Shown: one piece after another, positions 1-64,000 of the stretch | Layout: each line of letters begins with the position of its first letter | How positions within the stretch are numbered: position 1 is the first letter of the stretch | Notes under the pieces: model-generated | The model's input: only the letters and a program-made list of their open reading frames with translations | Told to the model about the DNA's origin: nothing | Databases searched by the model: none | Source: Desulfarculaceae bacterium | GTDB lineage: Bacteria > Desulfobacterota > Desulfarculia > Desulfarculales > Desulfarculaceae | NCBI GenBank assembly: GCA_020444545.1 | Contig: JAHLKT010000007.1 | Location: 15,001-79,000, forward strand | DNA: 64,000 nt | Reading direction: 5' to 3' | Made by a program: the position numbers and the translations under genes

Positions 1-572
1 ATGACTTAACCCGTCTCGACGTCTACTGTTTTTAACCCGCTATTCAGTTTTCAGAGATCAACAGGCGCAAGAATCAGTTTATCCACCCCGTCGGCCGTTG
101 TCAAGACCAACTTAATCACCTCTGGGGTGAACTGGATTCTTGTCTTCTCTTGTTAGAGAGCTGCCTTCAGGTTTCTGCCTTCCGGCTCGCGCCGGCCCCG
201 ACAGGTTCCGTGCGGCAACGAGGGGGATAGTACCAGAACTCGTTGGTCCTGCAAGCGAAAAAAAACAATTTGGTGAAAAAAATATAAGACCCCGGCCGCC
301 AACCGTCTCTTGGCACTCCAAGTGGTGGCCGCAAGTTCACTACTACTATATATGGGGGAGGGGGGCAACCGAAAAAATTGCGACAAAAGGTGGCAAAATC
401 TAGCGCAAATGCCCGGAGGGGCGGTGGATATGGTCAAAAGGCATGCGGTATGGTGTTTAAAAAGACCTCCGAAAGCGCGCGGCCCATGGGAAGCTTTGAC
501 TTGGCTGTCAAAAAATAGCTAGGATGTAGTCACATTGCGGGCCGTGGGCCCGATGGAAGGACGAGAAGGCTC
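1..572. other. Gene-free stretch at window start
   Basis: No convincing gene is visible. The short open frames have no ribosome-binding site, no codon bias like the neighbours and no recognisable motif. One DnaA-box-like octamer (TTATCCAC) occurs near position 80, but it is isolated. The last 40 bases are the leader of the secreted-protein gene that starts at 573. Confidence 0.4.
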
Positions 573-929
573 ATGAAAAAAACCATCACCACCCTTTTTA
601 TCATCGCCGCACTGCTCATGACCGCGCCGGCGGCTTCGGCCTGGGTGATCCACAACAACACCGATTATTTGGTGGGGGTGAGCGGCAAGTGGTCCTTTGG
701 CTTTGATAAATTCAAGATACGCCCCCGGAAGAGCCACAAAGGCGACAGCGACGCGCTCTTGATGAACGTATCGGTGAGCTATCTGTCCCAAGGCCAGCTT
801 CGCCAGAGTTACAGCTTCAGCATCCCCGCCGACGGCCAGGCCAAGGTCTACCCGGGCAAGGTGGAGGTGTACAACGGGGCGGGCAAGGTGATCTACACCA
901 CCAACATGGACCACTTCGACTTGCGCTGA
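573..929 (+). CDS. Small secreted protein of unknown function
   Basis: A 118-residue protein opening with a clear Sec signal peptide: MKK, a hydrophobic core of about 15 residues, then APAASA before the likely cleavage site. The mature part of about 95 residues is polar, with alternating aromatic and hydrophobic residues suggestive of a beta sandwich (for example VSVSYLSQGQ and YSFSIPADGQ). No cysteines, catalytic motif or anchor are visible, so it is predicted periplasmic or extracellular. The start is supported by a purine-rich GGAAGG 15-20 bases upstream of ATG. I do not recognise the family. The next gene lies 47 bases downstream on the same strand and may be cotranscribed, but nothing links their roles. 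Confidence 0.7.
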   Translation: MKKTITTLFIIAALLMTAPAASAWVIHNNTDYLVGVSGKWSFGFDKFKIRPRKSHKGDSDALLMNVSVSYLSQGQLRQSYSFSIPADGQAKVYPGKVEVYNGAGKVIYTTNMDHFDLR

Positions 930-976
930 GCCGGGCGCGGACCAGGGGCCTGCCCATATATATAGGAGAGGGTAGC

Positions 977-1468
977 GTGGGCATCAATCCGTACTTCGCG
1001 GCCCCTTGCGGGCTCTACTGCGGGGTCTGCGCCATCCACCTGGCCGGGCGCGATAACAACCGCAAGTTGCAGGAAAAGCTGGTGAACCTCTACCAGGGCA
1101 ACACCCCGGGCAAGGGCACTTTGCCCGGGGCCGAGAACCTGAAGCCCGAGGACATCCACTGCGACGGCTGCATGTCGGCCGAGCCGTTCTTCTTCTGCAA
1201 GACCTGCTTCATCAAGGATTGCACCAAGGACAAGGGCTACGAGGGCTGCCACCAGTGCGGCGAGTTCCCCTGCGAGTTCATCGGGAACTTCTCCATGGCC
1301 GTGGGCAAGAAGGTGATTCTGCGGGCGGTGCCCTATCGCCGCGAGCACGACACCGGGCAGTGGATGCTGGACGAGGAGGCCCGCTACCATTGCCCCCAGT
1401 GCGGGGCCCAGGCTTTCAGGGGCGCGATGCGCTGCAATCAATGCAAGAGCCCTCTTGATCTGGATTAG
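977..1468 (+). CDS. Cysteine-rich DUF3795-type protein
   Basis: A 163-residue cytoplasmic protein beginning with GTG, with the Shine-Dalgarno AGGAGAGG just upstream. The N-terminus APCGLYCGVCAIH is the hallmark of the DUF3795 family, usually described as putative zinc- or metal-binding proteins of anaerobes. Further cysteine pairs follow: CDGC near 57, CKTCFIKDC near 70-78, CHQCGEFPC near 88-96. A C-terminal zinc-ribbon-like set (CPQCG and CNQC, near 138-156) follows. The function of this family is unknown. The abundance of paired cysteines argues for zinc or Fe-S binding, which is inference. A 125-bp palindromic repeat begins immediately after the stop codon. Confidence 0.8.
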   Translation: MGINPYFAAPCGLYCGVCAIHLAGRDNNRKLQEKLVNLYQGNTPGKGTLPGAENLKPEDIHCDGCMSAEPFFFCKTCFIKDCTKDKGYEGCHQCGEFPCEFIGNFSMAVGKKVILRAVPYRREHDTGQWMLDEEARYHCPQCGAQAFRGAMRCNQCKSPLDLD

Positions 1469-1603
1469 CTCGGGCCGGCTTCGCCAGACGCGCCTATGCT
1501 GCGTTGCGGGCGGCGCTCGCCTCCTCGGCGTATTGCATATACGCCTGCGGGCCTCGCTTGCCCGCGCCTTGCCTAGCCACGCCTGGCTGTGCCGGGGGTA
1601 GGG
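1469..1603 (+). repeat. 125-bp imperfect-palindrome element, copy 1
   Basis: First of four dispersed copies of a hairpin-forming element (others at 26377, 30451 and 44913). It opens with CCGGCTTCGCCAG and closes with CTGGCTGTGCCGGG, which form imperfect terminal inverted repeats. The interior is also roughly self-complementary around CGTATTGCATATACGCC. It starts within 5 bases of the stop codon of the preceding gene, in the same orientation as copies 3 and 4 relative to their upstream genes. Confidence 0.75.
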
Positions 1604-1644
1604 CGATGTAAGAAAAAGCAGGCCAGGCTTTTGCCTTTCTTTTC

Positions 1645-2520
1645 CCTCCCTCTTATCTCCCCAACCACCCCCCGTCGGGGTCGCACCGGGGCCGGCGTCT
1701 TCGCGCCGCATGACAGCCTGCCTCTCGCGAGCCTTTCTAGAATTTCCCGACCACCCTCCGCTTGCCCAGGTCCGCGATGAAGCCCCGCTAGCGAGCGCCT
1801 CTCGTTTGCCTCAGCTGTTATGCCGGCCCAGGGTGACCCCGGCAAAAAAGCCCGCTTTTCTTTCTTTTTCCCCATCTTCTTCTCTCATAATTGCCTTTTG
1901 AGGCCCGAACCAAAGACAAAACCAGGGAAGATCGCCACCTCGCGGCGGAAGGGCTTCCCCTTTCAGCAAACGACCGGAGCCGCCGCTCCTCGCGATGACT
2001 CGCTGTTACTGGAATTTGAGAAGAGTAAAAAACAGGGTTTGCGCCCGCCCGCTGGCGCATGGGGGTTTTTCGGGCGGGGATAAACCCCGCCCCTACATTG
2101 GCCTGGCCGCTGCATCAACGCCTTTCCGATGCACCGATCCGGAGGCCTCCCGCGAGCAGGCCCCTCTTTTTTCTCCCCCACCACCCCCCGTCGGGGTCGC
2201 CTCGGGGCCGGCATCTCCGCGCCGCATTACAGCCTGCCTCTCGCGAGCCTTTCTAGAATTTCCCGACCACCCCTCCGCTTGCCCAGGTCCGCGAGGAAGA
2301 CCCGCCAGCGAGCGCCTCTCGTTTGCCTCAGCTGTTATGCCGGCCCAGGGTGACCCCGGCAAAAAAAGCCCGCTTTTCTTTCTTTTTCTTTTCTTCTCTT
2401 TGCTCCCAACCGGAGACAAAACCAGGGAAGATCGCCACCTCGCGGCGGGAGTTGCTTCCCCTTTCAGCAACCGCCCGGGGCCGCCGCTCCTCGCGATGAC
2501 TCACTATTTCTGGAGCATAT
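1645..2520 (+). repeat. Mosaic intergenic repeat cluster 1 (two units)
   Basis: Two direct copies of a unit of about 350 bp (roughly 1650-2015 and 2172-2520) fill the gap between convergent genes. Each unit reads: a pyrimidine-rich tract; CACCCCCCGTCGGGGTCGC; GGGGCCGGC; CTCGCGAGCCTTTCTAGAAT; CCGCTTGCCCAGGTCCGCGA; the hairpin segment TTATGCCGGCCCAGGGTGAC followed by CCCGGCAAAAAA; a second T/C-rich tract; then GGAAGATCGCCACCTCGCGG and GCTCCTCGCGATGACTC. Between the units, at 2071-2092, sits the palindrome GGCGGGGATAAACCCCGCC. No coding potential is seen. Confidence 0.8.
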
Positions 2521-2569
2521 TTGGTGGGAGGTTGGGGGTGGTTTCGTTGCGTTCCGGGCGCGGGCGTCT

Positions 2570-3319
2570 CTATTCGAAGGGCCTAAAGGAGACGAAGACC
2601 TCCTTGCCGTTCAGGCGCTCCACCGCTTGGGAGATGAGGCGGTTGACCCGCGGCCCTGGCGCGGTGGGGTCAGACATGGCATCGGCCTCGGCCAGCTCGT
2701 TCGGGTCCAGGGGGTCGAAGAGAAAGGCCTGGGCGCTGACTTCCCGCGCCGCGCGTCCGGCCGGGGTGAGGCCGTAGGTGGTCACCCCGTGGCGGCTGAC
2801 CACCAGCCATTCGATCTCGCCCTCGGGGTGGTGCTTCCAAAAGGCCCGCGACAACAGCTCGGCCGCGTTGATGTCCGCCACCGAGGGCAGACCCTCCTCC
2901 ACGGTCTTCATCAGGCGCTTGTCCGCGTGGTAGGTCTCGCGGATGAAGGCGGTCTTGGGGTGGATGTGATACACGGCGAGGCGCGGGTGCTTTTTTAAGA
3001 GCCGGTAGACGTAGACCTCGATGCCGATGTAGTTGCCGTCCTTGGTGGTGCGCTCACAGCAGCCCAGCTCGACCCAGAGCTTCTCGCCGGGCAGGTAGGC
3101 CCATATCTCCTCGAAGCCGGGCGCGGCGCACAGGGCGCGAAGCTGGGCCTCGCCAGAGGTACGGCCGGCGTGCACCACGGCGCGCAGGGCGGGGGAGGGG
3201 TTCACCCGCAAGCGGGGCTCCACCCGCCAGGGCCGGGGCTCGGGCTCGGCCGCCGGGGCAACCCCGGCCGCCAAACAGCTTGCCAAGAGCGCGGCCGCCA
3301 GCAGGCGGGCGATGGGCAT
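2570..3319 (-). CDS. Secreted protein with JAMM-like HxHP...SxxD motif
   Basis: A 249-residue exported protein. I chose the ATG at 3319 because GAGG lies six bases upstream; ATG at 3331 is an alternative that adds MRRR. The first 24 residues are a signal peptide ending APAA. The mature part contains YHIHP (His118, His120) and, after a gap, PSVAD (Ser146, Asp149). The order HxHP then SxxD matches the zinc ligands of JAB1/MPN/Mov34 (JAMM) metallopeptidases, and acidic residues at 70-84 could supply the upstream glutamate. The spacing between the two motifs is longer than the usual 7-10 residues, so the assignment is tentative. It lies alone, facing a convergent repeat cluster. Confidence 0.6.
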   Translation of the reverse strand: MPIARLLAAALLASCLAAGVAPAAEPEPRPWRVEPRLRVNPSPALRAVVHAGRTSGEAQLRALCAAPGFEEIWAYLPGEKLWVELGCCERTTKDGNYIGIEVYVYRLLKKHPRLAVYHIHPKTAFIRETYHADKRLMKTVEEGLPSVADINAAELLSRAFWKHHPEGEIEWLVVSRHGVTTYGLTPAGRAAREVSAQAFLFDPLDPNELAEADAMSDPTAPGPRVNRLISQAVERLNGKEVFVSFRPFE

Positions 3320-3386
3320 ACGGCGCCTCATGAGGGCCAGCCTAGCGCCCCGTGGGGGCGGCCGCAAGTTAAAGGGCGGTTACGGC

Positions 3387-3734
3387 CTAGGCCTCGCCGA
3401 CCCCCGGGTCCACGCTGGGGGGCGGGCCCAGGTCCGGGGCCGCGGCCGGGGTCTTGGCCGCCGCGATGTTTTCCAATAGGCCCAGCATCCGGAAAAAAAC
3501 CATGATCACCTCCATGTACACCCGGGCCAGGATGGCGAACACGGCGGCCGCGATGGCCGATCCGATGAGGTACAAGAGGCCGTAGCCGAACCCGGCGGCG
3601 AAACCGGCGATCGCGGTGACCACGAACCAGATCGCCACGCCGATGAGGATGAGCACGTAGAGGATCTTGATGATGCTGGGGGTGATGAATTCCTGGAAGC
3701 TCAGGTTGAACATCTTGTGGGTGAATGAGGGCAC
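3387..3734 (-). CDS. DUF4282-type small membrane protein
   Basis: A 115-residue integral membrane protein. The start is GTG at 3734, with GGAGG six bases upstream; in-frame extension further upstream runs into repeat DNA. The N-terminal part (MFNLSFQEFITP after a short leader) precedes two hydrophobic segments (about residues 20-42 and 48-72) rich in Ile, Val, Gly and Ala. It ends in a Pro/Ala-rich hydrophilic tail. The arrangement fits the DUF4282 family of two-helix membrane proteins, whose role is unknown. Its candidate promoter resembles that of the gene at 4582-4914. Confidence 0.7.
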   Translation of the reverse strand: MPSFTHKMFNLSFQEFITPSIIKILYVLILIGVAIWFVVTAIAGFAAGFGYGLLYLIGSAIAAAVFAILARVYMEVIMVFFRMLGLLENIAAAKTPAAAPDLGPPPSVDPGVGEA

Positions 3735-3801
3735 CGGACACCTCCCTTGGCAAATAAAGACCGGGTAAGGCACGGACCGCAACCACCTATCAGCTACGGG
3801 G

Positions 3802-3842
3802 ATTGTAGCACGCCAGGGCACAAAAAAGCCGGGGCCCATGAG
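3802..3842 (-). promoter_or_regulatory. Candidate promoter -10 and upstream hairpin
   Basis: On the minus strand, TGCTACAAT forms an extended -10 box about 70 bases before the GTG start at 3734. Immediately upstream is a GGGC/GCCC hairpin followed by six T, which may end transcription coming from the repeat cluster. The same arrangement (TGCTACAAT preceded by CCGGGGC hairpin and T-run) occurs before the gene at 4582-4914. Confidence 0.4.
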
Positions 3843-4545
3843 CCCGAGAGACTCTCGCGCGCCAGCAGGCGGATATAAACCCCACCCATGCATTTGCCTT
3901 GTCTCTGGTTGGGAGCAAAGAAAAGAGAGGAGAAAAGAGAAAAGAAAAAGGGTTTTTTTGCTGGGATCGCCCAGGGCCGGCATAAGGGTAGGTGCCGGGG
4001 AGGGGCGCTCGTTGGCGGGGCGGGGACGCGGTGGCGAAGGGCGCGGAGAGGGGGCCTTGAAAATCGACTAGGCCCGTTGGAGGCAGGCCTAGGTGGCGCG
4101 CGGAGATGCCGGCCCAGCGGCGACCCCGGCGGTGGGGTGGTGGTGGGAGGAGAAGGAAGAGGGGGAAAGAAGCGAGGGACGGCGGTGGAATGGGAGGCCA
4201 ATGTAGGGGCGGGGTTTATCCCCGCCCGAGAGACTCTCGCGCGCCAGCAGGCGGATATAAGCCCCACCCATGCATTTGCCTCGTCTCCGGTTGGGAGCAA
4301 AGAAAAGAAGGGAGAAAAGAGAAAAAAAAGGGTTTTTTTGCCGGGATCGCCCAGGGCCGGCATAAGGGTAGGTGCCGGGGAGGGGCGCTCGTTGGCGGGG
4401 CGGGGACGCGGTGGCGAAGGGCGCGGAGAGGGGGCCTTGAAAATCGACTAGGCCCGTTGGAGGCAGGCCTAGGTGGTGCGCGGAGATGCCGGCCCCGAGG
4501 CGACCCCGGCGGGGGGGTGGTGGGGGGAGGAGAAGGAAGAGGGGA
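3843..4545 (-). repeat. Mosaic intergenic repeat cluster 2 (tandem duplication)
   Basis: Two nearly identical direct copies of about 320 bp (3843-4165 and 4225-4545), offset by 380-382 bases, lie in the gap between two minus-strand genes. They carry the mosaic unit in reverse orientation: a purine-rich strand, CCAGGGCCGGCATAAGGGTA, then GGAGATGCCGGCC followed by CGACCCCGGCGG. The 60-base spacer holds GGGCGGGGTTTATCCCCGCC, the same palindrome seen in cluster 1. The copies differ at only a few positions over most of their length, so the duplication is recent. Confidence 0.8.
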
Positions 4546-4581
4546 GGCGGCCCAGAGAAAAGGACTGGGATAATGAGGGCT

Positions 4582-4914
4582 CTATTTGCCGGGATCGATC
4601 AGCCCCAGCTTGACCAGCCTGCTGCGGATGCCGCCGCTGCTGCGTTGGTGGGCCGCGGCCATGTCCTTGATCTTGTCGCCCCGCCGGAAGGCCTGGGTCA
4701 GCTCCGCGTCCTCCACCTCGGACCAGGGCTTGCCCTGATTGGCCGGGCGGTCGCTGGTCAGGGCCGGGTTTTGTAAAATCTCGCGGACGTGGTGCAGGGC
4801 CCGGATGATCTGGGGCCGGTTGATGAGGTGATCCTCCGGCAGCACCTCGCCGGTGGTGGGGTCCACCCCCTCGCTGAGCAGGCGCACCACCTTGATGGTT
4901 TCGTGCAATTCCAT
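4582..4914 (-). CDS. Small protein with helicase-associated N-domain and Myb-like HTH
   Basis: A 110-residue cytoplasmic protein with ATG at 4914 preceded by GGGGGG seven bases upstream. The N-terminal half (ELHETIKVVRLLSEGVDPTT, then GEVLPEDHLIN) resembles a short region found in many bacterial helicase-associated hypothetical proteins. The C-terminal half (GKPWSEVEDAELTQAF, ending SGGIRSRLVKLGLI) resembles the SANT/Myb-like helix-turn-helix often found at the end of such proteins, with the tryptophan and 'RSRL.KLGL' signature. It probably binds DNA, but a precise role cannot be assigned. It reads away from tyrS in the same direction, separated from it by a terminator. Confidence 0.6.
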   Translation of the reverse strand: MELHETIKVVRLLSEGVDPTTGEVLPEDHLINRPQIIRALHHVREILQNPALTSDRPANQGKPWSEVEDAELTQAFRRGDKIKDMAAAHQRSSGGIRSRLVKLGLIDPGK

Positions 4915-4960
4915 GTCCCCCCCTTTTATTCCCAACTTTTTCATGTTCGGCAGGTGGGTG

Positions 4961-4972
4961 ATTGTAGCATCC
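4961..4972 (-). promoter_or_regulatory. Candidate extended -10 promoter
   Basis: TGCTACAAT on the minus strand (TACAAT at 4961-4966, preceded by TG) lies about 50 bases before the ATG at 4914 and just after the tyrS terminator. It matches the element at 3802 upstream of the DUF4282-type gene. No clear -35 box is visible. Confidence 0.4.
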
Positions 4973-4980
4973 CCGGGCAT

Positions 4981-5018
4981 AAAAAAGCCGGGGCCCCGCC
5001 TGCGCGGAGCCCCGGAGA
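4981..5018 (-). terminator. Rho-independent terminator of tyrS
   Basis: On the minus strand an 11-13 bp GC-rich stem (CCGGGGCTCCGC pairing with GGCGGGGCCCCGG) is followed by TTTTTT. It starts about 20 bases after the tyrS stop codon, the expected place for an intrinsic terminator. Confidence 0.85.
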
Positions 5019-5039
5019 ATCGTCTCGCTGGAGTTAAAG

Positions 5040-6266
5040 CTACTCGGGCACCACCCGGTGATGCTTCTTCTTGCCCGCGCGCAGCCAGATCGCGCCGTCC
5101 TCGCCGGCCATGTCCAGGGTGATAGGGGTGTCGAAGGCCTCCACCCGGTTCTCGCCCACATAGGCCCCGCCCTGAGTGATGAGCCGCCGGGCCTCGGAAG
5201 AGCTCTTGCACAGCCCCACCTCGTTGAAGAGCAGGAAGGCGGGCACGCCCTCGGCCAGGCGGTCCTTGGCCATGCCGGAGGTGGGCACGCCCTCGGCGTC
5301 GGCCCCGCCGCCAAAGGCCGCCTGGGCCGCCTGTTGGGCGTTCTTGGCCTCGGCCTCGCCGTGCACGATCTTGGTCACCTCGTAGGCCAGCACCTGCTTG
5401 GCCTGGTTGATGGCCGCGCCCTCCAGCCGGGCCAGTTCGTCCACCTGGTCCATGGGCAGGAAGGTGAACAGCTTGAGGAAACGCTCCACGTCGTCGTCGG
5501 TGGTGTTCACCCAGTACTGATAGAAGTCGTAGGGGCTGGTGCGCTCCGGGTCCAGCCACACCGTGCCCGCGTGGGTCTTGCCCATCTTCTGGCCGGTGCT
5601 GGTGGTGATGAGCGGGAAGGTGAGGCCGTAGACGGTCTGGCCCACCATGCGGCGGGTGAGGTCCACCCCGGCCACGATGTTGCCCCACTGGTCGTTGCCG
5701 CCCATCTGGAGGCGGCAGCCGTGGTGCTTGCACAGGTGCATGAAGTCGTAGGCCTGGAGGATCATGTAGTTGAATTCGATGAAGCTCAGGCCGGTCTCCA
5801 GGCGCAGCTTCACGCTCTCGGCGGCCAACATGCGGTTCACCGAGAAGTGGCGGCCCACGTCGCGGAGCATCTCGATGTAGTTCAGCGGGGCCAGCCAGTC
5901 GGCGTTGTTGACCATGACCGCCTTATCGTCGCCGAACTCCAGGAAGGGGGTCAGCTGCTCTTTGATGGCCTCGGCGTTGGCGGCCAGCTCCTCCAGGGAG
6001 AGGATCTTGCGCATCTCGGTCTTGCCCGAGGGGTCGCCCACCATGCCCGTGCCCCCGCCCACCAGCACGATGGGCCGGTGCCCGGCGCGTTGGAGGTGCA
6101 CCAGGCTCAGGATGGGGATGAGGCTGCCCACGTGCAAAGAGGTGGCGGTGGGGTCGAAGCCGATGTAGCCCAGCACGGTCTCGCTGTTGAACAGTTTGCC
6201 CAGCTCCACCTCGTCGGTGCACTGGGCCACATAGCCGCGCTCCAGGAAAGTATCGTACACGCTCAC
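5040..6266 (-). CDS. tyrS: Tyrosyl-tRNA synthetase
   Basis: Charges tRNA-Tyr with tyrosine in the cytoplasm. The 408-residue length is normal for the bacterial enzyme. Class I signatures are present: the HIGH-like HVGS in YIGFDPTATSLHVGSL (near residues 34-49), QAYDFMHL and GGNDQWGN in the tyrosine-binding core, and the KMSKS loop as KMGKT near 230. A C-terminal S4 RNA-binding domain follows (SSSEARRLITQGGAYVGENR). The start is GTG, with GAGG eight bases upstream. Divergent N-terminal residues and the KMGKT variant suggest the TyrZ/longer-type branch, though this is not certain. A terminator follows, and a possible promoter lies about 180 bases upstream. Confidence 0.95.
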   Translation of the reverse strand: MSVYDTFLERGYVAQCTDEVELGKLFNSETVLGYIGFDPTATSLHVGSLIPILSLVHLQRAGHRPIVLVGGGTGMVGDPSGKTEMRKILSLEELAANAEAIKEQLTPFLEFGDDKAVMVNNADWLAPLNYIEMLRDVGRHFSVNRMLAAESVKLRLETGLSFIEFNYMILQAYDFMHLCKHHGCRLQMGGNDQWGNIVAGVDLTRRMVGQTVYGLTFPLITTSTGQKMGKTHAGTVWLDPERTSPYDFYQYWVNTTDDDVERFLKLFTFLPMDQVDELARLEGAAINQAKQVLAYEVTKIVHGEAEAKNAQQAAQAAFGGGADAEGVPTSGMAKDRLAEGVPAFLLFNEVGLCKSSSEARRLITQGGAYVGENRVEAFDTPITLDMAGEDGAIWLRAGKKKHHRVVPE

Positions 6267-6446
6267 GTCAAACGCCTCGTTTTCTTTGGCAAGATTGCAC
6301 CGGCGGCGATGGCCGCCCCTGGTGATATAACCCGCACGGCGGGCCTTGTCGAGGGGAATCCGGGTATGTGCGTCAGCGTCTCGGGGCGGAGCCCCGATAG
6401 TGGTAGGCCTGGGAATAGTTGCGCGCTTGGCTGGTCATGACAAGGG

Positions 6447-6476
6447 GCATTATAGCGGGGACGCGGCGCCGGGGGC
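6447..6476 (-). promoter_or_regulatory. Candidate sigma-70 promoter for tyrS
   Basis: Minus-strand TTGCCC (6471-6476), an 18-base spacer and a perfect TATAAT (6447-6452). This would give tyrS a leader of about 175 bases. That leader holds a CGGGGC/GCCCCG inverted repeat near 6383-6400 but no T-box features that I can recognise. Confidence 0.4.
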
Positions 6477-6554
6477 AATGGCAATCAGCCTCGGGGAGAT
6501 TAGCTTATAATAGATGAAGGCATTAGTCCGCGCGGGCGGGAAGGGAGAAGCCGC

Positions 6555-6908
6555 TTGACCAAGAAATTTCTATGGCTGACGTTGGGGAGCCTGGCGGCCT
6601 TGTGCCTGCTGGCCGCGCCGGTCACGGCCGGCGCCGAGGCCCGGGGCAACCTGCGGGTGGTGGTGGTGGGCCATATGGGCGCGCCCCTGGCCCAGGCCGG
6701 GGTGATGCTGGTCGGCCCGGAGCGCCAGCGCAACCGGGAGACCGGCTTCGACGGGGTGGTGGAGTTCCCCCTGATCCCCCAGGGGGTCTACGAGGTCCAG
6801 GTGATCAAGGCCAAGATGCAGCGCGTGGTGCGCACCGGGGTGGTGGTGCGCCAGGGGCAGACCATGACCCTGCGCATCGAGATGCGCCCCCAGGGCCAGG
6901 GCATGTGA
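6555..6908 (+). CDS. Secreted carboxypeptidase-regulatory-like domain protein A
   Basis: A 117-residue exported protein starting with TTG, with AAGGGAG upstream. It has a signal peptide (MTKKFLWLTLGSLAALCLLA, cleavage near VTAGAEA) and one beta-sandwich domain of the carboxypeptidase-regulatory/transthyretin-like type. The repeat is visible as LRVVVVGHMGAPLAQAGVML, then TGFDGVVEFPLIPQGVYEVQ, then a closing strand MTLRIEMRP. In such domains the G.Y.V segment follows a 'P.G.Y' turn. No enzymatic residues are present; a structural or binding role in the envelope is likely. It is followed after eight bases by a paralogue of the same length. Confidence 0.65.
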   Translation: MTKKFLWLTLGSLAALCLLAAPVTAGAEARGNLRVVVVGHMGAPLAQAGVMLVGPERQRNRETGFDGVVEFPLIPQGVYEVQVIKAKMQRVVRTGVVVRQGQTMTLRIEMRPQGQGM

Positions 6909-6916
6909 GGAACGGG

Positions 6917-7270
6917 GTGACACGGCGCGTTTTCCTGGGCCTGGTTCTGGCCTGGCTGGCCCTGGCCGTTGCCACGGCGGCGGCGCCCGCCCGGGCCGGG
7001 CAGGAGGCCAGCCTGGTGGTGGAGGTGAGCAGCTTTCGGGGGGGCTATCTCTTCGGGGTTTCGGCCCGCCTGAGCGGGCCGGACCGGGAGCGCCTGGGGT
7101 TCAGCGACGACCGCGGCCAGGTGCGTTTCGATTCCCTGCCGCCCGGGAGCTACGACTTGGAGCTCAGGCTGCGGGGCTATCGGCCCACCTACCACAGAAG
7201 CATCAGCTTGCGCGCCGGAGAGAGCCTGCGCATCCGGGAAAGCATGCCCAGCCTGGCGGGCCCCCGCTGA
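6917..7270 (+). CDS. Secreted carboxypeptidase-regulatory-like domain protein B
   Basis: A 117-residue paralogue of the preceding gene, probably cotranscribed with it. The GTG at 6917 is chosen because GAGG lies six bases upstream and overlaps the previous stop codon region; GTG at 6905 is also in frame. It has a signal peptide (RRVFLGLVLAWLALAVATAA, cleavage near APARA) and one beta-sandwich domain: SLVVEVSSFRGGYLFGVSA, FSDDRGQVRFDSLPPGSYDL, ending SLRIRESMPSL. The shared pattern of strand, 'D.G.V.F..LP.G.YD', strand marks the carboxypeptidase regulatory-like fold. The exact role is unknown. Confidence 0.65.
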   Translation: MTRRVFLGLVLAWLALAVATAAAPARAGQEASLVVEVSSFRGGYLFGVSARLSGPDRERLGFSDDRGQVRFDSLPPGSYDLELRLRGYRPTYHRSISLRAGESLRIRESMPSLAGPR

Positions 7271-7362
7271 GGCGGACGGCCCGACCCAAAGGCCCCTGCC
7301 CGGCGGCCCGGGGCGAGCTCAGCGACAATTTACTGTATTAGTTGGGAAAAAATTCATATAAG

Positions 7363-7391
7363 TTGTGTGAGCCTACCAACGTGCTTATAAT
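7363..7391 (+). promoter_or_regulatory. Sigma-70 promoter of the PEP-CTERM gene
   Basis: TTGTGT (7363-7368), a 17-base spacer and a perfect TATAAT (7386-7391), about 43 bases before the GTG start at 7434. The surrounding 60 bases are AT-rich compared with the region. The gene has a strong AAGGAG ribosome-binding site. Confidence 0.6.
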
Positions 7392-7433
7392 TAAGTCACT
7401 GCCCCGGGAGATTCCTCATAAGGAGAAGAGAAA

Positions 7434-8150
7434 GTGGCGCGGTTCGCTAAGTTTATAATTACAGCGCTATTGCTGCTGGGGCTGGCTCTTCCCGCCGGGG
7501 CCGACATCATCCAGGTGCAGTCCTTTGGTCCGCAGACGCCCAAGTATTTCCCCAACTTGACTTTCAACCAGTTCAGCGGGAACGTGGCGGACCTGACCGG
7601 TATCACCGTTTCCCTGCGCTTGACCACCTCCGGCGGTTTGGGGCAGGTGGACAACGAGAGCGGCAGCACGGCCACGGTGACGGTTGACTTCGGCACCAGC
7701 GGCTTCCTCATCGGGGGCGGCGTGGTCTTGCCCAGCCTGCTGACCAGCCCCACTACCTCTGTGAAGGCGGTCACCACCGGCTCGTTCACCCTGGGGCCCA
7801 ACGACGGCGACGGCCTGGGGGTGCAGAGCGGCGGCTCGGACTATGCCTACGTGGTGGGCCAGAACGTGACCAACAGCCTGAGCGGCAGCGTGCCCACCAT
7901 CAGCTGGGGCGGCTACATCGGCAGCGGCACCTTCAACATCATCGGGTACATCGACACCTACCTGAAGGTGAGCGGGGCCAGCGGCATCAGCCAGGGCTCC
8001 ACCCCGCCCACGGTGAGCGGCGATGTGACCGTGACCTATCAGACCACCGGCGGAAGCGCCTCCACCCCCGAGCCGGCGAGCCTGTTGCTCCTGGCCAGCG
8101 GGTTGGGCGGCCTGGCCGGCTGGCGCTATCGCCGCCGCCGCAAGGAGTAG
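7434..8150 (+). CDS. PEP-CTERM sorting-domain surface protein
   Basis: A 238-residue secreted protein with GTG start and AAGGAG upstream. It begins with a signal peptide (about residues 1-23, ending PAGADI). A serine/threonine/glycine-rich beta-structured body follows, resembling the choice-of-anchor proteins. The C-terminus is textbook PEP-CTERM: the PEP motif in STPEPASLLLLASGLGGLAG, then WRYRRRRKE. Such proteins are cut and sorted by an exosortase (EpsH/XrtA type) and are usually linked to exopolysaccharide or biofilm matrix. No exosortase gene lies in this window. It has its own promoter and terminator, so it is a monocistronic unit. Confidence 0.85.
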   Translation: MARFAKFIITALLLLGLALPAGADIIQVQSFGPQTPKYFPNLTFNQFSGNVADLTGITVSLRLTTSGGLGQVDNESGSTATVTVDFGTSGFLIGGGVVLPSLLTSPTTSVKAVTTGSFTLGPNDGDGLGVQSGGSDYAYVVGQNVTNSLSGSVPTISWGGYIGSGTFNIIGYIDTYLKVSGASGISQGSTPPTVSGDVTVTYQTTGGSASTPEPASLLLLASGLGGLAGWRYRRRRKE

Positions 8151-8188
8151 GCAGCCACAGCGGCATTAGCTGATTATCCAAGCTCAAG

Positions 8189-8224
8189 CGCCCCGGTCCC
8201 GGATGGGATCGGGGCTTTGCTTTG
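8189..8224 (+). terminator. Rho-independent terminator after PEP-CTERM gene
   Basis: GCCCCGGTCCC pairs with GGGATCGGGGC around a short loop, followed by TTTGCTTT. It lies 40 bases after the stop codon. Confidence 0.75.
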
Positions 8225-8234
8225 GGGGGGTCAC

Positions 8235-8271
8235 AAAAAAATCCCGCCTCGCGGTTAGCGAAGCGGGATCT
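8235..8271 (-). terminator. Terminator of RRM gene 1
   Basis: Minus-strand hairpin GATCCCGCTTCGC / GCGAGGCGGGAT followed by seven T, 45 bases after the stop codon at 8315. An almost identical terminator follows RRM gene 2. Confidence 0.85.
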
Positions 8272-8314
8272 TTGGCAGCCGGACCCAAGGGCCCGGCTGC
8301 GCGCGGGCAGTTTC

Positions 8315-8581
8315 CTACCAGCGATTGTCCTGGCGGGGCTCGCGGGGCTTGGCGGCGTTGACCTTGAGGGTGCGGCCCTCGAAGTCCTTGCCGTCCAGAG
8401 CCGCGATGGCCTCGTCGGCGCCGGAGCTCATCTCCACGAAACCGAAGCCGCGGGAGCGGCCGCTTTCGCGGTCGGTGATGACCCGGGCGGAATCCACATC
8501 GCCGTGCTGCTCGAACAGGCCACGCAGGGTTTGGTCGTTGGTGTCAAAGGAAAGATTGCCCACGTAAAGATTCTTGCTCAT
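8315..8581 (-). CDS. RRM-domain RNA-binding protein, copy 1
   Basis: An 88-residue protein consisting of a single RNA-recognition motif. RNP2 is LYVGNL (residues 4-9) and RNP1 is RGFGFVEM (near 43-50), both with the expected aromatic residues. A short basic tail ending REPRQDNRW follows. Such small RRM proteins (the cyanobacterial Rbp type) bind single-stranded RNA and are often induced by cold; that role here is inference. The start is ATG with GGAG nine bases upstream. A paralogue lies 280 bases upstream on the same strand, and each has its own promoter, leader of about 140 bases and terminator. The leaders are conserved, suggesting shared post-transcriptional control. Confidence 0.9.
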   Translation of the reverse strand: MSKNLYVGNLSFDTNDQTLRGLFEQHGDVDSARVITDRESGRSRGFGFVEMSSGADEAIAALDGKDFEGRTLKVNAAKPREPRQDNRW

Positions 8582-8756
8582 TAAACAAAACTCCAAAAAA
8601 AGAAAAATGGTCGCTCCGCCAACCTTGGCGGAACTTCGAACCAGCGAGCCCAAGTTTTTTGCTGAGTGTGCGGCCCAATGGCCGGGTTGACCAGCGGTGG
8701 TCTTTGGCTGGGTGGTAGCTGAGGGAAAGCTTATGCCTAAAAACCCCTGTGTCAAC
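8582..8756 (-). promoter_or_regulatory. Promoter and conserved leader of RRM gene 1
   Basis: Minus-strand promoter TTGACA (8750-8755), 16-base spacer and TAAGCT (8728-8733), giving a leader of roughly 140 bases. Nearly all of it aligns with the leader of RRM gene 2. It contains a TCCGCCA/TGGCGGA hairpin (8615-8632) that is kept in the other leader although its sequence differs. Also shared are CAGCCAAAG (just after the promoter) and CTTGGGCTCG. Confidence 0.65.
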
Positions 8757-8783
8757 TTATATTTTCGGCGGCGGCCATGGGGC

Positions 8784-8823
8784 AAAAAAATCCCGCCTCG
8801 CGGTTGGCGAAGCGGGATCTTTT
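8784..8823 (-). terminator. Terminator of RRM gene 2
   Basis: Minus-strand hairpin GATCCCGCTTCGC / GCGAGGCGGGA followed by seven T, 40 bases after the stop codon at 8862. It is nearly identical to the terminator of RRM gene 1. Confidence 0.85.
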
Positions 8824-8861
8824 TGCAGCCGGCCCGAGGGACCGGCTTCGCGGGCGGATTC

Positions 8862-9128
8862 CTACCAGCGGTTGTTCTGGCGGGGCTCGCGGGGCTTGGC
8901 CTCGTTGACCTTGATGTTGCGGCCTTCGAAGTCCGTGCCGTCCAGGGCCTTGATGGCCTCTTCGGCGCCGGAGCTCATCTCCACGAAGCCGAAGCCACGG
9001 GAGCGGCCGGTCTCGCGGTCGGTGATGACCCGCGCGGAGTCAACCTCGCCGTACTGCTCGAAAAGGCCCTGCAGGGTTTGGTCGTTGGTGCTGAAGGAAA
9101 GGTTGCCCACGTAAAGATTCTTGCTCAT
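8862..9128 (-). CDS. RRM-domain RNA-binding protein, copy 2
   Basis: An 88-residue single-RRM protein, very similar to copy 1 (they differ at roughly a dozen positions, for example FSTNDQTLQGLFEQYGE versus FDTNDQTLRGLFEQHGD). RNP2 LYVGNL and RNP1 RGFGFVEM are identical. The C-terminal tail REPRQNNRW is basic and polar. ATG start with GGAG nine bases upstream. The pair arose by tandem duplication including promoter, leader and terminator. Most substitutions fall outside the RNA-contacting motifs, so both copies are probably functional. Confidence 0.9.
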   Translation of the reverse strand: MSKNLYVGNLSFSTNDQTLQGLFEQYGEVDSARVITDRETGRSRGFGFVEMSSGAEEAIKALDGTDFEGRNIKVNEAKPREPRQNNRW

Positions 9129-9303
9129 TAAACAAAACTCCAAAAAAGGATATAGGGTCGCACCGCCTCCGTTGGCGGGGCTTTCGACCAACGAGCCCAA
9201 GTTTTCGGCTGAGTGTGCGGCGCGGAGGCCAGCATGACCAGCGGTAGCCTTTGGCTGGATGGTAGGTCTATGACCAGCTTATGCCTAAAAACCCGGGTGT
9301 CAA
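9129..9303 (-). promoter_or_regulatory. Promoter and conserved leader of RRM gene 2
   Basis: Minus-strand TTGACA (9298-9303), 16-base spacer, TAAGCT (9276-9281), then a leader of about 140 bases matching that of RRM gene 1. The hairpin here is CCGCC/GGCGG (9163-9178); the sequence differs from copy 1 but pairing is preserved. The 150 bases beyond the promoter, up to 9457, hold only low-complexity G- and A-rich DNA. Confidence 0.65.
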
Positions 9304-9457
9304 CTAATATTTTTGATGGGGGTGGGGAAGGGGCGGCACGGCGGGGCGGAAAAAGAGGCCAGGTAAGGAAAAAAAGAGAAAGCCTAAAGTTGAGGTGGGG
9401 CGCTGGCATTGGGCCGCTTGCGAGTGCGGCTCGCCTGACAACAGGAAATTGTCGGGG

Positions 9458-10327
9458 TTACCCGCTTTCGATTTCTTCGCTGCAGATGCTGGCCTGGCCC
9501 TCACCTCCTGGACACACATGACCAAATATAGGACACTCCGCCTCTCCGCGATCGAAGGGCATGTTTTCTATACAGTGCTCCCAGGGGCATGCAATGCCAT
9601 ATTTTTGGTGGTTTTTCAGAGGGGTGAAATCGTTCGAATAACCCAGGCAAAACGTTTTATTTACTTCAGCAGTCAAATCAATAATTTTTATTGCGATGTC
9701 ATAAGAGACTTCCGCACCGTGAATCGCTTCGTTGCACATTTTGGTTATATTTTGTAATGCTTTTAGTTGGGCAGAGTTCATCCAGTCATTTTTTCCATAC
9801 AAACTAATAATTTTGCCGAGTGAATATTTAGAGGTGTCCTCACTAGCATCTTTACTCCACAATTTAAACTTTTTCTCTATTTCTATCCGCAATGCGGCTA
9901 GCGCCAGTACCGGGTCGGTCTCTGCCAATGCACGCGGACTTGAGAGATCAAAGAATTGATCTGAAAGGTATTCACCATCAGCTTCTAGCTTTTTTAGTGA
10001 TGATTTGCCTGATGAATTATCTGGATTTATGTCTATCGGGTAACATTCTTTGCCTGATTTATTTAATAATTGCTTTCCTTGCCTGACTTTTAGTGCGGAT
10101 TGTTCACTTTCTGTGAGAACCTTTTTTGTCCTTTCAATTGTATCTTTGAATTCAAACTCTGTACCTGGCAATTTAGCTTTTTTAAGAAATCGTGCAAAAA
10201 AAGGGATAGAGAAAATAAAATAAATTGTTACAACGACCCAGTCCACCGTAAACCAGGAAAAACTGAGCCCCCGTAAGGCCAACAAACAGATTCCAATTAT
10301 AATTACTAACCAGCCGTGAGCCCCCAT
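9458..10327 (-). CDS. AT-rich membrane-anchored protein, DUF4145-like
   Basis: A 289-residue protein whose base composition is much richer in A and T than its neighbours, a sign of transfer. Two hydrophobic segments (about residues 5-21 and 27-46) anchor a cytoplasmic part. The central region contains ALAETDPVLALAALRIEIEK, the kind of helix seen in DUF4145-like domains that accompany restriction or defence nucleases. The C-terminus is cysteine-containing (GIACPWEHC, CPIFGHVCPGG, SICSEE), possibly metal binding. No nuclease motif is visible. It stands alone between the RRM pair and the ymdB-type gene. Function unknown; a role in defence is speculation. Confidence 0.6.
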   Translation of the reverse strand: MGAHGWLVIIIGICLLALRGLSFSWFTVDWVVVTIYFIFSIPFFARFLKKAKLPGTEFEFKDTIERTKKVLTESEQSALKVRQGKQLLNKSGKECYPIDINPDNSSGKSSLKKLEADGEYLSDQFFDLSSPRALAETDPVLALAALRIEIEKKFKLWSKDASEDTSKYSLGKIISLYGKNDWMNSAQLKALQNITKMCNEAIHGAEVSYDIAIKIIDLTAEVNKTFCLGYSNDFTPLKNHQKYGIACPWEHCIENMPFDRGEAECPIFGHVCPGGEGQASICSEEIESG

Positions 10328-10530
10328 TATTTGCCTTCAGCCAAAGATTTACATTGGCGATAGTTCCTTCTGTTATATCATTAGCAGCATAACATATAGC
10401 ATACATTACTGGACTATTTTTAACGTGGCCGTTCCGTGCTGTTGCTGTTAAACGACGGCTACAATCCTTAGGTTGGTATGAATTGGTAACAGCTGTTTGA
10501 CCCTAGCAAGCCAGCCCGTGGGCAGCTATC

Positions 10531-11316
10531 CTACCCCAGCTTTTCGTGCACTCGCTCTATGGCCGTGGCGCGGCCTGTGGTCTCGTCGATGGTGACCAGG
10601 GTGGCGTCCATGGCCGCGGGGCCGCCGGCCACCTTGAAGGGCAGGGGGCGGAACTCGCGCAAGCGGAAGGTGGCGGTGGCCGGGTCCATGCCGATCACCG
10701 ACTCGTAGGGCCCGGTGAGGCCCACGTCGGACTGATAGGCGGTGCCCCCGGCCAGGATGCGCTCGTCGGCCGTGGGCACGTGGGTGTGGGTGCCCAGCAC
10801 CGCGCTGACCCGGCCGTCCAGATAGCGCCCCAGGGCCTGCTTCTCGCTGGTGGCCTCGCCGTGCATGTCCACCAGGATCACCTTGAGCGCCTTTAGCGGT
10901 CCGGCCAGAATCTCGTCGGCCGCGCGGAAGGGGTCCTCCAGGGGGTTCATGAACACCCGGCCCTCCAGGTTCATCACCCCCACCCGGCGGCCGCTCTTGG
11001 TGGTGGCCACGGTCCAGCCCTTGCCCGGCGCTTCGCCGGGGTAGTTGGCCGGGCGGATGATGCGCGGCTCCTCATCCAGCACCTGGCGCAGGTCTTTGTA
11101 GCGCCAGACATGGTTGCCCGTGGTGATGACCCCCACCCCGTGGGTGAAGATCTCCGCGGCCACCGAGGCGCTGAGCCCCAGGCCGCCCGAGGCGTTCTCG
11201 CCGTTGGCGATGACCAGGTCCACCCCCAGGCGCTGGCGCAGGCCGGGCAACACGCTCTTGAGGCAACGCCGCCCCGGAGAGCCGAAAACGTCCCCTATCA
11301 TCAGAAGCTTAAGCAT
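10531..11316 (-). CDS. ymdB: YmdB-family metallophosphoesterase
   Basis: A 261-residue cytoplasmic protein of the calcineurin-like phosphoesterase family called TIGR00282/YmdB, which hydrolyses 2',3'-cyclic nucleotides (and cAMP in the Bacillus and Deinococcus proteins). The metal-binding motifs are clear: MIGDVFGSPGR (Asp near 8), NGENASGG, TTGNHVW (Asn-His), DMHGEATSE and LGTHTHVPTAD. ATG at 11316 is the conserved start (MLKLLMIGD). It follows rny on the same strand, separated by two hairpins. A frequent rny-ymdB pairing is known in other bacteria and supports a link to RNA turnover. Confidence 0.88.
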   Translation of the reverse strand: MLKLLMIGDVFGSPGRRCLKSVLPGLRQRLGVDLVIANGENASGGLGLSASVAAEIFTHGVGVITTGNHVWRYKDLRQVLDEEPRIIRPANYPGEAPGKGWTVATTKSGRRVGVMNLEGRVFMNPLEDPFRAADEILAGPLKALKVILVDMHGEATSEKQALGRYLDGRVSAVLGTHTHVPTADERILAGGTAYQSDVGLTGPYESVIGMDPATATFRLREFRPLPFKVAGGPAAMDATLVTIDETTGRATAIERVHEKLG

Positions 11317-11601
11317 GGTGGGCAATCCTGGGCGGCTGGGGAGACTCTTGGGGAAAACCTTTTTTGAAAAAAAGGTTTTCCCCAAACCCCATTCCAAAAA
11401 ACTGTGGGCAAAACGCCGCCGCTGGCCCAGCAAGGCTGGGCGGCGCGTCGGCCTTTTGCCACGGTTGGAAGGGGGTCATGTGGCTGCCAGTCAGGTTGTT
11501 TTTCGTCCGCGTTCCGGCGCGGCGGAAAACAACCGTGAAAGTCTTTTGAGGGGGTCTGGGGGGACTTTTCTCCAGAAAAGTTCCCCCAGCCTCATAAAAA
11601 G
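11317..11601. other. rny-ymdB intergenic region with two strong hairpins
   Basis: Two inverted repeats are present. At 11350-11383 GGGGAAAACCTTTTTT pairs with its complement across a one- to two-base loop, just upstream of the ymdB start. At 11557-11589 CTGGGGGGACTTTTCT pairs with AGAAAAGTTCCCCCAG, 12 bases after the rny stop codon, where it may act as a terminator or processing site. Neither has the classic stem-plus-T-run form on the minus strand. Nothing else is recognised. Confidence 0.5.
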
Positions 11602-13164
11602 CTACTTGGCGTAGTCCACGGCGCGGGTTTCGCGGATGACCGTGACCTTGATCTGGCCGGGGTACATCAGCTCTTCCTCGATCTTGCGGGCCACGTCGTG
11701 GGAGAGCATGAGGGCCAGGTCGTCGTTGGTCTTTTCCGCCTCCAGCACGATGCGCAGCTCGCGGCCGGCCTGGATGGCGTAGGCGTTGGCCACGCCCTCG
11801 TGCACCGTGGCGATGCGCTCCAGGTCTTCCAGGCGCTTGACGTAGGACTCGAGCATCTCGCGGCGGGCGCCGGGGCGGGCGCCGCTCAGGGCGTCGGCCG
11901 CCTGCACCAGCACATCCAGCACGCTATCCGGGGCCACGTCCTCGTGGTGGGCGGCCAGGGCGTGGACGATGTGGGGCTTTTCGCCGTAGCGCCGGGCCAG
12001 GTCCGCGCCAATCACCGCGTGGGGGCCTTCGATCTCGTGGTCCACCGCCTTGCCGATGTCGTGCAGCAGGCCCGCCCGCTTGGCGGCCTGGGTGTCCAGG
12101 CCCAGCTCGGAGGCCATGATGCCGCAGAGGAAGGCCACCTCCAGGGAGTGGACCAGCACGTTCTGGGCGTAGGAGGAGCGGTAGCGCAAGCGGCCGATCA
12201 GCTTAACGATCTCGGGGTGGATGCCGTGCACGCCCACGTCGAAGGTGGCCTGCTCGCCGGCTTCCTTCACGCTGGCCTCCACCTCGGTCTCGATCTTCTT
12301 GACCACCTCCTCGATGCGCGCGGGGTGGATGCGGCCGTCGGAGATGAGGCGCTCCAGGGAGCGGCGGGCCACCTCGCGCCGGAGGGGGTTGAAGCCGCTG
12401 ATGATCACCGCCTCGGGGGTGTCGTCGATGATCAGGTCGATGCCCGTGGCCGCCTCGATGGCCCGGATGTTGCGGCCCTCGCGGCCGATGATGCGGCCCT
12501 TCATCTCGTCGTTGGGCAGCGCCACCACGCTCACGGTCTTTTCCACCGCGTAATCGCCGGCATAGCGCTTACAGGCCAGGGCCAGGATTTCCTGGGCCTT
12601 CTTCTGGGAGGCCTCCTTGGTCTCGGCCTCGATGCGCACCAGGGTCTTGGCGCTCTCGTGGCGGGCCTGGGACTCGATGGTGGAGATGAGCTCGGCCTTG
12701 GCCTGGTCCTGGGTCATGGCCGCGATGCGCTCCAGGGTGGCCTTTTCCTCGGCCACCATCTTCTCGTATTCGCCGAGGCGGGCCTCGGCGTCACTGCGCA
12801 TCTGGGTCAGCTCGGTGTCGCGCTTGTGGTAGTCGTCCTCGCGCTCGTCCAGGTGAGAGCTCTTGCGGTCGAGGGTCTCCTCCTTCTTGTCCAGGCGCTT
12901 TTCCATGGAGGCCAGCTCGGCGCGGCGCTCCTTGGTCTCGGCTTCCAGCTCCAGCTTCATCTGGTAGAGCTGGTCCTTGGCCTGCAAGAGGGCTTCTTTT
13001 TTCAGGGTCTCGGATTCGCGGCGGGCGTCGTCCACCATCTTTTGGCTCAGGGCCTCCACCGACTCCAGCCGGCTGGCCGCTTGCCGCAAGCGGATGATGT
13101 AACCGAGCGCCACCCCGAGCAGGAGGGCCAGAATTATCCCGGCCAAGGCAAGGGGTGTAGACAT
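11602..13164 (-). CDS. rny: Ribonuclease Y
   Basis: A 520-residue membrane-anchored endoribonuclease that starts mRNA decay. Domains in order: an N-terminal transmembrane helix (about 5-22), a long coiled coil (about 30-190), a KH domain (GRIIGREGRNIRAIE near 215) and an HD domain with LLHDIGKAVDHE near 360 (catalytic His-Asp). The length is exactly typical. ATG start with AAAGGAGG upstream. It lies downstream of zapA and 6S RNA, an order found in many deltaproteobacteria, so cell-division, 6S and RNA-decay functions share a locus. Confidence 0.96.
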   Translation of the reverse strand: MSTPLALAGIILALLLGVALGYIIRLRQAASRLESVEALSQKMVDDARRESETLKKEALLQAKDQLYQMKLELEAETKERRAELASMEKRLDKKEETLDRKSSHLDEREDDYHKRDTELTQMRSDAEARLGEYEKMVAEEKATLERIAAMTQDQAKAELISTIESQARHESAKTLVRIEAETKEASQKKAQEILALACKRYAGDYAVEKTVSVVALPNDEMKGRIIGREGRNIRAIEAATGIDLIIDDTPEAVIISGFNPLRREVARRSLERLISDGRIHPARIEEVVKKIETEVEASVKEAGEQATFDVGVHGIHPEIVKLIGRLRYRSSYAQNVLVHSLEVAFLCGIMASELGLDTQAAKRAGLLHDIGKAVDHEIEGPHAVIGADLARRYGEKPHIVHALAAHHEDVAPDSVLDVLVQAADALSGARPGARREMLESYVKRLEDLERIATVHEGVANAYAIQAGRELRIVLEAEKTNDDLALMLSHDVARKIEEELMYPGQIKVTVIRETRAVDYAK

Positions 13165-13394
13165 GGGGCCTCCTTTATCTGTGCAAGGAGACCGAGGCCT
13201 TGACCGGGCCCGTCATCGCTTTTTCCCTCGCCTTTCACTAGGGCGCATGCCCTGTTGGCCTACCGGCCGGGCGGCCGTACCGGGCGTGGGGTGCAGCACG
13301 CCTTCCCTCTGCTTGGGGGGATGGGCAGGCTGCCGGGAAAATGCTTTGGGCTCATGATCATCTATCGGCTTGGCGCCGCTGAAGCGGTTTTTTA

Positions 13395-13580
13395 AAGGTC
13401 CCCCGCCTCTGCCGTGGGGCGGTCACTTTTTGAACCTGTCGGAACAGGTGGGCCGGGCGTGAATCCGGTTCGAGCGACCCCTTGGGGTGCTGCCACCGGG
13501 TATCAGTGGCATTCGGCCCGTTATCTTGAGTGTTGGCTCAAAATGACTGTCCCGCCTGTACACGAACAGGGCAGGGGCGC
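13395..13580 (-). ncRNA. ssrS: 6S RNA (SsrS) candidate
   Basis: A noncoding gap directly after the zapA stop codon on the minus strand folds into a long rod. The 5' end CGCCCCTGCC pairs with the 3' end GGCAGAGGCG. Inner helices include CGGGC/GCCCG and an apical stem TGCCAC/GTGGCA, with the large unpaired bubble between. The 3' arm has CACCTGTTCCGACAGGTTCA, a small hairpin comparable to the one in E. coli 6S. 6S RNA binds and sequesters housekeeping RNA polymerase. Position between zapA and rny is the usual deltaproteobacterial locus. Ends are approximate and no covariance model could be run. Confidence 0.7.
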
Positions 13581-13862
13581 CTAAGCCTTCCGCTCCTCAA
13601 TCATCTTGAGGAGTCTTTCGGTTTTCGCCTCGATCTCCTGAGACAGTTTCTCCTGCTGATCCTGTAGTTGCAGGAGCTCGTGAGTTATGTTCAGGGCGGC
13701 CAGCACCGCGGCCGCCAGAGTCGAGGAGGTGTTGGTGGTGGCCAGCACCTCGTTGAGCCGGTCGTTGAGCAAGGCCGCTACTTGGCGGACCCTTTCCTCG
13801 CCCGCGTCGGAGCGCAGGACGTACTCGTTGCCGAGTATCTCTACGGTAACCGCCTTGGGCAA
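13581..13862 (-). CDS. zapA: Cell division protein ZapA
   Basis: A 93-residue cytoplasmic protein that binds and bundles FtsZ. The N-terminal part (TVEILGNEYVLRSDAGEERV, then VAALLNDRLNEV) is the ZapA globular domain. The C-terminal half is a coiled coil (LQDQQEKLSQEIEAKTERLL). Length and domain order are typical. It is followed at once by the 6S RNA candidate and preceded by a ZapB-like coiled-coil gene 19 bases away, forming a small division operon. Confidence 0.92.
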   Translation of the reverse strand: MPKAVTVEILGNEYVLRSDAGEERVRQVAALLNDRLNEVLATTNTSSTLAAAVLAALNITHELLQLQDQQEKLSQEIEAKTERLLKMIEERKA

Positions 13863-13881
13863 TTCAGCTTCCGGCCCCGAT

Positions 13882-14100
13882 CTATAATGTCTCCAACTTG
13901 GCCAAGAGTTGTTCCACCCGTTTGCGCACCTGGTCCCGTTCGGCGTCGCCTTCGGCCAGGAGCTGATTCATCTCGGCCAGTTCCTTGTCTTTTTCTTCCA
14001 GACGGCCGCGCAGCTCGCCGTTTTCTCCACTCAGCTCGCTCAGGCGGCCCAGAAGCTCTTCTATCTTTTTCTCAAGCAGGTTGAACGTGTTGAGGTCCAT
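13882..14100 (-). CDS. zapB: ZapB-like coiled-coil division protein
   Basis: A 72-residue protein that is coiled coil over most of its length: heptads run from LEKKIEELLGRLSEL through RVEQLLAKLETL. It has no membrane segment or catalytic residue. Size, near-complete coiled coil and position immediately upstream of zapA (19 bases, same strand) suggest the ZapB-type partner, which links ZapA-FtsZ to the chromosome in other bacteria. The gene name is inferred from context, since coiled coils give little sequence signal. Confidence 0.65.
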   Translation of the reverse strand: MDLNTFNLLEKKIEELLGRLSELSGENGELRGRLEEKDKELAEMNQLLAEGDAERDQVRKRVEQLLAKLETL

Positions 14101-14188
14101 GGATTAGTTTACCTTTTCTGCCATGTCCAAATCTAGGGGATGAATCGGGTTGGCGCAAGGAGATAATTGGAACAAGCTCACCAAATTG

Positions 14189-16024
14189 TCACTCCACGGT
14201 GACGCTCTTGGCCAAATTGCGCGGCTGATCCACGTCGGTCCCCCGGATCACGGCCACGTGATAGGCCAAAAGCTGCAAGGGCACCGTGAGCACCACCGGG
14301 GCCAGCAGGGGCGGGCAGTGAGGCACCCCGATGACCGCGTCGGCCAGGCCGCAGGCCGCCTGGTTGTCCGCTTCGGTGAGGGCGATGAGCTGTCCTTGGC
14401 GGGCGCGCACCTCCTGCATGTTGGAGAGCACCTTCTCCAACACGTCGTTCTTGTTGGCTAAAACCACCACGGGCATCTCCTGGTCGATCAGGGCGATGGG
14501 CCCGTGTTTCATCTCGCCGGCGGGGTAGCCCTCGGCGTGGATGTAGCTTATCTCCTTGAGCTTGAGCGCGCCTTCCAGGGCGATGGGGTAGCAGAGCCCC
14601 CGGCCCAGGTACAAAAAGTCGGTGGCCTGGGCGTATTTCTCGGCCACCTCGCGCACCGCTTCCTCGTTTTCCAGGGTCTGTTGCAGCAGGCCGGGCAGGC
14701 TTACCAGGTCGTTGATAAGCTCGCGGCCTTGCTCGCTATCCAGAGCGCCGCGCACCCGGCCCAGATGCACGGCCAGCATGTAGAGCACCACCAGCTGGGT
14801 GGTGAAGGCCTTGGTGGAAGCCACCCCGATCTCGGGCCCGGCGTGGGTGTAGACCACGCCAGCGGCCTCGCGGGTGAGGGTGGAGCCCACCACGTTGCAG
14901 ATGGCCACGGCCTTGGCGCCCTTGCCCGTGGCCTCGCGCAAGGCGGCCAGGGTGTCGGCGGTCTCGCCGGACTGGCTGATGGCCACCACCAGGTCGCCGG
15001 GCCCCACCAGGGGGTCGCGGTAGCGGAACTCGCTGCCCAGGTCCACCTCGGCCGGAATGCGGGCCAGGCCCTCGAGCCAGAACTTGCCCACCAGGGCGGC
15101 GTGCCAGGAGGTGCCGCAGGCCAAAAGCACCAGGCGCTTGATTCCCTTGAGGTCTTCGGGGGTGAGCCCCAGGTCGGGCAGGAACACGTCGTCCTCGCCG
15201 GCCTTGGCCCGGCCGCCGATGGTGTCCACCAGGGCGCGGGGCTGCTCGAAGATCTCCTTTTGCATGAAGTGCTTGTACCCGGCCTTCTCGGCCATGGCCG
15301 GGGACCAGGAGATGGTGTCCACCGGGCGCTCCTGGAGCTTGCCCGCCAGGTCGCTGATGGCGTACTCGCCGTCCCGGATCACCACCAGATCGCCGTCGTG
15401 TAGGAAAACCACCCGGTTGGAGTGGGCCAAAAAGGCGGGCACGTCCGAGGCCAGGAAAAACTCGCCCGGCTCGCCCAGGCCCAGCACCAGGGGCGAGTCC
15501 TTGCGCGCCCCGATGATCAGGCCGGGCTGGGCGCGGTCCAGGATGACCAGGGCGTAGGAGCCCCGGATGCGCCCCAGGGCCCGGCGCACCGCCGCCTCCA
15601 GGCCGCTGCCCTTGCGCCGCTCATCGGCGATGAGCACCGCCGCGATCTCGGTGTCGGTCTCGGAGACGAAGTTGTGCCCCGCCTGGGTCAGCTCCTGCTT
15701 GAGCTCCAGGTAGTTCTCGATGATGCCGTTGTGCACCACGGCCACGTCGCCGTGCAGATGGGGGTGGGCGTTGGTCTCGCTGGGGCGGCCGTGGGTGGCC
15801 CAGCGGGTGTGGCCCATGCCCAGGTGGCCGCTCAACGGATCCTTGGCCAACTTGTCGGCCAGGCGGCTGAGCTTGCCCTCGGCCCGGCGCACCGCGAAAT
15901 CGCCTTCCGGGGTGACCACGGCCAGCCCGGCGCTGTCATAGCCCCGGTACTCCAGGCGGGCCAGGCCGTCCATGATGACCTCCGGCGCCTCGCCGGGCCC
16001 CAGGTAGCCGATAATGCCGCACAT
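14189..16024 (-). CDS. glmS: Glucosamine-6-phosphate synthase (glutamine-hydrolysing)
   Basis: Converts fructose-6-phosphate and glutamine to glucosamine-6-phosphate, the entry to UDP-GlcNAc for peptidoglycan and LPS. The 611-residue protein starts MCGIIGYLG, with Cys2 exposed as the N-terminal nucleophile. The glutamine amidotransferase domain has [17 protein letters not shown] and GSYAL. The two SIS domains follow ([29 protein letters not shown]), ending NLAKSVTVE as in GlmS proteins. ATG at 16024 has AGAGG upstream. The UDP-GlcNAc pyrophosphorylase gene lies five bases upstream, so the two are translationally close and probably cotranscribed. Confidence 0.96.
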
Positions 16025-16029
16025 TGCCT

Positions 16030-16794
16030 CTAGTCCCCTTTGCCGCCGTTGGCGGCCCAACGCCGCTCCATGGCGGCCAGCTCGTCCCTGGAATTGATGC
16101 CCCGCAGCTCCTCGGGGTCCGGGGCCACGGCGTAGCCCACCTTGTAGCCCCGCGCACCCAGTATCTCGGCCAGGTCGGTGAGATAGTATTCCTTCTGGTC
16201 GTTCTCCGTGGAGAGCAGGGGCAGGCCCGTCCGCATGGCCTGGGCGGTGGCCACGATGATGCCCGAGTTCACCAGGGTGATCTTCTTCTCTTCCTCGCTG
16301 GCGTCGCGCTCCTCCACGATGCGGCTGAGCTGGCCGCGCTGGTCGAAGATCAGGCGGCCATAGGGCGGGGGCGGGTCAAGGTCCATGGCCAGGACCGTCT
16401 CGTCGTTGCCCTGCTCCCGGTGGGTGTCGATGATGGCCTGGGCCGTGGAGCGCCTCATGCCGGGCACGTCGCCATAGAAGATGATCACGTCGCCCTGGAA
16501 GCCCTCCAGCGCGGGCATGGCGGCCATGACCGCGTGGCCCGTGCCCAGCTGGGGCTCTTGCAGGGCGAAGAAAAGGTGTTCGCGCCCGGCCAGTTGGGCC
16601 TCCACCAGCTCCGCGCCGTGGCCCACCACCACCACGGTGCGGGCGGCGCCCAGCTCCTCGGCCAGGTCCACCACCCAGTCGATCATGGGACGGCCCGCCA
16701 AGGGGTGCAAAACCTTTGGCAAATCCGATTTCATGCGGGTGCCCTTGCCCGCAGCTAGGATCACCACCGCCAATTCAGGTAGCTTAGTGTTCAT
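16030..16794 (-). CDS. glmU: Single-domain GlmU-type nucleotidyltransferase
   Basis: A 254-residue cytoplasmic UTP-glucosamine-1-phosphate type nucleotidyltransferase. It opens with the nucleotide-binding loop [20 protein letters not shown], then GTGHAV and FYGDVPG (metal and substrate contacts), and VNSGI and YYLTDL typical of GlmU. Unlike E. coli GlmU (about 456 residues) it lacks the C-terminal left-handed beta-helix acetyltransferase; the protein stops at [15 protein letters not shown]. Acetylation must therefore be done by another protein, or this enzyme has a narrower role. Same operon as glmS. Confidence 0.85.
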
Positions 16795-16912
16795 AAGGCC
16801 CTATGTTATTGGTTTAAAGGGCGTTAGGCAAGAGGCGAGAGGGGCCGCTAAGCGAATGTAAGAAATATGAAATGCGGGATCGCCGGGGCCCCGGGGGCGC
16901 GGGCCCCGGGGG

Positions 16913-17716
16913 CTACACCCCGAAGACCTGGGGCTCCTTGCGCTCGGCGCAGTTCTCCACCAGCCAGTTGGTGACCTTGGACATCTGGGGCGCTTCCCAG
17001 ACCCGCGCGGTGGTGGGGCAGTTCTTCACGCAGGCGGTGCAGCGGATGCAGAGCGCCACCTCGGTGGTCACCTCGTCCTCCACGGTGATGGCCCCGGTGG
17101 GGCACACGGCGGCGCAGGTGCCGCAGAGGATGCAGAGGTCTTCCTTGGTGACCGGCGAAATCTCCATGGCCATGGGGCCGCCCTCGTAGGGGAAGCGGCC
17201 CGGGATCTCCGGGTCGGCCAAATCGTCGGGCGAGGCCGCGCCGGCCAGCTTGTCCTTGATCTTCTGGCCGAAATCACGCGCCTTTTGCAGATCCTCCGCG
17301 TCCGGGCGGCCGTTGGCGACGGGCATCTCCGGGGTGGCGAAGGAGTGCTCGCCCACAAAGGCGGCCCCGGCCACGGGCTTGAAGCCCAGCTCCGCGGCCA
17401 GGTTCTTCAGCTCCAGGAGCGCGTCCTCGAACTCGCGGTTGCCGTAGAGCACCACCGGCACGGCCAGGGCGCCGTTGCCCGATAGCTTGCTCAGGCGGGC
17501 GATGGCCTCGGCCGGCACCCGGCCGCCGTAGACCGGCACGCCCAGGACGACCAGCTCGTCGCCGCAGGGGGCGATGTCCCGCGCCGCGTCCTCGGGCAGG
17601 GTCAGGTTGAGGTTGCTCACGTTGTCCACGCCGAGGCCCTGGGCCACGGCCTTGAGCACCTTCTGGGTGGTCCCGGTGGGCGAGAAGTAGACTAGAGTCA
17701 CCTTGTTTATCTGCAT
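16913..17716 (-). CDS. EFR1-type flavodoxin-ferredoxin fusion
   Basis: A 267-residue cytoplasmic electron-transfer protein with a flavodoxin-like N-terminal half and a ferredoxin C-terminal half. The FMN phosphate loop is VYFSPTGTTQKVL (residues 9-20), followed by VLGVPVYGGRVP and VLYGNREF. Two 4Fe-4S motifs follow: CILCGTCAAVCP and CIRCTACVKNCP, near 190-230. This arrangement is the EFR1 family, common in strict anaerobes. Its partners are unknown. ATG at 17716 is preceded by AGGAGA. A GC-rich palindrome (16884-16912) follows the stop codon and may be a weak terminator. Confidence 0.88.
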   Translation of the reverse strand: MQINKVTLVYFSPTGTTQKVLKAVAQGLGVDNVSNLNLTLPEDAARDIAPCGDELVVLGVPVYGGRVPAEAIARLSKLSGNGALAVPVVLYGNREFEDALLELKNLAAELGFKPVAGAAFVGEHSFATPEMPVANGRPDAEDLQKARDFGQKIKDKLAGAASPDDLADPEIPGRFPYEGGPMAMEISPVTKEDLCILCGTCAAVCPTGAITVEDEVTTEVALCIRCTACVKNCPTTARVWEAPQMSKVTNWLVENCAERKEPQVFGV

Positions 17717-17850
17717 GAGTCGTCTCCTAGAGTCGGCACGGGAACGGTTCGAGGCCACAAGGGATATGGTAGGAGGTTAAACAACGATAAGCAAGGGGGA
17801 TTGGGAAGGCCTGGTCAAACCTGTCATGGGAGATCAGCGGCCCCCCAACC

Positions 17851-17884
17851 AAAAAAGCGGCCGCCCCTTAAAGGAGCAGCCGCG
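17851..17884 (-). terminator. Terminator of OMP gene
   Basis: Minus-strand GCGGCTGCTCC / GGGGCGGCCGC stem followed by six T, 48 bases after the OMP stop codon. The stem and the next 30 bases (TCGGTTGGTCGTATGGGTCT on the plus strand) are repeated at the atpC terminator. Confidence 0.7.
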
Positions 17885-17931
17885 GTCGGTTGGTCGTATG
17901 GGTCTGGGGCACGGTTGCCCCGCCGCCCGGG

Positions 17932-18609
17932 CTAGTTGAACCCGAAGAACCAGGTGATCCCCAGTAACAACTGGAAGTTGTTCAGCTTGTATTCGGTCTT
18001 GGAGAAGGTGCCCAGGCTGCCGGTGGCCAGGTCGCTGTCCACGGTCAGCCACCAGTAACGCGCCCCCAGGCTCAGCATCCAGTTGTCGGAAAGGCTATAG
18101 CCCACCCCGGTGCCCAGGAAATAGGCCGCGTTGTCGGAGGTGGAAAGGTTCACCGACTCCCCCAGCCCGGTCTGCATGTCGTTGATGCCCTTTTCCTTGT
18201 CCGAGCTGGTGAAGGTATAGCCCACCCCACCCTCGCCGAACCAGGTGAATTGCTGGCCCAGCTTCAGGCGGTAGCGCCCCACCAGGTAGACCGGCACCGC
18301 GTTGATGGTGGACCAGTCCTCCTCGCTGCGGCCGCTACGGGCGGCCTTGGTCAAAAAGCTCAGGTACTGGGCGCCGACGCCCACCTCCACTCCGCTGGCA
18401 AAGGAGTAATAGGCCTCGCCGCCCACGGTCCAGGTGGAGTCCATGGAGCTGGAGTTGGGGCCGCTGTCGCCGTCCCGGCCGTCAATGGGGTTGCTTTCGG
18501 TGCCCGTGGCCCAGCCGCCGAACAGGGAGAGCGCGGCCTTGCCTTGGGCCAGGGCGGGCGTGGCGGTCAGCAACACGATTACCAGGAGCAATGAGAACTT
18601 TTTCAACAC
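17932..18609 (-). CDS. Outer-membrane beta-barrel protein
   Basis: A 225-residue outer-membrane protein. The GTG at 18609 is chosen because GGAGG lies six bases upstream; ATG-started extension is not supported. The signal peptide is about residues 1-21, ending TPALAQ. The mature part alternates hydrophobic and polar residues with aromatic girdle residues and ends GITWFFGFN; the final aromatic residue is typical of BAM-assembled barrels. The overall pattern (GVGAQYLS, GGVGYTF, GTGVGYSLSDNW, LGARYWW) suggests an eight-stranded OmpA/OmpW-like barrel. Function is unknown. Confidence 0.75.
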   Translation of the reverse strand: MLKKFSLLLVIVLLTATPALAQGKAALSLFGGWATGTESNPIDGRDGDSGPNSSSMDSTWTVGGEAYYSFASGVEVGVGAQYLSFLTKAARSGRSEEDWSTINAVPVYLVGRYRLKLGQQFTWFGEGGVGYTFTSSDKEKGINDMQTGLGESVNLSTSDNAAYFLGTGVGYSLSDNWMLSLGARYWWLTVDSDLATGSLGTFSKTEYKLNNFQLLLGITWFFGFN

Positions 18610-18750
18610 GATTTTCCTCCCAAATAATTGCCGTACGCCAGCACCGGACCTGGGCGGTAAAGGCATCATAGCCTATATCAGGGGGCATACAAACCAGCAA
18701 ATTGGGGCAAGGGAGGCCGCCCCGCGCCCAATGAGCCGGCTCACTAGCAC

Positions 18751-18785
18751 AAAAAAAGCGGCCGCCCCTTTCGGGACGGCCGCAG
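18751..18785 (-). terminator. Terminator of the atp operon
   Basis: Minus-strand hairpin CTGCGGCCGTCCC / GGGGCGGCCGC with loop GAAA, followed by seven T, 27 bases after the atpC stop. The flanking sequence is shared with the OMP terminator at 17851. Confidence 0.85.
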
Positions 18786-18811
18786 TCGGTTGGTCGTATG
18801 GGTCTGGGTGG

Positions 18812-19234
18812 TTAGCCGAGCGGGCCGCTGGCGCGCTCCGCGGTGCGCAGGCGCAGCATGGCCCTTTGCAGGGCCGCCTCGGCACGGACGTAGTCCATCT
18901 CCTCGGCGCGGGCCTTTTCCATGCGTTGCTGGGCCCGTTCGCGGGCGCGCTGGGCGCGGTCGATGTCGATCTCGCGGGCCAGCTCGGCCGCTTCGGCCAG
19001 GATGGTCACCTTCTCGCCGGTCACCTCGGCGAAACCGCCGGCGACGGCCGCAAAGTCGGTGTCGTTGCCGTCCTTGAAGCGCATCTCGCCGACGGCCAAC
19101 GAGGCCAGGAAGGGCACGTGGCCGTGCAGCACGCCGAACTCACCGTCCACGCCGGTGGCCACCACCACGTCCACTTCTTTGGACAACAGCAGCTTGTCCG
19201 GGGTGACCACTTCCAGCAGTATCTTGTTGGCCAT
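18812..19234 (-). CDS. atpC: ATP synthase epsilon subunit
   Basis: A 140-residue subunit of the F1 central stalk, last gene of the atp operon. The N-terminal beta sandwich is clear (LLLEVVTPDKLLLSKEVDVV and GEFGVLHGHVPFLASL, where GEFGVL..H.P is the family signature), followed by the C-terminal helical hairpin (about residues 90-135). It lies 26 bases after atpD, with a strong terminator behind it. Confidence 0.93.
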   Translation of the reverse strand: MANKILLEVVTPDKLLLSKEVDVVVATGVDGEFGVLHGHVPFLASLAVGEMRFKDGNDTDFAAVAGGFAEVTGEKVTILAEAAELAREIDIDRAQRARERAQQRMEKARAEEMDYVRAEAALQRAMLRLRTAERASGPLG

Positions 19235-19260
19235 GGGTATACCGTCCCCTCGCTAGGCTA

Positions 19261-20712
<1,452 letters not shown>

Positions 20713-20740
20713 TTAGCTATATAAATCCTTGTACCAGAGC

Positions 20741-21622
20741 CTAACCGGACTTCAGGGCCTCGGCGCCGCCCACGATGTCCATCAACTCCGCGGTGATGGC
20801 CGCCTGGCGGGCCTTGTTGAAGACCTGGGTCAGGTTCTGGATTAGTTCCTTGCAGTTCTTGGTGGCGTTGTCCATCGCCGCCATGCGGGCCCCGTTCTCG
20901 CTGGTGGAGGTCTCCAGCAAGCCGCTGTAAACCCGCACGTTTAGGTAGCGGGGCAACAGGTCCACCAGGATCTCCTCGGCCGAAGGCTCGGTGAGGTACT
21001 CCACGGAAGCCGCGTCCTCGGCATCGTCGCCCACCATCTCCGGGGAGATGGGCAGGAGCCGCTCCACGGTGGGGATCATGGAGATCAGGGACTGGAAGCG
21101 CGAGTAGATCATGTAGACCTCTTGCACTTCGCCGGACAAAAAGGCGTTGAGCCCCAGCCGGGCCACCTGAGTGGCCAGGTCGAAGTCCACCACGTTCATG
21201 GCCCCGGGCATCTGGGCGGCAAACTCGACCTTGCGCCGCTTGAAGAAGTCGATGCCCCTGCGGCCGATCGCATAGAAGGCGACTTCCTTGCCCTCGCTCT
21301 TTTTCTCGGTAAGGAACTTTTGGGCCTTGAGAATCAGGTTCATATTGAACGAGCCGCAAAGCCCGCGGTCGGCGGTGATCAGGATCAGGCCGACCCGGTC
21401 CACGGTCTCGGGCTGGGCCAGGAGCGGATGGGCCTCGGAATCGAGCCCCTCGCTCAGGCTGCCCAGGACCTCGCTGAACTTGTCGGCGTAGGGGCGGAAG
21501 CGCTCGGTGCGTTCCTGCACCTGGCGCAGCCGCGCCGCGGCCACCATGTTCATGGCCCGGGTGATCTGCCTGGTCTTTTTGACCGCCGAGATCTTGTTTT
21601 GTATGTCGCGAAGTGCCGCCAT
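20741..21622 (-). CDS. atpG: ATP synthase gamma subunit
   Basis: A 293-residue central-shaft subunit. The N-terminal helix (RDIQNKISAVKKTRQITRAM) and the C-terminal helix (ARMAAMDNATKNCKELIQNL) form the coiled coil that turns inside alpha3beta3. The mid-region ITADRGLCGSFN is the gamma signature. The length is typical. It sits between atpA and atpD with short spacers, and both neighbours are on the same strand. Confidence 0.95.
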   Translation of the reverse strand: MAALRDIQNKISAVKKTRQITRAMNMVAAARLRQVQERTERFRPYADKFSEVLGSLSEGLDSEAHPLLAQPETVDRVGLILITADRGLCGSFNMNLILKAQKFLTEKKSEGKEVAFYAIGRRGIDFFKRRKVEFAAQMPGAMNVVDFDLATQVARLGLNAFLSGEVQEVYMIYSRFQSLISMIPTVERLLPISPEMVGDDAEDAASVEYLTEPSAEEILVDLLPRYLNVRVYSGLLETSTSENGARMAAMDNATKNCKELIQNLTQVFNKARQAAITAELMDIVGGAEALKSG

Positions 21623-21639
21623 GTCAGCCGCCCCTTCGT

Positions 21640-23153
<1,514 letters not shown>

Positions 23154-23154
<1 letters not shown>

Positions 23155-23705
23155 TAGGCGTAATCACCCCTTCTCAAAGAATCCCTCAAAGTTTCCAGCT
23201 GAGTCTTGATGGTTCCATCCAAGACCAGGTCCCCGATCTGGGCTCTCACGCCACCGATCAGGCTGGAATCCTCCTTGATTTCCACGATAACCTCGCTGCC
23301 GGCCATCTTGGCGAGCACCTCTTTGAGGCGCTTCACCTCTTCTTCGCCCAAAGGCGCGGCCGAGACGACCTCGGCCCGGGTGATGCCCTTTTGGTCATCC
23401 ACCAGGCGGGCATATACCGCGCTGATGTCGCGGGCGGCGCTGATGCGCCCGCGGTCCATAAGCAGCCGGAAGAAGTTGTTCACGATGGGGCTGAGGCCCA
23501 TCTTGTCCAGGAAGGTGTTCAGCAACCGGCTGCGGTCCTCGAAGCCGATGGCCGGGTTGGCCAGCACCGACTCCAACTCTGCCGACTCGGCGAACAGGGC
23601 GGCAACTTCGGCCAGCTCCTGTCCGTACTTCTCCATATTCCCGTCTTCCTTGCCGATCTCCAGCAAGGCGCGGGCGTAGCGTTTGGCGACGATCAGGCTG
23701 GTCAC
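23154..23705 (-). CDS. atpH: ATP synthase delta subunit
   Basis: A 183-residue peripheral-stalk subunit that links F1 to the b subunits. The N-terminal helical domain begins [15 protein letters not shown], as in the family, and the C-terminal signature is [20 protein letters not shown]. Its start overlaps the stop of the b subunit by four bases (ATGA type). Confidence 0.94.
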
Positions 23706-24301
23706 TGTACCTCCCGCGAAACCTTGGCCAGGTACTCATCCACCAGGCGAGTCTGGTCTTCGGGGTTAATCTTTTCTTTTAGCAGGTCCTCGGCCACTGC
23801 GGCGCTCATCTCGGCCACTTCGCGGCGAAGGTCGGCCTTGGCCGCCGCGGTCTCCTGCTCGATGGTGAAATTGGCCTGCTCCTTGATGCGCTCGGCGGTG
23901 GCTTCGGCCCCCTCGATGATGGCGGCTTTTTCCTTCTCGCCCATGGCCCGGAAGTCGGCCAAAACCTTGTCGCGCTCACCGGCGGCGTCGGCCAGGCGCT
24001 GCTCCATGAGGGCGTAGGCCCGCTTGGCTTCCTCGCGCTTGGCCTCCAGCTCCTCGAGCTCGCTCTTGATCTGATCCACCCGCGCGCCCAGCCCGCTCTT
24101 GAGGGGCTTACGCAGCACGATGATCAAAACCGCCACGAGCACCGCGAAGTTCATCACGCGGAACAGGAAGTTGCCCCACTGATAGTGGTGCTCGGCCGCG
24201 CCGCCGCCCTCGCCCCCGCCGGAGGCCAGGGCCAGACCGGCGCTCAGGCCCACCAGGGCCAAAGCGGGAAGGATGCTCTTAGCCAGTTTGGCTATTTTCA
24301 T
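23702..24301 (-). CDS. atpF: ATP synthase F0 b subunit with N-terminal signal-like segment
   Basis: A 199-residue peripheral-stalk subunit. A first hydrophobic stretch (about residues 8-27, ALALVGLSAGLALASGG) looks like a cleavable signal peptide. It is followed by a polar segment and the true membrane helix (about 44-64, FRVMNFAVLVAVLIIVL). The remainder is a long charged coiled coil. An N-terminal signal-like segment ahead of the anchor helix is common in b subunits of sulfate-reducing deltaproteobacteria. It overlaps atpH by four bases and the upstream b' gene by four bases. Confidence 0.9.
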   Translation of the reverse strand: MKIAKLAKSILPALALVGLSAGLALASGGGEGGGAAEHHYQWGNFLFRVMNFAVLVAVLIIVLRKPLKSGLGARVDQIKSELEELEAKREEAKRAYALMEQRLADAAGERDKVLADFRAMGEKEKAAIIEGAEATAERIKEQANFTIEQETAAAKADLRREVAEMSAAVAEDLLKEKINPEDQTRLVDEYLAKVSREVQ

Positions 24302-24732
24302 TGCAAGCTCCTCCCCAAAAGCTTCTGGGCCAGCTCCTGACCGAAGGTCTGAACCTGGCCCTTGAGGTCGTCGCGCGCGCCGCCGATCTCGGACTCGATC
24401 TCGGAGCGGACCTTGGCCACCGCGGCTTCCATCTCGGCGGTGGCCGCCTCGACGATTTCGCGCTCGGTGCCGTGGCCTTGGCCTTTCATCTCCTCGCGGA
24501 GTTCGGCGCCCTGGCGGCGGGCGTCGGCCAGCTCGGCCTCCATCTCCGCCTCCTTGGCCTTGGCCCCTTCTTCCGAGGCGGTGATGTCGCTGCCCAGCTG
24601 GGCGAATTTCTCCGCCCGCTGCTTGATGATGCCCCTGATGGGGCGATACAGCAAGTAGTTCAGCGCCACCAGCAATACCAGGAAGTTGCCGATCTGCCAG
24701 AATAGCGAACTGTCTATGTCAATACTGACCAT
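24298..24732 (-). CDS. atpX: ATP synthase F0 b' subunit
   Basis: A 144-residue second b-type subunit, first gene of the operon. A single membrane helix (about residues 9-30, SLFWQIGNFLVLLVALNYLL) is followed by RPIRGIIKQRAEKF, the characteristic b/b' junction, and then a charged coiled coil. Presence of two different b-like genes (b and b') is typical of phototrophs and of deltaproteobacteria. Genes for subunits a and c are not adjacent and must lie outside the window. Confidence 0.9.
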   Translation of the reverse strand: MVSIDIDSSLFWQIGNFLVLLVALNYLLYRPIRGIIKQRAEKFAQLGSDITASEEGAKAKEAEMEAELADARRQGAELREEMKGQGHGTEREIVEAATAEMEAAVAKVRSEIESEIGGARDDLKGQVQTFGQELAQKLLGRSLQ

Positions 24733-24900
24733 AAAGCCTTATTGCTCCCGCAACTAGGGGGGGACGCGGCGCCCGCTCCCCACGGATTGTGTTCCACGCC
24801 CTGCTTGCGAAATTAAGCACTTGAAAATAGCTTGTATTCGGCGGTTGACCCCTCCTCGGGAGAGCAACGGGCACCTGTTACCAAAAACACAAGCTGCGAG

Positions 24901-24929
24901 TTTCTACAATTTTTAAAAAGAATTGTCAA
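24901..24929 (-). promoter_or_regulatory. Candidate promoter of the atp operon
   Basis: Minus-strand TTGACA (24924-24929), a 17-base spacer and TAGAAA (24901-24906), about 170 bases before the b' start. The surrounding 60 bases are strongly AT-rich, unlike the coding DNA on either side. Confidence 0.6.
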
Positions 24930-24965
24930 AACTTTTTTTGTGCCCATAGGGTCTTAAGTCACCTC

Positions 24966-25367
24966 TCAGGCTTCGGGGGCGCTCCGGGCGCCCAGGAGCT
25001 TGAGGCGGCCGGCCTCTTGGTTTCCCTGGTTCAGGGCCATGTGGCAGTGGCCCTCGAAGCGGACCCCTTCTTCCATGACCACCAGGGGCGCGGTGACGTC
25101 GCCGATGAGATTGCCCGGCTTTTTCAGCTCGATGCGCTCCCCGGCCACCACGTTGCCGGTCACCCGGCCGCTTATAACCACCCGGTCTGCCTTGATTTCG
25201 GCCTCTACCACGGCAGTGGACCCCACCAAAACCAGCCCCTCGCCATGGATCGCGCCCGAAAACTCTCCGTCCACCCGGGCCTGGCCCTTGAAAACGAGCT
25301 TGCCCTCTTGCCGGATGCCTTGCCCCAAGTAGAAATTGACATGGGACTCGCGGCTTTTTCTACCCAC
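24966..25367 (-). CDS. Bactofilin (polymer-forming cytoskeletal protein)
   Basis: A 133-residue protein of the bactofilin family, which self-assembles into filaments at the inner membrane or cytoplasm and helps with shape, stalk or chromosome positioning. GTG at 25367 is preceded by GGAGGAGG five bases upstream, so the longer frame is not the start. The DUF583 beta-helix repeat is clear: VDGEFSGAIHGEGLVLVGST, VVEAEIKADRVVISGRVTGN, then GNLIGDVTAPLVVMEEGVRF and GHCHM. Ends after a short tail. It lies just upstream of the atp promoter and on the same strand, following a TPR-protein gene. Confidence 0.88.
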   Translation of the reverse strand: MGRKSRESHVNFYLGQGIRQEGKLVFKGQARVDGEFSGAIHGEGLVLVGSTAVVEAEIKADRVVISGRVTGNVVAGERIELKKPGNLIGDVTAPLVVMEEGVRFEGHCHMALNQGNQEAGRLKLLGARSAPEA

Positions 25368-25571
25368 GAAAACCTCCTCCAGAGAAGGTGTTTGCGCCAA
25401 TTGGCCCAGTTACTATCTTGGTTGTTCGTTCGGTTGTGCGGACCGGACCGGCGCATGGGCTGCCGGCGCTCTTAGTGAACTTTATTTCACTAACACGCAA
25501 GGGAGGGCGGTAGCAAGCCCAAATCGGTCTCCAAGGGGCCGCTTCACCGCATTTTCACACTTGGCGGGTGG

Positions 25572-26312
25572 CTAATCGTACTCGGGGGTCACCGGCTTGG
25601 GCGGCCGGGCCGCCTCGCGGTAGGGCTGCTTTTTTTCGTAGAGCCTCAGGCGGCGCTCCATGGCCTCGGGGGGATCGCCTTTTTCGCCGTCGGAATCGCG
25701 CACCAGGAGGATGGCCCGGCGCTGCATGCGCACCGCGGCCGGGAACTTCTTGTCCTCGGCCAGGGCGGCGGCCAGGGTGTCCAGGATGTTGGCGGTGCGC
25801 TCGCCCCCGGCGGCCCGGCCGGCCAGCTCCACCGCCTGGGGCCCGTTGCGCAGCGCGGCCACCGGGCAGGTGGCCAGAAGCCAGGCCTTGGCCACCAGGG
25901 CGTTGGCAAAGCCGTCGTCCAGGTCCAGGGCCCGGTTGTAGTCGTCCAGGGCGTCCTTGTACTTGCCCCAGCGCTGATAGACCAGGCCCCGGTTGGTGTA
26001 GAACAGCGGGTTGGTGCTGTCCAGCTCCAGGGCCAGGCCGAAATCATTGAGCGCTTTTTTCAGGTGGCCCAGGTCGGCCCACAAGGCGCCCCGGTTGTTG
26101 TAGGCCATGGACAGAGCGACCAGGGGCAGCTCGCCGGAGTTGATGGCCCGGTCGTAGAGCCTCATAGCCAGGCCCAGCTCGCCCTCGCGGTGGGCGTCCA
26201 GCCCCTTGTTCACCTCCGAGGCCGCGCTGGCCAGGGCCGTGGCCGGGGCCAGGCAGAGTAGGGCAGCCAAAAGAGCGAGGAGCAGGAAGGCGCTAAAGCT
26301 GCGAGGACGCAT
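25572..26312 (-). CDS. Secreted TPR protein
   Basis: A 246-residue exported protein with a signal peptide (residues 1-27, RSFSAFLLLALLAALLCLA, then ATALASA). At least three tetratricopeptide repeats follow: MAYNNRGALWADLGHLKKAL, LFYTNRGLVYQRWGKYKDAL and the next helix pair around ANALVAKAWLL. TPRs mediate protein contacts, so this is probably a periplasmic scaffold. The C-terminal part (AVRMQRRAILLVRDSDGEKG) is charged. It has no operon partner with clear function, since bactofilin follows 200 bases later. Confidence 0.82.
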   Translation of the reverse strand: MRPRSFSAFLLLALLAALLCLAPATALASAASEVNKGLDAHREGELGLAMRLYDRAINSGELPLVALSMAYNNRGALWADLGHLKKALNDFGLALELDSTNPLFYTNRGLVYQRWGKYKDALDDYNRALDLDDGFANALVAKAWLLATCPVAALRNGPQAVELAGRAAGGERTANILDTLAAALAEDKKFPAAVRMQRRAILLVRDSDGEKGDPPEAMERRLRLYEKKQPYREAARPPKPVTPEYD

Positions 26313-26376
26313 CGAACCCCCTAATAAAATAGGCCTGTGTGCAATTTAGCATGGTGGACGGAGCCGGTAAAGCAAG

Positions 26377-26514
26377 CAAGCCCGGCCGGCTTCGCCGGAC
26401 GGCGGGATGCTGCGTTGCGGGCGGCGTTCGTTTCCTCGGCGTATTGGCATATACGCCTGCGGAACTCACTTGCCCGCACCTTGCCTGCCGCCGCCTGGCT
26501 GTGCCGGGGTCCGA
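26377..26514 (+). repeat. 125-bp imperfect-palindrome element, copy 2
   Basis: Opens CCGGCCGGCTTCGCCGGACG and closes GCCTGGCTGTGCCGGGG. The interior shares TGCTGCGTTGCGGGCGGCG and CGTATTGGCATATACGCCTG with copy 1. It sits 65 bases upstream of the TPR-protein start and is the only copy not abutting a stop codon. The rest of the gap to 26742 holds the perfect 22-base palindrome CCCCGATAGC-TT-GCTATCGGGG near 26548-26570 and degenerate GC-rich DNA downstream of rodA. Confidence 0.7.
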
Positions 26515-26742
26515 CGGAATGCGCGACTATTTCTTTATCCCTGTTGCCCCCGATAGCTTGCTATCGGGGTTGCCGAGCCCCGGCGAGGCAACAAGAAATC
26601 CGGCGATCTCTTTTCTCCGCATCCCGCCGCTTTGCCACGGAGCCGCCAAAGCGCCCCAACGGGAGCCAAGGATGCTGGCCGGAACCGAGCCGTATCTCGA
26701 CCCGCTTTGGCCGTGGCGGCACGCCACTGGCGAAGCCGGCCT

Positions 26743-27852
26743 TTACCTGCGGCTGTGGAAGACGAAGCGTCTCATGGCCACGCCCTGGATGAGCCCCAGG
26801 GCGGCCATGGTGGTGATGAGGCTGGAGCCGCCGTAGGAGATGAAGGGCAGGGGGATGCCCACCACCGGGAACAGGCCCAGCACCATTCCCACGTTGATGA
26901 TGGCCGGCCAGAAGATCAGGGCCGTGGCCCCCACCACCAGCAACAGGCCCTGGCGGTCCTTGGCGCGGTAGGCGGTGGAAAGGCCCCGGTAGATGATGCC
27001 GGCCAACAAGAGCAGCACCACCATGGCCCCCATGAAGCCCCACTCCTCGGCCAACACCGAGAAGGCGAAGTCGGTGTGCTGCTCGGGCAAAAAGTGCAGC
27101 TGGGTCTGGGTGCCGGCCATGAAGCCCTTGCCGGTGAACTGGCCCGAGCCCACCGCGATCTTGGATTGGATCAGGTGGTAGGCGCTGCCCAGGGGGTCGC
27201 TCTCCGGGTCCAGAAAGCTGAAGATGCGCCGCTTCTGATAGTCCTTCATGAAGCGCCAGCCCACGGGCAAGACCAGGATCAGCCCCACCGAGGCGATGGC
27301 CAGGTCCCTCAGCTTGACCCCGTTGACCAGGATCACGCTCACCGCCACGATGAGCACCAAGAGGCAGGTGCCCAGGTCCGGCTCCTTGAGGATGAGCAGG
27401 GCGGGCACGAAGGCCAGGCCCAGGGGGGGCAATAGCTGCAACAAACGGTAGGGCTCGGACTGGTCGCGGCGCTGGAAGTAGGTGGCCAGCATGAGCACCA
27501 CCGCCAGACGGGCCAGCTCCGAGGGCTGCAACACCACCGGGCCCAGCACCAGCCAGCGCTGGCTGCCGCCCACCACCTTGCCCCAGAACAGCACCGCGAT
27601 GAGCAGCACCACCACCAGGCCGTAGAAGGGGTAGGCGATGGTGGACAGGCGCTGGGGCCCCACCACGGCCACGGCCATCATCACCCCCACGCCCAGGCCG
27701 ATCCAGTAGGACTGCTTCAAAAACACCGGGGTGCCCCCGCCGTGGAAGGAGCTGGCCGCGGAATAGAGATTGGCCACCCCGCAGGCCCCCAGGGCCAGCA
27801 CCAGGGCCAAGAGAAGCCAATCGAAGTTGGCCACCAGGCGTCGGTCGATCAT
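26743..27852 (-). CDS. rodA: Rod-shape SEDS glycosyltransferase RodA
   Basis: A 369-residue polytopic inner-membrane peptidoglycan polymerase (SEDS family) that works with PBP2 in cell elongation. About ten transmembrane helices are visible. Signatures: KEPDLGTCLLVLIVA (with the catalytic Asp region of SEDS proteins), QSKIAVGSGQFTGKGFMAGT, LPEQHTDFAFSVLAEEWGF and the C-terminal GIPLPFISYGGSSLITTMAA. It overlaps mrdA by four bases. Last gene of the mreBCD-mrdA-rodA cluster. Confidence 0.96.
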   Translation of the reverse strand: MIDRRLVANFDWLLLALVLALGACGVANLYSAASSFHGGGTPVFLKQSYWIGLGVGVMMAVAVVGPQRLSTIAYPFYGLVVVLLIAVLFWGKVVGGSQRWLVLGPVVLQPSELARLAVVLMLATYFQRRDQSEPYRLLQLLPPLGLAFVPALLILKEPDLGTCLLVLIVAVSVILVNGVKLRDLAIASVGLILVLPVGWRFMKDYQKRRIFSFLDPESDPLGSAYHLIQSKIAVGSGQFTGKGFMAGTQTQLHFLPEQHTDFAFSVLAEEWGFMGAMVVLLLLAGIIYRGLSTAYRAKDRQGLLLVVGATALIFWPAIINVGMVLGLFPVVGIPLPFISYGGSSLITTMAALGLIQGVAMRRFVFHSRR

Positions 27853-29813
27853 GCGCCCGCTCCCGGTTTCTTCTGGTCCTTGGGCGTCTCCGGCTCGGGC
27901 CGGCGCGAGGGGGGCAGGGCCTGGGGCTCGAACTCGGGCACCGGGCCCTGGGGCAGGCCGAACCAGGCGCGCATCACCGCCTTGGCCACCGGGGCGGCGG
28001 CGGAGCCGCCGTGGCCGCCGTGCTCCACCACCACGCCCACCGCGATGGAGGGATTATCCACCGGGGCGAAGGCCACGAACAGGGCGTGAGAGCGGTACTT
28101 CCAGGGAACGTTCTCTTCCTTGCCAAAGGACTTCTCGAACTTGAGGCCCACCACCTGGGCGGTGCCGGTCTTGCCGGCCACCCTGATGCCGGGCAGACGG
28201 GCCCGCCGCGCGGTGCCGTGGGGCTCGTTGACCACCGCGTCCAGGCCCTTGGCGATAACTTCCAGGTACTCGGCCTTGATGGGCACCTTCACCGTGACCG
28301 GCTCGGGCTCGGGCACCGGCTCGCCCCCGGGCGGGGTAACCGCCTTGACCAGGGTGGGGGTGAGCAGGCGGCCCCGGTTGGCCACCGCGGCGGTCATGCG
28401 GGCCAGCTGCAAGGGGGTAACCAGGGTGAAGCTCTGGCCGATGGACAGCGACAGGGTCTCGCCATCCTGCCAGGGCTCCTTGAAGCGTTTCTTCTTCCAC
28501 GCGCTGTCCGGCACCAGGCCTGGGGACTCGTGGGCCAGGCTGATGCCGGTGGGCCGCCCCAGGCCGAAGGCGCGGGCCCACTTGGCCAGGCGCTCCACCC
28601 CCAGGCGCAGGCCGGTCTTGTAGAAGAACACGTCGCAGGATTCGCGGATGGCCTTGTGCACGTCGGTGTGGCCGTGGCCGCCCTTCTTGTAGGCCCAGCA
28701 CTTGTAATAGCGGCGTCCGAAGGGGATCTGGCCCGCGCAGAAGAAGCGGGTGTTGAGGTCGATGGCCTTTTCGGCCAGCCCGGCCGCGCTGGTGATGATC
28801 TTGTAGGTGGAGCCCGGCGGGTACATGCCGCTGATGGAGCGGTCCTTGAGCGGGTGCAGGGGGTCGCTGACCAGCTTCTTCCACTGCTTCACGCTCATGC
28901 CGGTGATGAAGTCGTTGGGGTTGAAGGAGGGGTTGGAGTACAGGGCCAGCACCTGGCCGTTGCGTGGGTCGATGGCCGCCACCGCGCCCACCCGTCCGGC
29001 CAGGGCCCGGGCCGCCGCCCGTTGCAGGTCCAGGTCGATGCTCAGGGTGAGGTCCGCCCCCCGGCTGGAGGGGGCCTCCTTGAGCACCTTGATCTCCCGC
29101 CCCATGGCGTCCACTTCCACCTGACGGGCGCCGCGCAGGCCGTGCAGGACCTGCTCGCGGCTCTGCTCCAGGCCGTAGCGGCCCACCCAGTCGCCCATGC
29201 GGTACTTGGCCCGGCTGGAGCGCTCCAGCTCCTTGCGGTTGATCTCGCCCAAATAGCCGATGACGTGGGCGGTTACGTGCGGGGCCAGATAGGCCCGCTG
29301 GTAGCGCACCATCACCTTTACCCCGGGCAGCTCGTAGCGGAAGGTTTCGAGCAGGGCCAGCTGGTGGCGGTCCAGACGGGACCTGAGCACGATGGGCTTG
29401 AAGGGCGGCGCGCCCCGGGCGGCCTTGCGGGCCTTGGCCAACTCCTCGGGGGTAAGGCCCACCAGGTTGTCCAGGCGATTGCCCAGGGTCTTCCAGTCGG
29501 CCACGTCCTCGGGCACCACGGCCAAATAAAAGGCCGGGCGGTTGTCGGCCAAAAGGCGGCCCTCCGCGTCGAAGATCAGGCCCCGGCTGGGGGGCAGGTC
29601 CACCAGGCGGATGCGGTTGGTCTCGGAAAGCTTGCGGAAGTGCTCGCCCCGGAGAAGCTGCAAGTACCACAGCCGCCCCAGGAGCACCAGAAAGGCCAGG
29701 GCCACCACCACCGCCGCGGCCATGAGGGCATGGCGCACCAGGGGGTTTTCGGCCGGCTCCAGGCCGCGGCCGCCGCCCAGGCTGGCCGGCTTGGGGACCG
29801 AGGAAAGATTCAC
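27849..29813 (-). CDS. mrdA: Penicillin-binding protein 2 (transpeptidase)
   Basis: A 654-residue membrane-anchored class B PBP that crosslinks peptidoglycan during elongation. One N-terminal membrane helix (about 30-50). The pedestal domain begins with NRIRLVDLPPSRGLIFDAEG. The catalytic domain has MYPPGSTYKIITS (Ser-x-x-Lys nucleophile), the SCD-type motif in IRESCDVFFYKTG, and KTGTAQV as the KTG motif. The start is chosen at 29813; it overlaps mreD by four bases, and rodA overlaps its end. Confidence 0.96.
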   Translation of the reverse strand: MNLSSVPKPASLGGGRGLEPAENPLVRHALMAAAVVVALAFLVLLGRLWYLQLLRGEHFRKLSETNRIRLVDLPPSRGLIFDAEGRLLADNRPAFYLAVVPEDVADWKTLGNRLDNLVGLTPEELAKARKAARGAPPFKPIVLRSRLDRHQLALLETFRYELPGVKVMVRYQRAYLAPHVTAHVIGYLGEINRKELERSSRAKYRMGDWVGRYGLEQSREQVLHGLRGARQVEVDAMGREIKVLKEAPSSRGADLTLSIDLDLQRAAARALAGRVGAVAAIDPRNGQVLALYSNPSFNPNDFITGMSVKQWKKLVSDPLHPLKDRSISGMYPPGSTYKIITSAAGLAEKAIDLNTRFFCAGQIPFGRRYYKCWAYKKGGHGHTDVHKAIRESCDVFFYKTGLRLGVERLAKWARAFGLGRPTGISLAHESPGLVPDSAWKKKRFKEPWQDGETLSLSIGQSFTLVTPLQLARMTAAVANRGRLLTPTLVKAVTPPGGEPVPEPEPVTVKVPIKAEYLEVIAKGLDAVVNEPHGTARRARLPGIRVAGKTGTAQVVGLKFEKSFGKEENVPWKYRSHALFVAFAPVDNPSIAVGVVVEHGGHGGSAAAPVAKAVMRAWFGLPQGPVPEFEPQALPPSRRPEPETPKDQKKPGAGA

Positions 29814-30349
29814 GGGGCCACCCTGCGCTCATCGGGCCAGAAGCGGGCCATGGGGCGGACCAGGGCCTCGATGAGCCCGAAGAACAGGGGAGCGACCAGG
29901 GCGCTGATCAGGCCCTGGGCCAAAAGCAGCAGGGGCAGGTTGGCCGGGGGGATGTAGCTGGGGATGGTCAGGGTGAGCCCGGCGGCCATGAGCAGATGGG
30001 CCAGCATGGTCATCACCCCCACCGAGAGCATCTGGAAGGGCCAGGAGTCGATGTTGAGCTTGCGCCGGGCCAGCTGGCAGATCACGTAGACCACCGAGTA
30101 GATCACGATGTTGAGCCCCAAGACCCCGCCGGAGATCAGGTCCATGAGATAGGCCAGGGCCCAGACCACCACGAAGCCCAGGACCAGCGGCAGGCGGTAG
30201 CCCGCCGAGACCACCAGGACGATCATGGGCTCCAGACGCAGAGGCCCCACCGACCACCACGAGAACACCGTGGTGCTCAACACGGCCAGGAAGAACCCTA
30301 AGACTAGGGTTCCCGCCGCTCGGGGCCAACGTGAAGCGTCGCGTCTCAT
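29810..30349 (-). CDS. mreD: Rod-shape-determining protein MreD
   Basis: A 179-residue integral inner-membrane protein with about five helices. It begins with a basic leader (MRRDASRWPRA), then hydrophobic segments such as TLVLGFFLAVLSTTVFSWW and LGFVVVWALAYLMDLISGG. MreD is poorly conserved; assignment rests on size, hydrophobicity, and position between mreC and mrdA, plus the LGLNIVIYSVVYVICQLARR segment. The start overlaps the mrdA frame. Confidence 0.85.
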   Translation of the reverse strand: MRRDASRWPRAAGTLVLGFFLAVLSTTVFSWWSVGPLRLEPMIVLVVSAGYRLPLVLGFVVVWALAYLMDLISGGVLGLNIVIYSVVYVICQLARRKLNIDSWPFQMLSVGVMTMLAHLLMAAGLTLTIPSYIPPANLPLLLLAQGLISALVAPLFFGLIEALVRPMARFWPDERRVAP

Positions 30350-30450
30350 CTGGGTGGTTCAACCTCTATCTTGTTGCCCTTGCCGGGTCCATACGCTCTA
30401 TATAGTAATGTTGCGCCCGCCCCCGGCCATCGCCAGGCCCATACTCTCGG

Positions 30451-30575
30451 CGGCACAGCCAGCCGCCGGCAGACAAGGCGTCTGGCGAGCGAGGGCCGCA
30501 GGCGTGGCCCAAGTCACGTTGAGGCCCGAGCGATGCCAGCAACACCGTATGCCGGTGGCTGGCGAAGCCGCCCTA
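30451..30575 (-). repeat. 125-bp imperfect-palindrome element, copy 3
   Basis: On the minus strand it begins with GCGGCTTCGCCAGCCACCGG one base after the mreC stop codon and ends CCGGCGGCTGGCTGTGCCG. It therefore lies between mreC and mreD inside the cell-shape gene cluster, with another 100 bases of intergenic DNA before mreD. The terminal 20 bases on each side are complementary at about 16 positions. Confidence 0.75.
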
Positions 30576-31400
30576 GCCGTCCAGGTTGCGCTTGCGCAGA
30601 ATCACCAGCACCTCTTCCAAACGGCCGAAGTCCACCGCCGGGGAGACCTCCACCCGCTGGAAGGCGCCGTCTTGCTCCTTGTGCACCGCGCTCACCGTGC
30701 CCACCAAGACGCCCTTGGGGAACACCCCGGCCGCGCCGGAGGTGATGAGCTTGTCGCCCACGGCCACGTCGGCGGTGTGGATCACGTACTTGAGGCGCAA
30801 GACCCCGCTGCCGCTGCCCTCCACGATGCCCCGCGAACGGTTGCGCTGCACCAGCACATCCACCGCGCTGTTGGCGTCGATGAGCAGCAGCAGCTTGGCG
30901 TAGTGGGGGCTGGCCCAGATGACCCGGCCCACCACGCCCTCGGCGTTGACCACCGGCATCAAGGGCTCGACCATGGCCGAAGTGCCCTTGTTGATGATCA
31001 CGGTCTGGAAGCGGCCGCTGGGGTCGGCGCCCACCACCTCGGCGGCGGCCATGGGGTAGTCCAGGGTCTTTTGGAAGTTGAGCAGCTTTTTCAGGCGCCG
31101 GTTGGCCAGCTCCAGCTCGTCGCGGTCCACCACCCGCTGGCCCAGGGAGGCCAGATCCTTGCGCAGGTGCTCGTTTTCCTCGGCCGCCTGCACCAGGGCG
31201 AAGTAGCGCCGCCAGATGGAGTTGAACCACTGGCCCACCCCGGTGACCCCGCGCTGCACCGGGCCGATCAGCTCCATGGCGTAGCGCCCGCCGGGCACCC
31301 GGTCGATGCCCTTGCCAGCGCTGAAGGAAAAGTAGGCCAAGGCCCCCAGGAGGAACAGGGCCACGATGATGGGAACCCGGTACTTGCGGAAGAAGTTCAC
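30573..31400 (-). CDS. mreC: Rod-shape-determining protein MreC
   Basis: A 275-residue periplasmic scaffold with an N-terminal membrane helix (about residues 9-28, VPIIVALFLLGALAYFSFSA). A coiled coil follows (VQAAEENEHLRKDLASLGQR), and then two beta barrels. The signature regions are GADPSGRFQTVIINKGTSA and VGRVIWASPHYAKLLLLID (the MreC core) and the C-terminal VDFGRLEEVLVI. A palindromic repeat begins immediately after the stop codon, and the gap to mreB is 218 bases, so mreC may have its own promoter. Confidence 0.93.
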   Translation of the reverse strand: MNFFRKYRVPIIVALFLLGALAYFSFSAGKGIDRVPGGRYAMELIGPVQRGVTGVGQWFNSIWRRYFALVQAAEENEHLRKDLASLGQRVVDRDELELANRRLKKLLNFQKTLDYPMAAAEVVGADPSGRFQTVIINKGTSAMVEPLMPVVNAEGVVGRVIWASPHYAKLLLLIDANSAVDVLVQRNRSRGIVEGSGSGVLRLKYVIHTADVAVGDKLITSGAAGVFPKGVLVGTVSAVHKEQDGAFQRVEVSPAVDFGRLEEVLVILRKRNLDG

Positions 31401-31618
31401 GGCGCTTTGCTAGCCAGCACTTTTCAAGAGGGTTGCGCAACCGGCGGCCGACCGTGCCGGACATGGGTGCACACCGCACCAAGGTGACGTCGGCGCTTTT
31501 CTCAATAAGTTTACCTGAAATTGCATCGTGGTTGGATGCCGCCCAACCCTCATGAAATATGCGGGCTTGGAGTTTGCGGGCCGTGTTCGGGCGCCGCGCG
31601 GACCGGTCCCGGCGGCGT

Positions 31619-33028
<1,410 letters not shown>

Positions 33029-33163
33029 ATGAAACGTACTTTCCAGCCCAGCAATACCAAGCGTAAACGCACCCACGGTTTCCTGGTGCGCTCCCGCACC
33101 CGTGGCGGCCGCGCCGTGATTAGCCGCCGCAGATCCAGAGGCCGCAAGCGGCTTGCGGTGTGA
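33029..33163 (+). CDS. rpmH: Ribosomal protein bL34
   Basis: A 44-residue, highly basic large-subunit protein. The sequence starts [18 protein letters not shown] and ends [12 protein letters not shown], the classic L34 pattern with TFQP and RTHGFL. ATG is preceded by GAAG. It is the first gene of the conserved rpmH-rnpA-yidD-yidC-jag run, in the usual order. rnpA starts 15 bases downstream. Confidence 0.95.
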
Positions 33164-33178
33164 GCCCGCGGGGGCTCG

Positions 33179-33541
33179 ATGCCCACGGCGGAGTTAGGCT
33201 ATCCCAAGACGGCGCGCCTTGCCAAGCGCTCCCAGTACCTGGCCGCCCAGAAACAGCCGGGCCGCCTGCACGGGCGGCGCTTGCTGCTGTTGTACCATCC
33301 CAACCGGCTGGGTCTGACCCGTCTGGGGATCACCGCCACGCGGCGGGTGGCCAATGCGGTGGGGCGCAACCGTTTCAAGCGTCTGGTGCGCGAAGCCTAT
33401 CGCCAGCGGCGGGCCGCATTGCCCCCGGGATGGGACCTGGTGGTCATCGCCAAGAGCGGTGCGCCCGCCATGACCTGGGCCCAGTTGAGCCAAGAGCTGT
33501 GGAACCTGTTCGAACGGCTGCCGGAACCCCCGACCGCCTGA
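33179..33541 (+). CDS. rnpA: Ribonuclease P protein component
   Basis: A 120-residue basic protein that assists the RNase P RNA in tRNA 5'-end maturation. The family motif is AVGRNRFKRLVREAYR (the RNR box, near 60-75); earlier RLGITATRRVANA matches the conserved central strand. The N-terminus is a few residues longer than usual, but ATG at 33179 is the only reasonable start, directly after rpmH. Confidence 0.93.
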   Translation: MPTAELGYPKTARLAKRSQYLAAQKQPGRLHGRRLLLLYHPNRLGLTRLGITATRRVANAVGRNRFKRLVREAYRQRRAALPPGWDLVVIAKSGAPAMTWAQLSQELWNLFERLPEPPTA

Positions 33542-33753
33542 GCCCGGCCGTTATCGCGGCCCGGGCTTTGGTGCGTCTGTACCAGCTCACTCTGAGCCCC
33601 TACCTGGGCGGCCAGTGCCGCTTCACCCCCACTTGCTCCCATTACGCCATGGATGCCCTGGCCAAGTACGGCCTGTGGCGGGGTATGGCCAAGAGCCTCT
33701 GGCGCCTGGCCCGTTGCCACCCCTTCTCCGCCGGGGGCCACGACCCGGCCTGA
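33499..33753 (+). CDS. yidD: Membrane protein insertion efficiency factor YidD
   Basis: An 84-residue protein if it starts at the GTG at 33499, overlapping rnpA by 43 bases; a later start near 33568 is possible but gives a short N-terminus. The family signature is intact: VRLYQLTLSPYLGGQCRFTP, followed by TCSHYAMDALAKYGLWRG and ending ARCHPFSAGGHDP. YidD assists YidC-dependent insertion. Same operon as rnpA and yidC. Confidence 0.88.
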   Translation: MEPVRTAAGTPDRLSPAVIAARALVRLYQLTLSPYLGGQCRFTPTCSHYAMDALAKYGLWRGMAKSLWRLARCHPFSAGGHDPA

Positions 33754-33783
33754 GGCCGGTGCTCCCGTTTTTAGGAAGCGATC

Positions 33784-35439
33784 ATGGATCAGAAACGCAT
33801 GTTGTTGGCCCTGGCCCTTAGCGTGGGGCTGATGTGGGCCTGGATCATGCTCTTTGGCGATAAGCCCAAGGAGCAGCCGGTCCCCACCACCACCGCCCCC
33901 CAGAGCCAGGCCGCCCCGGCGGCTAAGGCCCCGGCCGCGCCGGGTGCGCAGGCCCCGGCGGCCGTGCCCGCCCCCGCCTCTCCCCAGGCCGCGCCCATGG
34001 GCGCCGAAACCCTGGTGGAGGTCAAGACCCCGCTCTACACCGCGGTGCTCACCAGCCGGGGCGGCGGCGTCAAGACCGTCATCCTGCGGGATTACTACAA
34101 CCAGCCCAAGAAGCAGGGCGGCCATTTCAAGGTATTGGACCTGGGCGACGACGACCCGGCCTCCCTGGCCGTGAACCTGACCAAGCTCGACCCCAAGCTC
34201 TCGGTGCGCAACTTCACCCCCTCGGCCGACAAGCTGGAGGTGACCAAGGGCTCCAAGCAGCTGGTGTTTTCCACCACGGTGGGCGGGGTCAAGGTTGACA
34301 AGGTCTACACCTTCAAGGCCGGCACCTACGCCTGGGAGCTCAGCCTGCGCCTGACCAACACCAGCGGCCAAAAGCTGGAGCTGCAACCGGCTCTCAGCCT
34401 GCTGGAGAACAAGAAGCGCGGCGACACCCACTCCTACGCCTTCACCGGCATCCAATTCTCCAAGAACGGGCGCTACGAGGAGCTGGGCATCGGGGACCTG
34501 GACGACAACCCCAAGGACTCCGGCGAGATTAGCTACATGGGCCTGGCCATCCCCTACTTCCTGGGCGCGGTGGCTCCCCTGGAGCCCGAGGGCGCGCCCC
34601 CGGCCAAGCGCTTCGTGATGGGCAGCGAAAAGGGCGGCCTGATGCTGGCCACCCTGGTGGAGCCTCTGATCGCCCTGGAGCCCGGCTCCACCCGTCAGGT
34701 GGACTACCTGGTGTTCTTCGGCCCCAAGGAAATGAAGATCCTGGAATCCCTGGGCCACAACCTGAACCAGGCCCTGGACTTCGGGTGGTTCGACATAATC
34801 GCCAAGCCGTTCCTCATCGCCATGAACCTGATCTTCGGCTTCGTCGGCAACTACGGCGTCGCGATCATCATCATCACCCTGATCACCAAGCTCATCTTCT
34901 GGCCCCTGACCCGCAAGAGCTACAAGTCCATGAAGGAGATGCAGAAGCTTCAGCCCCATGTGAAGCGCATCCGCGAGAAGTTCAAGGACGACAAGCAGCG
35001 CATGAACCAGGAGATCATGCAGCTGTACAAGACCTACAAGGTGAACCCCGCCGGGGGCTGTCTGCCCATGCTGGTGCAGATCCCGGTGTTCATCGCCTTC
35101 TACAAGGTCTTGGGCAGCGCCATCGAGCTCCGGCACGCGCCCTTCATGCTGTGGATCAACGACCTTTCGGCCCCGGACCGCCTGCCCATCGGCATCGACA
35201 TCCCCTACGTGGGAGCCGGGCTGCCGATACTGACCCTGCTCATGGGCGCGTCCATGTTCTTGCAGCAGAAGATGACCCCCACCACCGGCGACCCCACCCA
35301 GGCCAAGATGATGATGCTCATGCCTGTGGTGTTCACGGTGATGTTCATCAACTTCCCCTCCGGACTGGTGCTCTACTGGCTGGTTAACAACCTCATGAGC
35401 ATTGGCCAGCAGTACTGGACCAACAAGAGCAAGACGTAA
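33784..35439 (+). CDS. yidC: Membrane protein insertase YidC
   Basis: A 551-residue inner-membrane insertase of the long Gram-negative type. Helix 1 is residues 7-25. A Pro/Ala-rich linker (about 30-80) follows, then a large periplasmic P1 domain (about 85-330), then the conserved core with helices. The core includes [20 protein letters not shown] (with the basic groove residue region) and [20 protein letters not shown]. The C-terminal region has [22 protein letters not shown] start; it ends in TAATG, coupling it to jag. Confidence 0.96.
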
Positions 35440-36431
35440 TGCCCATGGACGCGGTTGAATTCACAGCCAAGACCACCGAGGCGGCCATGCTGGCCGCCCA
35501 GGAGCATTTCGGCCTGAGCCTGGACCAGCTCGAGGTGGAGGTGATCAGCGCCGGAGGCGGCGGTTTTCTGGGCATCGGCTCCAAGAAGGCGGTGATCAAG
35601 GCCAAGCCCCGGGGCAAGACCCAGGCCGAGGAGGTGGCCGCGCTGGTGGCCTCCATGACCGACAGCGCCAATGGCGCCCTGGGCCTGGGCAAGAAAAAGC
35701 CCGAGCCCAAGCCCGAGCCCAAGCCGGCCCCCAGGCCTGAACCGAAGCCCGCGCCCAAGCCGGCCCCCAAGCCGCAGCCCAAGCCGGCCCCCAAGCCGGA
35801 GCCGAAGCCGCAGCCCAAGCCGGAACCCAAGCCTGAGCCGAAGCCGCGGCCCAAGCCCGAGCCCAAACCGGCTCCCAAGCCGGAACCCAGGCCCGAGCCC
35901 AAGGCCGAGGCCCCGGCCCCCGAGGCCAAGCCCGAGCCTCCGGCCCCCCGCCGGGACACCCGGCCCGAGCGCGACCCCGACGGCCCGGAGATGCTGGCCT
36001 ACGCCGGTGAGGTGCTCACCCGCCTGGCCGCCTCCCTGGACCCCAACGCCACCATCGAGACCGCCTGGGGCGAGCAGGGCATCGAGCTGAACATCGCGGG
36101 CGGCGAGCCCGGGGTGCTCATCGGCCGCCGGGGCCAGACCCTGGACGCCCTGCAATACCTCACCACCCGCATCGTGAGCCACAAGTACGGCAAGGCGGTG
36201 CACCTTAGCGTGGACGCGGGCGGCTATCGCGGCCGGCGGCGCGCGGCCCTGGAAGAGTCGGCCCGCAAGGCGGCGGACAAGGCCAAGAGCAGCCGCAAGC
36301 CCCAGAGCCTGGGGCCCCTGAGCGCCCAGGAGCGGCGGGTGGTGCACCTGGTGCTGCGGAGCATGAAGGGCATCAGCACCATGAGCCGGGGCAAGGGCGA
36401 GATGAAGAAGGTGGTGGTCACTCCCCGCTGA
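35439..36431 (+). CDS. jag: Jag/KhpB RNA-binding protein with long PKPEPKP linker
   Basis: A 330-residue protein with three recognisable parts. The Jag_N domain is residues 1-60 ([20 protein letters not shown], then [16 protein letters not shown]). A linker of about 85 residues (88-170) is made almost entirely of PKPEPKP/PKPAPKP repeats. The KH domain (about 175-255) carries [16 protein letters not shown], and the R3H domain (about 260-330) contains [20 protein letters not shown] and ERRVVHLVL. Jag is usually about 200-250 residues; the repetitive linker is unusually long. It starts in the yidC stop codon. It probably binds RNA, controlling membrane or cell-wall biogenesis. Confidence 0.92.
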
Positions 36432-36452
36432 GAGGGCGCATCATAGCTAAAT

Positions 36453-36487
36453 AAAAAGGGCCTCCCCGCGCGGGAGGCCCTTTTCCA
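36453..36487 (+). terminator. Terminator after jag
   Basis: AAAAAGGGCCTCCCCGCGCG pairs with CGGGAGGCCCTTTTT; a perfect bidirectional stem with T-run, usable by the convergent gene ending at 36513. Confidence 0.9.
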
Positions 36488-36512
36488 TTGGGCAAAGGCA
36501 AAGGGTGGCGAG

Positions 36513-37067
36513 TCAGTAGACGCGCACGCCCTTTTTATATACCTCGAAGGAGCGCTCGGCGATGAGGCGGCCGTCCTGGCCGCGCACCCGCACCGCACGG
36601 GGGCCGTAGCAGCGCGAGGCGATCCACTTGGAGCGCTTCATCACCGAGCTGGGGAACAGGGCCGACCAGAACTTGCCCATCTTGCCGGGCGCGGACCAGC
36701 AGCTGTAGCCCGCCATGGCGTGGGGTTGGCCCGGGTAGCGGCGCAACACCCGCGTCACCGGCCGGGCCAGGGCCCGCCAGGGGCTGCCGTGCAGCCATTC
36801 GAAGATAAGCTCCTGCCCCTGGTAGCGTCCCGCGCGGTCGATGAACACCGCCTGAAACTCGGTGCGCTGGTCTATCTCCACCCTGGGGCCCACCTGGGGC
36901 AGACCGAGGCACAGGGTGTAGGACCACACCCCGTTTTCCTGGGCCAGGCGCTCCTTCTGGTCGGCGGTCAGGGCCACCACCCTAAGCTCCGCCCCCTCCG
37001 GCGGCGCGGCCGGGGCCGGGCTCGCCAGGAACAGGCTCAGCAGAAGCACCAGGGTGAAAACTCGCAT
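36513..37067 (-). CDS. Secreted hypothetical protein
   Basis: A 184-residue exported protein starting at ATG 37067. Its signal peptide is residues 1-20 (RVFTLVLLLSLFLASPAPAA). The mature part has an N-terminal beta region, then LPQVGPRVEIDQRTEF, a segment of about 50 residues with basic and aromatic residues, and a C-terminal GYSCWSAPGKMGKFW followed by SRCYGPRAVRVRG. Two cysteines in that region may form a disulfide. I do not recognise the family. The upstream neighbour (37130-37564) is another small exported protein on the same strand, so they may form a two-gene unit. Confidence 0.6.
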   Translation of the reverse strand: MRVFTLVLLLSLFLASPAPAAPPEGAELRVVALTADQKERLAQENGVWSYTLCLGLPQVGPRVEIDQRTEFQAVFIDRAGRYQGQELIFEWLHGSPWRALARPVTRVLRRYPGQPHAMAGYSCWSAPGKMGKFWSALFPSSVMKRSKWIASRCYGPRAVRVRGQDGRLIAERSFEVYKKGVRVY

Positions 37068-37129
37068 GGAGACGGCCTCCGGGAACGGCCCGCTCCGCTG
37101 GGGCGCGGGGCGGGCCGCCGGGTTTGCTA

Positions 37130-37564
37130 TCACTTGCTCAAGGCGATGTTCTCTGTGATGCCCCCGGAGTAATCGCCCTTCTTGGTGCCGCTGAGGGTGG
37201 AGCATTTGCCGTCCACCGGGCTGAGCGACAGGGTGTACTTGTAGGTCTTGCCGTTGTTGCATTTGACGGTGTAGTTGACCTTGATGGGATAGTCGCTGAA
37301 GTTGGTGCTGCTCGCGCTGGGCACCAGCCCGAAGCCGGGGCAGGCGCCGCTTTGGGTGATCCCGGACACCTCGCCGTCCCCGTTGAAGGTCAGGGTTCCA
37401 GTCGAGGTGCTCCCCGCGAATTTCCAGGTGCCGACCACATAGCTGGCGCAGGGAACCCTTAAGTCCGACCCGCCGCCGCTGCCGCTGCTGCATCCGCTGC
37501 CCGAGGTGAGCCACATCATGGTCAGCACCGCGCACAGTGCCAAAACGATCTTGAGCTTGCTCAT
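37130..37564 (-). CDS. Secreted or lipoprotein-like hypothetical protein
   Basis: A 144-residue protein with ATG at 37564 and AGGAGT five bases upstream. The signal peptide is followed by LTSGSGCSSGSGGG; the cysteine at about residue 25 lies after a hydrophobic core but lacks the usual Leu at -3, so lipidation is uncertain. The mature part resembles a lipocalin-like beta barrel: VVGTWKFAGSTSTGTLTFNG, VKCNNGKTYKYTLSLSP and KCSTLSGTKKGDYSGG. Two further cysteines could pair. Function unknown. Confidence 0.65.
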   Translation of the reverse strand: MSKLKIVLALCAVLTMMWLTSGSGCSSGSGGGSDLRVPCASYVVGTWKFAGSTSTGTLTFNGDGEVSGITQSGACPGFGLVPSASSTNFSDYPIKVNYTVKCNNGKTYKYTLSLSPVDGKCSTLSGTKKGDYSGGITENIALSK

Positions 37565-37695
37565 GGTTACTCCTAAAATGATGAACTGCCTCTCCAGTAG
37601 CCCGAGCCTCGCCGCGTCGCGTAAGGCGCGTGACCAAGGTGGACGGCGGCCAGTAAAACATGATCCCGGCGGGCCAACCATAGGGCAAACGCCCC

Positions 37696-38697
37696 ATGGG
37701 GGCGGCGCGCCGGCACGAGAAGGACTCGGCAACGGTGCTAGACCAAGCAATGGGCCGCTTCGTCGGCCAGCTCATGGAACTGGGCCACCGAGCTCCGGTG
37801 GGGGATTTCAAGGACGCGGCCATGGAGCTTTTGAACGGCCTGATCCCCTTTGACATGGCCCTGTGGGCCAGCGGCTACACCGACGACCTCCGGGTGCACA
37901 ACGTTTATCTGAGCGGCCTGCCCGAGGAGATGATGGTCAACTGGGAGCGCTTCAAGCACCAGGACCGGCTTTTGGCCAACATCATCGCCACGCCGGGCGT
38001 CACCTTCGACGTGTACGAGTTCTATGCCCGGCAGGAGCGCCGGGCCCTGGAGATATACCGGCAGCATTCCCACGTCTACGGCATCGAGTCGGCCATCTCC
38101 ACCGCCCTGCCCGTGCCCCGCAGCGGCCTGCTGGACGTGATGAGCCTCTACCGCAAAGTCTCCCGTCCGGCCTTCACCCCCGAGGAGCGCATCGCCAAGC
38201 AGTTCGTCTTTCCCCTGCTCACCCAGGCCTGGCAGCACAACCAGATCGAGTACGTGCGCAGCCGCTCCAAGAGCCAGGCCGGGGGCCCCGCCGCGGTATG
38301 CGACCGCGAAGGCTGGGTGCGCCAGGCCCAGGGCGACTTTCTGGAGCTGGTGCAGGCGGAGTGGCCGGGGTGGAGCGGCCCGGCCCTGCCCGTGGAGGTG
38401 CGGGAGTGGCTGCAAGGCGAGCCCGCCAAGGCCTTTCGGGGCAGGAGCATGGGCGTGAAGGGCGAGGCCATGGACGACCTCTTTCTCTTGGTGGCCTATC
38501 CCCGCCAGGCGGCGGCCATGCTGACCCCCCGGGAAGAAGAGATCGCCGAGTTGTTTGCCGCCGGGCTCACCGCCAAGGAAATCTCGCTGGAGTTCGGCCT
38601 GTCGACCTCCACGGTGCGCCGGCATTTGGATTCGGTTTACCGGAAGCTCGAGGTGGCCAACAAGATAGAGTTGTTTCAGGCGCTCAATCCGGACTAG
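37696..38697 (+). CDS. LuxR-family transcriptional regulator
   Basis: A 333-residue cytoplasmic regulator. The C-terminal LuxR/GerE helix-turn-helix is clear: LTPREEEIAELFAAGLTAKE, then STSTVRRHLDSVYRKLEV. The N-terminal 250 residues are a variable ligand-binding region, not a receiver (no Asp-acceptor pattern). Within it SGYTDDLRVHNVYLSGLPEE is of the kind seen in autoinducer- or PAS-like sensor domains. The start could instead be the GTG at 37735, which has GAGAAGGA upstream; neither start has an ideal ribosome-binding site. No adjacent synthase was seen, so the signal is unknown. Confidence 0.75.
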   Translation: MGAARRHEKDSATVLDQAMGRFVGQLMELGHRAPVGDFKDAAMELLNGLIPFDMALWASGYTDDLRVHNVYLSGLPEEMMVNWERFKHQDRLLANIIATPGVTFDVYEFYARQERRALEIYRQHSHVYGIESAISTALPVPRSGLLDVMSLYRKVSRPAFTPEERIAKQFVFPLLTQAWQHNQIEYVRSRSKSQAGGPAAVCDREGWVRQAQGDFLELVQAEWPGWSGPALPVEVREWLQGEPAKAFRGRSMGVKGEAMDDLFLLVAYPRQAAAMLTPREEEIAELFAAGLTAKEISLEFGLSTSTVRRHLDSVYRKLEVANKIELFQALNPD

Positions 38698-38779
38698 GGG
38701 TTGGGCGGAATACGGCTTGGTGAACAGGGCTCCCGGCAGAGGGGCCTTTTTCTTTTGGGGGCGGGGGAGGAGCGGAGCA

Positions 38780-39560
38780 ATAGCGTAGGTTGGGTAGAGC
38801 GGAGCGAAACCCAACAGTACCTAAGTTGAAAGAAGGAAGGGGGAGGCAAGGGGCAGAGAAAGAGGGCGGTTTTTTTGTCGGGGTCACTCGGGGCCGGCAT
38901 AAAAGCTGGGGCAAACGAGAGGGGCCCGCTGGCGGGGCGGCTTCGCTGAGTAGGGCAAGCGGACACAGGTCCGCTTTTGTTTTGGGGAGTGGGCAGGAGG
39001 GGCGCTTAGGCGGGGCGGGGAGACGCCGGCCCCTTGGCGACCCCGGCGGGGGGGGGGGGGAGAAGACACCGGTCGGCAAAATCGGTACCTACGCTACCGG
39101 GAAAATACAGAAACAGTGAGTCATCGCGAGGAGCGGCGGCCGAGGCGGCGGCAGAAAGGGAAAGCTCTCCCGCCGCGAGGTGGCGATTTTCGTTGGTGTT
39201 GTCTCCGGATTGGAGAAGAGAGAAGAGGGGAGAGGGGAAGAAAGAGAAAAGAAAGAAAAGGCGTTTTTTTGTCGGGGTCGCGCGGGGCCGGCATAATAGC
39301 TGGGGCAAACGAGAGGGGCTCGCTGGCGGGGCTGGGGTCGCGGAGATGGGCAAGCGGACACAGGTCCGCTTTTGTTTTGGGGAGTGGGCAGGAGGGGCGC
39401 TTAGGCGGTGTGGGGAGACGCCGGCCCCTTGGCGACCCCGGCGGGGGGGGAGAAAAGCAGTAGCGTGGGTTGGGTAGAGCGGAGCGAAACCCAACAGTAC
39501 CTAAGCTGAAAGAAGGAAGGAGGGGAGAGGGGAAAAGAATGAGGAGGAAGAAAGGGGAGG
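38780..39560 (-). repeat. Mosaic intergenic repeat cluster 3
   Basis: A 935-base gap holding two mosaic units (roughly 38786-39060 and 39110-39500), mostly purine-rich on the plus strand. Each unit has GGGGCCGGCATAA followed by AGCTGGGGCAAACGAGAGGG, and each carries GTTGGGTAGAGCGGAGCGAA followed by ACCCAACAGTAC (at 38786 and 39466). Between them at 39118-39195 is the GTCATCGCGAGGAGCGGCGG module. GACGCCGGCCCCTTGGCGAC followed by CCCGGCGGGGG ends each unit. Only the last 40 bases before 39633 (AAGGAGGGAATC) look like a gene leader. Confidence 0.8.
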
Positions 39561-39632
39561 GCGGCGAATACCCTCCAGGTTGATTCCCTTTGCAAGATGT
39601 GGGTACACTCGGGCGACCAAAAGGAGGGAATC

Positions 39633-40889
39633 GTGCCTATCGCCCGCGTGTCCGCGCTCCGCTATCTGTTGTTAGTCGTCCTCTCCACTCTCTGCCTGAC
39701 CCTGATAAACCCGCCTATCGCCAGCACGGCGGCCGTGGGCTCCTCCACCGGGAGGCCCCAGGCCTGCCGCCAGATGCTCATCTACCCGACCAACTACTAC
39801 GGCCCGGTGCAGCGGGTGCAGCTCAGCCAGTCCGCCGCCAACATCAAGCACATGTACTGGTACAAGAAGACCGGCGGCATCCAGCGCCTGCTCATCACCT
39901 ACAACAACGACCGCAAGCAAGAAATCCGCCTGATGTGGAACCCGGACGCCATCAAGGGCTTCAGCTTCTGGTGCCACACCGGCAATCAGTGCGTTAAGGT
40001 GCCGGGCCTGGAGAACCAGGAATACATCCTCAACTTCATGGCCCATTTCAAGAACCAGCCCACCCATCTCTCCTGCTCCACCTACAAGAAGGGCGGCTTT
40101 CCGGGCCAGGTCATATTCAACAACTTCAACGGCAACGGGGTGGACATCAATCCTCCCCAGAAGACCACCTTCCACCTGAACGGCCGCTGCCGGATCACCG
40201 AGATGCAGACCTTCCACCACAACCGCTATCGGGGCAAGGTGCCGGGCAAGATCTTCATCCGGGGGATCAACGGCACCAAGGGCTCTTGGGCCTTCAAGGC
40301 CCGGCCGGGCCTGAGCAGTTGGCAAAAATACTTCCTGCCCAACTGCAACTGGATCGTCAACCCGGCCAATTTGGTCTTGGGGCCGGGCGATTACGAGATA
40401 GACGTGTCCGACCGGGCCTCCTGGTCGCACAACCCCGTGTCCAAAAACCAGGGCTACGCCATTGTGTGGGGCACCTGCCAGGCCGCGCCCCCGCCGCCCC
40501 CGCAGCCCTCGCCCTGGACCGCCTGGCGGGGGCACAACTACCGGGTGATCACCACCAAGATGACCTGGAACCAGGCCCAGGCCTATGCCCAAAAGCTGGG
40601 CGGCCATTTGGTGACCATCTCCGACCAGGCCGAGAACCAGTTCGTCAGCGACCTGGCCCGGGCAAAAGGCGCCGGCCAGCAATACTGGATCGGCTTCACC
40701 GACCAGGGCAGCGAGGGGCGCTGGCGCTGGGTCAACAACCAAAAGATCACCTACACCAACTGGCACTCCGGCGAGCCCAACAACGCCCACGGCAGCGAGA
40801 ACTGCGCCGAGGTGGGCTACCACAGCAAGTACACCTGGAACGACACCTCTTGCGGCGAAAAGAATGGCTTCGTGGTGGAGGCTGAGTAG
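39633..40889 (+). CDS. Secreted protein with C-terminal C-type lectin domain
   Basis: A 418-residue exported protein. GTG at 39633 is preceded by AGGAGG six bases upstream. The signal peptide is about residues 1-30. The central region (residues about 40-280) has cysteines and aromatic residues but no fold I recognise. A proline linker (PPPPPQPSP) is followed by a C-type lectin domain to the C-terminus: WNQAQAYAQKLGGHLVTI, WIGFTD, then WHSGEPNN with the EPN motif. The domain ends CAEVGYHSKYTWNDTSC, where WND completes the calcium site. The EPN-type site suggests mannose or GlcNAc binding. Secreted bacterial C-type lectins are uncommon; the ligand is unknown. Confidence 0.82.
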   Translation: MPIARVSALRYLLLVVLSTLCLTLINPPIASTAAVGSSTGRPQACRQMLIYPTNYYGPVQRVQLSQSAANIKHMYWYKKTGGIQRLLITYNNDRKQEIRLMWNPDAIKGFSFWCHTGNQCVKVPGLENQEYILNFMAHFKNQPTHLSCSTYKKGGFPGQVIFNNFNGNGVDINPPQKTTFHLNGRCRITEMQTFHHNRYRGKVPGKIFIRGINGTKGSWAFKARPGLSSWQKYFLPNCNWIVNPANLVLGPGDYEIDVSDRASWSHNPVSKNQGYAIVWGTCQAAPPPPPQPSPWTAWRGHNYRVITTKMTWNQAQAYAQKLGGHLVTISDQAENQFVSDLARAKGAGQQYWIGFTDQGSEGRWRWVNNQKITYTNWHSGEPNNAHGSENCAEVGYHSKYTWNDTSCGEKNGFVVEAE

Positions 40890-41112
40890 CAACCACATCC
40901 GCCGCGCCCAAGGGACTGTAGGCGGACAAACTTATAAAAAGACAATAAAAACAATAAGATAGAAGGCTCTTGCCTGGGTGGCGGGCGTGGCCGAGGCCGG
41001 GAGGGCCCGGCGCGCCTGGCCCGGATAATTTCGCTTGGCCAAGATCGCCGTGCCCCACGGCTGGACAGCAGGCCGCTCCCGCCTATAAACTTGCCCGCGA
41101 AAGGGTGGGCTT

Positions 41113-41730
41113 ATGAGTTGGGAGCTTTACACCGCCTTTGTGGCGGCCAGCGCCTTGGTGCTGGTGATTCCCGGACCCACGGTGATGCTGGTGACCAGCT
41201 ACGCCCTGGGCCAGGGGCGCGGCACGGCCTGGTACACCGCCGTGGGCGTGGGCCTGGGCGACCTCACCGCGCTCAGCCTCTCCCTGGCCGGGATGGGAGC
41301 CCTGCTCGCCGCCTCGGCCGCCGCCTTTTCCCTGCTCAAATGGGCCGGGGCCGCATACCTAATCTATTTGGGCCTGCGCATGTGGCGCTCGGGCTCGGCC
41401 TTCGCGCCCCGGAGCGGCGCGGCCCCCAGCGGGCGCTCCATGCTGGCCCGCGCCTACGTGGTCACCGCTTTGAACCCCAAGAGCATCGTCTTTTTCGTGG
41501 CCTTTTTGCCCCAGTTCGTGGACCCGGCCTTGCCCCCCTGGCCCCAGCTGATGCTCATGGCGGCCAGCTTCGTGATTCTGGCCGTGGCCAACGCGGTGCT
41601 CTATGCCTGCGCGGCGGGCAGCCTGGCCCGGATGCTGGCCCGCCCCGGCCGCGACCGCCTGCTGGGCCGGGTCGGCGGCGGGGTGCTCATGGGCGCGGGG
41701 CTCATCACCGCGCTGTGGCGGCGGGCGTGA
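41113..41730 (+). CDS. LysE/RhtB-family amino acid exporter
   Basis: A 205-residue inner-membrane exporter with six predicted helices. The N-terminal signature [20 protein letters not shown] is typical of LysE/RhtB, and [19 protein letters not shown] is the second conserved region. The middle contains [20 protein letters not shown], also a family hallmark. The substrate cannot be told from sequence. Its stop overlaps the mnmE start (GTGA), suggesting coupled translation. Confidence 0.88.
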
Positions 41731-43112
41731 ACCAGGGCGGCTACATCCAGGGCGACACCATCGCGGCCATCGCCACGGCCAGCGGGGCAGGGGGCATCGG
41801 CATCCTGCGCATCTCCGGGCCCCAGGCCCGCGCGGTGGGGGAGCGCCTGTTCCGGCCGCTGGGGGAGGGCCCTGCGCCCGCCGAGGAGCCCCGCCGCCTG
41901 GTGCTGGGCCGCGCTTTGGACGGCGAGGGACGCGAGCTGGACCAGGTTCTGGCCGTGTTTTTTGCCGCGCCCCGCTCCTACACCACGGAAGACGTATTCG
42001 AGATACAGGCCCACGGCGGCCCGGCGGTGCTCAAAGAGCTGCTGGCCGCGGCCTTGAGCGCGGGTTGCCGCCTGGCCCGGCCGGGCGAGTTCACCCTGCG
42101 GGCCTATCTGGGCGGCCGTTTGGAGCTTAGCCAGGCCGAGGCGGTGGGGCAGCTGATCAACGCCCACTCGGGGGCCGAGGCCCGTTTGGCCCTGGCCGGT
42201 CTGGCCGGAGGCTTGGCCCGGCGGCTGGCCCCGGTGCGCGCTGCGCTAACCAGCGCGGCGGCGGCGGTGGAGGCGGCCATCGACTTCCCCGAGGAAGCGG
42301 GCGAGATCGCCGGGGCTCCGGTGGCCGCCGGGCTGCGCGAGGGAGTCGTCGCGCCCCTGGACAAGCTGGTGGCCGAGCGCGCCGCGCGGCGGGTTTGGCG
42401 CGAAGGGGCCCTGGTGGTGCTCTGCGGTCGGCCCAATGTGGGCAAAAGTTCCCTGTTCAACGCGCTTTTAGGCAGCGAGCGGGCCATCGTGACCAGCATC
42501 GCGGGCACCACCCGCGACGCCATCGAGGAGGCGGCGATCCTGGGGGGCGTGGTCTGCCGCCTCACCGACACCGCCGGCCTGGGCCTGGAGCCTGGCGAGC
42601 TGGAGGAGCTGGGGCGGGCGGCGGCTCGCGAGCGCCTGGGCGCGGCGGATTTGGCCCTGGTGGTGCTGGACCAGGCCGCGCCGCTGAGCGACGAAGACCG
42701 GGCGGTGCTGGCCGCCACCGAGGGGGTGCCCCGGGTGATCGCGGCCAACAAGAGCGATCTGGACGCGGCCTGGCCCCTGGGCGAGGCGGGGGAGGGCGCC
42801 CTGAGCGTGAGCGCCAAGACCGGCGAGGGACTCACCGAGCTGGCCGAGGCGCTGGGAGGGGCGCTCACCAAGGGCGAAGCCGAGCCCGCCCCCGGCGAGG
42901 CGGTGGCCGGCAAGCGCCAGGCCGAGGCCCTGGCCGCCAGCGCGGAGGCCTCGCGCCGGGCCTTGGCCGGGCTGGAGAGCGAAGACCCTCAGATGGAGCT
43001 GATCTCGCTGGATCTGGCCGTGGCCCTGGCATTTTTGGGGGAAGTGGACGGCATCGACGCGCCCGAGGCGGTGATCGAGGCCATTTTCGACGATTTCTGC
43101 GTGGGGAAGTGA
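41727..43112 (+). CDS. mnmE: tRNA modification GTPase MnmE
   Basis: A 461-residue cytoplasmic GTPase that, with MnmG, forms cmnm5-type uridine at tRNA wobble position 34. GTG start overlapping the lysE-like stop. The tetrahydrofolate-binding N-terminal domain has [20 protein letters not shown] and [17 protein letters not shown]. The G domain carries [15 protein letters not shown] (G1), AGTTRDAI (G2), LTDTAGL (G3) and ANKSD (G4). The C-terminus DDFCVGK keeps the conserved Cys-x-Gly-Lys. The length is typical. MnmG is not in the window. Confidence 0.95.
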
Positions 43113-43121
43113 GGGGGATGA

Positions 43122-44204
43122 ATGGTTTGGGTGTTTTATGGCTTAATTTGTGGTGGTATTGCCTTTGGAATCGTAAAAGCCCTAACTGTTAAAGTTAGAT
43201 ATAGCGCATATAATCAAAGACTTAAACTATATTTAGACGGTAGAGATACCGCCTTCAAAGAAGGCATTCTACAAGGCCGCAACTGGCTCGCAGAATTTAT
43301 CGCCGAAGCTGAGCGTGTTTTAGATCTCCGGGATGACTATCTTAAAAATAAAAAGCACCCTGCGCGGAAAGCTGCGAAAGTTGTATCAGAGGTAAAGAAG
43401 GAAAAAAAGGAACTGCAAAAGCAATATAAGTTCCTAGAATATCAATTGAAAAGTTATGAGGAATACTTCCCTGTACTTGTAGATTTTAGAGATGCAATTC
43501 TCGACGAAACAATCCCGCTCTCGGCAAACGCCGCAAATGCGGAGGGACTGGAATCTGCTGATCCAACAACAAAATTCTTGTCAAACCAAGAATGGAATTC
43601 TCTTGATGAAACAGAAAGGAATCAACTTGCCCTCGATCGTTATGTTGACCGCCCCAAAGCCAACTGGGAAATAGGTCGGTTTTATGAAAGGTATCTTGGA
43701 TACCTTCGTGAACAAGAGGGATGGGACGTCGCATATTTCGGTGCGTTGAAAGGTTTTGAGGATCTTGGCCGCGATTTAATTTGTAAACGGGACAAGGTTG
43801 TCGAAATCATTCAAGCTAAGTGTTGGAGTGCTAGCAAGACAATTCACGAAAAGCATGTTTTTCAGTTGTATGGCACTACCCTTTTGTATCGAATGCAAAA
43901 TCCAACAGAAAAAGTAACTCCTGTTCTTGTCGTGACGACGGAATTGTCAGAGGTGGCTAATAAGGCTGCCGAAGAGCTTGGGGTTAGGGTTGAGCTCGTT
44001 CCTCTCAAATTTGACTACCCCAAGATCAAGTGCAACATCAACCGGTCTACCGGTGAGCGTATATACCACCTTCCCTTTGATCAACAGTATGACCGTGTAA
44101 AAATAGATCAAGCAGGAGAATGCTACGTTATGACAGTAGCAGAGGCCGACGAGCTCGGTTTCAGGAGGGCATGGCGCTTTAAGGGGACCATCAAGGCGAA
44201 TTAG
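43122..44204 (+). CDS. Membrane-anchored Mrr-like restriction endonuclease
   Basis: A 360-residue AT-rich protein inserted between mnmE and rsmG. Domains: a membrane helix (residues 2-20), a coiled coil (about 60-125), and a C-terminal PD-(D/E)XK-like nuclease domain (about 190-310). The active site is FEDLGRDLICKRD followed by EIIQAKCWS, i.e. GxD then QxK as in Mrr-type restriction enzymes. Such proteins may act on methylated or invading DNA. It is a stand-alone gene, and its lower GC content suggests acquisition. No modification gene is adjacent. Role in defence is inferred. Confidence 0.75.
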   Translation: MVWVFYGLICGGIAFGIVKALTVKVRYSAYNQRLKLYLDGRDTAFKEGILQGRNWLAEFIAEAERVLDLRDDYLKNKKHPARKAAKVVSEVKKEKKELQKQYKFLEYQLKSYEEYFPVLVDFRDAILDETIPLSANAANAEGLESADPTTKFLSNQEWNSLDETERNQLALDRYVDRPKANWEIGRFYERYLGYLREQEGWDVAYFGALKGFEDLGRDLICKRDKVVEIIQAKCWSASKTIHEKHVFQLYGTTLLYRMQNPTEKVTPVLVVTTELSEVANKAAEELGVRVELVPLKFDYPKIKCNINRSTGERIYHLPFDQQYDRVKIDQAGECYVMTVAEADELGFRRAWRFKGTIKAN

Positions 44205-44216
44205 GAGCAAGGAAGC

Positions 44217-44780
44217 TTGTCCGAAGGAATAGAAAACAATGAAATTCAGTTTAATGCTCTGATTGCCGAACTCCTCCGCTGGAACCGCACGCACAACCTC
44301 ACCGGCCACCGCACCGCCGAGGAGGCTGAGCTAAACCTTATTCAAGACTCTCTTGCTCTTGTTCCCCATATTCGCGGCAATACGCTCCTGGACATCGGTT
44401 CGGGGGCAGGCTTCCCCGGCCTGGTGCTGGCCTTGGCCCTTCCCGAGTTGCACGTGACACTTTTGGAGCCCCGCGCCAAGCGCATCTCCTTTCAGAAACA
44501 CGTGGTGCGCACCCTGGGCCTGGAGGGCCGGGCGCACCCGGTGCAGGGCAGGGCGGGCGAGGATCTCCTGGAACAGCGCTTCGACACCATCACCCTGCGC
44601 GCGGTCACCGACATCCCCGGCTCCTTGGCCCTGGCCCGGCCCTACCTGGCCGATGGAGGGGCCATCCTGCTGGCCCGGGCCCAAAAGGACGCCGCCGAGG
44701 CCCGCCAAAGGGGCCTTGAGGTGGTGGAGTACACTCTGGGCGGCAAAACAGCGCCCCGTATAATCGCTATCTACACGTAA
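44217..44780 (+). CDS. rsmG: 16S rRNA (guanine527-N7)-methyltransferase RsmG
   Basis: A 187-residue SAM-dependent methyltransferase (GidB) modifying G527 of 16S rRNA. SAM motif I is LLDIGSGAGFPGLVLALALP (near 60-78). The N-terminal RsmG signature is LLRWNRTHNLT; ALARPYLADGGAILLARAQK follows. A TTG start with AAGGAAG upstream makes the protein slightly shorter at the N-terminus than usual (typically about 205-215). Its codon use shifts from AT-rich at the start to GC-rich, consistent with a recent junction with the upstream Mrr-like gene. Two parS sites lie directly downstream. Confidence 0.9.
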   Translation: MSEGIENNEIQFNALIAELLRWNRTHNLTGHRTAEEAELNLIQDSLALVPHIRGNTLLDIGSGAGFPGLVLALALPELHVTLLEPRAKRISFQKHVVRTLGLEGRAHPVQGRAGEDLLEQRFDTITLRAVTDIPGSLALARPYLADGGAILLARAQKDAAEARQRGLEVVEYTLGGKTAPRIIAIYT

Positions 44781-44797
44781 TAAGGGATAGTCGGCTA

Positions 44798-44813
44798 GGT
44801 TTCACGTGAAACA
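44798..44813 (+). other. parS site 1
   Basis: GGTTTCACGTGAAACA matches the bacterial parS consensus TGTTTCACGTGAAACA at 15 of 16 positions. It lies 18 bases after the rsmG stop codon. parS is the ParB-binding centromere used in chromosome segregation. Confidence 0.88.
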
Positions 44814-44852
44814 TAGGTTGGGCGGGTGCATCGAGGGTGCTCCCGCCCTCAA
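44814..44852 (+). terminator. Hairpin between the parS sites
   Basis: GGGCGGG and CCCGCCC pair around a 15-base loop, flanked by AGGTT and TCAATG. It may end rsmG transcription, but there is no T-run. Confidence 0.4.
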
Positions 44853-44868
44853 TGTTTCACGTGAAACT
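44853..44868 (+). other. parS site 2
   Basis: TGTTTCACGTGAAACT matches the parS consensus at 15 of 16 positions, 40 bases after site 1. Paired parS sites near the origin are usual. parA and parB are not adjacent here. Confidence 0.88.
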
Positions 44869-44912
44869 TCATGGGTTGTTGCGTTGAACTTCCGTTGAAG
44901 CCGTCTCGCCCC

Positions 44913-45036
44913 CCGGCACAGCCAGCCGCCGGAAGGCCAGGCGTCTGGGGAGCGAGGGCCGGAGGCGTATCGGGGAATACGTCGAGGCCCGAGCGAGGCC
45001 AGCAACGCAGTATTCCGGTGGCTGGCGAAGCCGGCT
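44913..45036 (-). repeat. 125-bp imperfect-palindrome element, copy 4
   Basis: Read on the minus strand, it starts GCCGGCTTCGCCAGCCACCG and ends GGCGGCTGGCTGTGCCGGG, five bases after the stop codon of the histidine-kinase gene. Terminal inverted repeats and a self-complementary interior (GCGTTGCTGGCCTCGCTCGG against GGGAGCGAGGGCCGGAGGCG) give a long imperfect hairpin. Confidence 0.78.
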
Positions 45037-45040
45037 CAGA

Positions 45041-47416
<2,376 letters not shown>

Positions 47417-47866
47417 AAGAATTCTCCAGGGGAGCGGTGAGGATGGGAAGATTGTATAATCCCCCGGGGAATACTGTAAAGTAATAAGAACAAGCTTACA
47501 AACTGAGAAAAATGACGGTCGCGGGGACTCGGGGGGAGCCGGAAGGGTGCTTTTCGGCCTGGAAAGAGCCAATCGCCGCTAAAAAGCGTGCCCCGCGCGG
47601 CAGCGGGCCACATCGGAGAGACCGGCGGAAGGCATAAAATCGCGGCGTGGGCCCAAGGCGGACCATATAAGCTATTGGTTGTATGGTGGCGCAAGGGGCC
47701 GTAACTCAAGCGGGATTTACCATAAACCAAATCAGGGGAGCTAGTTTCACCTTCCCTGTCCCCAAAACCAGGGCGGTTTATGCCCCCTGGGCCCCCAAAG
47801 AGCGCTGCTGTCGCGGCCGAGGGGCCAACCCGGCAAGGCCGGGCGTGAGAAAGGTGACGAGAGAGC
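47417..47866. other. Divergent gap between kinase gene and trmFO
   Basis: Nothing clearly structural. It contains the leaders of both genes: an AT-rich stretch with ATTATACAAT on the minus strand near 47451-47460, possibly the kinase -10 box. GTGACGAGAGAGC lies before the trmFO start. No repeats or RNA genes are visible. Confidence 0.4.
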
Positions 47867-49240
47867 ATGGCCGAAGAGCTTTTGGTGATCGGAGGCGGTC
47901 TGGCCGGCTGCGAGGCGGCCTTGGCCGCGGCCCGGTTCGGGGTAAAGGTAACTTTGGTGGAGATGAAGCCCGCCGAATTCACCCCGGCGCACCATTCTCC
48001 CCACCTGGGCGAGCTGGTTTGCTCCAATTCCCTGCGTTCGGCCCAGATATCCAGCGCGGTGGGCCTGCTGAAGGCCGAGATGGCCATCATCGGCTCGGCC
48101 ATGATGCGCGCGGCACGGGAAACCGCGGTGGGCGCGGGCAAGGCCCTGGCCGTGGACCGGGAGCGGTTCGCGGCGCACCTGGAGGCCCAGATCGAGGCGG
48201 AGCCCAACATCTCGCGCGAGACCCGCCGGGTGGATACCCTGCCCAACACGCCGGCCATTTTGGCCACCGGGCCTTTGACCACCGAGGCCCTCGCCGAGGA
48301 GCTTGGCAGGGTAACTGGCAGTGATCACTTGCATTTTTACGATGCCATCGCGCCGATCGTCTCCCTGGAAACGGTAGATATGTCCTCGGCTTGGTGGGGA
48401 GACCGCTACGGCGAGCCGGGGGAGGGCGACTACCTCAATTGCCCCTTAAACAAGAGTGAATATGACGCGTTTTACGCGGCCCTGACCTCGGCGGCCCAGG
48501 TGCCGCTCAAGGATTTCGAGAAGGCCCGCTTCTTCGAGGGCTGCCTGCCCATAGAGGTGATGGCCTCGCGCGGCGAGAAGACGCTGCTTTTCGGCCCCAT
48601 GAAGCCGGTGGGCCTGGACGACCCACGCACCGGGCGCTGGCCCCACGCGGTGGTCCAGCTGCGCAAGGAAAACCAGGCCGGCACCATGCTGAACCTGGTA
48701 GGCTTTCAGACCAAGCTGACCTACCAGGCGCAAAACCAGGTGTTTCGCCTGATCCCCGCCCTGCGTGAGGCGGAGTTTGTCCGCTGGGGCTCCATCCACC
48801 GCAACACCTTCCTGGATGCCCCCCGAGTTCTGGACCCTTTTCAGCGCATTATCGGGAAGTCCGATCTTTTCGTGGCCGGCCAATTGGCCGGTGTGGAGGG
48901 GTATGTCGAATCGGCGGCCATGGGGATACTCTGTGGAATCAACGCGTCACGCCTTGTGCACAAAGAAGCTTTACTAACCCCACCGCCAACCACTGCTCTG
49001 GGCGGGTTGGTGTCGCATTTGCAAAACCAAGCCAGCAAGGACTTCCAACCATCAAATGTGAACTTCGGTTTGCTGCCTCCTCTGGAGGAAAAAGTATATA
49101 AAAAGCAGCGTGGGGCGGCCCAGGCCCGTCGTGCCCTGGCCGATTTGGCCGCCTGGCTGAAACTGGAAGGTTTGTCCCCCCAGGAGCCTCTACCCGAGGT
49201 TCAGGACGTAACTTATACAAAATACAAGAAAAAGCGTTAA
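47867..49240 (+). CDS. trmFO: Folate-dependent tRNA (uracil54-C5)-methyltransferase TrmFO
   Basis: A 457-residue FAD enzyme that makes m5U54 in tRNA using methylenetetrahydrofolate. The FAD-binding start is LLVIGGGLAGCEAALAAARF (GxGxxG variant). Family signatures are AEFTPAHHSPHLGELVCSNS, RVDTLPNTPAILATGPLTTE, YDAIAPIVSLETVD, LNCPLNKSEYDAFY and AAMGILCGINASRL. The length is typical. ATG start, with GAGAGAGC upstream. Confidence 0.95.
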   Translation: MAEELLVIGGGLAGCEAALAAARFGVKVTLVEMKPAEFTPAHHSPHLGELVCSNSLRSAQISSAVGLLKAEMAIIGSAMMRAARETAVGAGKALAVDRERFAAHLEAQIEAEPNISRETRRVDTLPNTPAILATGPLTTEALAEELGRVTGSDHLHFYDAIAPIVSLETVDMSSAWWGDRYGEPGEGDYLNCPLNKSEYDAFYAALTSAAQVPLKDFEKARFFEGCLPIEVMASRGEKTLLFGPMKPVGLDDPRTGRWPHAVVQLRKENQAGTMLNLVGFQTKLTYQAQNQVFRLIPALREAEFVRWGSIHRNTFLDAPRVLDPFQRIIGKSDLFVAGQLAGVEGYVESAAMGILCGINASRLVHKEALLTPPPTTALGGLVSHLQNQASKDFQPSNVNFGLLPPLEEKVYKKQRGAAQARRALADLAAWLKLEGLSPQEPLPEVQDVTYTKYKKKR

Positions 49241-49267
49241 TGTTTCACGCTAGTTTATGGTGAAATC

Positions 49268-50239
49268 ATGGCCTTTATACCCCTGACGTCAAAAAATTGG
49301 CACGGCTGGCTGGGCGCGGGGATCTTCGCTTTCGCCCTGGCCGGCTCTCTGGCGGGGGTGGAATGGGTCCGCGTCTGGTTCTACCAGATGGCCTGGTGGG
49401 GCTACATCGGCCTGGCCGACGCCCTGGTGCAGCGTCGCGCGGGCAACAGCCTGATAATCAACCGATTCAAGACCTTTGCCCTGATGTGCCTGGCCAGCGC
49501 CGCCTTCTGGTTCGCCTGGGAGATGGTCAACCTGCGCCTGCAAGACTGGTTCTACGTGGGGGTACCGCCCCGTTTGGCCGAGCGCTGGGCCGGCGCTTTC
49601 ATCGCCTACGCCACGGTGCTGCCCGGCATTTTCGAGACCTACGAGCTTCTGCGCGTCTGGGGCTTCCGCCAGGGCGCCAATATTCGCCCGATTCCGGCCA
49701 CCAGGGCCTGGTACCCATACTTTGTTGGGGTCGGCGCGCTAATGCTAATACTTCCCATGGCTTGGCCCCATGTATTTTTCCCACTGGTTTGGGGTAGCCT
49801 GGTGTTTTTGTTGGAGCCGTTGAACCATTTTTATGGTGTCCCCAGCCTGATGCGCTCCTGGGAGCGGGGCGACCTCTCGCCCTTCCTGGGCCTTTTGGTG
49901 GCAGGCGCCATCTGCGGGGCCTTTTGGGAGTCCTGGAACTGGCTGGCCGGGGCGCGCTGGGTCTACAACATCCCCTACCTGGCCGAGCCCAAGATTTTCG
50001 AGATGCCCTTGGCCGGTTATCTGGGCTTTCCTCCCTTTGCGGTGGAGTGCTATGTTTTCTTTGCCTCGCTGTGCATCCTGCGCGGCGGGCGCGGCTGGGA
50101 GGCGGCCGACTACCGCCGCACCCTTTTCGCGCCCATCCCCCGCTGGCTGGGCTGGCTCCTGGGCCTGGGCGCGGTGGCCTACGGCCTGTGGATGTGCGCC
50201 ATGATCGACGCCTACCTGGTGAAGGGATGGGCCTCTTGA
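49268..50239 (+). CDS. Polytopic membrane protein of unknown function
   Basis: A 323-residue inner-membrane protein with about eight hydrophobic segments (beginning near residues 14-35, 67-85, 105-125, 145-170, 175-195, 210-235, 255-275 and 290-310). It is rich in Trp, Tyr and Phe, and contains ALVQRRAGNSLIINRFKTFA and GAFWESWNWLAGARWVY, both conserved-looking. No enzymatic motif or transporter signature is recognised. It lies 27 bases after trmFO, and its end overlaps rimO by 13 bases, so these three genes form an operon. Confidence 0.65.
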   Translation: MAFIPLTSKNWHGWLGAGIFAFALAGSLAGVEWVRVWFYQMAWWGYIGLADALVQRRAGNSLIINRFKTFALMCLASAAFWFAWEMVNLRLQDWFYVGVPPRLAERWAGAFIAYATVLPGIFETYELLRVWGFRQGANIRPIPATRAWYPYFVGVGALMLILPMAWPHVFFPLVWGSLVFLLEPLNHFYGVPSLMRSWERGDLSPFLGLLVAGAICGAFWESWNWLAGARWVYNIPYLAEPKIFEMPLAGYLGFPPFAVECYVFFASLCILRGGRGWEAADYRRTLFAPIPRWLGWLLGLGAVAYGLWMCAMIDAYLVKGWAS

Positions 50240-51546
50240 GCGGTCTCTACTATCTGGTCAATCTGGGCTGCGCCAAGAACTTGGTGGAGGGCGAGCATTT
50301 GGCCGGGCTGTTGCTGCGCGCCGGGTGGGAGGCCACCGACACCCCCGAGCTGGCCGAGCTGCTTTTGGTCAACACCTGCGGCTTCATCCAGCCCGCGGTG
50401 GAGGAGGCCATCGAGGCGGCCCTGGAGTTGGCCGAGGCCAAGGGACCGGACCAGCGCCTGGTGGTGGCCGGCTGTCTGGTGGGGCGCTACGGCAAAAAGC
50501 TGGCCGCCAGCCTGCCCGAGGTGGACCTGCTGCTCGCGCCCGGCGAGGCCCCCCGCCTGCTGGAGCACCTGGCCGCCCCGCCAAGCGGACGCCTGGCCAT
50601 CAGCCCGCCGGCGGGCATCTTCGGCGCGGCCGATCCCCGCGCGCTCAGCACCGGGCCGGGCTGGGCCTATCTCAGGGTGGCCGACGGCTGTGTGCACTCC
50701 TGCGCCTTTTGCACCATCCCCAAGATTCGCGGCCGCCTGCGCTCCCGCCCGGTGGCCGACGTGGTGGCCGAGGCCCAGGCCCTGGCCGGGCAAGGCGTGA
50801 AGGAGCTTAACCTGGTGGCCCAGGACCTCACCTCCTACGGCCGCGACTTGGGCGGCCCCGGCCTGGCCGAGCTATTGGCCGCGCTGGCCGATATCGAAGG
50901 CATCGCCTGGCTGCGGCCGCATTACCTGCACCCCGACCTGCTGGACCGCGAGATGATCGCGGCCATGATCGCCACCCCCAAGGTGGTGCCCTACTTTGAC
51001 CTGCCCTTGCAGCACATCGCCGACCCGGTCTTGCAGGCCATGGGCCGCCGCAAGACCGGCGCGGAGCTTCGGGCGCTGGTGGCCGAGATCCGGACGCTGT
51101 GCCCCCAGGCCACCCTGCGCACCACCCTGCTGGTGGGCCATCCCGGCGAGGGCGAGGCGGAGTTCGCCGAGCTGGAGCGCTTCGTGGCCGAGACCGGCTT
51201 CGACCGCCTGGGCGTGTTCGCCTTTTCGCCAGAGGCGGGTACCCGTTCGGCCCGCATGGAGGCCCCGCCCGAGGAGCTGGCCCTGGAGCGTCAAGAACGC
51301 ATCATGGCGATGCAGCAACGCATCAGCCGCGAGCGCCTGGCCCGCCTCCAGGGCGCGGAGCTCCCGGTGTTGGTTCTGGGCCCCCACCCGGACAGCGACC
51401 TGGTCTGGGCCGGACGCACCGCCGCCCAGGCCCCGGAGGTGGACGGCCTGGTGATCATCACCGAAGGCTCGGCCGAACCCGGCAGCATCGCGCCCTGCCG
51501 CATCACCGCCACCCACGATTACGACCTGGAAGGCACCCTGCTCTAA
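50227..51546 (+). CDS. rimO: Ribosomal protein uS12 methylthiotransferase RimO
   Basis: A 439-residue radical-SAM methylthiotransferase that modifies an Asp of ribosomal protein S12. ATG at 50227 is inside the end of the previous gene. The N-terminal UPF0004 domain has three cysteines for one Fe-S cluster (LGCAKNL, LLLVNTCGF, VVAGCLVGRYG). The radical-SAM CxxxCxxC is CVHSCAFCTIPKIRG. Family signatures follow: YFDLPLQHIADPVLQAMGRR and LVGHPGEGEAEF. A TRAM domain ends the protein. Length and domain order are typical of RimO rather than MiaB, since the CxxxCxxC and the S12-type 'LPLQHI' are retained. Confidence 0.93.
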   Translation: MGLLSGLYYLVNLGCAKNLVEGEHLAGLLLRAGWEATDTPELAELLLVNTCGFIQPAVEEAIEAALELAEAKGPDQRLVVAGCLVGRYGKKLAASLPEVDLLLAPGEAPRLLEHLAAPPSGRLAISPPAGIFGAADPRALSTGPGWAYLRVADGCVHSCAFCTIPKIRGRLRSRPVADVVAEAQALAGQGVKELNLVAQDLTSYGRDLGGPGLAELLAALADIEGIAWLRPHYLHPDLLDREMIAAMIATPKVVPYFDLPLQHIADPVLQAMGRRKTGAELRALVAEIRTLCPQATLRTTLLVGHPGEGEAEFAELERFVAETGFDRLGVFAFSPEAGTRSARMEAPPEELALERQERIMAMQQRISRERLARLQGAELPVLVLGPHPDSDLVWAGRTAAQAPEVDGLVIITEGSAEPGSIAPCRITATHDYDLEGTLL

Positions 51547-51548
51547 AT

Positions 51549-52200
51549 TCACTCTCCGCCTTTCCCCTGCTTCTCTCTCTTTTCTTTCTCTTTCTCCTCT
51601 CCCCCAACCACCCCCCGCCGGGGTCGCAACTGGGCCGGCGTCTCCGCGCCCCACCCCAGCCTGCCTCCCGCCAACCTCCCTAATCTTTCCCTCCCCCGCC
51701 TCCGCTTGCCCAGGCCCGCGACCCCGCCCCGCCAGCGAGCGCCTCTCCCCGGCAACCAGTGTTATGCCGGCCCTGGGTGACCCCGACAAAAAAACGCTTT
51801 TCTTTCGTTTTTTCTCCTTTCTCTCTTCTCTTCTTTCTCTTCCTCTTCTTTCTTTCAAGTTGGGTACTGTTAGGTTTCGCTTCGCTCTAGCCAACCCACA
51901 CTTTTCTTCTCTCCCCCAACCACCCCCCCGCCGGGGTCGCCACTGGGCCGGCATCTCCCCGCCCCATGAAATCCTGCCTCCTACCAACCTCCCTAATATT
52001 CCCCGCCTCCGCCTCCGCTTGCCCAGGCCCGCGACCCCGCCCCGCCAGCGAGCACCTCTCCCCGGCAACCACTGTTCTGCCGGCCCTGGGTGACCCCGAC
52101 AAAAAACGCTTTTCTTTTCTCTTTTTTCCCTCCCTTCTCTTCCTCTTCTCTTCTCTCCTTTTTTCTTCTTCTCTCTTTCTTCTCCCCACCCCAGCGTTTC
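51549..52200 (+). repeat. Mosaic intergenic repeat cluster 4 (two units)
   Basis: Two units of about 320 bp in plus orientation after rimO (51570-51895 and 51900-52195), each starting with a C/T-rich tract, then CACCCCCCGCCGGGGTCGC, GGGCCGGC, CTTGCCCAGGCCCGCGACCC, GCCGGCCCTGGGTGACCCC, then AAAAAACGC and a further pyrimidine tract. The reverse-oriented GGTTTCGCTTCGCTCTAGCC palindrome (ACCCAAC/GTTGGGT family) is at about 51857-51897. Long stretches contain almost no purines on this strand. Confidence 0.8.
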
Positions 52201-52268
52201 TCCCCCCATCCCCGCGCTGCCCCCCCATCCCCGCGCTGCCCCCCCATCCCCGCGCTGCCCCCCCATCC
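52201..52268 (+). repeat. 19-bp tandem repeat, about 3.5 copies
   Basis: Unit CCCCCCATCCCCGCGCTGC, copies start at about 52203, 52222 and 52241, ending in a partial copy. It is immediately upstream of the TATACT box of the small membrane-protein gene. Confidence 0.85.
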
Positions 52269-52273
52269 TCCTG

Positions 52274-52284
52274 GTGCTATACTG
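52274..52284 (+). promoter_or_regulatory. Candidate extended -10 box
   Basis: GGTGCTATACTGG contains an extended -10 (TGCTATACT) about 30 bases before the small membrane-protein start; the -35 region would fall in the 19-bp tandem repeat. Confidence 0.4.
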
Positions 52285-52307
52285 GCCCCAAGAGGAGGAG
52301 CCGGCTC

Positions 52308-52607
52308 TTGCGCGAACCCATGCTGCCATACGAAAACCTGGGCGAAGGTGCGCTGGATACCTTCGGCAGCCTCCTGGCCTGGGTCTTCCTGGTGGGCACC
52401 CTCCTGGTCCTGCTGGTCATCTTCATCTGGGTCCTGCTCAAGGTCTTGGCCCACCTGGGGCTGTACAAATCCACCGGCCCCATCGATGAACGCATGGGCC
52501 GCTTGTTGGTGCTGTGCATTATGGTGGTGGTGATGGGCGGGGCGGTGTCGCTGCTTTTCTACTGGTTTACGGTCGATCCTTCCCCTGAATGGCCTCCGCG
52601 GCCATAA
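52308..52607 (+). CDS. Small two-helix membrane protein
   Basis: A 99-residue protein if it starts at TTG 52308 (GGAG seven bases upstream), or 95 if at ATG 52320. It has two transmembrane segments: LLAWVFLVGTLLVLLVIFIW (about 20-44) and LLVLCIMVVVMGGAVSLLFY (about 65-88). The loop between is polar (HLGLYKSTGPIDERMG). No known family is recognised. It sits alone between two repeat clusters, downstream of a 19-bp tandem repeat that overlaps its promoter region. Confidence 0.6.
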   Translation: MREPMLPYENLGEGALDTFGSLLAWVFLVGTLLVLLVIFIWVLLKVLAHLGLYKSTGPIDERMGRLLVLCIMVVVMGGAVSLLFYWFTVDPSPEWPPRP

Positions 52608-52664
52608 CCGGCCGCCTGCGCCGGGCGCCTGGCAGGTCGCCTAAGAATTAGAGCGCTGCTTAAA

Positions 52665-53075
52665 ATTACAGAAATAGCCAGTCATCGCGAGGAGCGGCGG
52701 CCACGGGCGTTGGCAGGAAGGGGAAACCCTCCCGCCGCGACGTGGCGATCTTCCTTGGTGTTGCCGCCGGGGAGGAACAAAGAGAAGAAGGGGAAAACAA
52801 AAGAAAAGGTGTTTTTTGTCGAGGTCGCACGGGGCCGGCATAACAGTGGTTGCCGAAGAGCGAGACTCGCTGGCGGGGCTTCCTCGCAGACCTGGGCAAG
52901 CGGAGGCGGGGGAGAGAAATTTTAGAGAGGCTCGCTAGAGGCAGGCCCGCGCGGCGCGAGGAGACGCCGGCCCCTTGGCGACCCCGACGGTGGGGGGTGG
53001 GGGAGAAGGGAAAAAGTGTAGGTTGGGTAGAGCGAAGCGAAACCCAACAGTACCCAAACTGAAAGAAGGAAAAGG
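52665..53075 (-). repeat. Mosaic intergenic repeat cluster 5
   Basis: One unit in minus orientation relative to clusters 1 and 4, in the gap between convergent genes. Modules: GTCATCGCGAGGAGCGGCGG at 52682, ACACGGGCGTTGGCAGG, GCCGCGACGTGGCGATCTTC, GGCCGGCATAACAGTGG, GACGCCGGCCCCTTGGCGAC and GTTGGGTAGAGCGAAGCGAA followed by ACCCAAC at about 53025-53050. The last is the fourth of five copies of that palindrome. No coding signal. Confidence 0.78.
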
Positions 53076-53115
53076 GGGACAGAATAAGAATAACGAGGTG
53101 CTGGCGGGGCGGGGC

Positions 53116-53661
53116 CTAGTCGCCCGAGCCCGGTTTGCCCAGGCGCTCGATCTGCTGGCCCAGCAGGTGCAGGCGCTCGGCGATAAGCGGCTCCTCGTCC
53201 AGCACGTTCAGGTGCCCCCAGCGGGCCATGGCCAAGACCAGGCCCTCGGGCTCCAGGTCGATTAGCGCCACGCCCTCGGGCTCGCCCACCAAAAAGGGAT
53301 ACACTCCTCTCCCGCTGCCTTCTTCGGGCGCGGCGGCCATCATCTGCCGCCGCTGGGCCGGGGTGGCCAGCCAGGGCCGCACCGTGTCGGCGTCGTCCAG
53401 CGGGGCCAGGGCCAACAGCTCGATGGCCTCGCTCTGGCTCAGGCCGTCCAAAATGGCCAACGCCACCGGGGCCTGGGGCCGGGTGATCAGGTACAGGCGC
53501 AGGCGCTCGGCCTCTTGCAGGCGCTCCAGCTCGGCGGTGAAGTGGGCCGGGGTGTAGGCCACATCAGCCGGGCGGAACAGGCTCTGCCACTGCTCGGCAA
53601 AGGCCGCGATGCGACCCAGCTCCCCCTCGGGGTCGAAGCTAACCGGGCTCTTGAGCCGCAC
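53116..53661 (-). CDS. Uncharacterised protein adjacent to ttuA
   Basis: A 181-residue cytoplasmic protein with GTG at 53661, starting within the end of the ttuA-like gene (23-base overlap), hence translationally coupled. The sequence has FDPEGELGRIAAFAEQWQ and TAELERLQEAERLRLYLITR, then GVALIDLEPEGLVLAMARW and LNVLDEEPLIAERLHLLGQQ. No cysteine pairs, ATP motif or membrane segment are visible. It may be a partner of the tRNA thiolation enzyme; that is based only on coupling. Confidence 0.6.
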   Translation of the reverse strand: MRLKSPVSFDPEGELGRIAAFAEQWQSLFRPADVAYTPAHFTAELERLQEAERLRLYLITRPQAPVALAILDGLSQSEAIELLALAPLDDADTVRPWLATPAQRRQMMAAAPEEGSGRGVYPFLVGEPEGVALIDLEPEGLVLAMARWGHLNVLDEEPLIAERLHLLGQQIERLGKPGSGD

Positions 53662-54574
53662 GGGCCTTCCTTTCCTCGCGCTCGGCCGTGCGCTCCAGGA
53701 AGCGGCACACCGTGCAGGTCTCGGCAAAGGTGGGCGTGCCGCAGGTGGGGCAGCGCTGGAAATCCTTCGGCGCGGCGGGCGGCCCGTCCTTTTGCTCCAG
53801 ATAGCCCATATAGAAGTTCATGCAGGTGCCGGGCATGCGGTCTTCCAGCAGGCGCACCGCCTCGGTGTAATAGGGCAGGGTGGCGCCTTTGCTGCGGGGG
53901 CAGTCGCCCCGGGCCACCGGCAGATCGTGGGCTTTGGCGTAGCTCTTAACTTCCGCCGCGTGCAGGCGGCACAAGGGCTTCACCTTCTTGGCGAAGGCTC
54001 CCGGCACTCCGGGCAGGGTGGGCCACTGGTTCTCCAGATAGTGCTCGTGGCGCCGCACCAGGTTTCCCAGCAGGCGCGCCGCCTCGTCGTCCAGGTGGTG
54101 ACCGGTGGCGATAACGTCGCAATCCAGCTCCAGGGCCAGGCGGTTGAGGTGGTAGCGCTTGAGGGTGCCGCACACCGAGCAGAAGGAGCGCTTGTTGGCC
54201 CAGGCGATCTCCTGCACCGTGAACCCGGCCAGCTTAGCCATGTTGAACACATGCAGCGGCGCGCCCAGGCGTTGGGCCATCTCTTGGCACGAGGCCAGGG
54301 ATGCCTCCCCGAATTTGCCGTCGCCCAGCTCCAGGGCCACGTGCACCCCCTCGGCAGGGTAGCCCAGCTCGATGAGCACCTGCCACAGGGCCAGGGAGTC
54401 CTTGCCTCCGCTGACCGCCACCAAGACCCGCTGGCCGAACTCCAGCATGTCGAACTGCTTGATGGCCTTTTCCACCTGCCGCCGGAAGAACACGCCCAAA
54501 CAGTGGTCGCAAAAGCGGGCGTTGTGGCTGGGCAGCCGGTGCCGCGCCGGTTTCTTGCAGCGCGAGCATTTCAT
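53639..54574 (-). CDS. ttuA: TtuA/Ncs6-type tRNA 2-thiolation protein
   Basis: A 311-residue protein (from ATG 54574) of the TtuA/Ctu1 family that activates tRNA by adenylation and inserts sulfur into U54 (or U34). An N-terminal zinc ribbon MKCSRCKK and CDHC, then the P-loop PP-motif VLVAVSGGKDSLAL. Central CSVCGTLKR and GDCPRSKGATLP hold the conserved cysteines thought to coordinate an Fe-S cluster. A C-terminal zinc ribbon (CPTCGTP, CTVC) ends the protein. A TTG start at 54589 is also possible. It overlaps the following gene by 23 bases. Confidence 0.87.
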   Translation of the reverse strand: MKCSRCKKPARHRLPSHNARFCDHCLGVFFRRQVEKAIKQFDMLEFGQRVLVAVSGGKDSLALWQVLIELGYPAEGVHVALELGDGKFGEASLASCQEMAQRLGAPLHVFNMAKLAGFTVQEIAWANKRSFCSVCGTLKRYHLNRLALELDCDVIATGHHLDDEAARLLGNLVRRHEHYLENQWPTLPGVPGAFAKKVKPLCRLHAAEVKSYAKAHDLPVARGDCPRSKGATLPYYTEAVRLLEDRMPGTCMNFYMGYLEQKDGPPAAPKDFQRCPTCGTPTFAETCTVCRFLERTAEREERKARAAQEPG

Positions 54575-54715
54575 GCCTTCGGTGTTCAAATGAAAATACC
54601 CATCTGGCTATGAGGTATAAATATGTAGTATAGTCAATAGAAAATATACCGTCGCTCTCCTGATGTGCCAGCACAAAGAGGGCGTGAGGCATATTAGAAT
54701 CCCGGGGGGGAAATC

Positions 54716-56059
54716 ATGAAAACTAGTTTAGTTGGGATAGTATTGTCTCTTTTAGTTTCTTTAGTGATACCCATAATGGTTTTTGCTGAGTCTGCACAAC
54801 CGAAATTTGTAGTAATGCTGGGAAACGGAAGGAAACTAACTGAATCCCAGCTAAAAAAGATGTTGGATAAACATTACCAATGGATTTGGTCTGACAAAAA
54901 GAGTGGGGCGCAAGCGAATTTTACAGGTGCTATATTGGAAGATGTTGACCTTACGAGAGCATTTCTAGAAGGAGCCAAATTTAATAACACCTTGTTTAAC
55001 AGAGTGCTTTTAAAAGGGATATCTTTCCAAGACACAGTTTTTGTAAAATGTAAATTTCAAGACTCTGATTTAAGTGATACGTTCTTCGTAAACTCAAAGT
55101 TTGAGGACAGTGTGTTTTCGAACACCAAATTAACAAACGCCTTTTTTAAAAAGGTTACAGCAAATAATTGTAACTATATAATGTGTGATCTCACAATGAC
55201 TGCATTGAACCAGACGAATTTTAATAAATCGATGTTTCATGAAGTTCTGTGGTATAGAGCGAAGATATCTTCAGCTACGTTTGCCGGAACTGTAATTACA
55301 AAAAATAAATTTAAAGAATGTTTTATAGATAGAGGGAATGTCCGCACCCCCGATGATTTAGAATACGAAGTCGACTTCTCAAAAGCATTCTTTGTCGATA
55401 ATGACTTCGAGGGGACGGCCCTGGACATTATCAATGAAAAAATCCCAAATATAAGTTTTCTGGCAAGTACACATAATCTTGACTTGTTAACCTACCGTTT
55501 GTTCCCAGTTTGTCTTATAAAATTGCGCAATCTTGCCTTTTCTAGCGGCTTAAGTACCCAGGAGCGCCAGCTTACGTATGCAATTATGCGAAATGACCGC
55601 AAAAAAAATTATGGCCATTTTGAGGGGCTAGTCGCATACGTTATTTTTGAATTGCCTAGCGGCTGGGGCATGAATCCTGGCCGTCCGCTGTCAATAATGC
55701 TATTTCTCATACCGTTTTTTGCCGTTGCTTACTGGTTCGCCCTCCGTGGAACCGACGGGGATGGAATCTACCGCGTATGGAGCCCTACACGAATCTTAAA
55801 AAAACCTGAGGAGGAAGGCGTTGAACGGCTGGGCGCTGGCAAAGCCTGGCGCAACGCCCTCTACTTCTCCATCCTTTCCGCCTTCCACATCGGCTGGCGC
55901 GACCTTAACGTAGGCAACTGGATCTCGCGCATGCAACCCCGCGAGTACACCCTGCGGGCCACTGGCTGGGTGCGCGTGGTCTCTGGCATCCAGTCCCTGA
56001 TCAGCGTGTATCTTCTGGCCCTGGCGGTGCTCACCTACTTCGGCCGCCCCTTCGGCTAG
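54716..56059 (+). CDS. Exported pentapeptide-repeat protein with C-terminal membrane region
   Basis: A 447-residue protein. It begins with a signal peptide (VGIVLSLLVSLVIPIMVFAE), then pentapeptide-like repeats from about 60 to 220 (for example ANFTGAILEDVDLTRAFLEG and FKDSDLSD-like repeats) forming a right-handed quadrilateral helix. The C-terminal part (about 300-447) has two to three membrane segments (SIMLFLIPFFAVAYWFAL and VSGIQSLISVYLLALAVLTY) and a pore-loop-like region (FSILSAFHIGWRDLNVGNWI), reminiscent of ion-channel pentapeptide proteins. Codon usage switches at about 55800 from AT-rich to GC-rich, implying a chimera. Function unknown. Confidence 0.68.
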   Translation: MKTSLVGIVLSLLVSLVIPIMVFAESAQPKFVVMLGNGRKLTESQLKKMLDKHYQWIWSDKKSGAQANFTGAILEDVDLTRAFLEGAKFNNTLFNRVLLKGISFQDTVFVKCKFQDSDLSDTFFVNSKFEDSVFSNTKLTNAFFKKVTANNCNYIMCDLTMTALNQTNFNKSMFHEVLWYRAKISSATFAGTVITKNKFKECFIDRGNVRTPDDLEYEVDFSKAFFVDNDFEGTALDIINEKIPNISFLASTHNLDLLTYRLFPVCLIKLRNLAFSSGLSTQERQLTYAIMRNDRKKNYGHFEGLVAYVIFELPSGWGMNPGRPLSIMLFLIPFFAVAYWFALRGTDGDGIYRVWSPTRILKKPEEEGVERLGAGKAWRNALYFSILSAFHIGWRDLNVGNWISRMQPREYTLRATGWVRVVSGIQSLISVYLLALAVLTYFGRPFG

Positions 56060-56089
56060 GCCCTGGCCGCATAAATATTGCCCTGGCGC

Positions 56090-56560
56090 CTGGCCTCGTT
56101 TCTTTCTCTTTTCTTGTCCTCCCAACCACCCCCCGCCGGGGTCGCCTCGGGGCCGGCATCTCCCCGCGCCGCCAAAGCACCTATCCTGCCCACCCACCAA
56201 AAATGAAAAGCGGACCTACGTCCGCTTGCCTCCTCCGCGACTCCGCCCCGCCGGCGAGCCATTCTATTTAAGCAACCACTGTTATGCCGGCTCAGGGTGA
56301 CCCCGACAAAAAACCGCTTTTTCTTTTTTTATTCTTCTCTTTTTCTCTCTTCTCTTTGCTCCAGGCCGGAGACGACACCAGGGAAGATCGCCACGGAGCG
56401 GCGGACAAGCTTCCCCTTTCTCCCACCATCCTTGGCCGCCGCTCCTCGCGATGACCTTCTATTTCTGGATGAAAAACCAAGGGCGGGGATAAACCCCGCC
56501 CTACATTCTAAATAGGTACTGTTGGGTTTCGCTTCGCTCTACCCAACCTACACTTTTCCT
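56090..56560 (+). repeat. Mosaic intergenic repeat cluster 6
   Basis: One unit in plus orientation after the pentapeptide gene: pyrimidine tract, CACCCCCCGCCGGGGTCGC, GGGCCGGC, GACCTACGTCCGCTTGCC, GCCGGCTCAGGGTGACCCC, then AAAAAA and a T/C-rich tract. At about 56379-56452 the GATCGCCACGGAGCGGCGG and GCTCCTCGCGATGACC modules follow. GGCGGGGATAAACCCCGCC is at about 56482-56500, and the GGTTTCGCTTCGCTC palindrome of the ACCCAAC family at 56520-56550. Confidence 0.78.
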
Positions 56561-56567
56561 TGCGACC

Positions 56568-57533
56568 CTACGCCCCGGCTTGCATCTCCACCCTCGGCGC
56601 GCTCCATCCCAGCGGCGCGACCGCCACCTGCTCCACCACCCGGGAGCTCTGCTTGCACAAGAGCCCCACCAGGAACTCGATGGCCTTTACCGAGGCGATG
56701 GGCGCGTAGGAGTGCACCCAGGCCGCCTGCTCGGCGCAGGTGTCGGCCTGGGCTTCGCCCGAGGCCAGGCGCTCCATGAGCTGGCCGTGATACTCCAGGG
56801 TGGCGACCAGGGCGTCCTCCAGGAAGGGCCGCTTGGTCAGATCCACCGCGCCGTTGTGGCTGAGCACCGCCCGGCGCGCGGGCAAAATGGCCAGCTTCTG
56901 GATGCTCAGGCAGTAGTCCTGCAACCCCGAGAAGTAGTTGGGCCAGATGATCTCCCGGCCGGGGTCGAAGTAGCCGGCCATGTCGCCCAGGGCCAAGACC
57001 TGCTCGCCGCTTTCGTAATAAGAGGTGTGGCAGGCCGAGTGGCCGGGGGTGAGGAGCACGTGCCATTCCACTCCCTGGCCCAGGGCGATGCGCGCCCCTT
57101 CCTCCACCACCACGTCCACCGAGAAGTCGTACTCCTCCAGCACCGGCGGCAGCTCGTCGATCACCCCCATGCCCACCAAAATCTTGCTGATCATGCGGTC
57201 GGCCGGGAGGAAGCTTTCCAGATGCTTGGGGTGGGCCAGGGCCGCGGCCGCCTTGGGGCTGGCCATGACCTTGAGGTGGGGCCACAGCTTGCGCAGGCGG
57301 GGCACCGCGCCGATGTGGTCGGCGTGGGTGTGGGTCAGGGCCATGTAGGCGATGCGCTCGGGCGCGACGCCCAGCATCTTCACCTGCTCGGCGATCAGCT
57401 CGGCGGTGCCGCCGGTGCCGCCCTCGATGATCATGCCCTGGTCCCCCAGGGAGAGGTACACCGGGTAAAAGGGTGTGCCCAGCTGGTACAGATGTTCGCT
57501 GATCTTGATGGGTGCTGGGATGTCGGTCAACAT
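56568..57533 (-). CDS. MBL-fold metallo-hydrolase
   Basis: A 321-residue metallo-beta-lactamase-fold hydrolase. The zinc motif is LTHTHADHIGA (HxHxDH, near 80-86), with TPGHSACHTSYY (second His), LALGDMAGYF (bridging Asp) and AVLSHNG (third His). ATG at 57533 has GGAGAA eight bases upstream. Substrate unknown; the sequence is closest to glyoxalase II or quorum-type lactonase-like MBLs, but that cannot be decided. Its 5' part is duplicated upstream (59302-59568), with a FAD-oxidase gene between. Confidence 0.87.
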   Translation of the reverse strand: MLTDIPAPIKISEHLYQLGTPFYPVYLSLGDQGMIIEGGTGGTAELIAEQVKMLGVAPERIAYMALTHTHADHIGAVPRLRKLWPHLKVMASPKAAAALAHPKHLESFLPADRMISKILVGMGVIDELPPVLEEYDFSVDVVVEEGARIALGQGVEWHVLLTPGHSACHTSYYESGEQVLALGDMAGYFDPGREIIWPNYFSGLQDYCLSIQKLAILPARRAVLSHNGAVDLTKRPFLEDALVATLEYHGQLMERLASGEAQADTCAEQAAWVHSYAPIASVKAIEFLVGLLCKQSSRVVEQVAVAPLGWSAPRVEMQAGA

Positions 57534-57757
57534 GGTTCGTTCTCCGGTGTACGTTCGGTTTATGCCGTGCGGGCAAAAGAAAAGGGCCGTGAGCAGCTTG
57601 TGCCCACGGCCCTGAAGGTCTATTTCGACCCGATCAGCCCATGGGCGCACCTATAAAGCCGCTAAAGACGAAGTAGCTAAAGAAGGTGCGGGACTGATGG
57701 GTTATCATGACTATCCGGTTCGCTCCGAAAGTTCTAGTTTCCCCGAAAGATATGCTC
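57285..57757. repeat. Direct repeat A (left copy)
   Basis: From about 57285 to 57638 this sequence is almost identical to 59320-59673 (offset 2035 bases). It covers the first 85 codons of the MBL gene, its ribosome-binding site and about 100 bases upstream. After a 95-base segment present only here, similarity resumes near 57735-57757. The pair encloses the FAD-oxidase gene. Confidence 0.9.
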
Positions 57758-57778
57758 ATCCGTTCGGCTTGTCAACGC

Positions 57779-59212
57779 CTATCTGGGGGGGGTGATGTTG
57801 AAGTTGCCGGCAAAGAAGTTGCCTGGGTCGTAGGCCTCCTTCACCCGGCGCAGTCGTTCTAGGTTGCCCTGGTAGGCCGCCTTTAAGGTTTCCTCGCCTT
57901 CCTCGGCCATGCCCGGGAAGTTGAGGTAGGCCCCGCCGCTGGACATGCCCTCCAATCTCTTGAACACCCCCCGGGTCCAGTCCAGGTTGGCCTGGTCATC
58001 GGCCGGGTCCTCCCAGTTGGACTCCAGGTTCACCAGGCAGGGCTTGCTTCGCTGGGAAAAGGCGGTGGCCGCCGGGTCCACCTCATTCACCGCTCCACCC
58101 AGAAACCACAGGTCCAGGGAGGTGAGGGAAGAAGGCCGCCGGGCCGTAGCCGCGACCAGCTCCTCCACCACTTCCCCGCTCAGGCTGTCCAGGTACTGCG
58201 CCTTCCAGTAGTAGCGCCGTCCATCCGGGTACTCGCCGTCGAACAGCGACTGCACCCCCAACCAGTCGGTAGCGTGGCTCAGGTCCGCTATGGGTTCGGC
58301 GGCCTCCTTCAGGGGCCGCACCGCCTTTTCAGCTCCGGCGGGCGGGCCGTGATACACCCCAAGCACCCAAAGCACGTCCTGGCCCAAAGCCTGGGGCGGC
58401 ACGCCCTCCTCGGCCGGGGCGGTCCAAAAGCTGGCCAGGACGGCCAGCTCGCGGGGGGCGGATTGCATGTAGCTGCCGATGGCTTCCAGCACGGGCCAGG
58501 CCTGGTCCATGGGGTAGAGAACCAAGGCAACGAGGTTGCTTTCGGGTACCGAGGCCAAGCGGTAGGTAAGGGAGGTGACAATGCCGAAGTTGCCTCCCCC
58601 GCCCTTGAGGGCCCAGAGCAAGTCCGGGTTCTGGGTGGGGCTGGCGTGGACCAGCCGGCCGTCGGCCAACACCAACTCGGCCCGGAGAAGGTTGTCGCAG
58701 GCCAGGCCCCGGTCCCGGCAGAGCCAGCCATAGCCGCCGTGCAGGGTGAGACCCGCGGCCCCGGTTTCAGCCACCACCCCCACCGGCGCGGCCAGGCCGT
58801 GGGGCACCGTGGCCTGGTCCAGATCTCCCAAGGTGGCCCCGCCCTGGGCCGTGGCGGTCCGGGCCTCGGGGTCCACTTCGACACTGGTCATCTGACTAAG
58901 GTCGATAACCAGCCCCCCGTCGCACACCGCCCTCCCGGCTACGTTGTGCCCGCCCGAGCGCACCGCCACCTTGATCCGCCTCTCCCGGGCGAAGTTCACG
59001 CAGGCTTGCACGTCGGCCCCGCCGCCGCAGCGAGCGATGAGCCCGGGCCGTTTGTCGATCATGCCGTTCCAGATGCGCCGGGCCTGCTCGTACTCCGGGT
59101 CCTGGGGCGCTATCAGCCGGCCTTGCAGCCGCTTGGCCAGCTCTGCCAGTTCAACGGCGCTCACCCGCGCCGTTTCCCCGCCGCGGGTGCTCAGCTCCAG
59201 TTCCCGCTCCAT
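57779..59212 (-). CDS. FAD-linked oxidoreductase, berberine-bridge-enzyme type
   Basis: A 477-residue flavin-dependent oxidase. The FAD domain has VRSGGHNVAGRA, where the His of GGHN is the 8-alpha-histidyl flavin attachment residue, and LTLHGGYGWLCRDRGLACDN as the FAD-binding loop. ALKGGGGNFGIVTSLTYRL is the second signature. The C-terminal YDPGNFFAGNFNI is the BBE motif. ATG at 59212. It oxidises an alcohol, sugar or alkaloid; the substrate is unknown. It is flanked by a direct repeat of 350 bases derived from the MBL gene, which suggests acquisition or amplification by duplication. Confidence 0.9.
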   Translation of the reverse strand: MERELELSTRGGETARVSAVELAELAKRLQGRLIAPQDPEYEQARRIWNGMIDKRPGLIARCGGGADVQACVNFARERRIKVAVRSGGHNVAGRAVCDGGLVIDLSQMTSVEVDPEARTATAQGGATLGDLDQATVPHGLAAPVGVVAETGAAGLTLHGGYGWLCRDRGLACDNLLRAELVLADGRLVHASPTQNPDLLWALKGGGGNFGIVTSLTYRLASVPESNLVALVLYPMDQAWPVLEAIGSYMQSAPRELAVLASFWTAPAEEGVPPQALGQDVLWVLGVYHGPPAGAEKAVRPLKEAAEPIADLSHATDWLGVQSLFDGEYPDGRRYYWKAQYLDSLSGEVVEELVAATARRPSSLTSLDLWFLGGAVNEVDPAATAFSQRSKPCLVNLESNWEDPADDQANLDWTRGVFKRLEGMSSGGAYLNFPGMAEEGEETLKAAYQGNLERLRRVKEAYDPGNFFAGNFNITPPR

Positions 59213-59301
59213 ATTCCAGTCTCCCGATGGGCAAATAGGTATATTTTCAGGTTAACCGCGTCCCCCCGGCGAAACAATAACCCCCTCCGGAGGACATCCT
59301 T

Positions 59302-59568
59302 TTATATAAGGAGGGGTCGCAGCTTGCGCAGGCGGGGCATCGCGCCGATGTGGTCGGCGTGGGTGTGGGTCAGGGCCATGTAGGCGATGCGCTCGGGCGC
59401 GACGCCCAGCATCTTCACCTGCTCGGCGATCAGCTCGGCGGTGCCGCCGGTGCCGCCCTCGATGATCATGCCCTGGTCCCCCAGGGAGAGGTACACCGGG
59501 TAAAAGGGTGTGCCCAGCTGGTACAGATGTTCGCTGATCTTGATGGGTGCTGGGATGTCGGTCAACAT
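59302..59568 (-). pseudogene. Truncated duplicate of the MBL-fold hydrolase gene
   Basis: An 88-codon remnant identical to the first 85 codons of the MBL gene at 57533, except for Val-to-Met and a few C-terminal changes (AMPRLRKLRPLLI). It retains HTHADH but lacks the remaining two thirds, so it cannot be active. The ribosome-binding site and leader are also duplicated, so it may still be translated. Confidence 0.85.
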
Positions 59569-59725
59569 GGTTCGTTCTCCGGTGTACGTTCGGTTTATGC
59601 CGTGCGGGCAAAAGAAAAGGGCCGTGAGCAGCTTGTGCCCACGGCCCTGAAGGTCTATTTCGACCCGATCAGCTCAAAGTTCCAGTTTCCCGAGAGGTAT
59701 GCTCAACCACGCCGCGTGTCAAAGT
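59320..59725. repeat. Direct repeat A (right copy)
   Basis: Right copy of the 57285-57757 segment. The nearly identical part is about 59320-59673. After that it lacks a 95-base stretch found in the left copy, then aligns with AGTTCCAGTTTCCCGAGAGG against AGTTCTAGTTTCCCCGAAAG. Differences are few, so the event is recent. Confidence 0.85.
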
Positions 59726-59770
59726 TTTTTTGCGGAGGCGCGGATGCGGGGCCGCGCTCGGAGCGCCGGG

Positions 59771-60646
59771 CTAGGCTCGCTCCCCGCCCAGCTGCTGCCG
59801 GGTCATTTTCAGAAACTCTTCCTGGGCCTTGGTCCGCAAGGTGTCCCGGCGGCGGGCGAATACAATGGTGATGTCTTTCAGATGGGGCGGCAAGGGGACC
59901 ATTTGCAATGATCCGGCCACCGGGGATTTGCCCACGATGATGCGGGGCATGGCCGACACCCCCATGCCGGCGGCCACGCAGCCCAGCACGCCGTCCCAGG
60001 AGCGCAGCTCCATGATGCGGCGGGGCGGGAGGCCTCGCTCATCCAGCCACCTCTGCAAGCGGTCGTTATACAGGCATCCCAGGGAAAAGCACAAAACGGC
60101 CATGCAGGCATCGTGGGGGCGGGACAAATCCGCGTCCTGGTGAGCCACCAGCACCAGCTCTTCCTGGAAAACCGGCTCGGCGATGATCTCCGGGTTTACC
60201 ACGCCTTCGGGAACAAAGACGCCGTCGAGCTTGTAGTCCAAAAGGTCCCTGACCAGCTCATCATCCAACCCGGTGCTCAGCATCACCTCCACTTTGGGAT
60301 GCTGCCGGTGAAACGCGGCCAGCACCAGGGGCAGACGGGCCGAGGCGATGGAGCCCAGGGAGCCGATGCGCAACGGCCCCTTGGCCTCGCCCTGGTCCCC
60401 CACCGCCAGGATCGCCTCCGCTGCCAGCAGCTCGATGTGCCGGGAGTACTCCAGCAAGGTCATCCCGGCGGGAGTCAGGGTCATGCCCCGGGGCCGCCGG
60501 TAAAAAAGCTCGGTCCCCAGCTCCTGCTCCAACTGCCGGACGCGGGCGGTGATGTTGGATTGAACGTAGTTGAGCTTTTCCGCCGCCCGGGTGACGCTGC
60601 CCAGCTCGGCCACGGCATTGAATATCTTCAGGGTGTTCAGTTCCAT
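59771..60646 (-). CDS. LysR-family transcriptional regulator
   Basis: A 291-residue regulator. The N-terminal winged helix has AVAELGSVTRAAEKLNYVQS followed by NITARVRQLEQELGTELFYR, the LysR signature. The effector-binding domain follows (LRIGSLGSIASARLPLVLAA, LSTGLDDELVRDLLDYKLDG, VLVAHQDADL). It resembles CysB/CbbR-type regulators in its ligand region. Target genes are unknown; the MBL/FAD-oxidase cluster behind it is a candidate. Confidence 0.88.
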   Translation of the reverse strand: MELNTLKIFNAVAELGSVTRAAEKLNYVQSNITARVRQLEQELGTELFYRRPRGMTLTPAGMTLLEYSRHIELLAAEAILAVGDQGEAKGPLRIGSLGSIASARLPLVLAAFHRQHPKVEVMLSTGLDDELVRDLLDYKLDGVFVPEGVVNPEIIAEPVFQEELVLVAHQDADLSRPHDACMAVLCFSLGCLYNDRLQRWLDERGLPPRRIMELRSWDGVLGCVAAGMGVSAMPRIIVGKSPVAGSLQMVPLPPHLKDITIVFARRRDTLRTKAQEEFLKMTRQQLGGERA

Positions 60647-61023
60647 GGCCGGAGGCTTTCATCACTAATTGTGAAGGTTTTAGTTGATGCAAATCATTTG
60701 AAATAATGATATCCCCGCCCATGTGGAGAGTCAAGCTTTGGCAAACCGGGGGAAAGCCCCGGCTCACATTCAAGTTGCGGCCATGAAGGCGGCGGCAAGT
60801 ATGGCCGGCGCGATGTTTTTGGGTCCGCCGCGCGCGACAACATTATATATGGGCGGGAGCCGCCCCCTGTTATGCAACAGTCCAATTTCACAAATACGCA
60901 GTTTTTGCTTGACATTATTATGACGATACTCCACACTCTCAGATTGCGTGCAGGTAGGCCCCTTCCCCTCAGAGGGAAGGGGTATGCTTTTAACCTTAAG
61001 GTAGTGTTTTGGCAGGCGAAACC
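60647..61023. other. Intergenic region upstream of LysR gene and Fe-S gene
   Basis: The LysR gene reads left and the Fe-S gene right, so this is a divergent control region. It holds an AT-rich stretch near 60660-60710, the inverted repeats CTGTTATGCAACAG (60868-60881) and a perfect hairpin CCCCTTCCC/GGGAAGGGG (60959-60982) ahead of a short T-run. A TTGACA is at 60909 but has no good -10 partner. No RNA gene is recognised. Confidence 0.5.
60959..60990 (+). terminator. Hairpin in the Fe-S gene leader
   Basis: CCCCTTCCC pairs perfectly with GGGAAGGGG around CTCAGA, followed by TATGCTTTT. It lies 40 bases before the start codon, so it could be an attenuator or a terminator of upstream transcripts. 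Confidence 0.45.
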
Positions 61024-62100
61024 ATGGCCAGCCCCGCTCAGGACGCCTACGAAAGCTTGGCGAAAAACCTGGACCGCGCCCCCTTGGGCGCTCCCCAGGG
61101 CCCGGAGCTCATGGCCATTCTGCGCGAGCTGTTCACCCCGGCCGAGGCCGGGCTGGCCGCGCTTATGCCCTTCCGGCCCAAAAAGGCCGCCAAGCTGGCC
61201 GACGAGGCCGGCCTGCCCCAAGACGAGGCCCATGCCCTTTTGGACGCCATGGCCGCCAAGGGGCTGGTCTACCGCCGCCGGGCTCGGCAGGGCAACTACT
61301 ACAGCCTGCTGCCCATGGCGCCGGGCATGGCCGAGGCCCAGTTTTGGGCCAGCGCGCCGGGCGCGGCCAAGCGCCGCATGGCCGCCTTGTTCGAGGCCTA
61401 CTACGAGCCCGGGGTGGGCAAGGCCTTCGCCGAGGCGCCCACGCCTTACTCGCGGGTGATCCCCGTGGGGCGGGCGGTGGCCAACAGCCAGGAAATACTG
61501 CCTTTGGAGCGGGCCGAGGAGCTCATTCGCCAACACGAGCACCTGGCCCTGACCAACTGCTACTGCCGCGAGCAGGCCCACGAGCTGGGCCAGGGATGCG
61601 ACGCGCCCCTGGATGTGTGCATGATCTTCGGATCGTTCGCCGAGTTCGCGGTGGAGCAGGGCTGGGCGAGAAAAGCCAGCCAAGATGATCTCCTGGACGC
61701 CCTGGAGCGGGCCGAAAAGGCCGGCCTGGTGCACGTGGTTGATAACGTTGCGCAAAACGTAAATTTTTTGTGCAACTGCTGCGGCGATTGCTGCATGTTT
61801 TTGCAAACCATCACCCGGCTGAACAAGCTGGGCGGAGTCAGCCAGGCGGCCTATCTGGCCATGGTGGATTCCGAGGCCTGCGTGGCCTGCGGCGAGTGCG
61901 AGGCCATCTGCCAAGTGGCCGCGATAATGGTGGACGACGAGACGGCGGAAGTAAACGAGGAGCTTTGCCTGGGTTGCGGCCTGTGTGTCACGGCCTGCCC
62001 CAGCGAGGCCATAAACATGAGCCGCCGCCCGGCCCGTCCGGTGCCCGCCCACCATGGGGAGCTTATGGCTTCCATCGCCGCGGCACGAGGCGCAGAATAA
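61024..62100 (+). CDS. 4Fe-4S protein with N-terminal wHTH-like domain
   Basis: A 358-residue cytoplasmic protein. ATG at 61024 is chosen over a TTG 15 bases upstream. The N-terminal part has a winged-helix-like AAKLADEAGLPQDEAHALLD followed by MAAKGLVYRR. The middle has NCYCREQAHELGQGCDAPLD, a cysteine set, and NFLCNCCGDCC. Two ferredoxin motifs end it: CVACGECEAICQ and CLGCGLCVTACP. This pattern occurs in Fe-S proteins of anaerobes linked to electron transfer or redox sensing. Its role cannot be fixed. It follows a hairpin leader. Confidence 0.8.
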   Translation: MASPAQDAYESLAKNLDRAPLGAPQGPELMAILRELFTPAEAGLAALMPFRPKKAAKLADEAGLPQDEAHALLDAMAAKGLVYRRRARQGNYYSLLPMAPGMAEAQFWASAPGAAKRRMAALFEAYYEPGVGKAFAEAPTPYSRVIPVGRAVANSQEILPLERAEELIRQHEHLALTNCYCREQAHELGQGCDAPLDVCMIFGSFAEFAVEQGWARKASQDDLLDALERAEKAGLVHVVDNVAQNVNFLCNCCGDCCMFLQTITRLNKLGGVSQAAYLAMVDSEACVACGECEAICQVAAIMVDDETAEVNEELCLGCGLCVTACPSEAINMSRRPARPVPAHHGELMASIAAARGAE

Positions 62101-62276
62101 TAAATGAGGGTGAAGGTTTGACTTTCGCTCTCGGATGCTTAGGTTAACCCTTAGATGACCGCGCCCGGAAAAAGCCAAATCCGGCGCGGCGAGCCTGAAC
62201 AGAGAAAAGACTCCGTGCGGCTGGCAGCCGAAAGCGTTGGACCGCGCGGGGCCCTGTTGGGAAGAGGTGAATTATC

Positions 62277-63359
62277 ATGGCCGATAGCCGTGAATACAAA
62301 GGGTCCGATTTCAGCCTGGACACTCCGGTCACCTATTTTAAGGAGGTCGAGGGACGGGATCTGTTGACCCCGGAGCGCGAACTGGAACTGGGTAAGGCCA
62401 TCCAGGATGGGCGCGACGCCATATTGAGCAGAGCCCTGGACATCATCAAAAGCGACAAGGACGCCAGCGACAGCTGCGTGCGCATCGAGGCCTGGTTGGC
62501 CGACAGCCACAAGTCGCCCATGTCCGTCGAAGACGTGATGGCCGACACCTTCGAGCTGTTGCAGCGGGCCGCCGCCAAAAAGAAGCCGACCAAGAAGCTG
62601 GCCAAGACCCTGGAGGAGATCGAGGACGCCCGCCTGCGGGTGGAGATCGCCGTGCAGGAGATGGTGGAGGCCAACCTGCGTCTGGCCGTGTCCATCGCCA
62701 AGAAGTACACCTTCCGTGGCCTGAGCTTCGCCGACCTGATTCAGGAAGGCAACATCGGCCTGATGAAGGCGGTGAACCGCTACGACTACAAGACCGGCTA
62801 CCGCTTCAGCACCTTTGCCTCCTGGTGGATCCGCCAGACCATCAGCCGGGCCATCTACGACCAGGCCCGCACCATCCGGATCCCGATCCACCTCCTGGAG
62901 CTCCGCTCCAAGTACTTCCGGGTCTACTACGGCCTGCTGAAGGAGCTGGGCCGCGAGCCTTCCCCCAAGGAAGTGGCCGAGAAGGTGGGCATCGACGAGG
63001 GCAAGGTCAAGGAGATCGTGAACCTGACCCTGGACTCCACCAGCCTGGAGACCCCGGTGGGCGAGGACGGCGACGAGCTGGGCGACTTCATCGAGAACAA
63101 GGAGGCCGAGAACGCCTTCGAGAAGGTGGGTGAGGGCGAAATGCACATCCACCTGGGCGAGGCCCTGGAGTCCCTGGACGACCGTGAGAAGCGAATCCTG
63201 GAGATGCGCTTCGGCCTGGGCGACGAGGACGAGCACACCCTGGAGCAGGTGGGCCAGGTCTTTGGCCTGAGCCGCGAGCGGGTGCGCCAGATCGAGAAAA
63301 AGGCCCTGCAGCGCCTGCGTCATCCCCAATGGCGCGCCATCCTGGAGGACCACGTCTAG
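62277..63359 (+). CDS. Group 2 sigma-70 family factor
   Basis: A 360-residue sigma factor lacking region 1.1. Region 1.2 is visible in TPVTYFKEVEGRDLLTPERE, followed by a non-conserved insert, region 2 (DLIQEGNIGLMKAVNRYDY and YRFSTFASWWIRQTI), region 3 and region 4 (FGLSRERVRQIEKKALQRL). It resembles RpoS/RpoH-type group 2 factors rather than RpoD, because it lacks the 1.1 domain and has the ARTIRIPIHLLELRSKYFRV linker. ATG at 62277 has GAAGAGG upstream. A strong terminator follows. Confidence 0.88.
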   Translation: MADSREYKGSDFSLDTPVTYFKEVEGRDLLTPERELELGKAIQDGRDAILSRALDIIKSDKDASDSCVRIEAWLADSHKSPMSVEDVMADTFELLQRAAAKKKPTKKLAKTLEEIEDARLRVEIAVQEMVEANLRLAVSIAKKYTFRGLSFADLIQEGNIGLMKAVNRYDYKTGYRFSTFASWWIRQTISRAIYDQARTIRIPIHLLELRSKYFRVYYGLLKELGREPSPKEVAEKVGIDEGKVKEIVNLTLDSTSLETPVGEDGDELGDFIENKEAENAFEKVGEGEMHIHLGEALESLDDREKRILEMRFGLGDEDEHTLEQVGQVFGLSRERVRQIEKKALQRLRHPQWRAILEDHV

Positions 63360-63386
63360 GCCCCAAAGCCTACTCAGCACACCCCA

Positions 63387-63421
63387 AGGCCCCGCCGGAT
63401 TCCGGCGGGGCCTTTCTCTTG
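63387..63421 (+). terminator. Terminator after sigma-factor gene
   Basis: AAGGCCCCGCCGGATTCCGG pairs with its complement GGCGGGGCC followed by TTTCTCTT, 28 bases after the stop codon. Confidence 0.9.
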
Positions 63422-63437
63422 CCTATGGCGCGGGCCG

Positions 63438-63758
63438 CTAGTGGACCGCGATGCTCCGCGACACCCGGTCCAGGTTCTCGGCCATGACCCGGCCCAGCAC
63501 CGTCTCGCCGCCCAGCTTGCCTTGGATCATCTCCAGGGCGGCCTGGTAATGCTCCCTGGCCTGGGCTGGCTCGCCCTTCATCTCCAGCACGATGCCCAGG
63601 TTGTTCATGATCTTGGCCTGGTAGCATTCCAGGCCGATGGCGCGCACCTCGTCGAGGGCGGTGCGCAGCTTGCCCACCGCGCCCTCCAGGTCGCCAGAGT
63701 TGCAGGCGTCCATGCCGTTGCGGTGCAGATTGATGATTCGTTTTGCCCTGCAAGCCAT
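63438..63758 (-). CDS. TPR-repeat protein, small
   Basis: A 106-residue protein with ATG at 63758 (AGGAGG lies 15 bases upstream, slightly far). It has tetratricopeptide-type helices: RIINLHRNGMDACNSGDLEG, AVGKLRTALDEVRAIGLECY, AKIMNNLGIVLEMKGEPAQA and REHYQAALEMIQGKLGGE. A scaffold role is likely. It lies between a sigma factor (convergent) and a flavodoxin (same strand). Confidence 0.75.
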   Translation of the reverse strand: MACRAKRIINLHRNGMDACNSGDLEGAVGKLRTALDEVRAIGLECYQAKIMNNLGIVLEMKGEPAQAREHYQAALEMIQGKLGGETVLGRVMAENLDRVSRSIAVH

Positions 63759-63796
63759 GCCCTGAATCCTGCCTCCTTTCGCGCCGCGCGGGGCCT

Positions 63797-64000
<204 letters not shown>

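Follow-up and report, generated by a model that had tools for sequence, protein, structure and literature searches.

In the 64,000-nucleotide stretch of Desulfarculaceae DNA that was analyzed (hereafter, the window), an intact ORF encodes a 447-residue protein with the parts listed in Table 1. The cleavage site of the N-terminal signal peptide was assigned by eye. The repeats passed the curated Pfam cut-offs for two pentapeptide families (PF00805, E 8e-12, and PF13599, E 5e-14), with scores of 44.9 versus 20.2 and 52.5 versus 38 bits, and the full protein matched repeat families only, plus the repeat-like SV2 luminal domain. AlphaFold2, supplied with six alignment rows, modeled the rod with confidence and assigned medium confidence to TM1, a short helix at residues 377-389, and TM2. 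The C-terminal ~130 residues, termed the membrane module, adopted the same helices when modeled alone as in the full-length model; mean pLDDT was weak in both cases (60.7 for the full protein and 58.7 for the module).

Table 1. Features of the gene and its surroundings (positions in the window)
Feature	Position	Strand	Remarks
Whole gene, 447 aa	54716..56059	+	Signal peptide, cap, pentapeptide rod, linker, channel-like membrane module
Signal peptide, aa 1-24	54716..54787	+	Core LVGIVLSLLVSLVI, Kyte-Doolittle 3.06; VFA precedes E25
Cap, ~aa 35-65	54818..54910	+	Homologous to the DG..I...L..IL..H..W region of other members
Pentapeptide-repeat rod, ~aa 66-205	54911..55330	+	Pfam; AlphaFold2 pLDDT ~77-92 over aa 71-170
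Linker, aa 206-321	55331..55678	+	Alignable with closer relatives from ~aa 243
TM1 (predicted), aa 322-344	55679..55747	+	AlphaFold2 models of whole protein and module
Basic loop, aa 345-376	55748..55843	+	Cytoplasmic by prediction; loop charges
GC3 change-point, codons 370-376	55826..55844	+	Change-point fit
Pore-helix-like segment, aa 377-389 (AWRNALYFSILSA)	55844..55882	+	AlphaFold2, profile alignment
Filter-like HIGWRDL, aa 391-397	55886..55906	+	Aligned to TLGFGDI of one ordinary pentapeptide potassium channel
Arginine-rich loop, aa 398-417	55907..55966	+	Strongly conserved across members
TM2 (predicted), aa 418-442	55967..56041	+	Followed by the last residues and the stop
Low-GC stretch, intergenic and codons 1 to ~371	54590..55830	+	GC3 ~0.40 in the gene
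PP-loop ATPase (TtcA/TtuA-like), divergent neighbor	53639..54589	-	Adjoins the gene also in G003, G013, and G016
Metallo-beta-lactamase-fold (MBL-fold) gene	56568..57650	-	Downstream neighbor
Dispersed repeat copy	56104..56560	.	Directly 3' of the gene

Further neighbors that were scanned encode a 203-residue protein without a Pfam match, an FAD oxidoreductase, and a LysR regulator. Beyond the FAD oxidoreductase gene, an 88-residue ORF (59302-59568, minus strand) encodes a repeat of the beginning of the MBL-fold protein, which suggests a truncated tandem duplicate of that gene. Besides the genomes in which the PP-loop ATPase gene directly adjoins the family gene, G010 carries the two ~21 kb apart, and in six others (G001, G002, G004, G005, G006, and G009) the family gene was found neither near the PP-loop gene nor elsewhere. 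The G006 matches to the two genes flanking the locus, those for the MBL-fold protein and the PP-loop ATPase, are separated by ~190 bp. In the sister genome G001, the gene's place is taken by a gene for a secreted-looking 344-residue protein without a Pfam match (L073, 8102-9136); beside it, a 34-base stretch, 91% identical to the window gene's end, is probably a remnant of that 3' end. We read the locus as an old one that has undergone repeated replacement of its content, the crossovers falling within or close to the constant 3' end. The downstream dispersed repeat, which consists of T/C-rich runs with the core GGGTGACCCCGACAAAAAA, could promote exchange at the locus. It has at least 52 matches in the genome, mostly on contigs C7, C8, C1, and C3, a lower bound obtained from the best 40 of 76 first-look candidates; other copies in the window are at 51.7-52.4, 38.9-39.3, and 1.8-2.4 kb, and the element is present in G001 as well.

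A protein search of 60 relatives, including the own genome, yielded matches in 27, mostly to the repeats only; the module itself was found, besides the own genome, in G003, G010, G013 (twice), and G016. Named records among the relatives belong to Desulfocarbo indianensis, two Desulfarculus MAGs, one Candidatus Scalindua MAG, and one Kiloniellaceae MAG, and the full-length relatives are found in genomes of three phyla. A profile of the module recovered it from at least six of the 395 phylum genomes, a count that includes the own genome and the G365 fragment, and from at least two of 385 genomes of the class to which the Kiloniellaceae MAG belongs, both values being lower bounds from scoring the best eight first-look candidates per genome. 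In the order of Scalindua, the full module was present in three of 62 genomes (G438, G868, and G872), along with two short matches. By these counts, the family is rare and scattered. We found no description of this protein plan among the titles and abstract openings listed by searches of the open PMC library.

Thirteen members, including the window gene, were aligned from the own phylum, the order of Scalindua, and the class of the Kiloniellaceae MAG; the G365 fragment (L042/L072), which lies at a contig end and has stops within the match, and the short matches in G831 and G880 were excluded. The complete members follow one plan (signal peptide, cap, pentapeptide rod, membrane module) and range from 364 to 782 residues, with the rod being the most variable part. 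Twenty-two alignment columns are invariant. In eight members, the named Scalindua and Kiloniellaceae proteins among them, the last 65 residues are nearly invariant, with a C-terminal consensus of approximately YFSxLSAFHIGWRDLNVGxWIxRxQPREYTLRATGWVRxxSGxQSL; the C-terminal end is more variable in G064, G100, G868, and G872. Convergent to the Kiloniellaceae member, amid phage-family genes, is a gene (L036, 8599-11025, minus strand) for an 808-residue protein with pentapeptide-like repeats and a different, apparently membrane, C-terminal part.

The membrane module gave no match above cut-off in Pfam (the sole row at E up to 10 was DUF6684, E 1.4), and Ion_trans_2 (PF07885) produced no row for either the protein (E up to 1) or the module (E up to 10). 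Among solved structures, none matched the module by sequence at E up to 1, and matches obtained with the full protein and its alignment were confined to the repeat region. The AlphaFold2 model placed two long helices around a short one, bearing out the pore-like loop between helices that the preliminary description had proposed; the order that it had given (signal, repeats, then the loop between helices) likewise agrees with the signal-peptide-like start, the Pfam repeats, and the predicted helices. A Foldseek search with the module model returned Kv1.2, GluK2, KcsA, Kir, and Kv1.3 at E values of 0.1 to ~1, the best being 0.1 and none falling below 0.001. Among the 50 matches listed, 39 were pore-loop channels by title, nine were unrelated (influenza polymerases among them), and two were short chains of glutamate-receptor complexes, possibly auxiliary subunits. 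VIA-align, which re-examined Foldseek's own list of 976 chains, placed 46 pore-loop channels (by title) among its 50 listed matches; the other four titles were uninformative. KcsA entries aligned over 83-93 residues at ~2.9-4.3 Å with Z scores near 7 (e.g., 3fb5 with 85 residues, 3.1 Å, and Z 7.1), values that stay under 8 for this weak model and that, as the program warns, can reflect merely a common arrangement.

Ordinary pentapeptide potassium channels provided a further comparison. They were located with a C-terminal query that also catches plain channels and had matches in 42 of the 345 phylum genomes; 31 loci were considered (L021 and L110-L139), a motif filter retained 21, and 19 were aligned. 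On a wider pattern, six of the ten filtered-out loci (L115, L116, L117, L122, L124, and L127) have TLGFGD and a basic tail, and four (L110, L111, L118, and L136) gave no match even then; L021, from G008, scores above the Ion_trans_2 cut-off. The profile alignment placed YFSILSAFHIGWRD of the family over YYSVVTFSTLGFGD of the 19 channels with a score of 27.4 and an hhalign probability of 21. This score exceeded those of all 100 block-shuffled profiles (maximum 25.9, which is close) and all 100 column-shuffled profiles (maximum 19.0), and the two reversed profiles scored 13.2 and 11.9. In this weak model, the module resembles the TM1-pore helix-filter loop-TM2 arrangement of the pore-loop channel fold.

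The filter-like segment departs from that of potassium channels. The motif HIGW[R/K]D occurs in eight of the 13 members, the others having HIGWRE, HLGWRE, HIGYLN (two members), and NINWRG; neither GYG nor GFG stands at the filter position in any of the 13. Arginine or lysine (11 members) or leucine (two members) takes the place of the second GYG glycine, which makes the usual potassium selectivity unlikely. This substitution of a glycine that potassium filters require, together with the post-filter loop being among the most conserved parts of the family, would also suit a module that derives from a pore-loop channel and no longer conducts, serving instead to anchor and oligomerize a periplasmic rod and to signal to a cytoplasmic partner through the arginine-rich loop. 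We regard this non-conducting alternative as unlikely, given that HIG is kept in 11 of the 13 members, which a mere anchor would not need, and that glutamate receptors conduct although they lack GYG.

The predicted orientation of the module is based on the start of the protein and on its loop charges. Signal-peptide-like starts are present in 11 of the 12 members with a readable start (Kyte-Doolittle values of 1.94-3.06). The twelfth, from G587 (L066, 507-1850), has such a stretch further upstream, in frame with the rest but separated from it by one stop; because of this stop, the gene may be a pseudogene or reflect an assembly error. None of the 21 ordinary pentapeptide channels has a signal peptide beside its repeats; a hydrophobic stretch does occur in two of them, but far upstream and in a frame that is probably over-extended. 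Loop charges were compared between 13 family rows and 19 ordinary-channel rows. The mean number of lysine plus arginine residues was 7.9 in the family versus 0.5 in ordinary channels for the loop between TM1 and the pore helix, 4.8 versus 0.3 for the loop between the filter and TM2, and 0.9 versus 3.0 for the C-tail. The family loops are longer than those of the ordinary channels in this comparison; per 10 residues, the values for the three segments were 1.7, 1.6, and 1.9 in the family and 0.4, 0.2, and 4.4 in ordinary channels. Ahead of TM1, both groups carry positive charge (net +2.7 in the family), so the two sides of the membrane do not separate neatly by the positive-inside rule.

If the rod is exported and the chain then crosses the membrane twice, the pore loop comes to lie on the cytoplasmic side, and the signal-peptide-like starts together with the reversed loop charges predict such an inverted topology. 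The homologous pentapeptide channels are, by their charges, oriented the other way, and residues 301-315 ahead of TM1 form a predicted helix with a hydrophobic run; the family might accordingly share the ordinary orientation, with the pore loop outside as in KcsA, if the N-terminal stretch were not an export signal or if the chain made an extra crossing. We hold this to be quite improbable in view of the signal-peptide-like stretches that begin 11 of the 12 readable members, precede the twelfth, and are lacking beside the repeats of ordinary channels, and of the charge reversal. The stated resemblance to ion-channel pentapeptide proteins appears to be right with respect to fold, but the ordinary channels examined have no signal peptide at the repeats and carry opposite loop charges.

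The gene is also set apart by its base composition. Within the gene, most 300-base segments have a GC content of 0.32-0.43, compared with ~0.66 for the two flanking genes, with recovery near the gene end, and the 2-kb block containing the gene has a GC content of 0.495 versus 0.567-0.694 across the 31 other blocks of the window. The low-GC stretch begins upstream of the gene start, at ~54590. GC3 steps from 0.40 to 0.89 at the change-point listed in Table 1 with a log-likelihood ratio of 31.8, a value reached in none of 500 shuffles (maximum 9.2), and the position of the step is constrained to ~ten codons (369-378). A two-step fit added a milder rise at codon 206 (GC3 of 0.33, 0.48, and 0.89). 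These measurements confirm the abrupt switch reported earlier and its placement at about 55800, which was correct to within ~45 bases; the GC-rich end measures 71-77 codons instead of the 85 that had been given. Among 37 ORFs of the window (non-overlapping, ATG-started, and at least 200 codons long), the change-point ratio of the gene ranked second. ORFs 41340-43112 and 6572-7270 ranked first and third (ratios of 33.7 and 27.6), with switches at codons 125 and 111 and putative true starts near codons 139 and 116, respectively; in both, the start looks over-extended, with the switch just ahead of the true start. The protein that begins at codon 139 is one that we take to be MnmE-like.

The preliminary description interpreted the switch as acquired repeats joined to a native membrane tail. 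This division is not supported, as low GC extends over the linker, TM1, and the loop as well, which are homologous to those of the relatives. With TM1 and the linker in the low-GC part and homologous to the family, the idea that a native membrane protein had been fused to foreign repeats was rejected; the relatives are full-length, so the parts of the protein belong together. Widespread full-length homologues with the same composition pattern had been named as evidence against a chimera, and the pattern was found in part. The plan recurs, and a significant 3'-ward GC3 rise (0 or 1 of 200 shuffles as large) is present in five of 11 other genes (G003, G010, G013a, G016, and G587); this comparison covered 12 genes, L067 from G064 being left out for its missing start. 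Of the remaining genes, that of Scalindua has a weaker rise (5 of 200 shuffles), that of Kiloniellaceae has its only change close to the start (4 of 200), and G013b, G100, G868, and G872 have no significant step (20 to 152 of 200). The distance of the step from the gene end differs among genomes, being 71 codons in the window gene, 143 in G003, 179 in G010, 110 in G013a, 174 in G016, and 59 in G587.

Because the breakpoints vary among genomes and the locus turns over, the window gene is probably still a mosaic. We infer a recombination event behind the composition step, in which an AT-rich allele of the same gene would have replaced all but the last 70-odd codons at this locus. Codon identities with G003 do not establish vertical descent of the last block: this block gave 0.72 where codon use predicts 0.67 (z 2.0), and the region upstream of it has much the same z value (0.40 versus 0.32 expected, z 2.1); the PP-loop gene gave 0.69 versus 0.60 (z 3.9). 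Fourfold-site identity with G003 (0.71 versus 0.67 for the neighbor gene) was considered as proof of this descent and discarded, being mostly shared codon bias. No donor for the low-GC part was found, the search yielding just three weak matches to phage records (21-25% identity), and this part had no DNA match in plasmids. The module had no match in plasmids at E 1e-5 or in phages at E 0.01 and no confirmed match in IMG/VR, and plasmid or phage carriage was rejected on these searches.

The switch might instead be an old property of the family that arose with no recombination, the 5' part drifting toward, or being selected for, low GC. The same GC3 rise in five of 11 other members speaks for such an origin, and synonymous codon identities close to the codon-bias expectation are compatible with it; we nevertheless consider it somewhat unlikely: drift or selection would have to account for a step confined to ~ten codons in the window gene, for its shifting distance from the gene end, for four members with no significant step, and for a sister genome that seems to retain only ~34 nt of the 3' end next to another gene. 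Under the mosaic interpretation, the uneven composition of the gene suggests that the exported part has been exchanged repeatedly while the 3' end stayed constant.

Combining these results, we propose that the protein is an exported pentapeptide protein forming an inverted, tetrameric, putative ion-passing pore-loop channel and that its gene is a mosaic, a reading that we give about an even chance of being right as a whole. The signal peptide would send the rod to the periplasm; TM1 would then cross inwards and TM2 outwards, with the HIGWRDL-bearing pore loop and the arginine-rich loop on the cytoplasmic side, upside down with respect to KcsA. Assembly as a tetramer is most likely. The periplasmic rod may sense a change of the envelope or a bound ligand, upon which the pore would open and ions would pass. 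The architecture, the family, the charge reversal, the fold resemblance of a weak model, and the composition step were observed; the topology, tetramer, conduction, gating, and role are suppositions.

With respect to role, the gene surroundings point different ways across the members. The Scalindua member is located near LTXXQ/heavy-metal-resistance genes, which we take to be Spy/CpxP-like, and near the gene for an ECF sigma factor whose zinc-finger neighbor probably encodes an anti-sigma factor; a role in envelope stress is our first guess. The stress or immunity channel suggested in the preliminary description is thus one possibility among several. Other surroundings recall phage defense. 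The Kiloniellaceae member lies amid phage-family genes (terminase, minor tail, and replication initiation), the G587 member adjoins a gene that weakly matches a restriction-endonuclease family (E 1e-5, 25.6 bits versus a cut-off of 27), and the protein has weak matches to HalA of the Hailong system, so that a channel for phage defense or superinfection exclusion, comparable in purpose to HalA, may be envisaged. Such a role seems to us a long shot. The match to the NCBIfam HalA model (NF051894) reached 41.7 versus the required 250 bits, with the best stretch at residues 65-136, that is, in the repeats only; the sole PADLOC row was at chance level (E 0.05); no HalB-like nucleotidyltransferase was found among the scanned neighbors in the window, the immediate ones being the PP-loop ATPase and MBL-fold genes; and the Scalindua gene has the different surroundings given above. 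The HalA structure 9nyi ranked 45 in the full-length fold search with an rmsd of 18.1 Å over 427 columns, and an overall fold match was rejected on this value.

Several known systems share some of these features. Hailong HalA has pentapeptide repeats in common with the window protein, with a weak match in both sequence and fold, and a C-terminal membrane part; the window protein differs in having a signal peptide. Two reports on Hailong describe its effector as being kept shut by single-stranded DNA oligomers (PMC12657230 and PMC12265719), and no partner of this kind was found for the window gene. The pentapeptide potassium channels that combine Pentapeptide and Ion_trans_2 domains, such as L021, are built like the family from a rod followed by TM1, pore helix, filter, and TM2, and in L021 even the stretch ahead of the repeats is similar; they differ from the family by a TLGYGD or TLGFGD filter, neutral to acidic outer loops, and a basic C-tail. 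The pore domains of KcsA, NaK, and Kir share the predicted TM1-P-TM2 arrangement (Z ~7) and are oriented opposite to what is predicted for the family. The potassium filter of the KcsA/NaK/Kir type is TVGYGD, in place of which the family has HIGWRD-like sequences.

The closest parallel in topology is with GluR0 and the ionotropic glutamate receptors, of which GluK2 and GluA1 were among the structural matches of the module. As described in PMC13099474, GluR0 has its N-terminal domain outside and an inverted two-helix pore-loop module, with a topology established by PhoA fusions, and the ligand-binding domain of these receptors lies on both sides of the pore. The family shares a predicted outside N-terminal domain and an inverted pore-loop module with them but has a pentapeptide rod instead of the ligand-binding domain and ~5 residues after TM2, and, unlike GluR0, it lacks a GYG filter. 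On this basis the family may represent an undescribed class of bacterial pore-loop proteins that was inverted independently of GluR0 and the animal glutamate receptors, with a variable-length rod for the ligand-binding domain and a HIGWRD-like loop for the potassium filter, a tentative proposal to which we assign slightly less than an even chance. If it is true, one protein plan occurs in both orientations, and the two share genomes, because G013, G064, and G100 each encode an ordinary pentapeptide channel (L112, L116, and L117, respectively) together with a family member. Few bacterial examples bear on how pore-loop channels became inverted in glutamate receptors; the family would supply related channel pairs in both orientations, along with a new filter of measurable ion preference.
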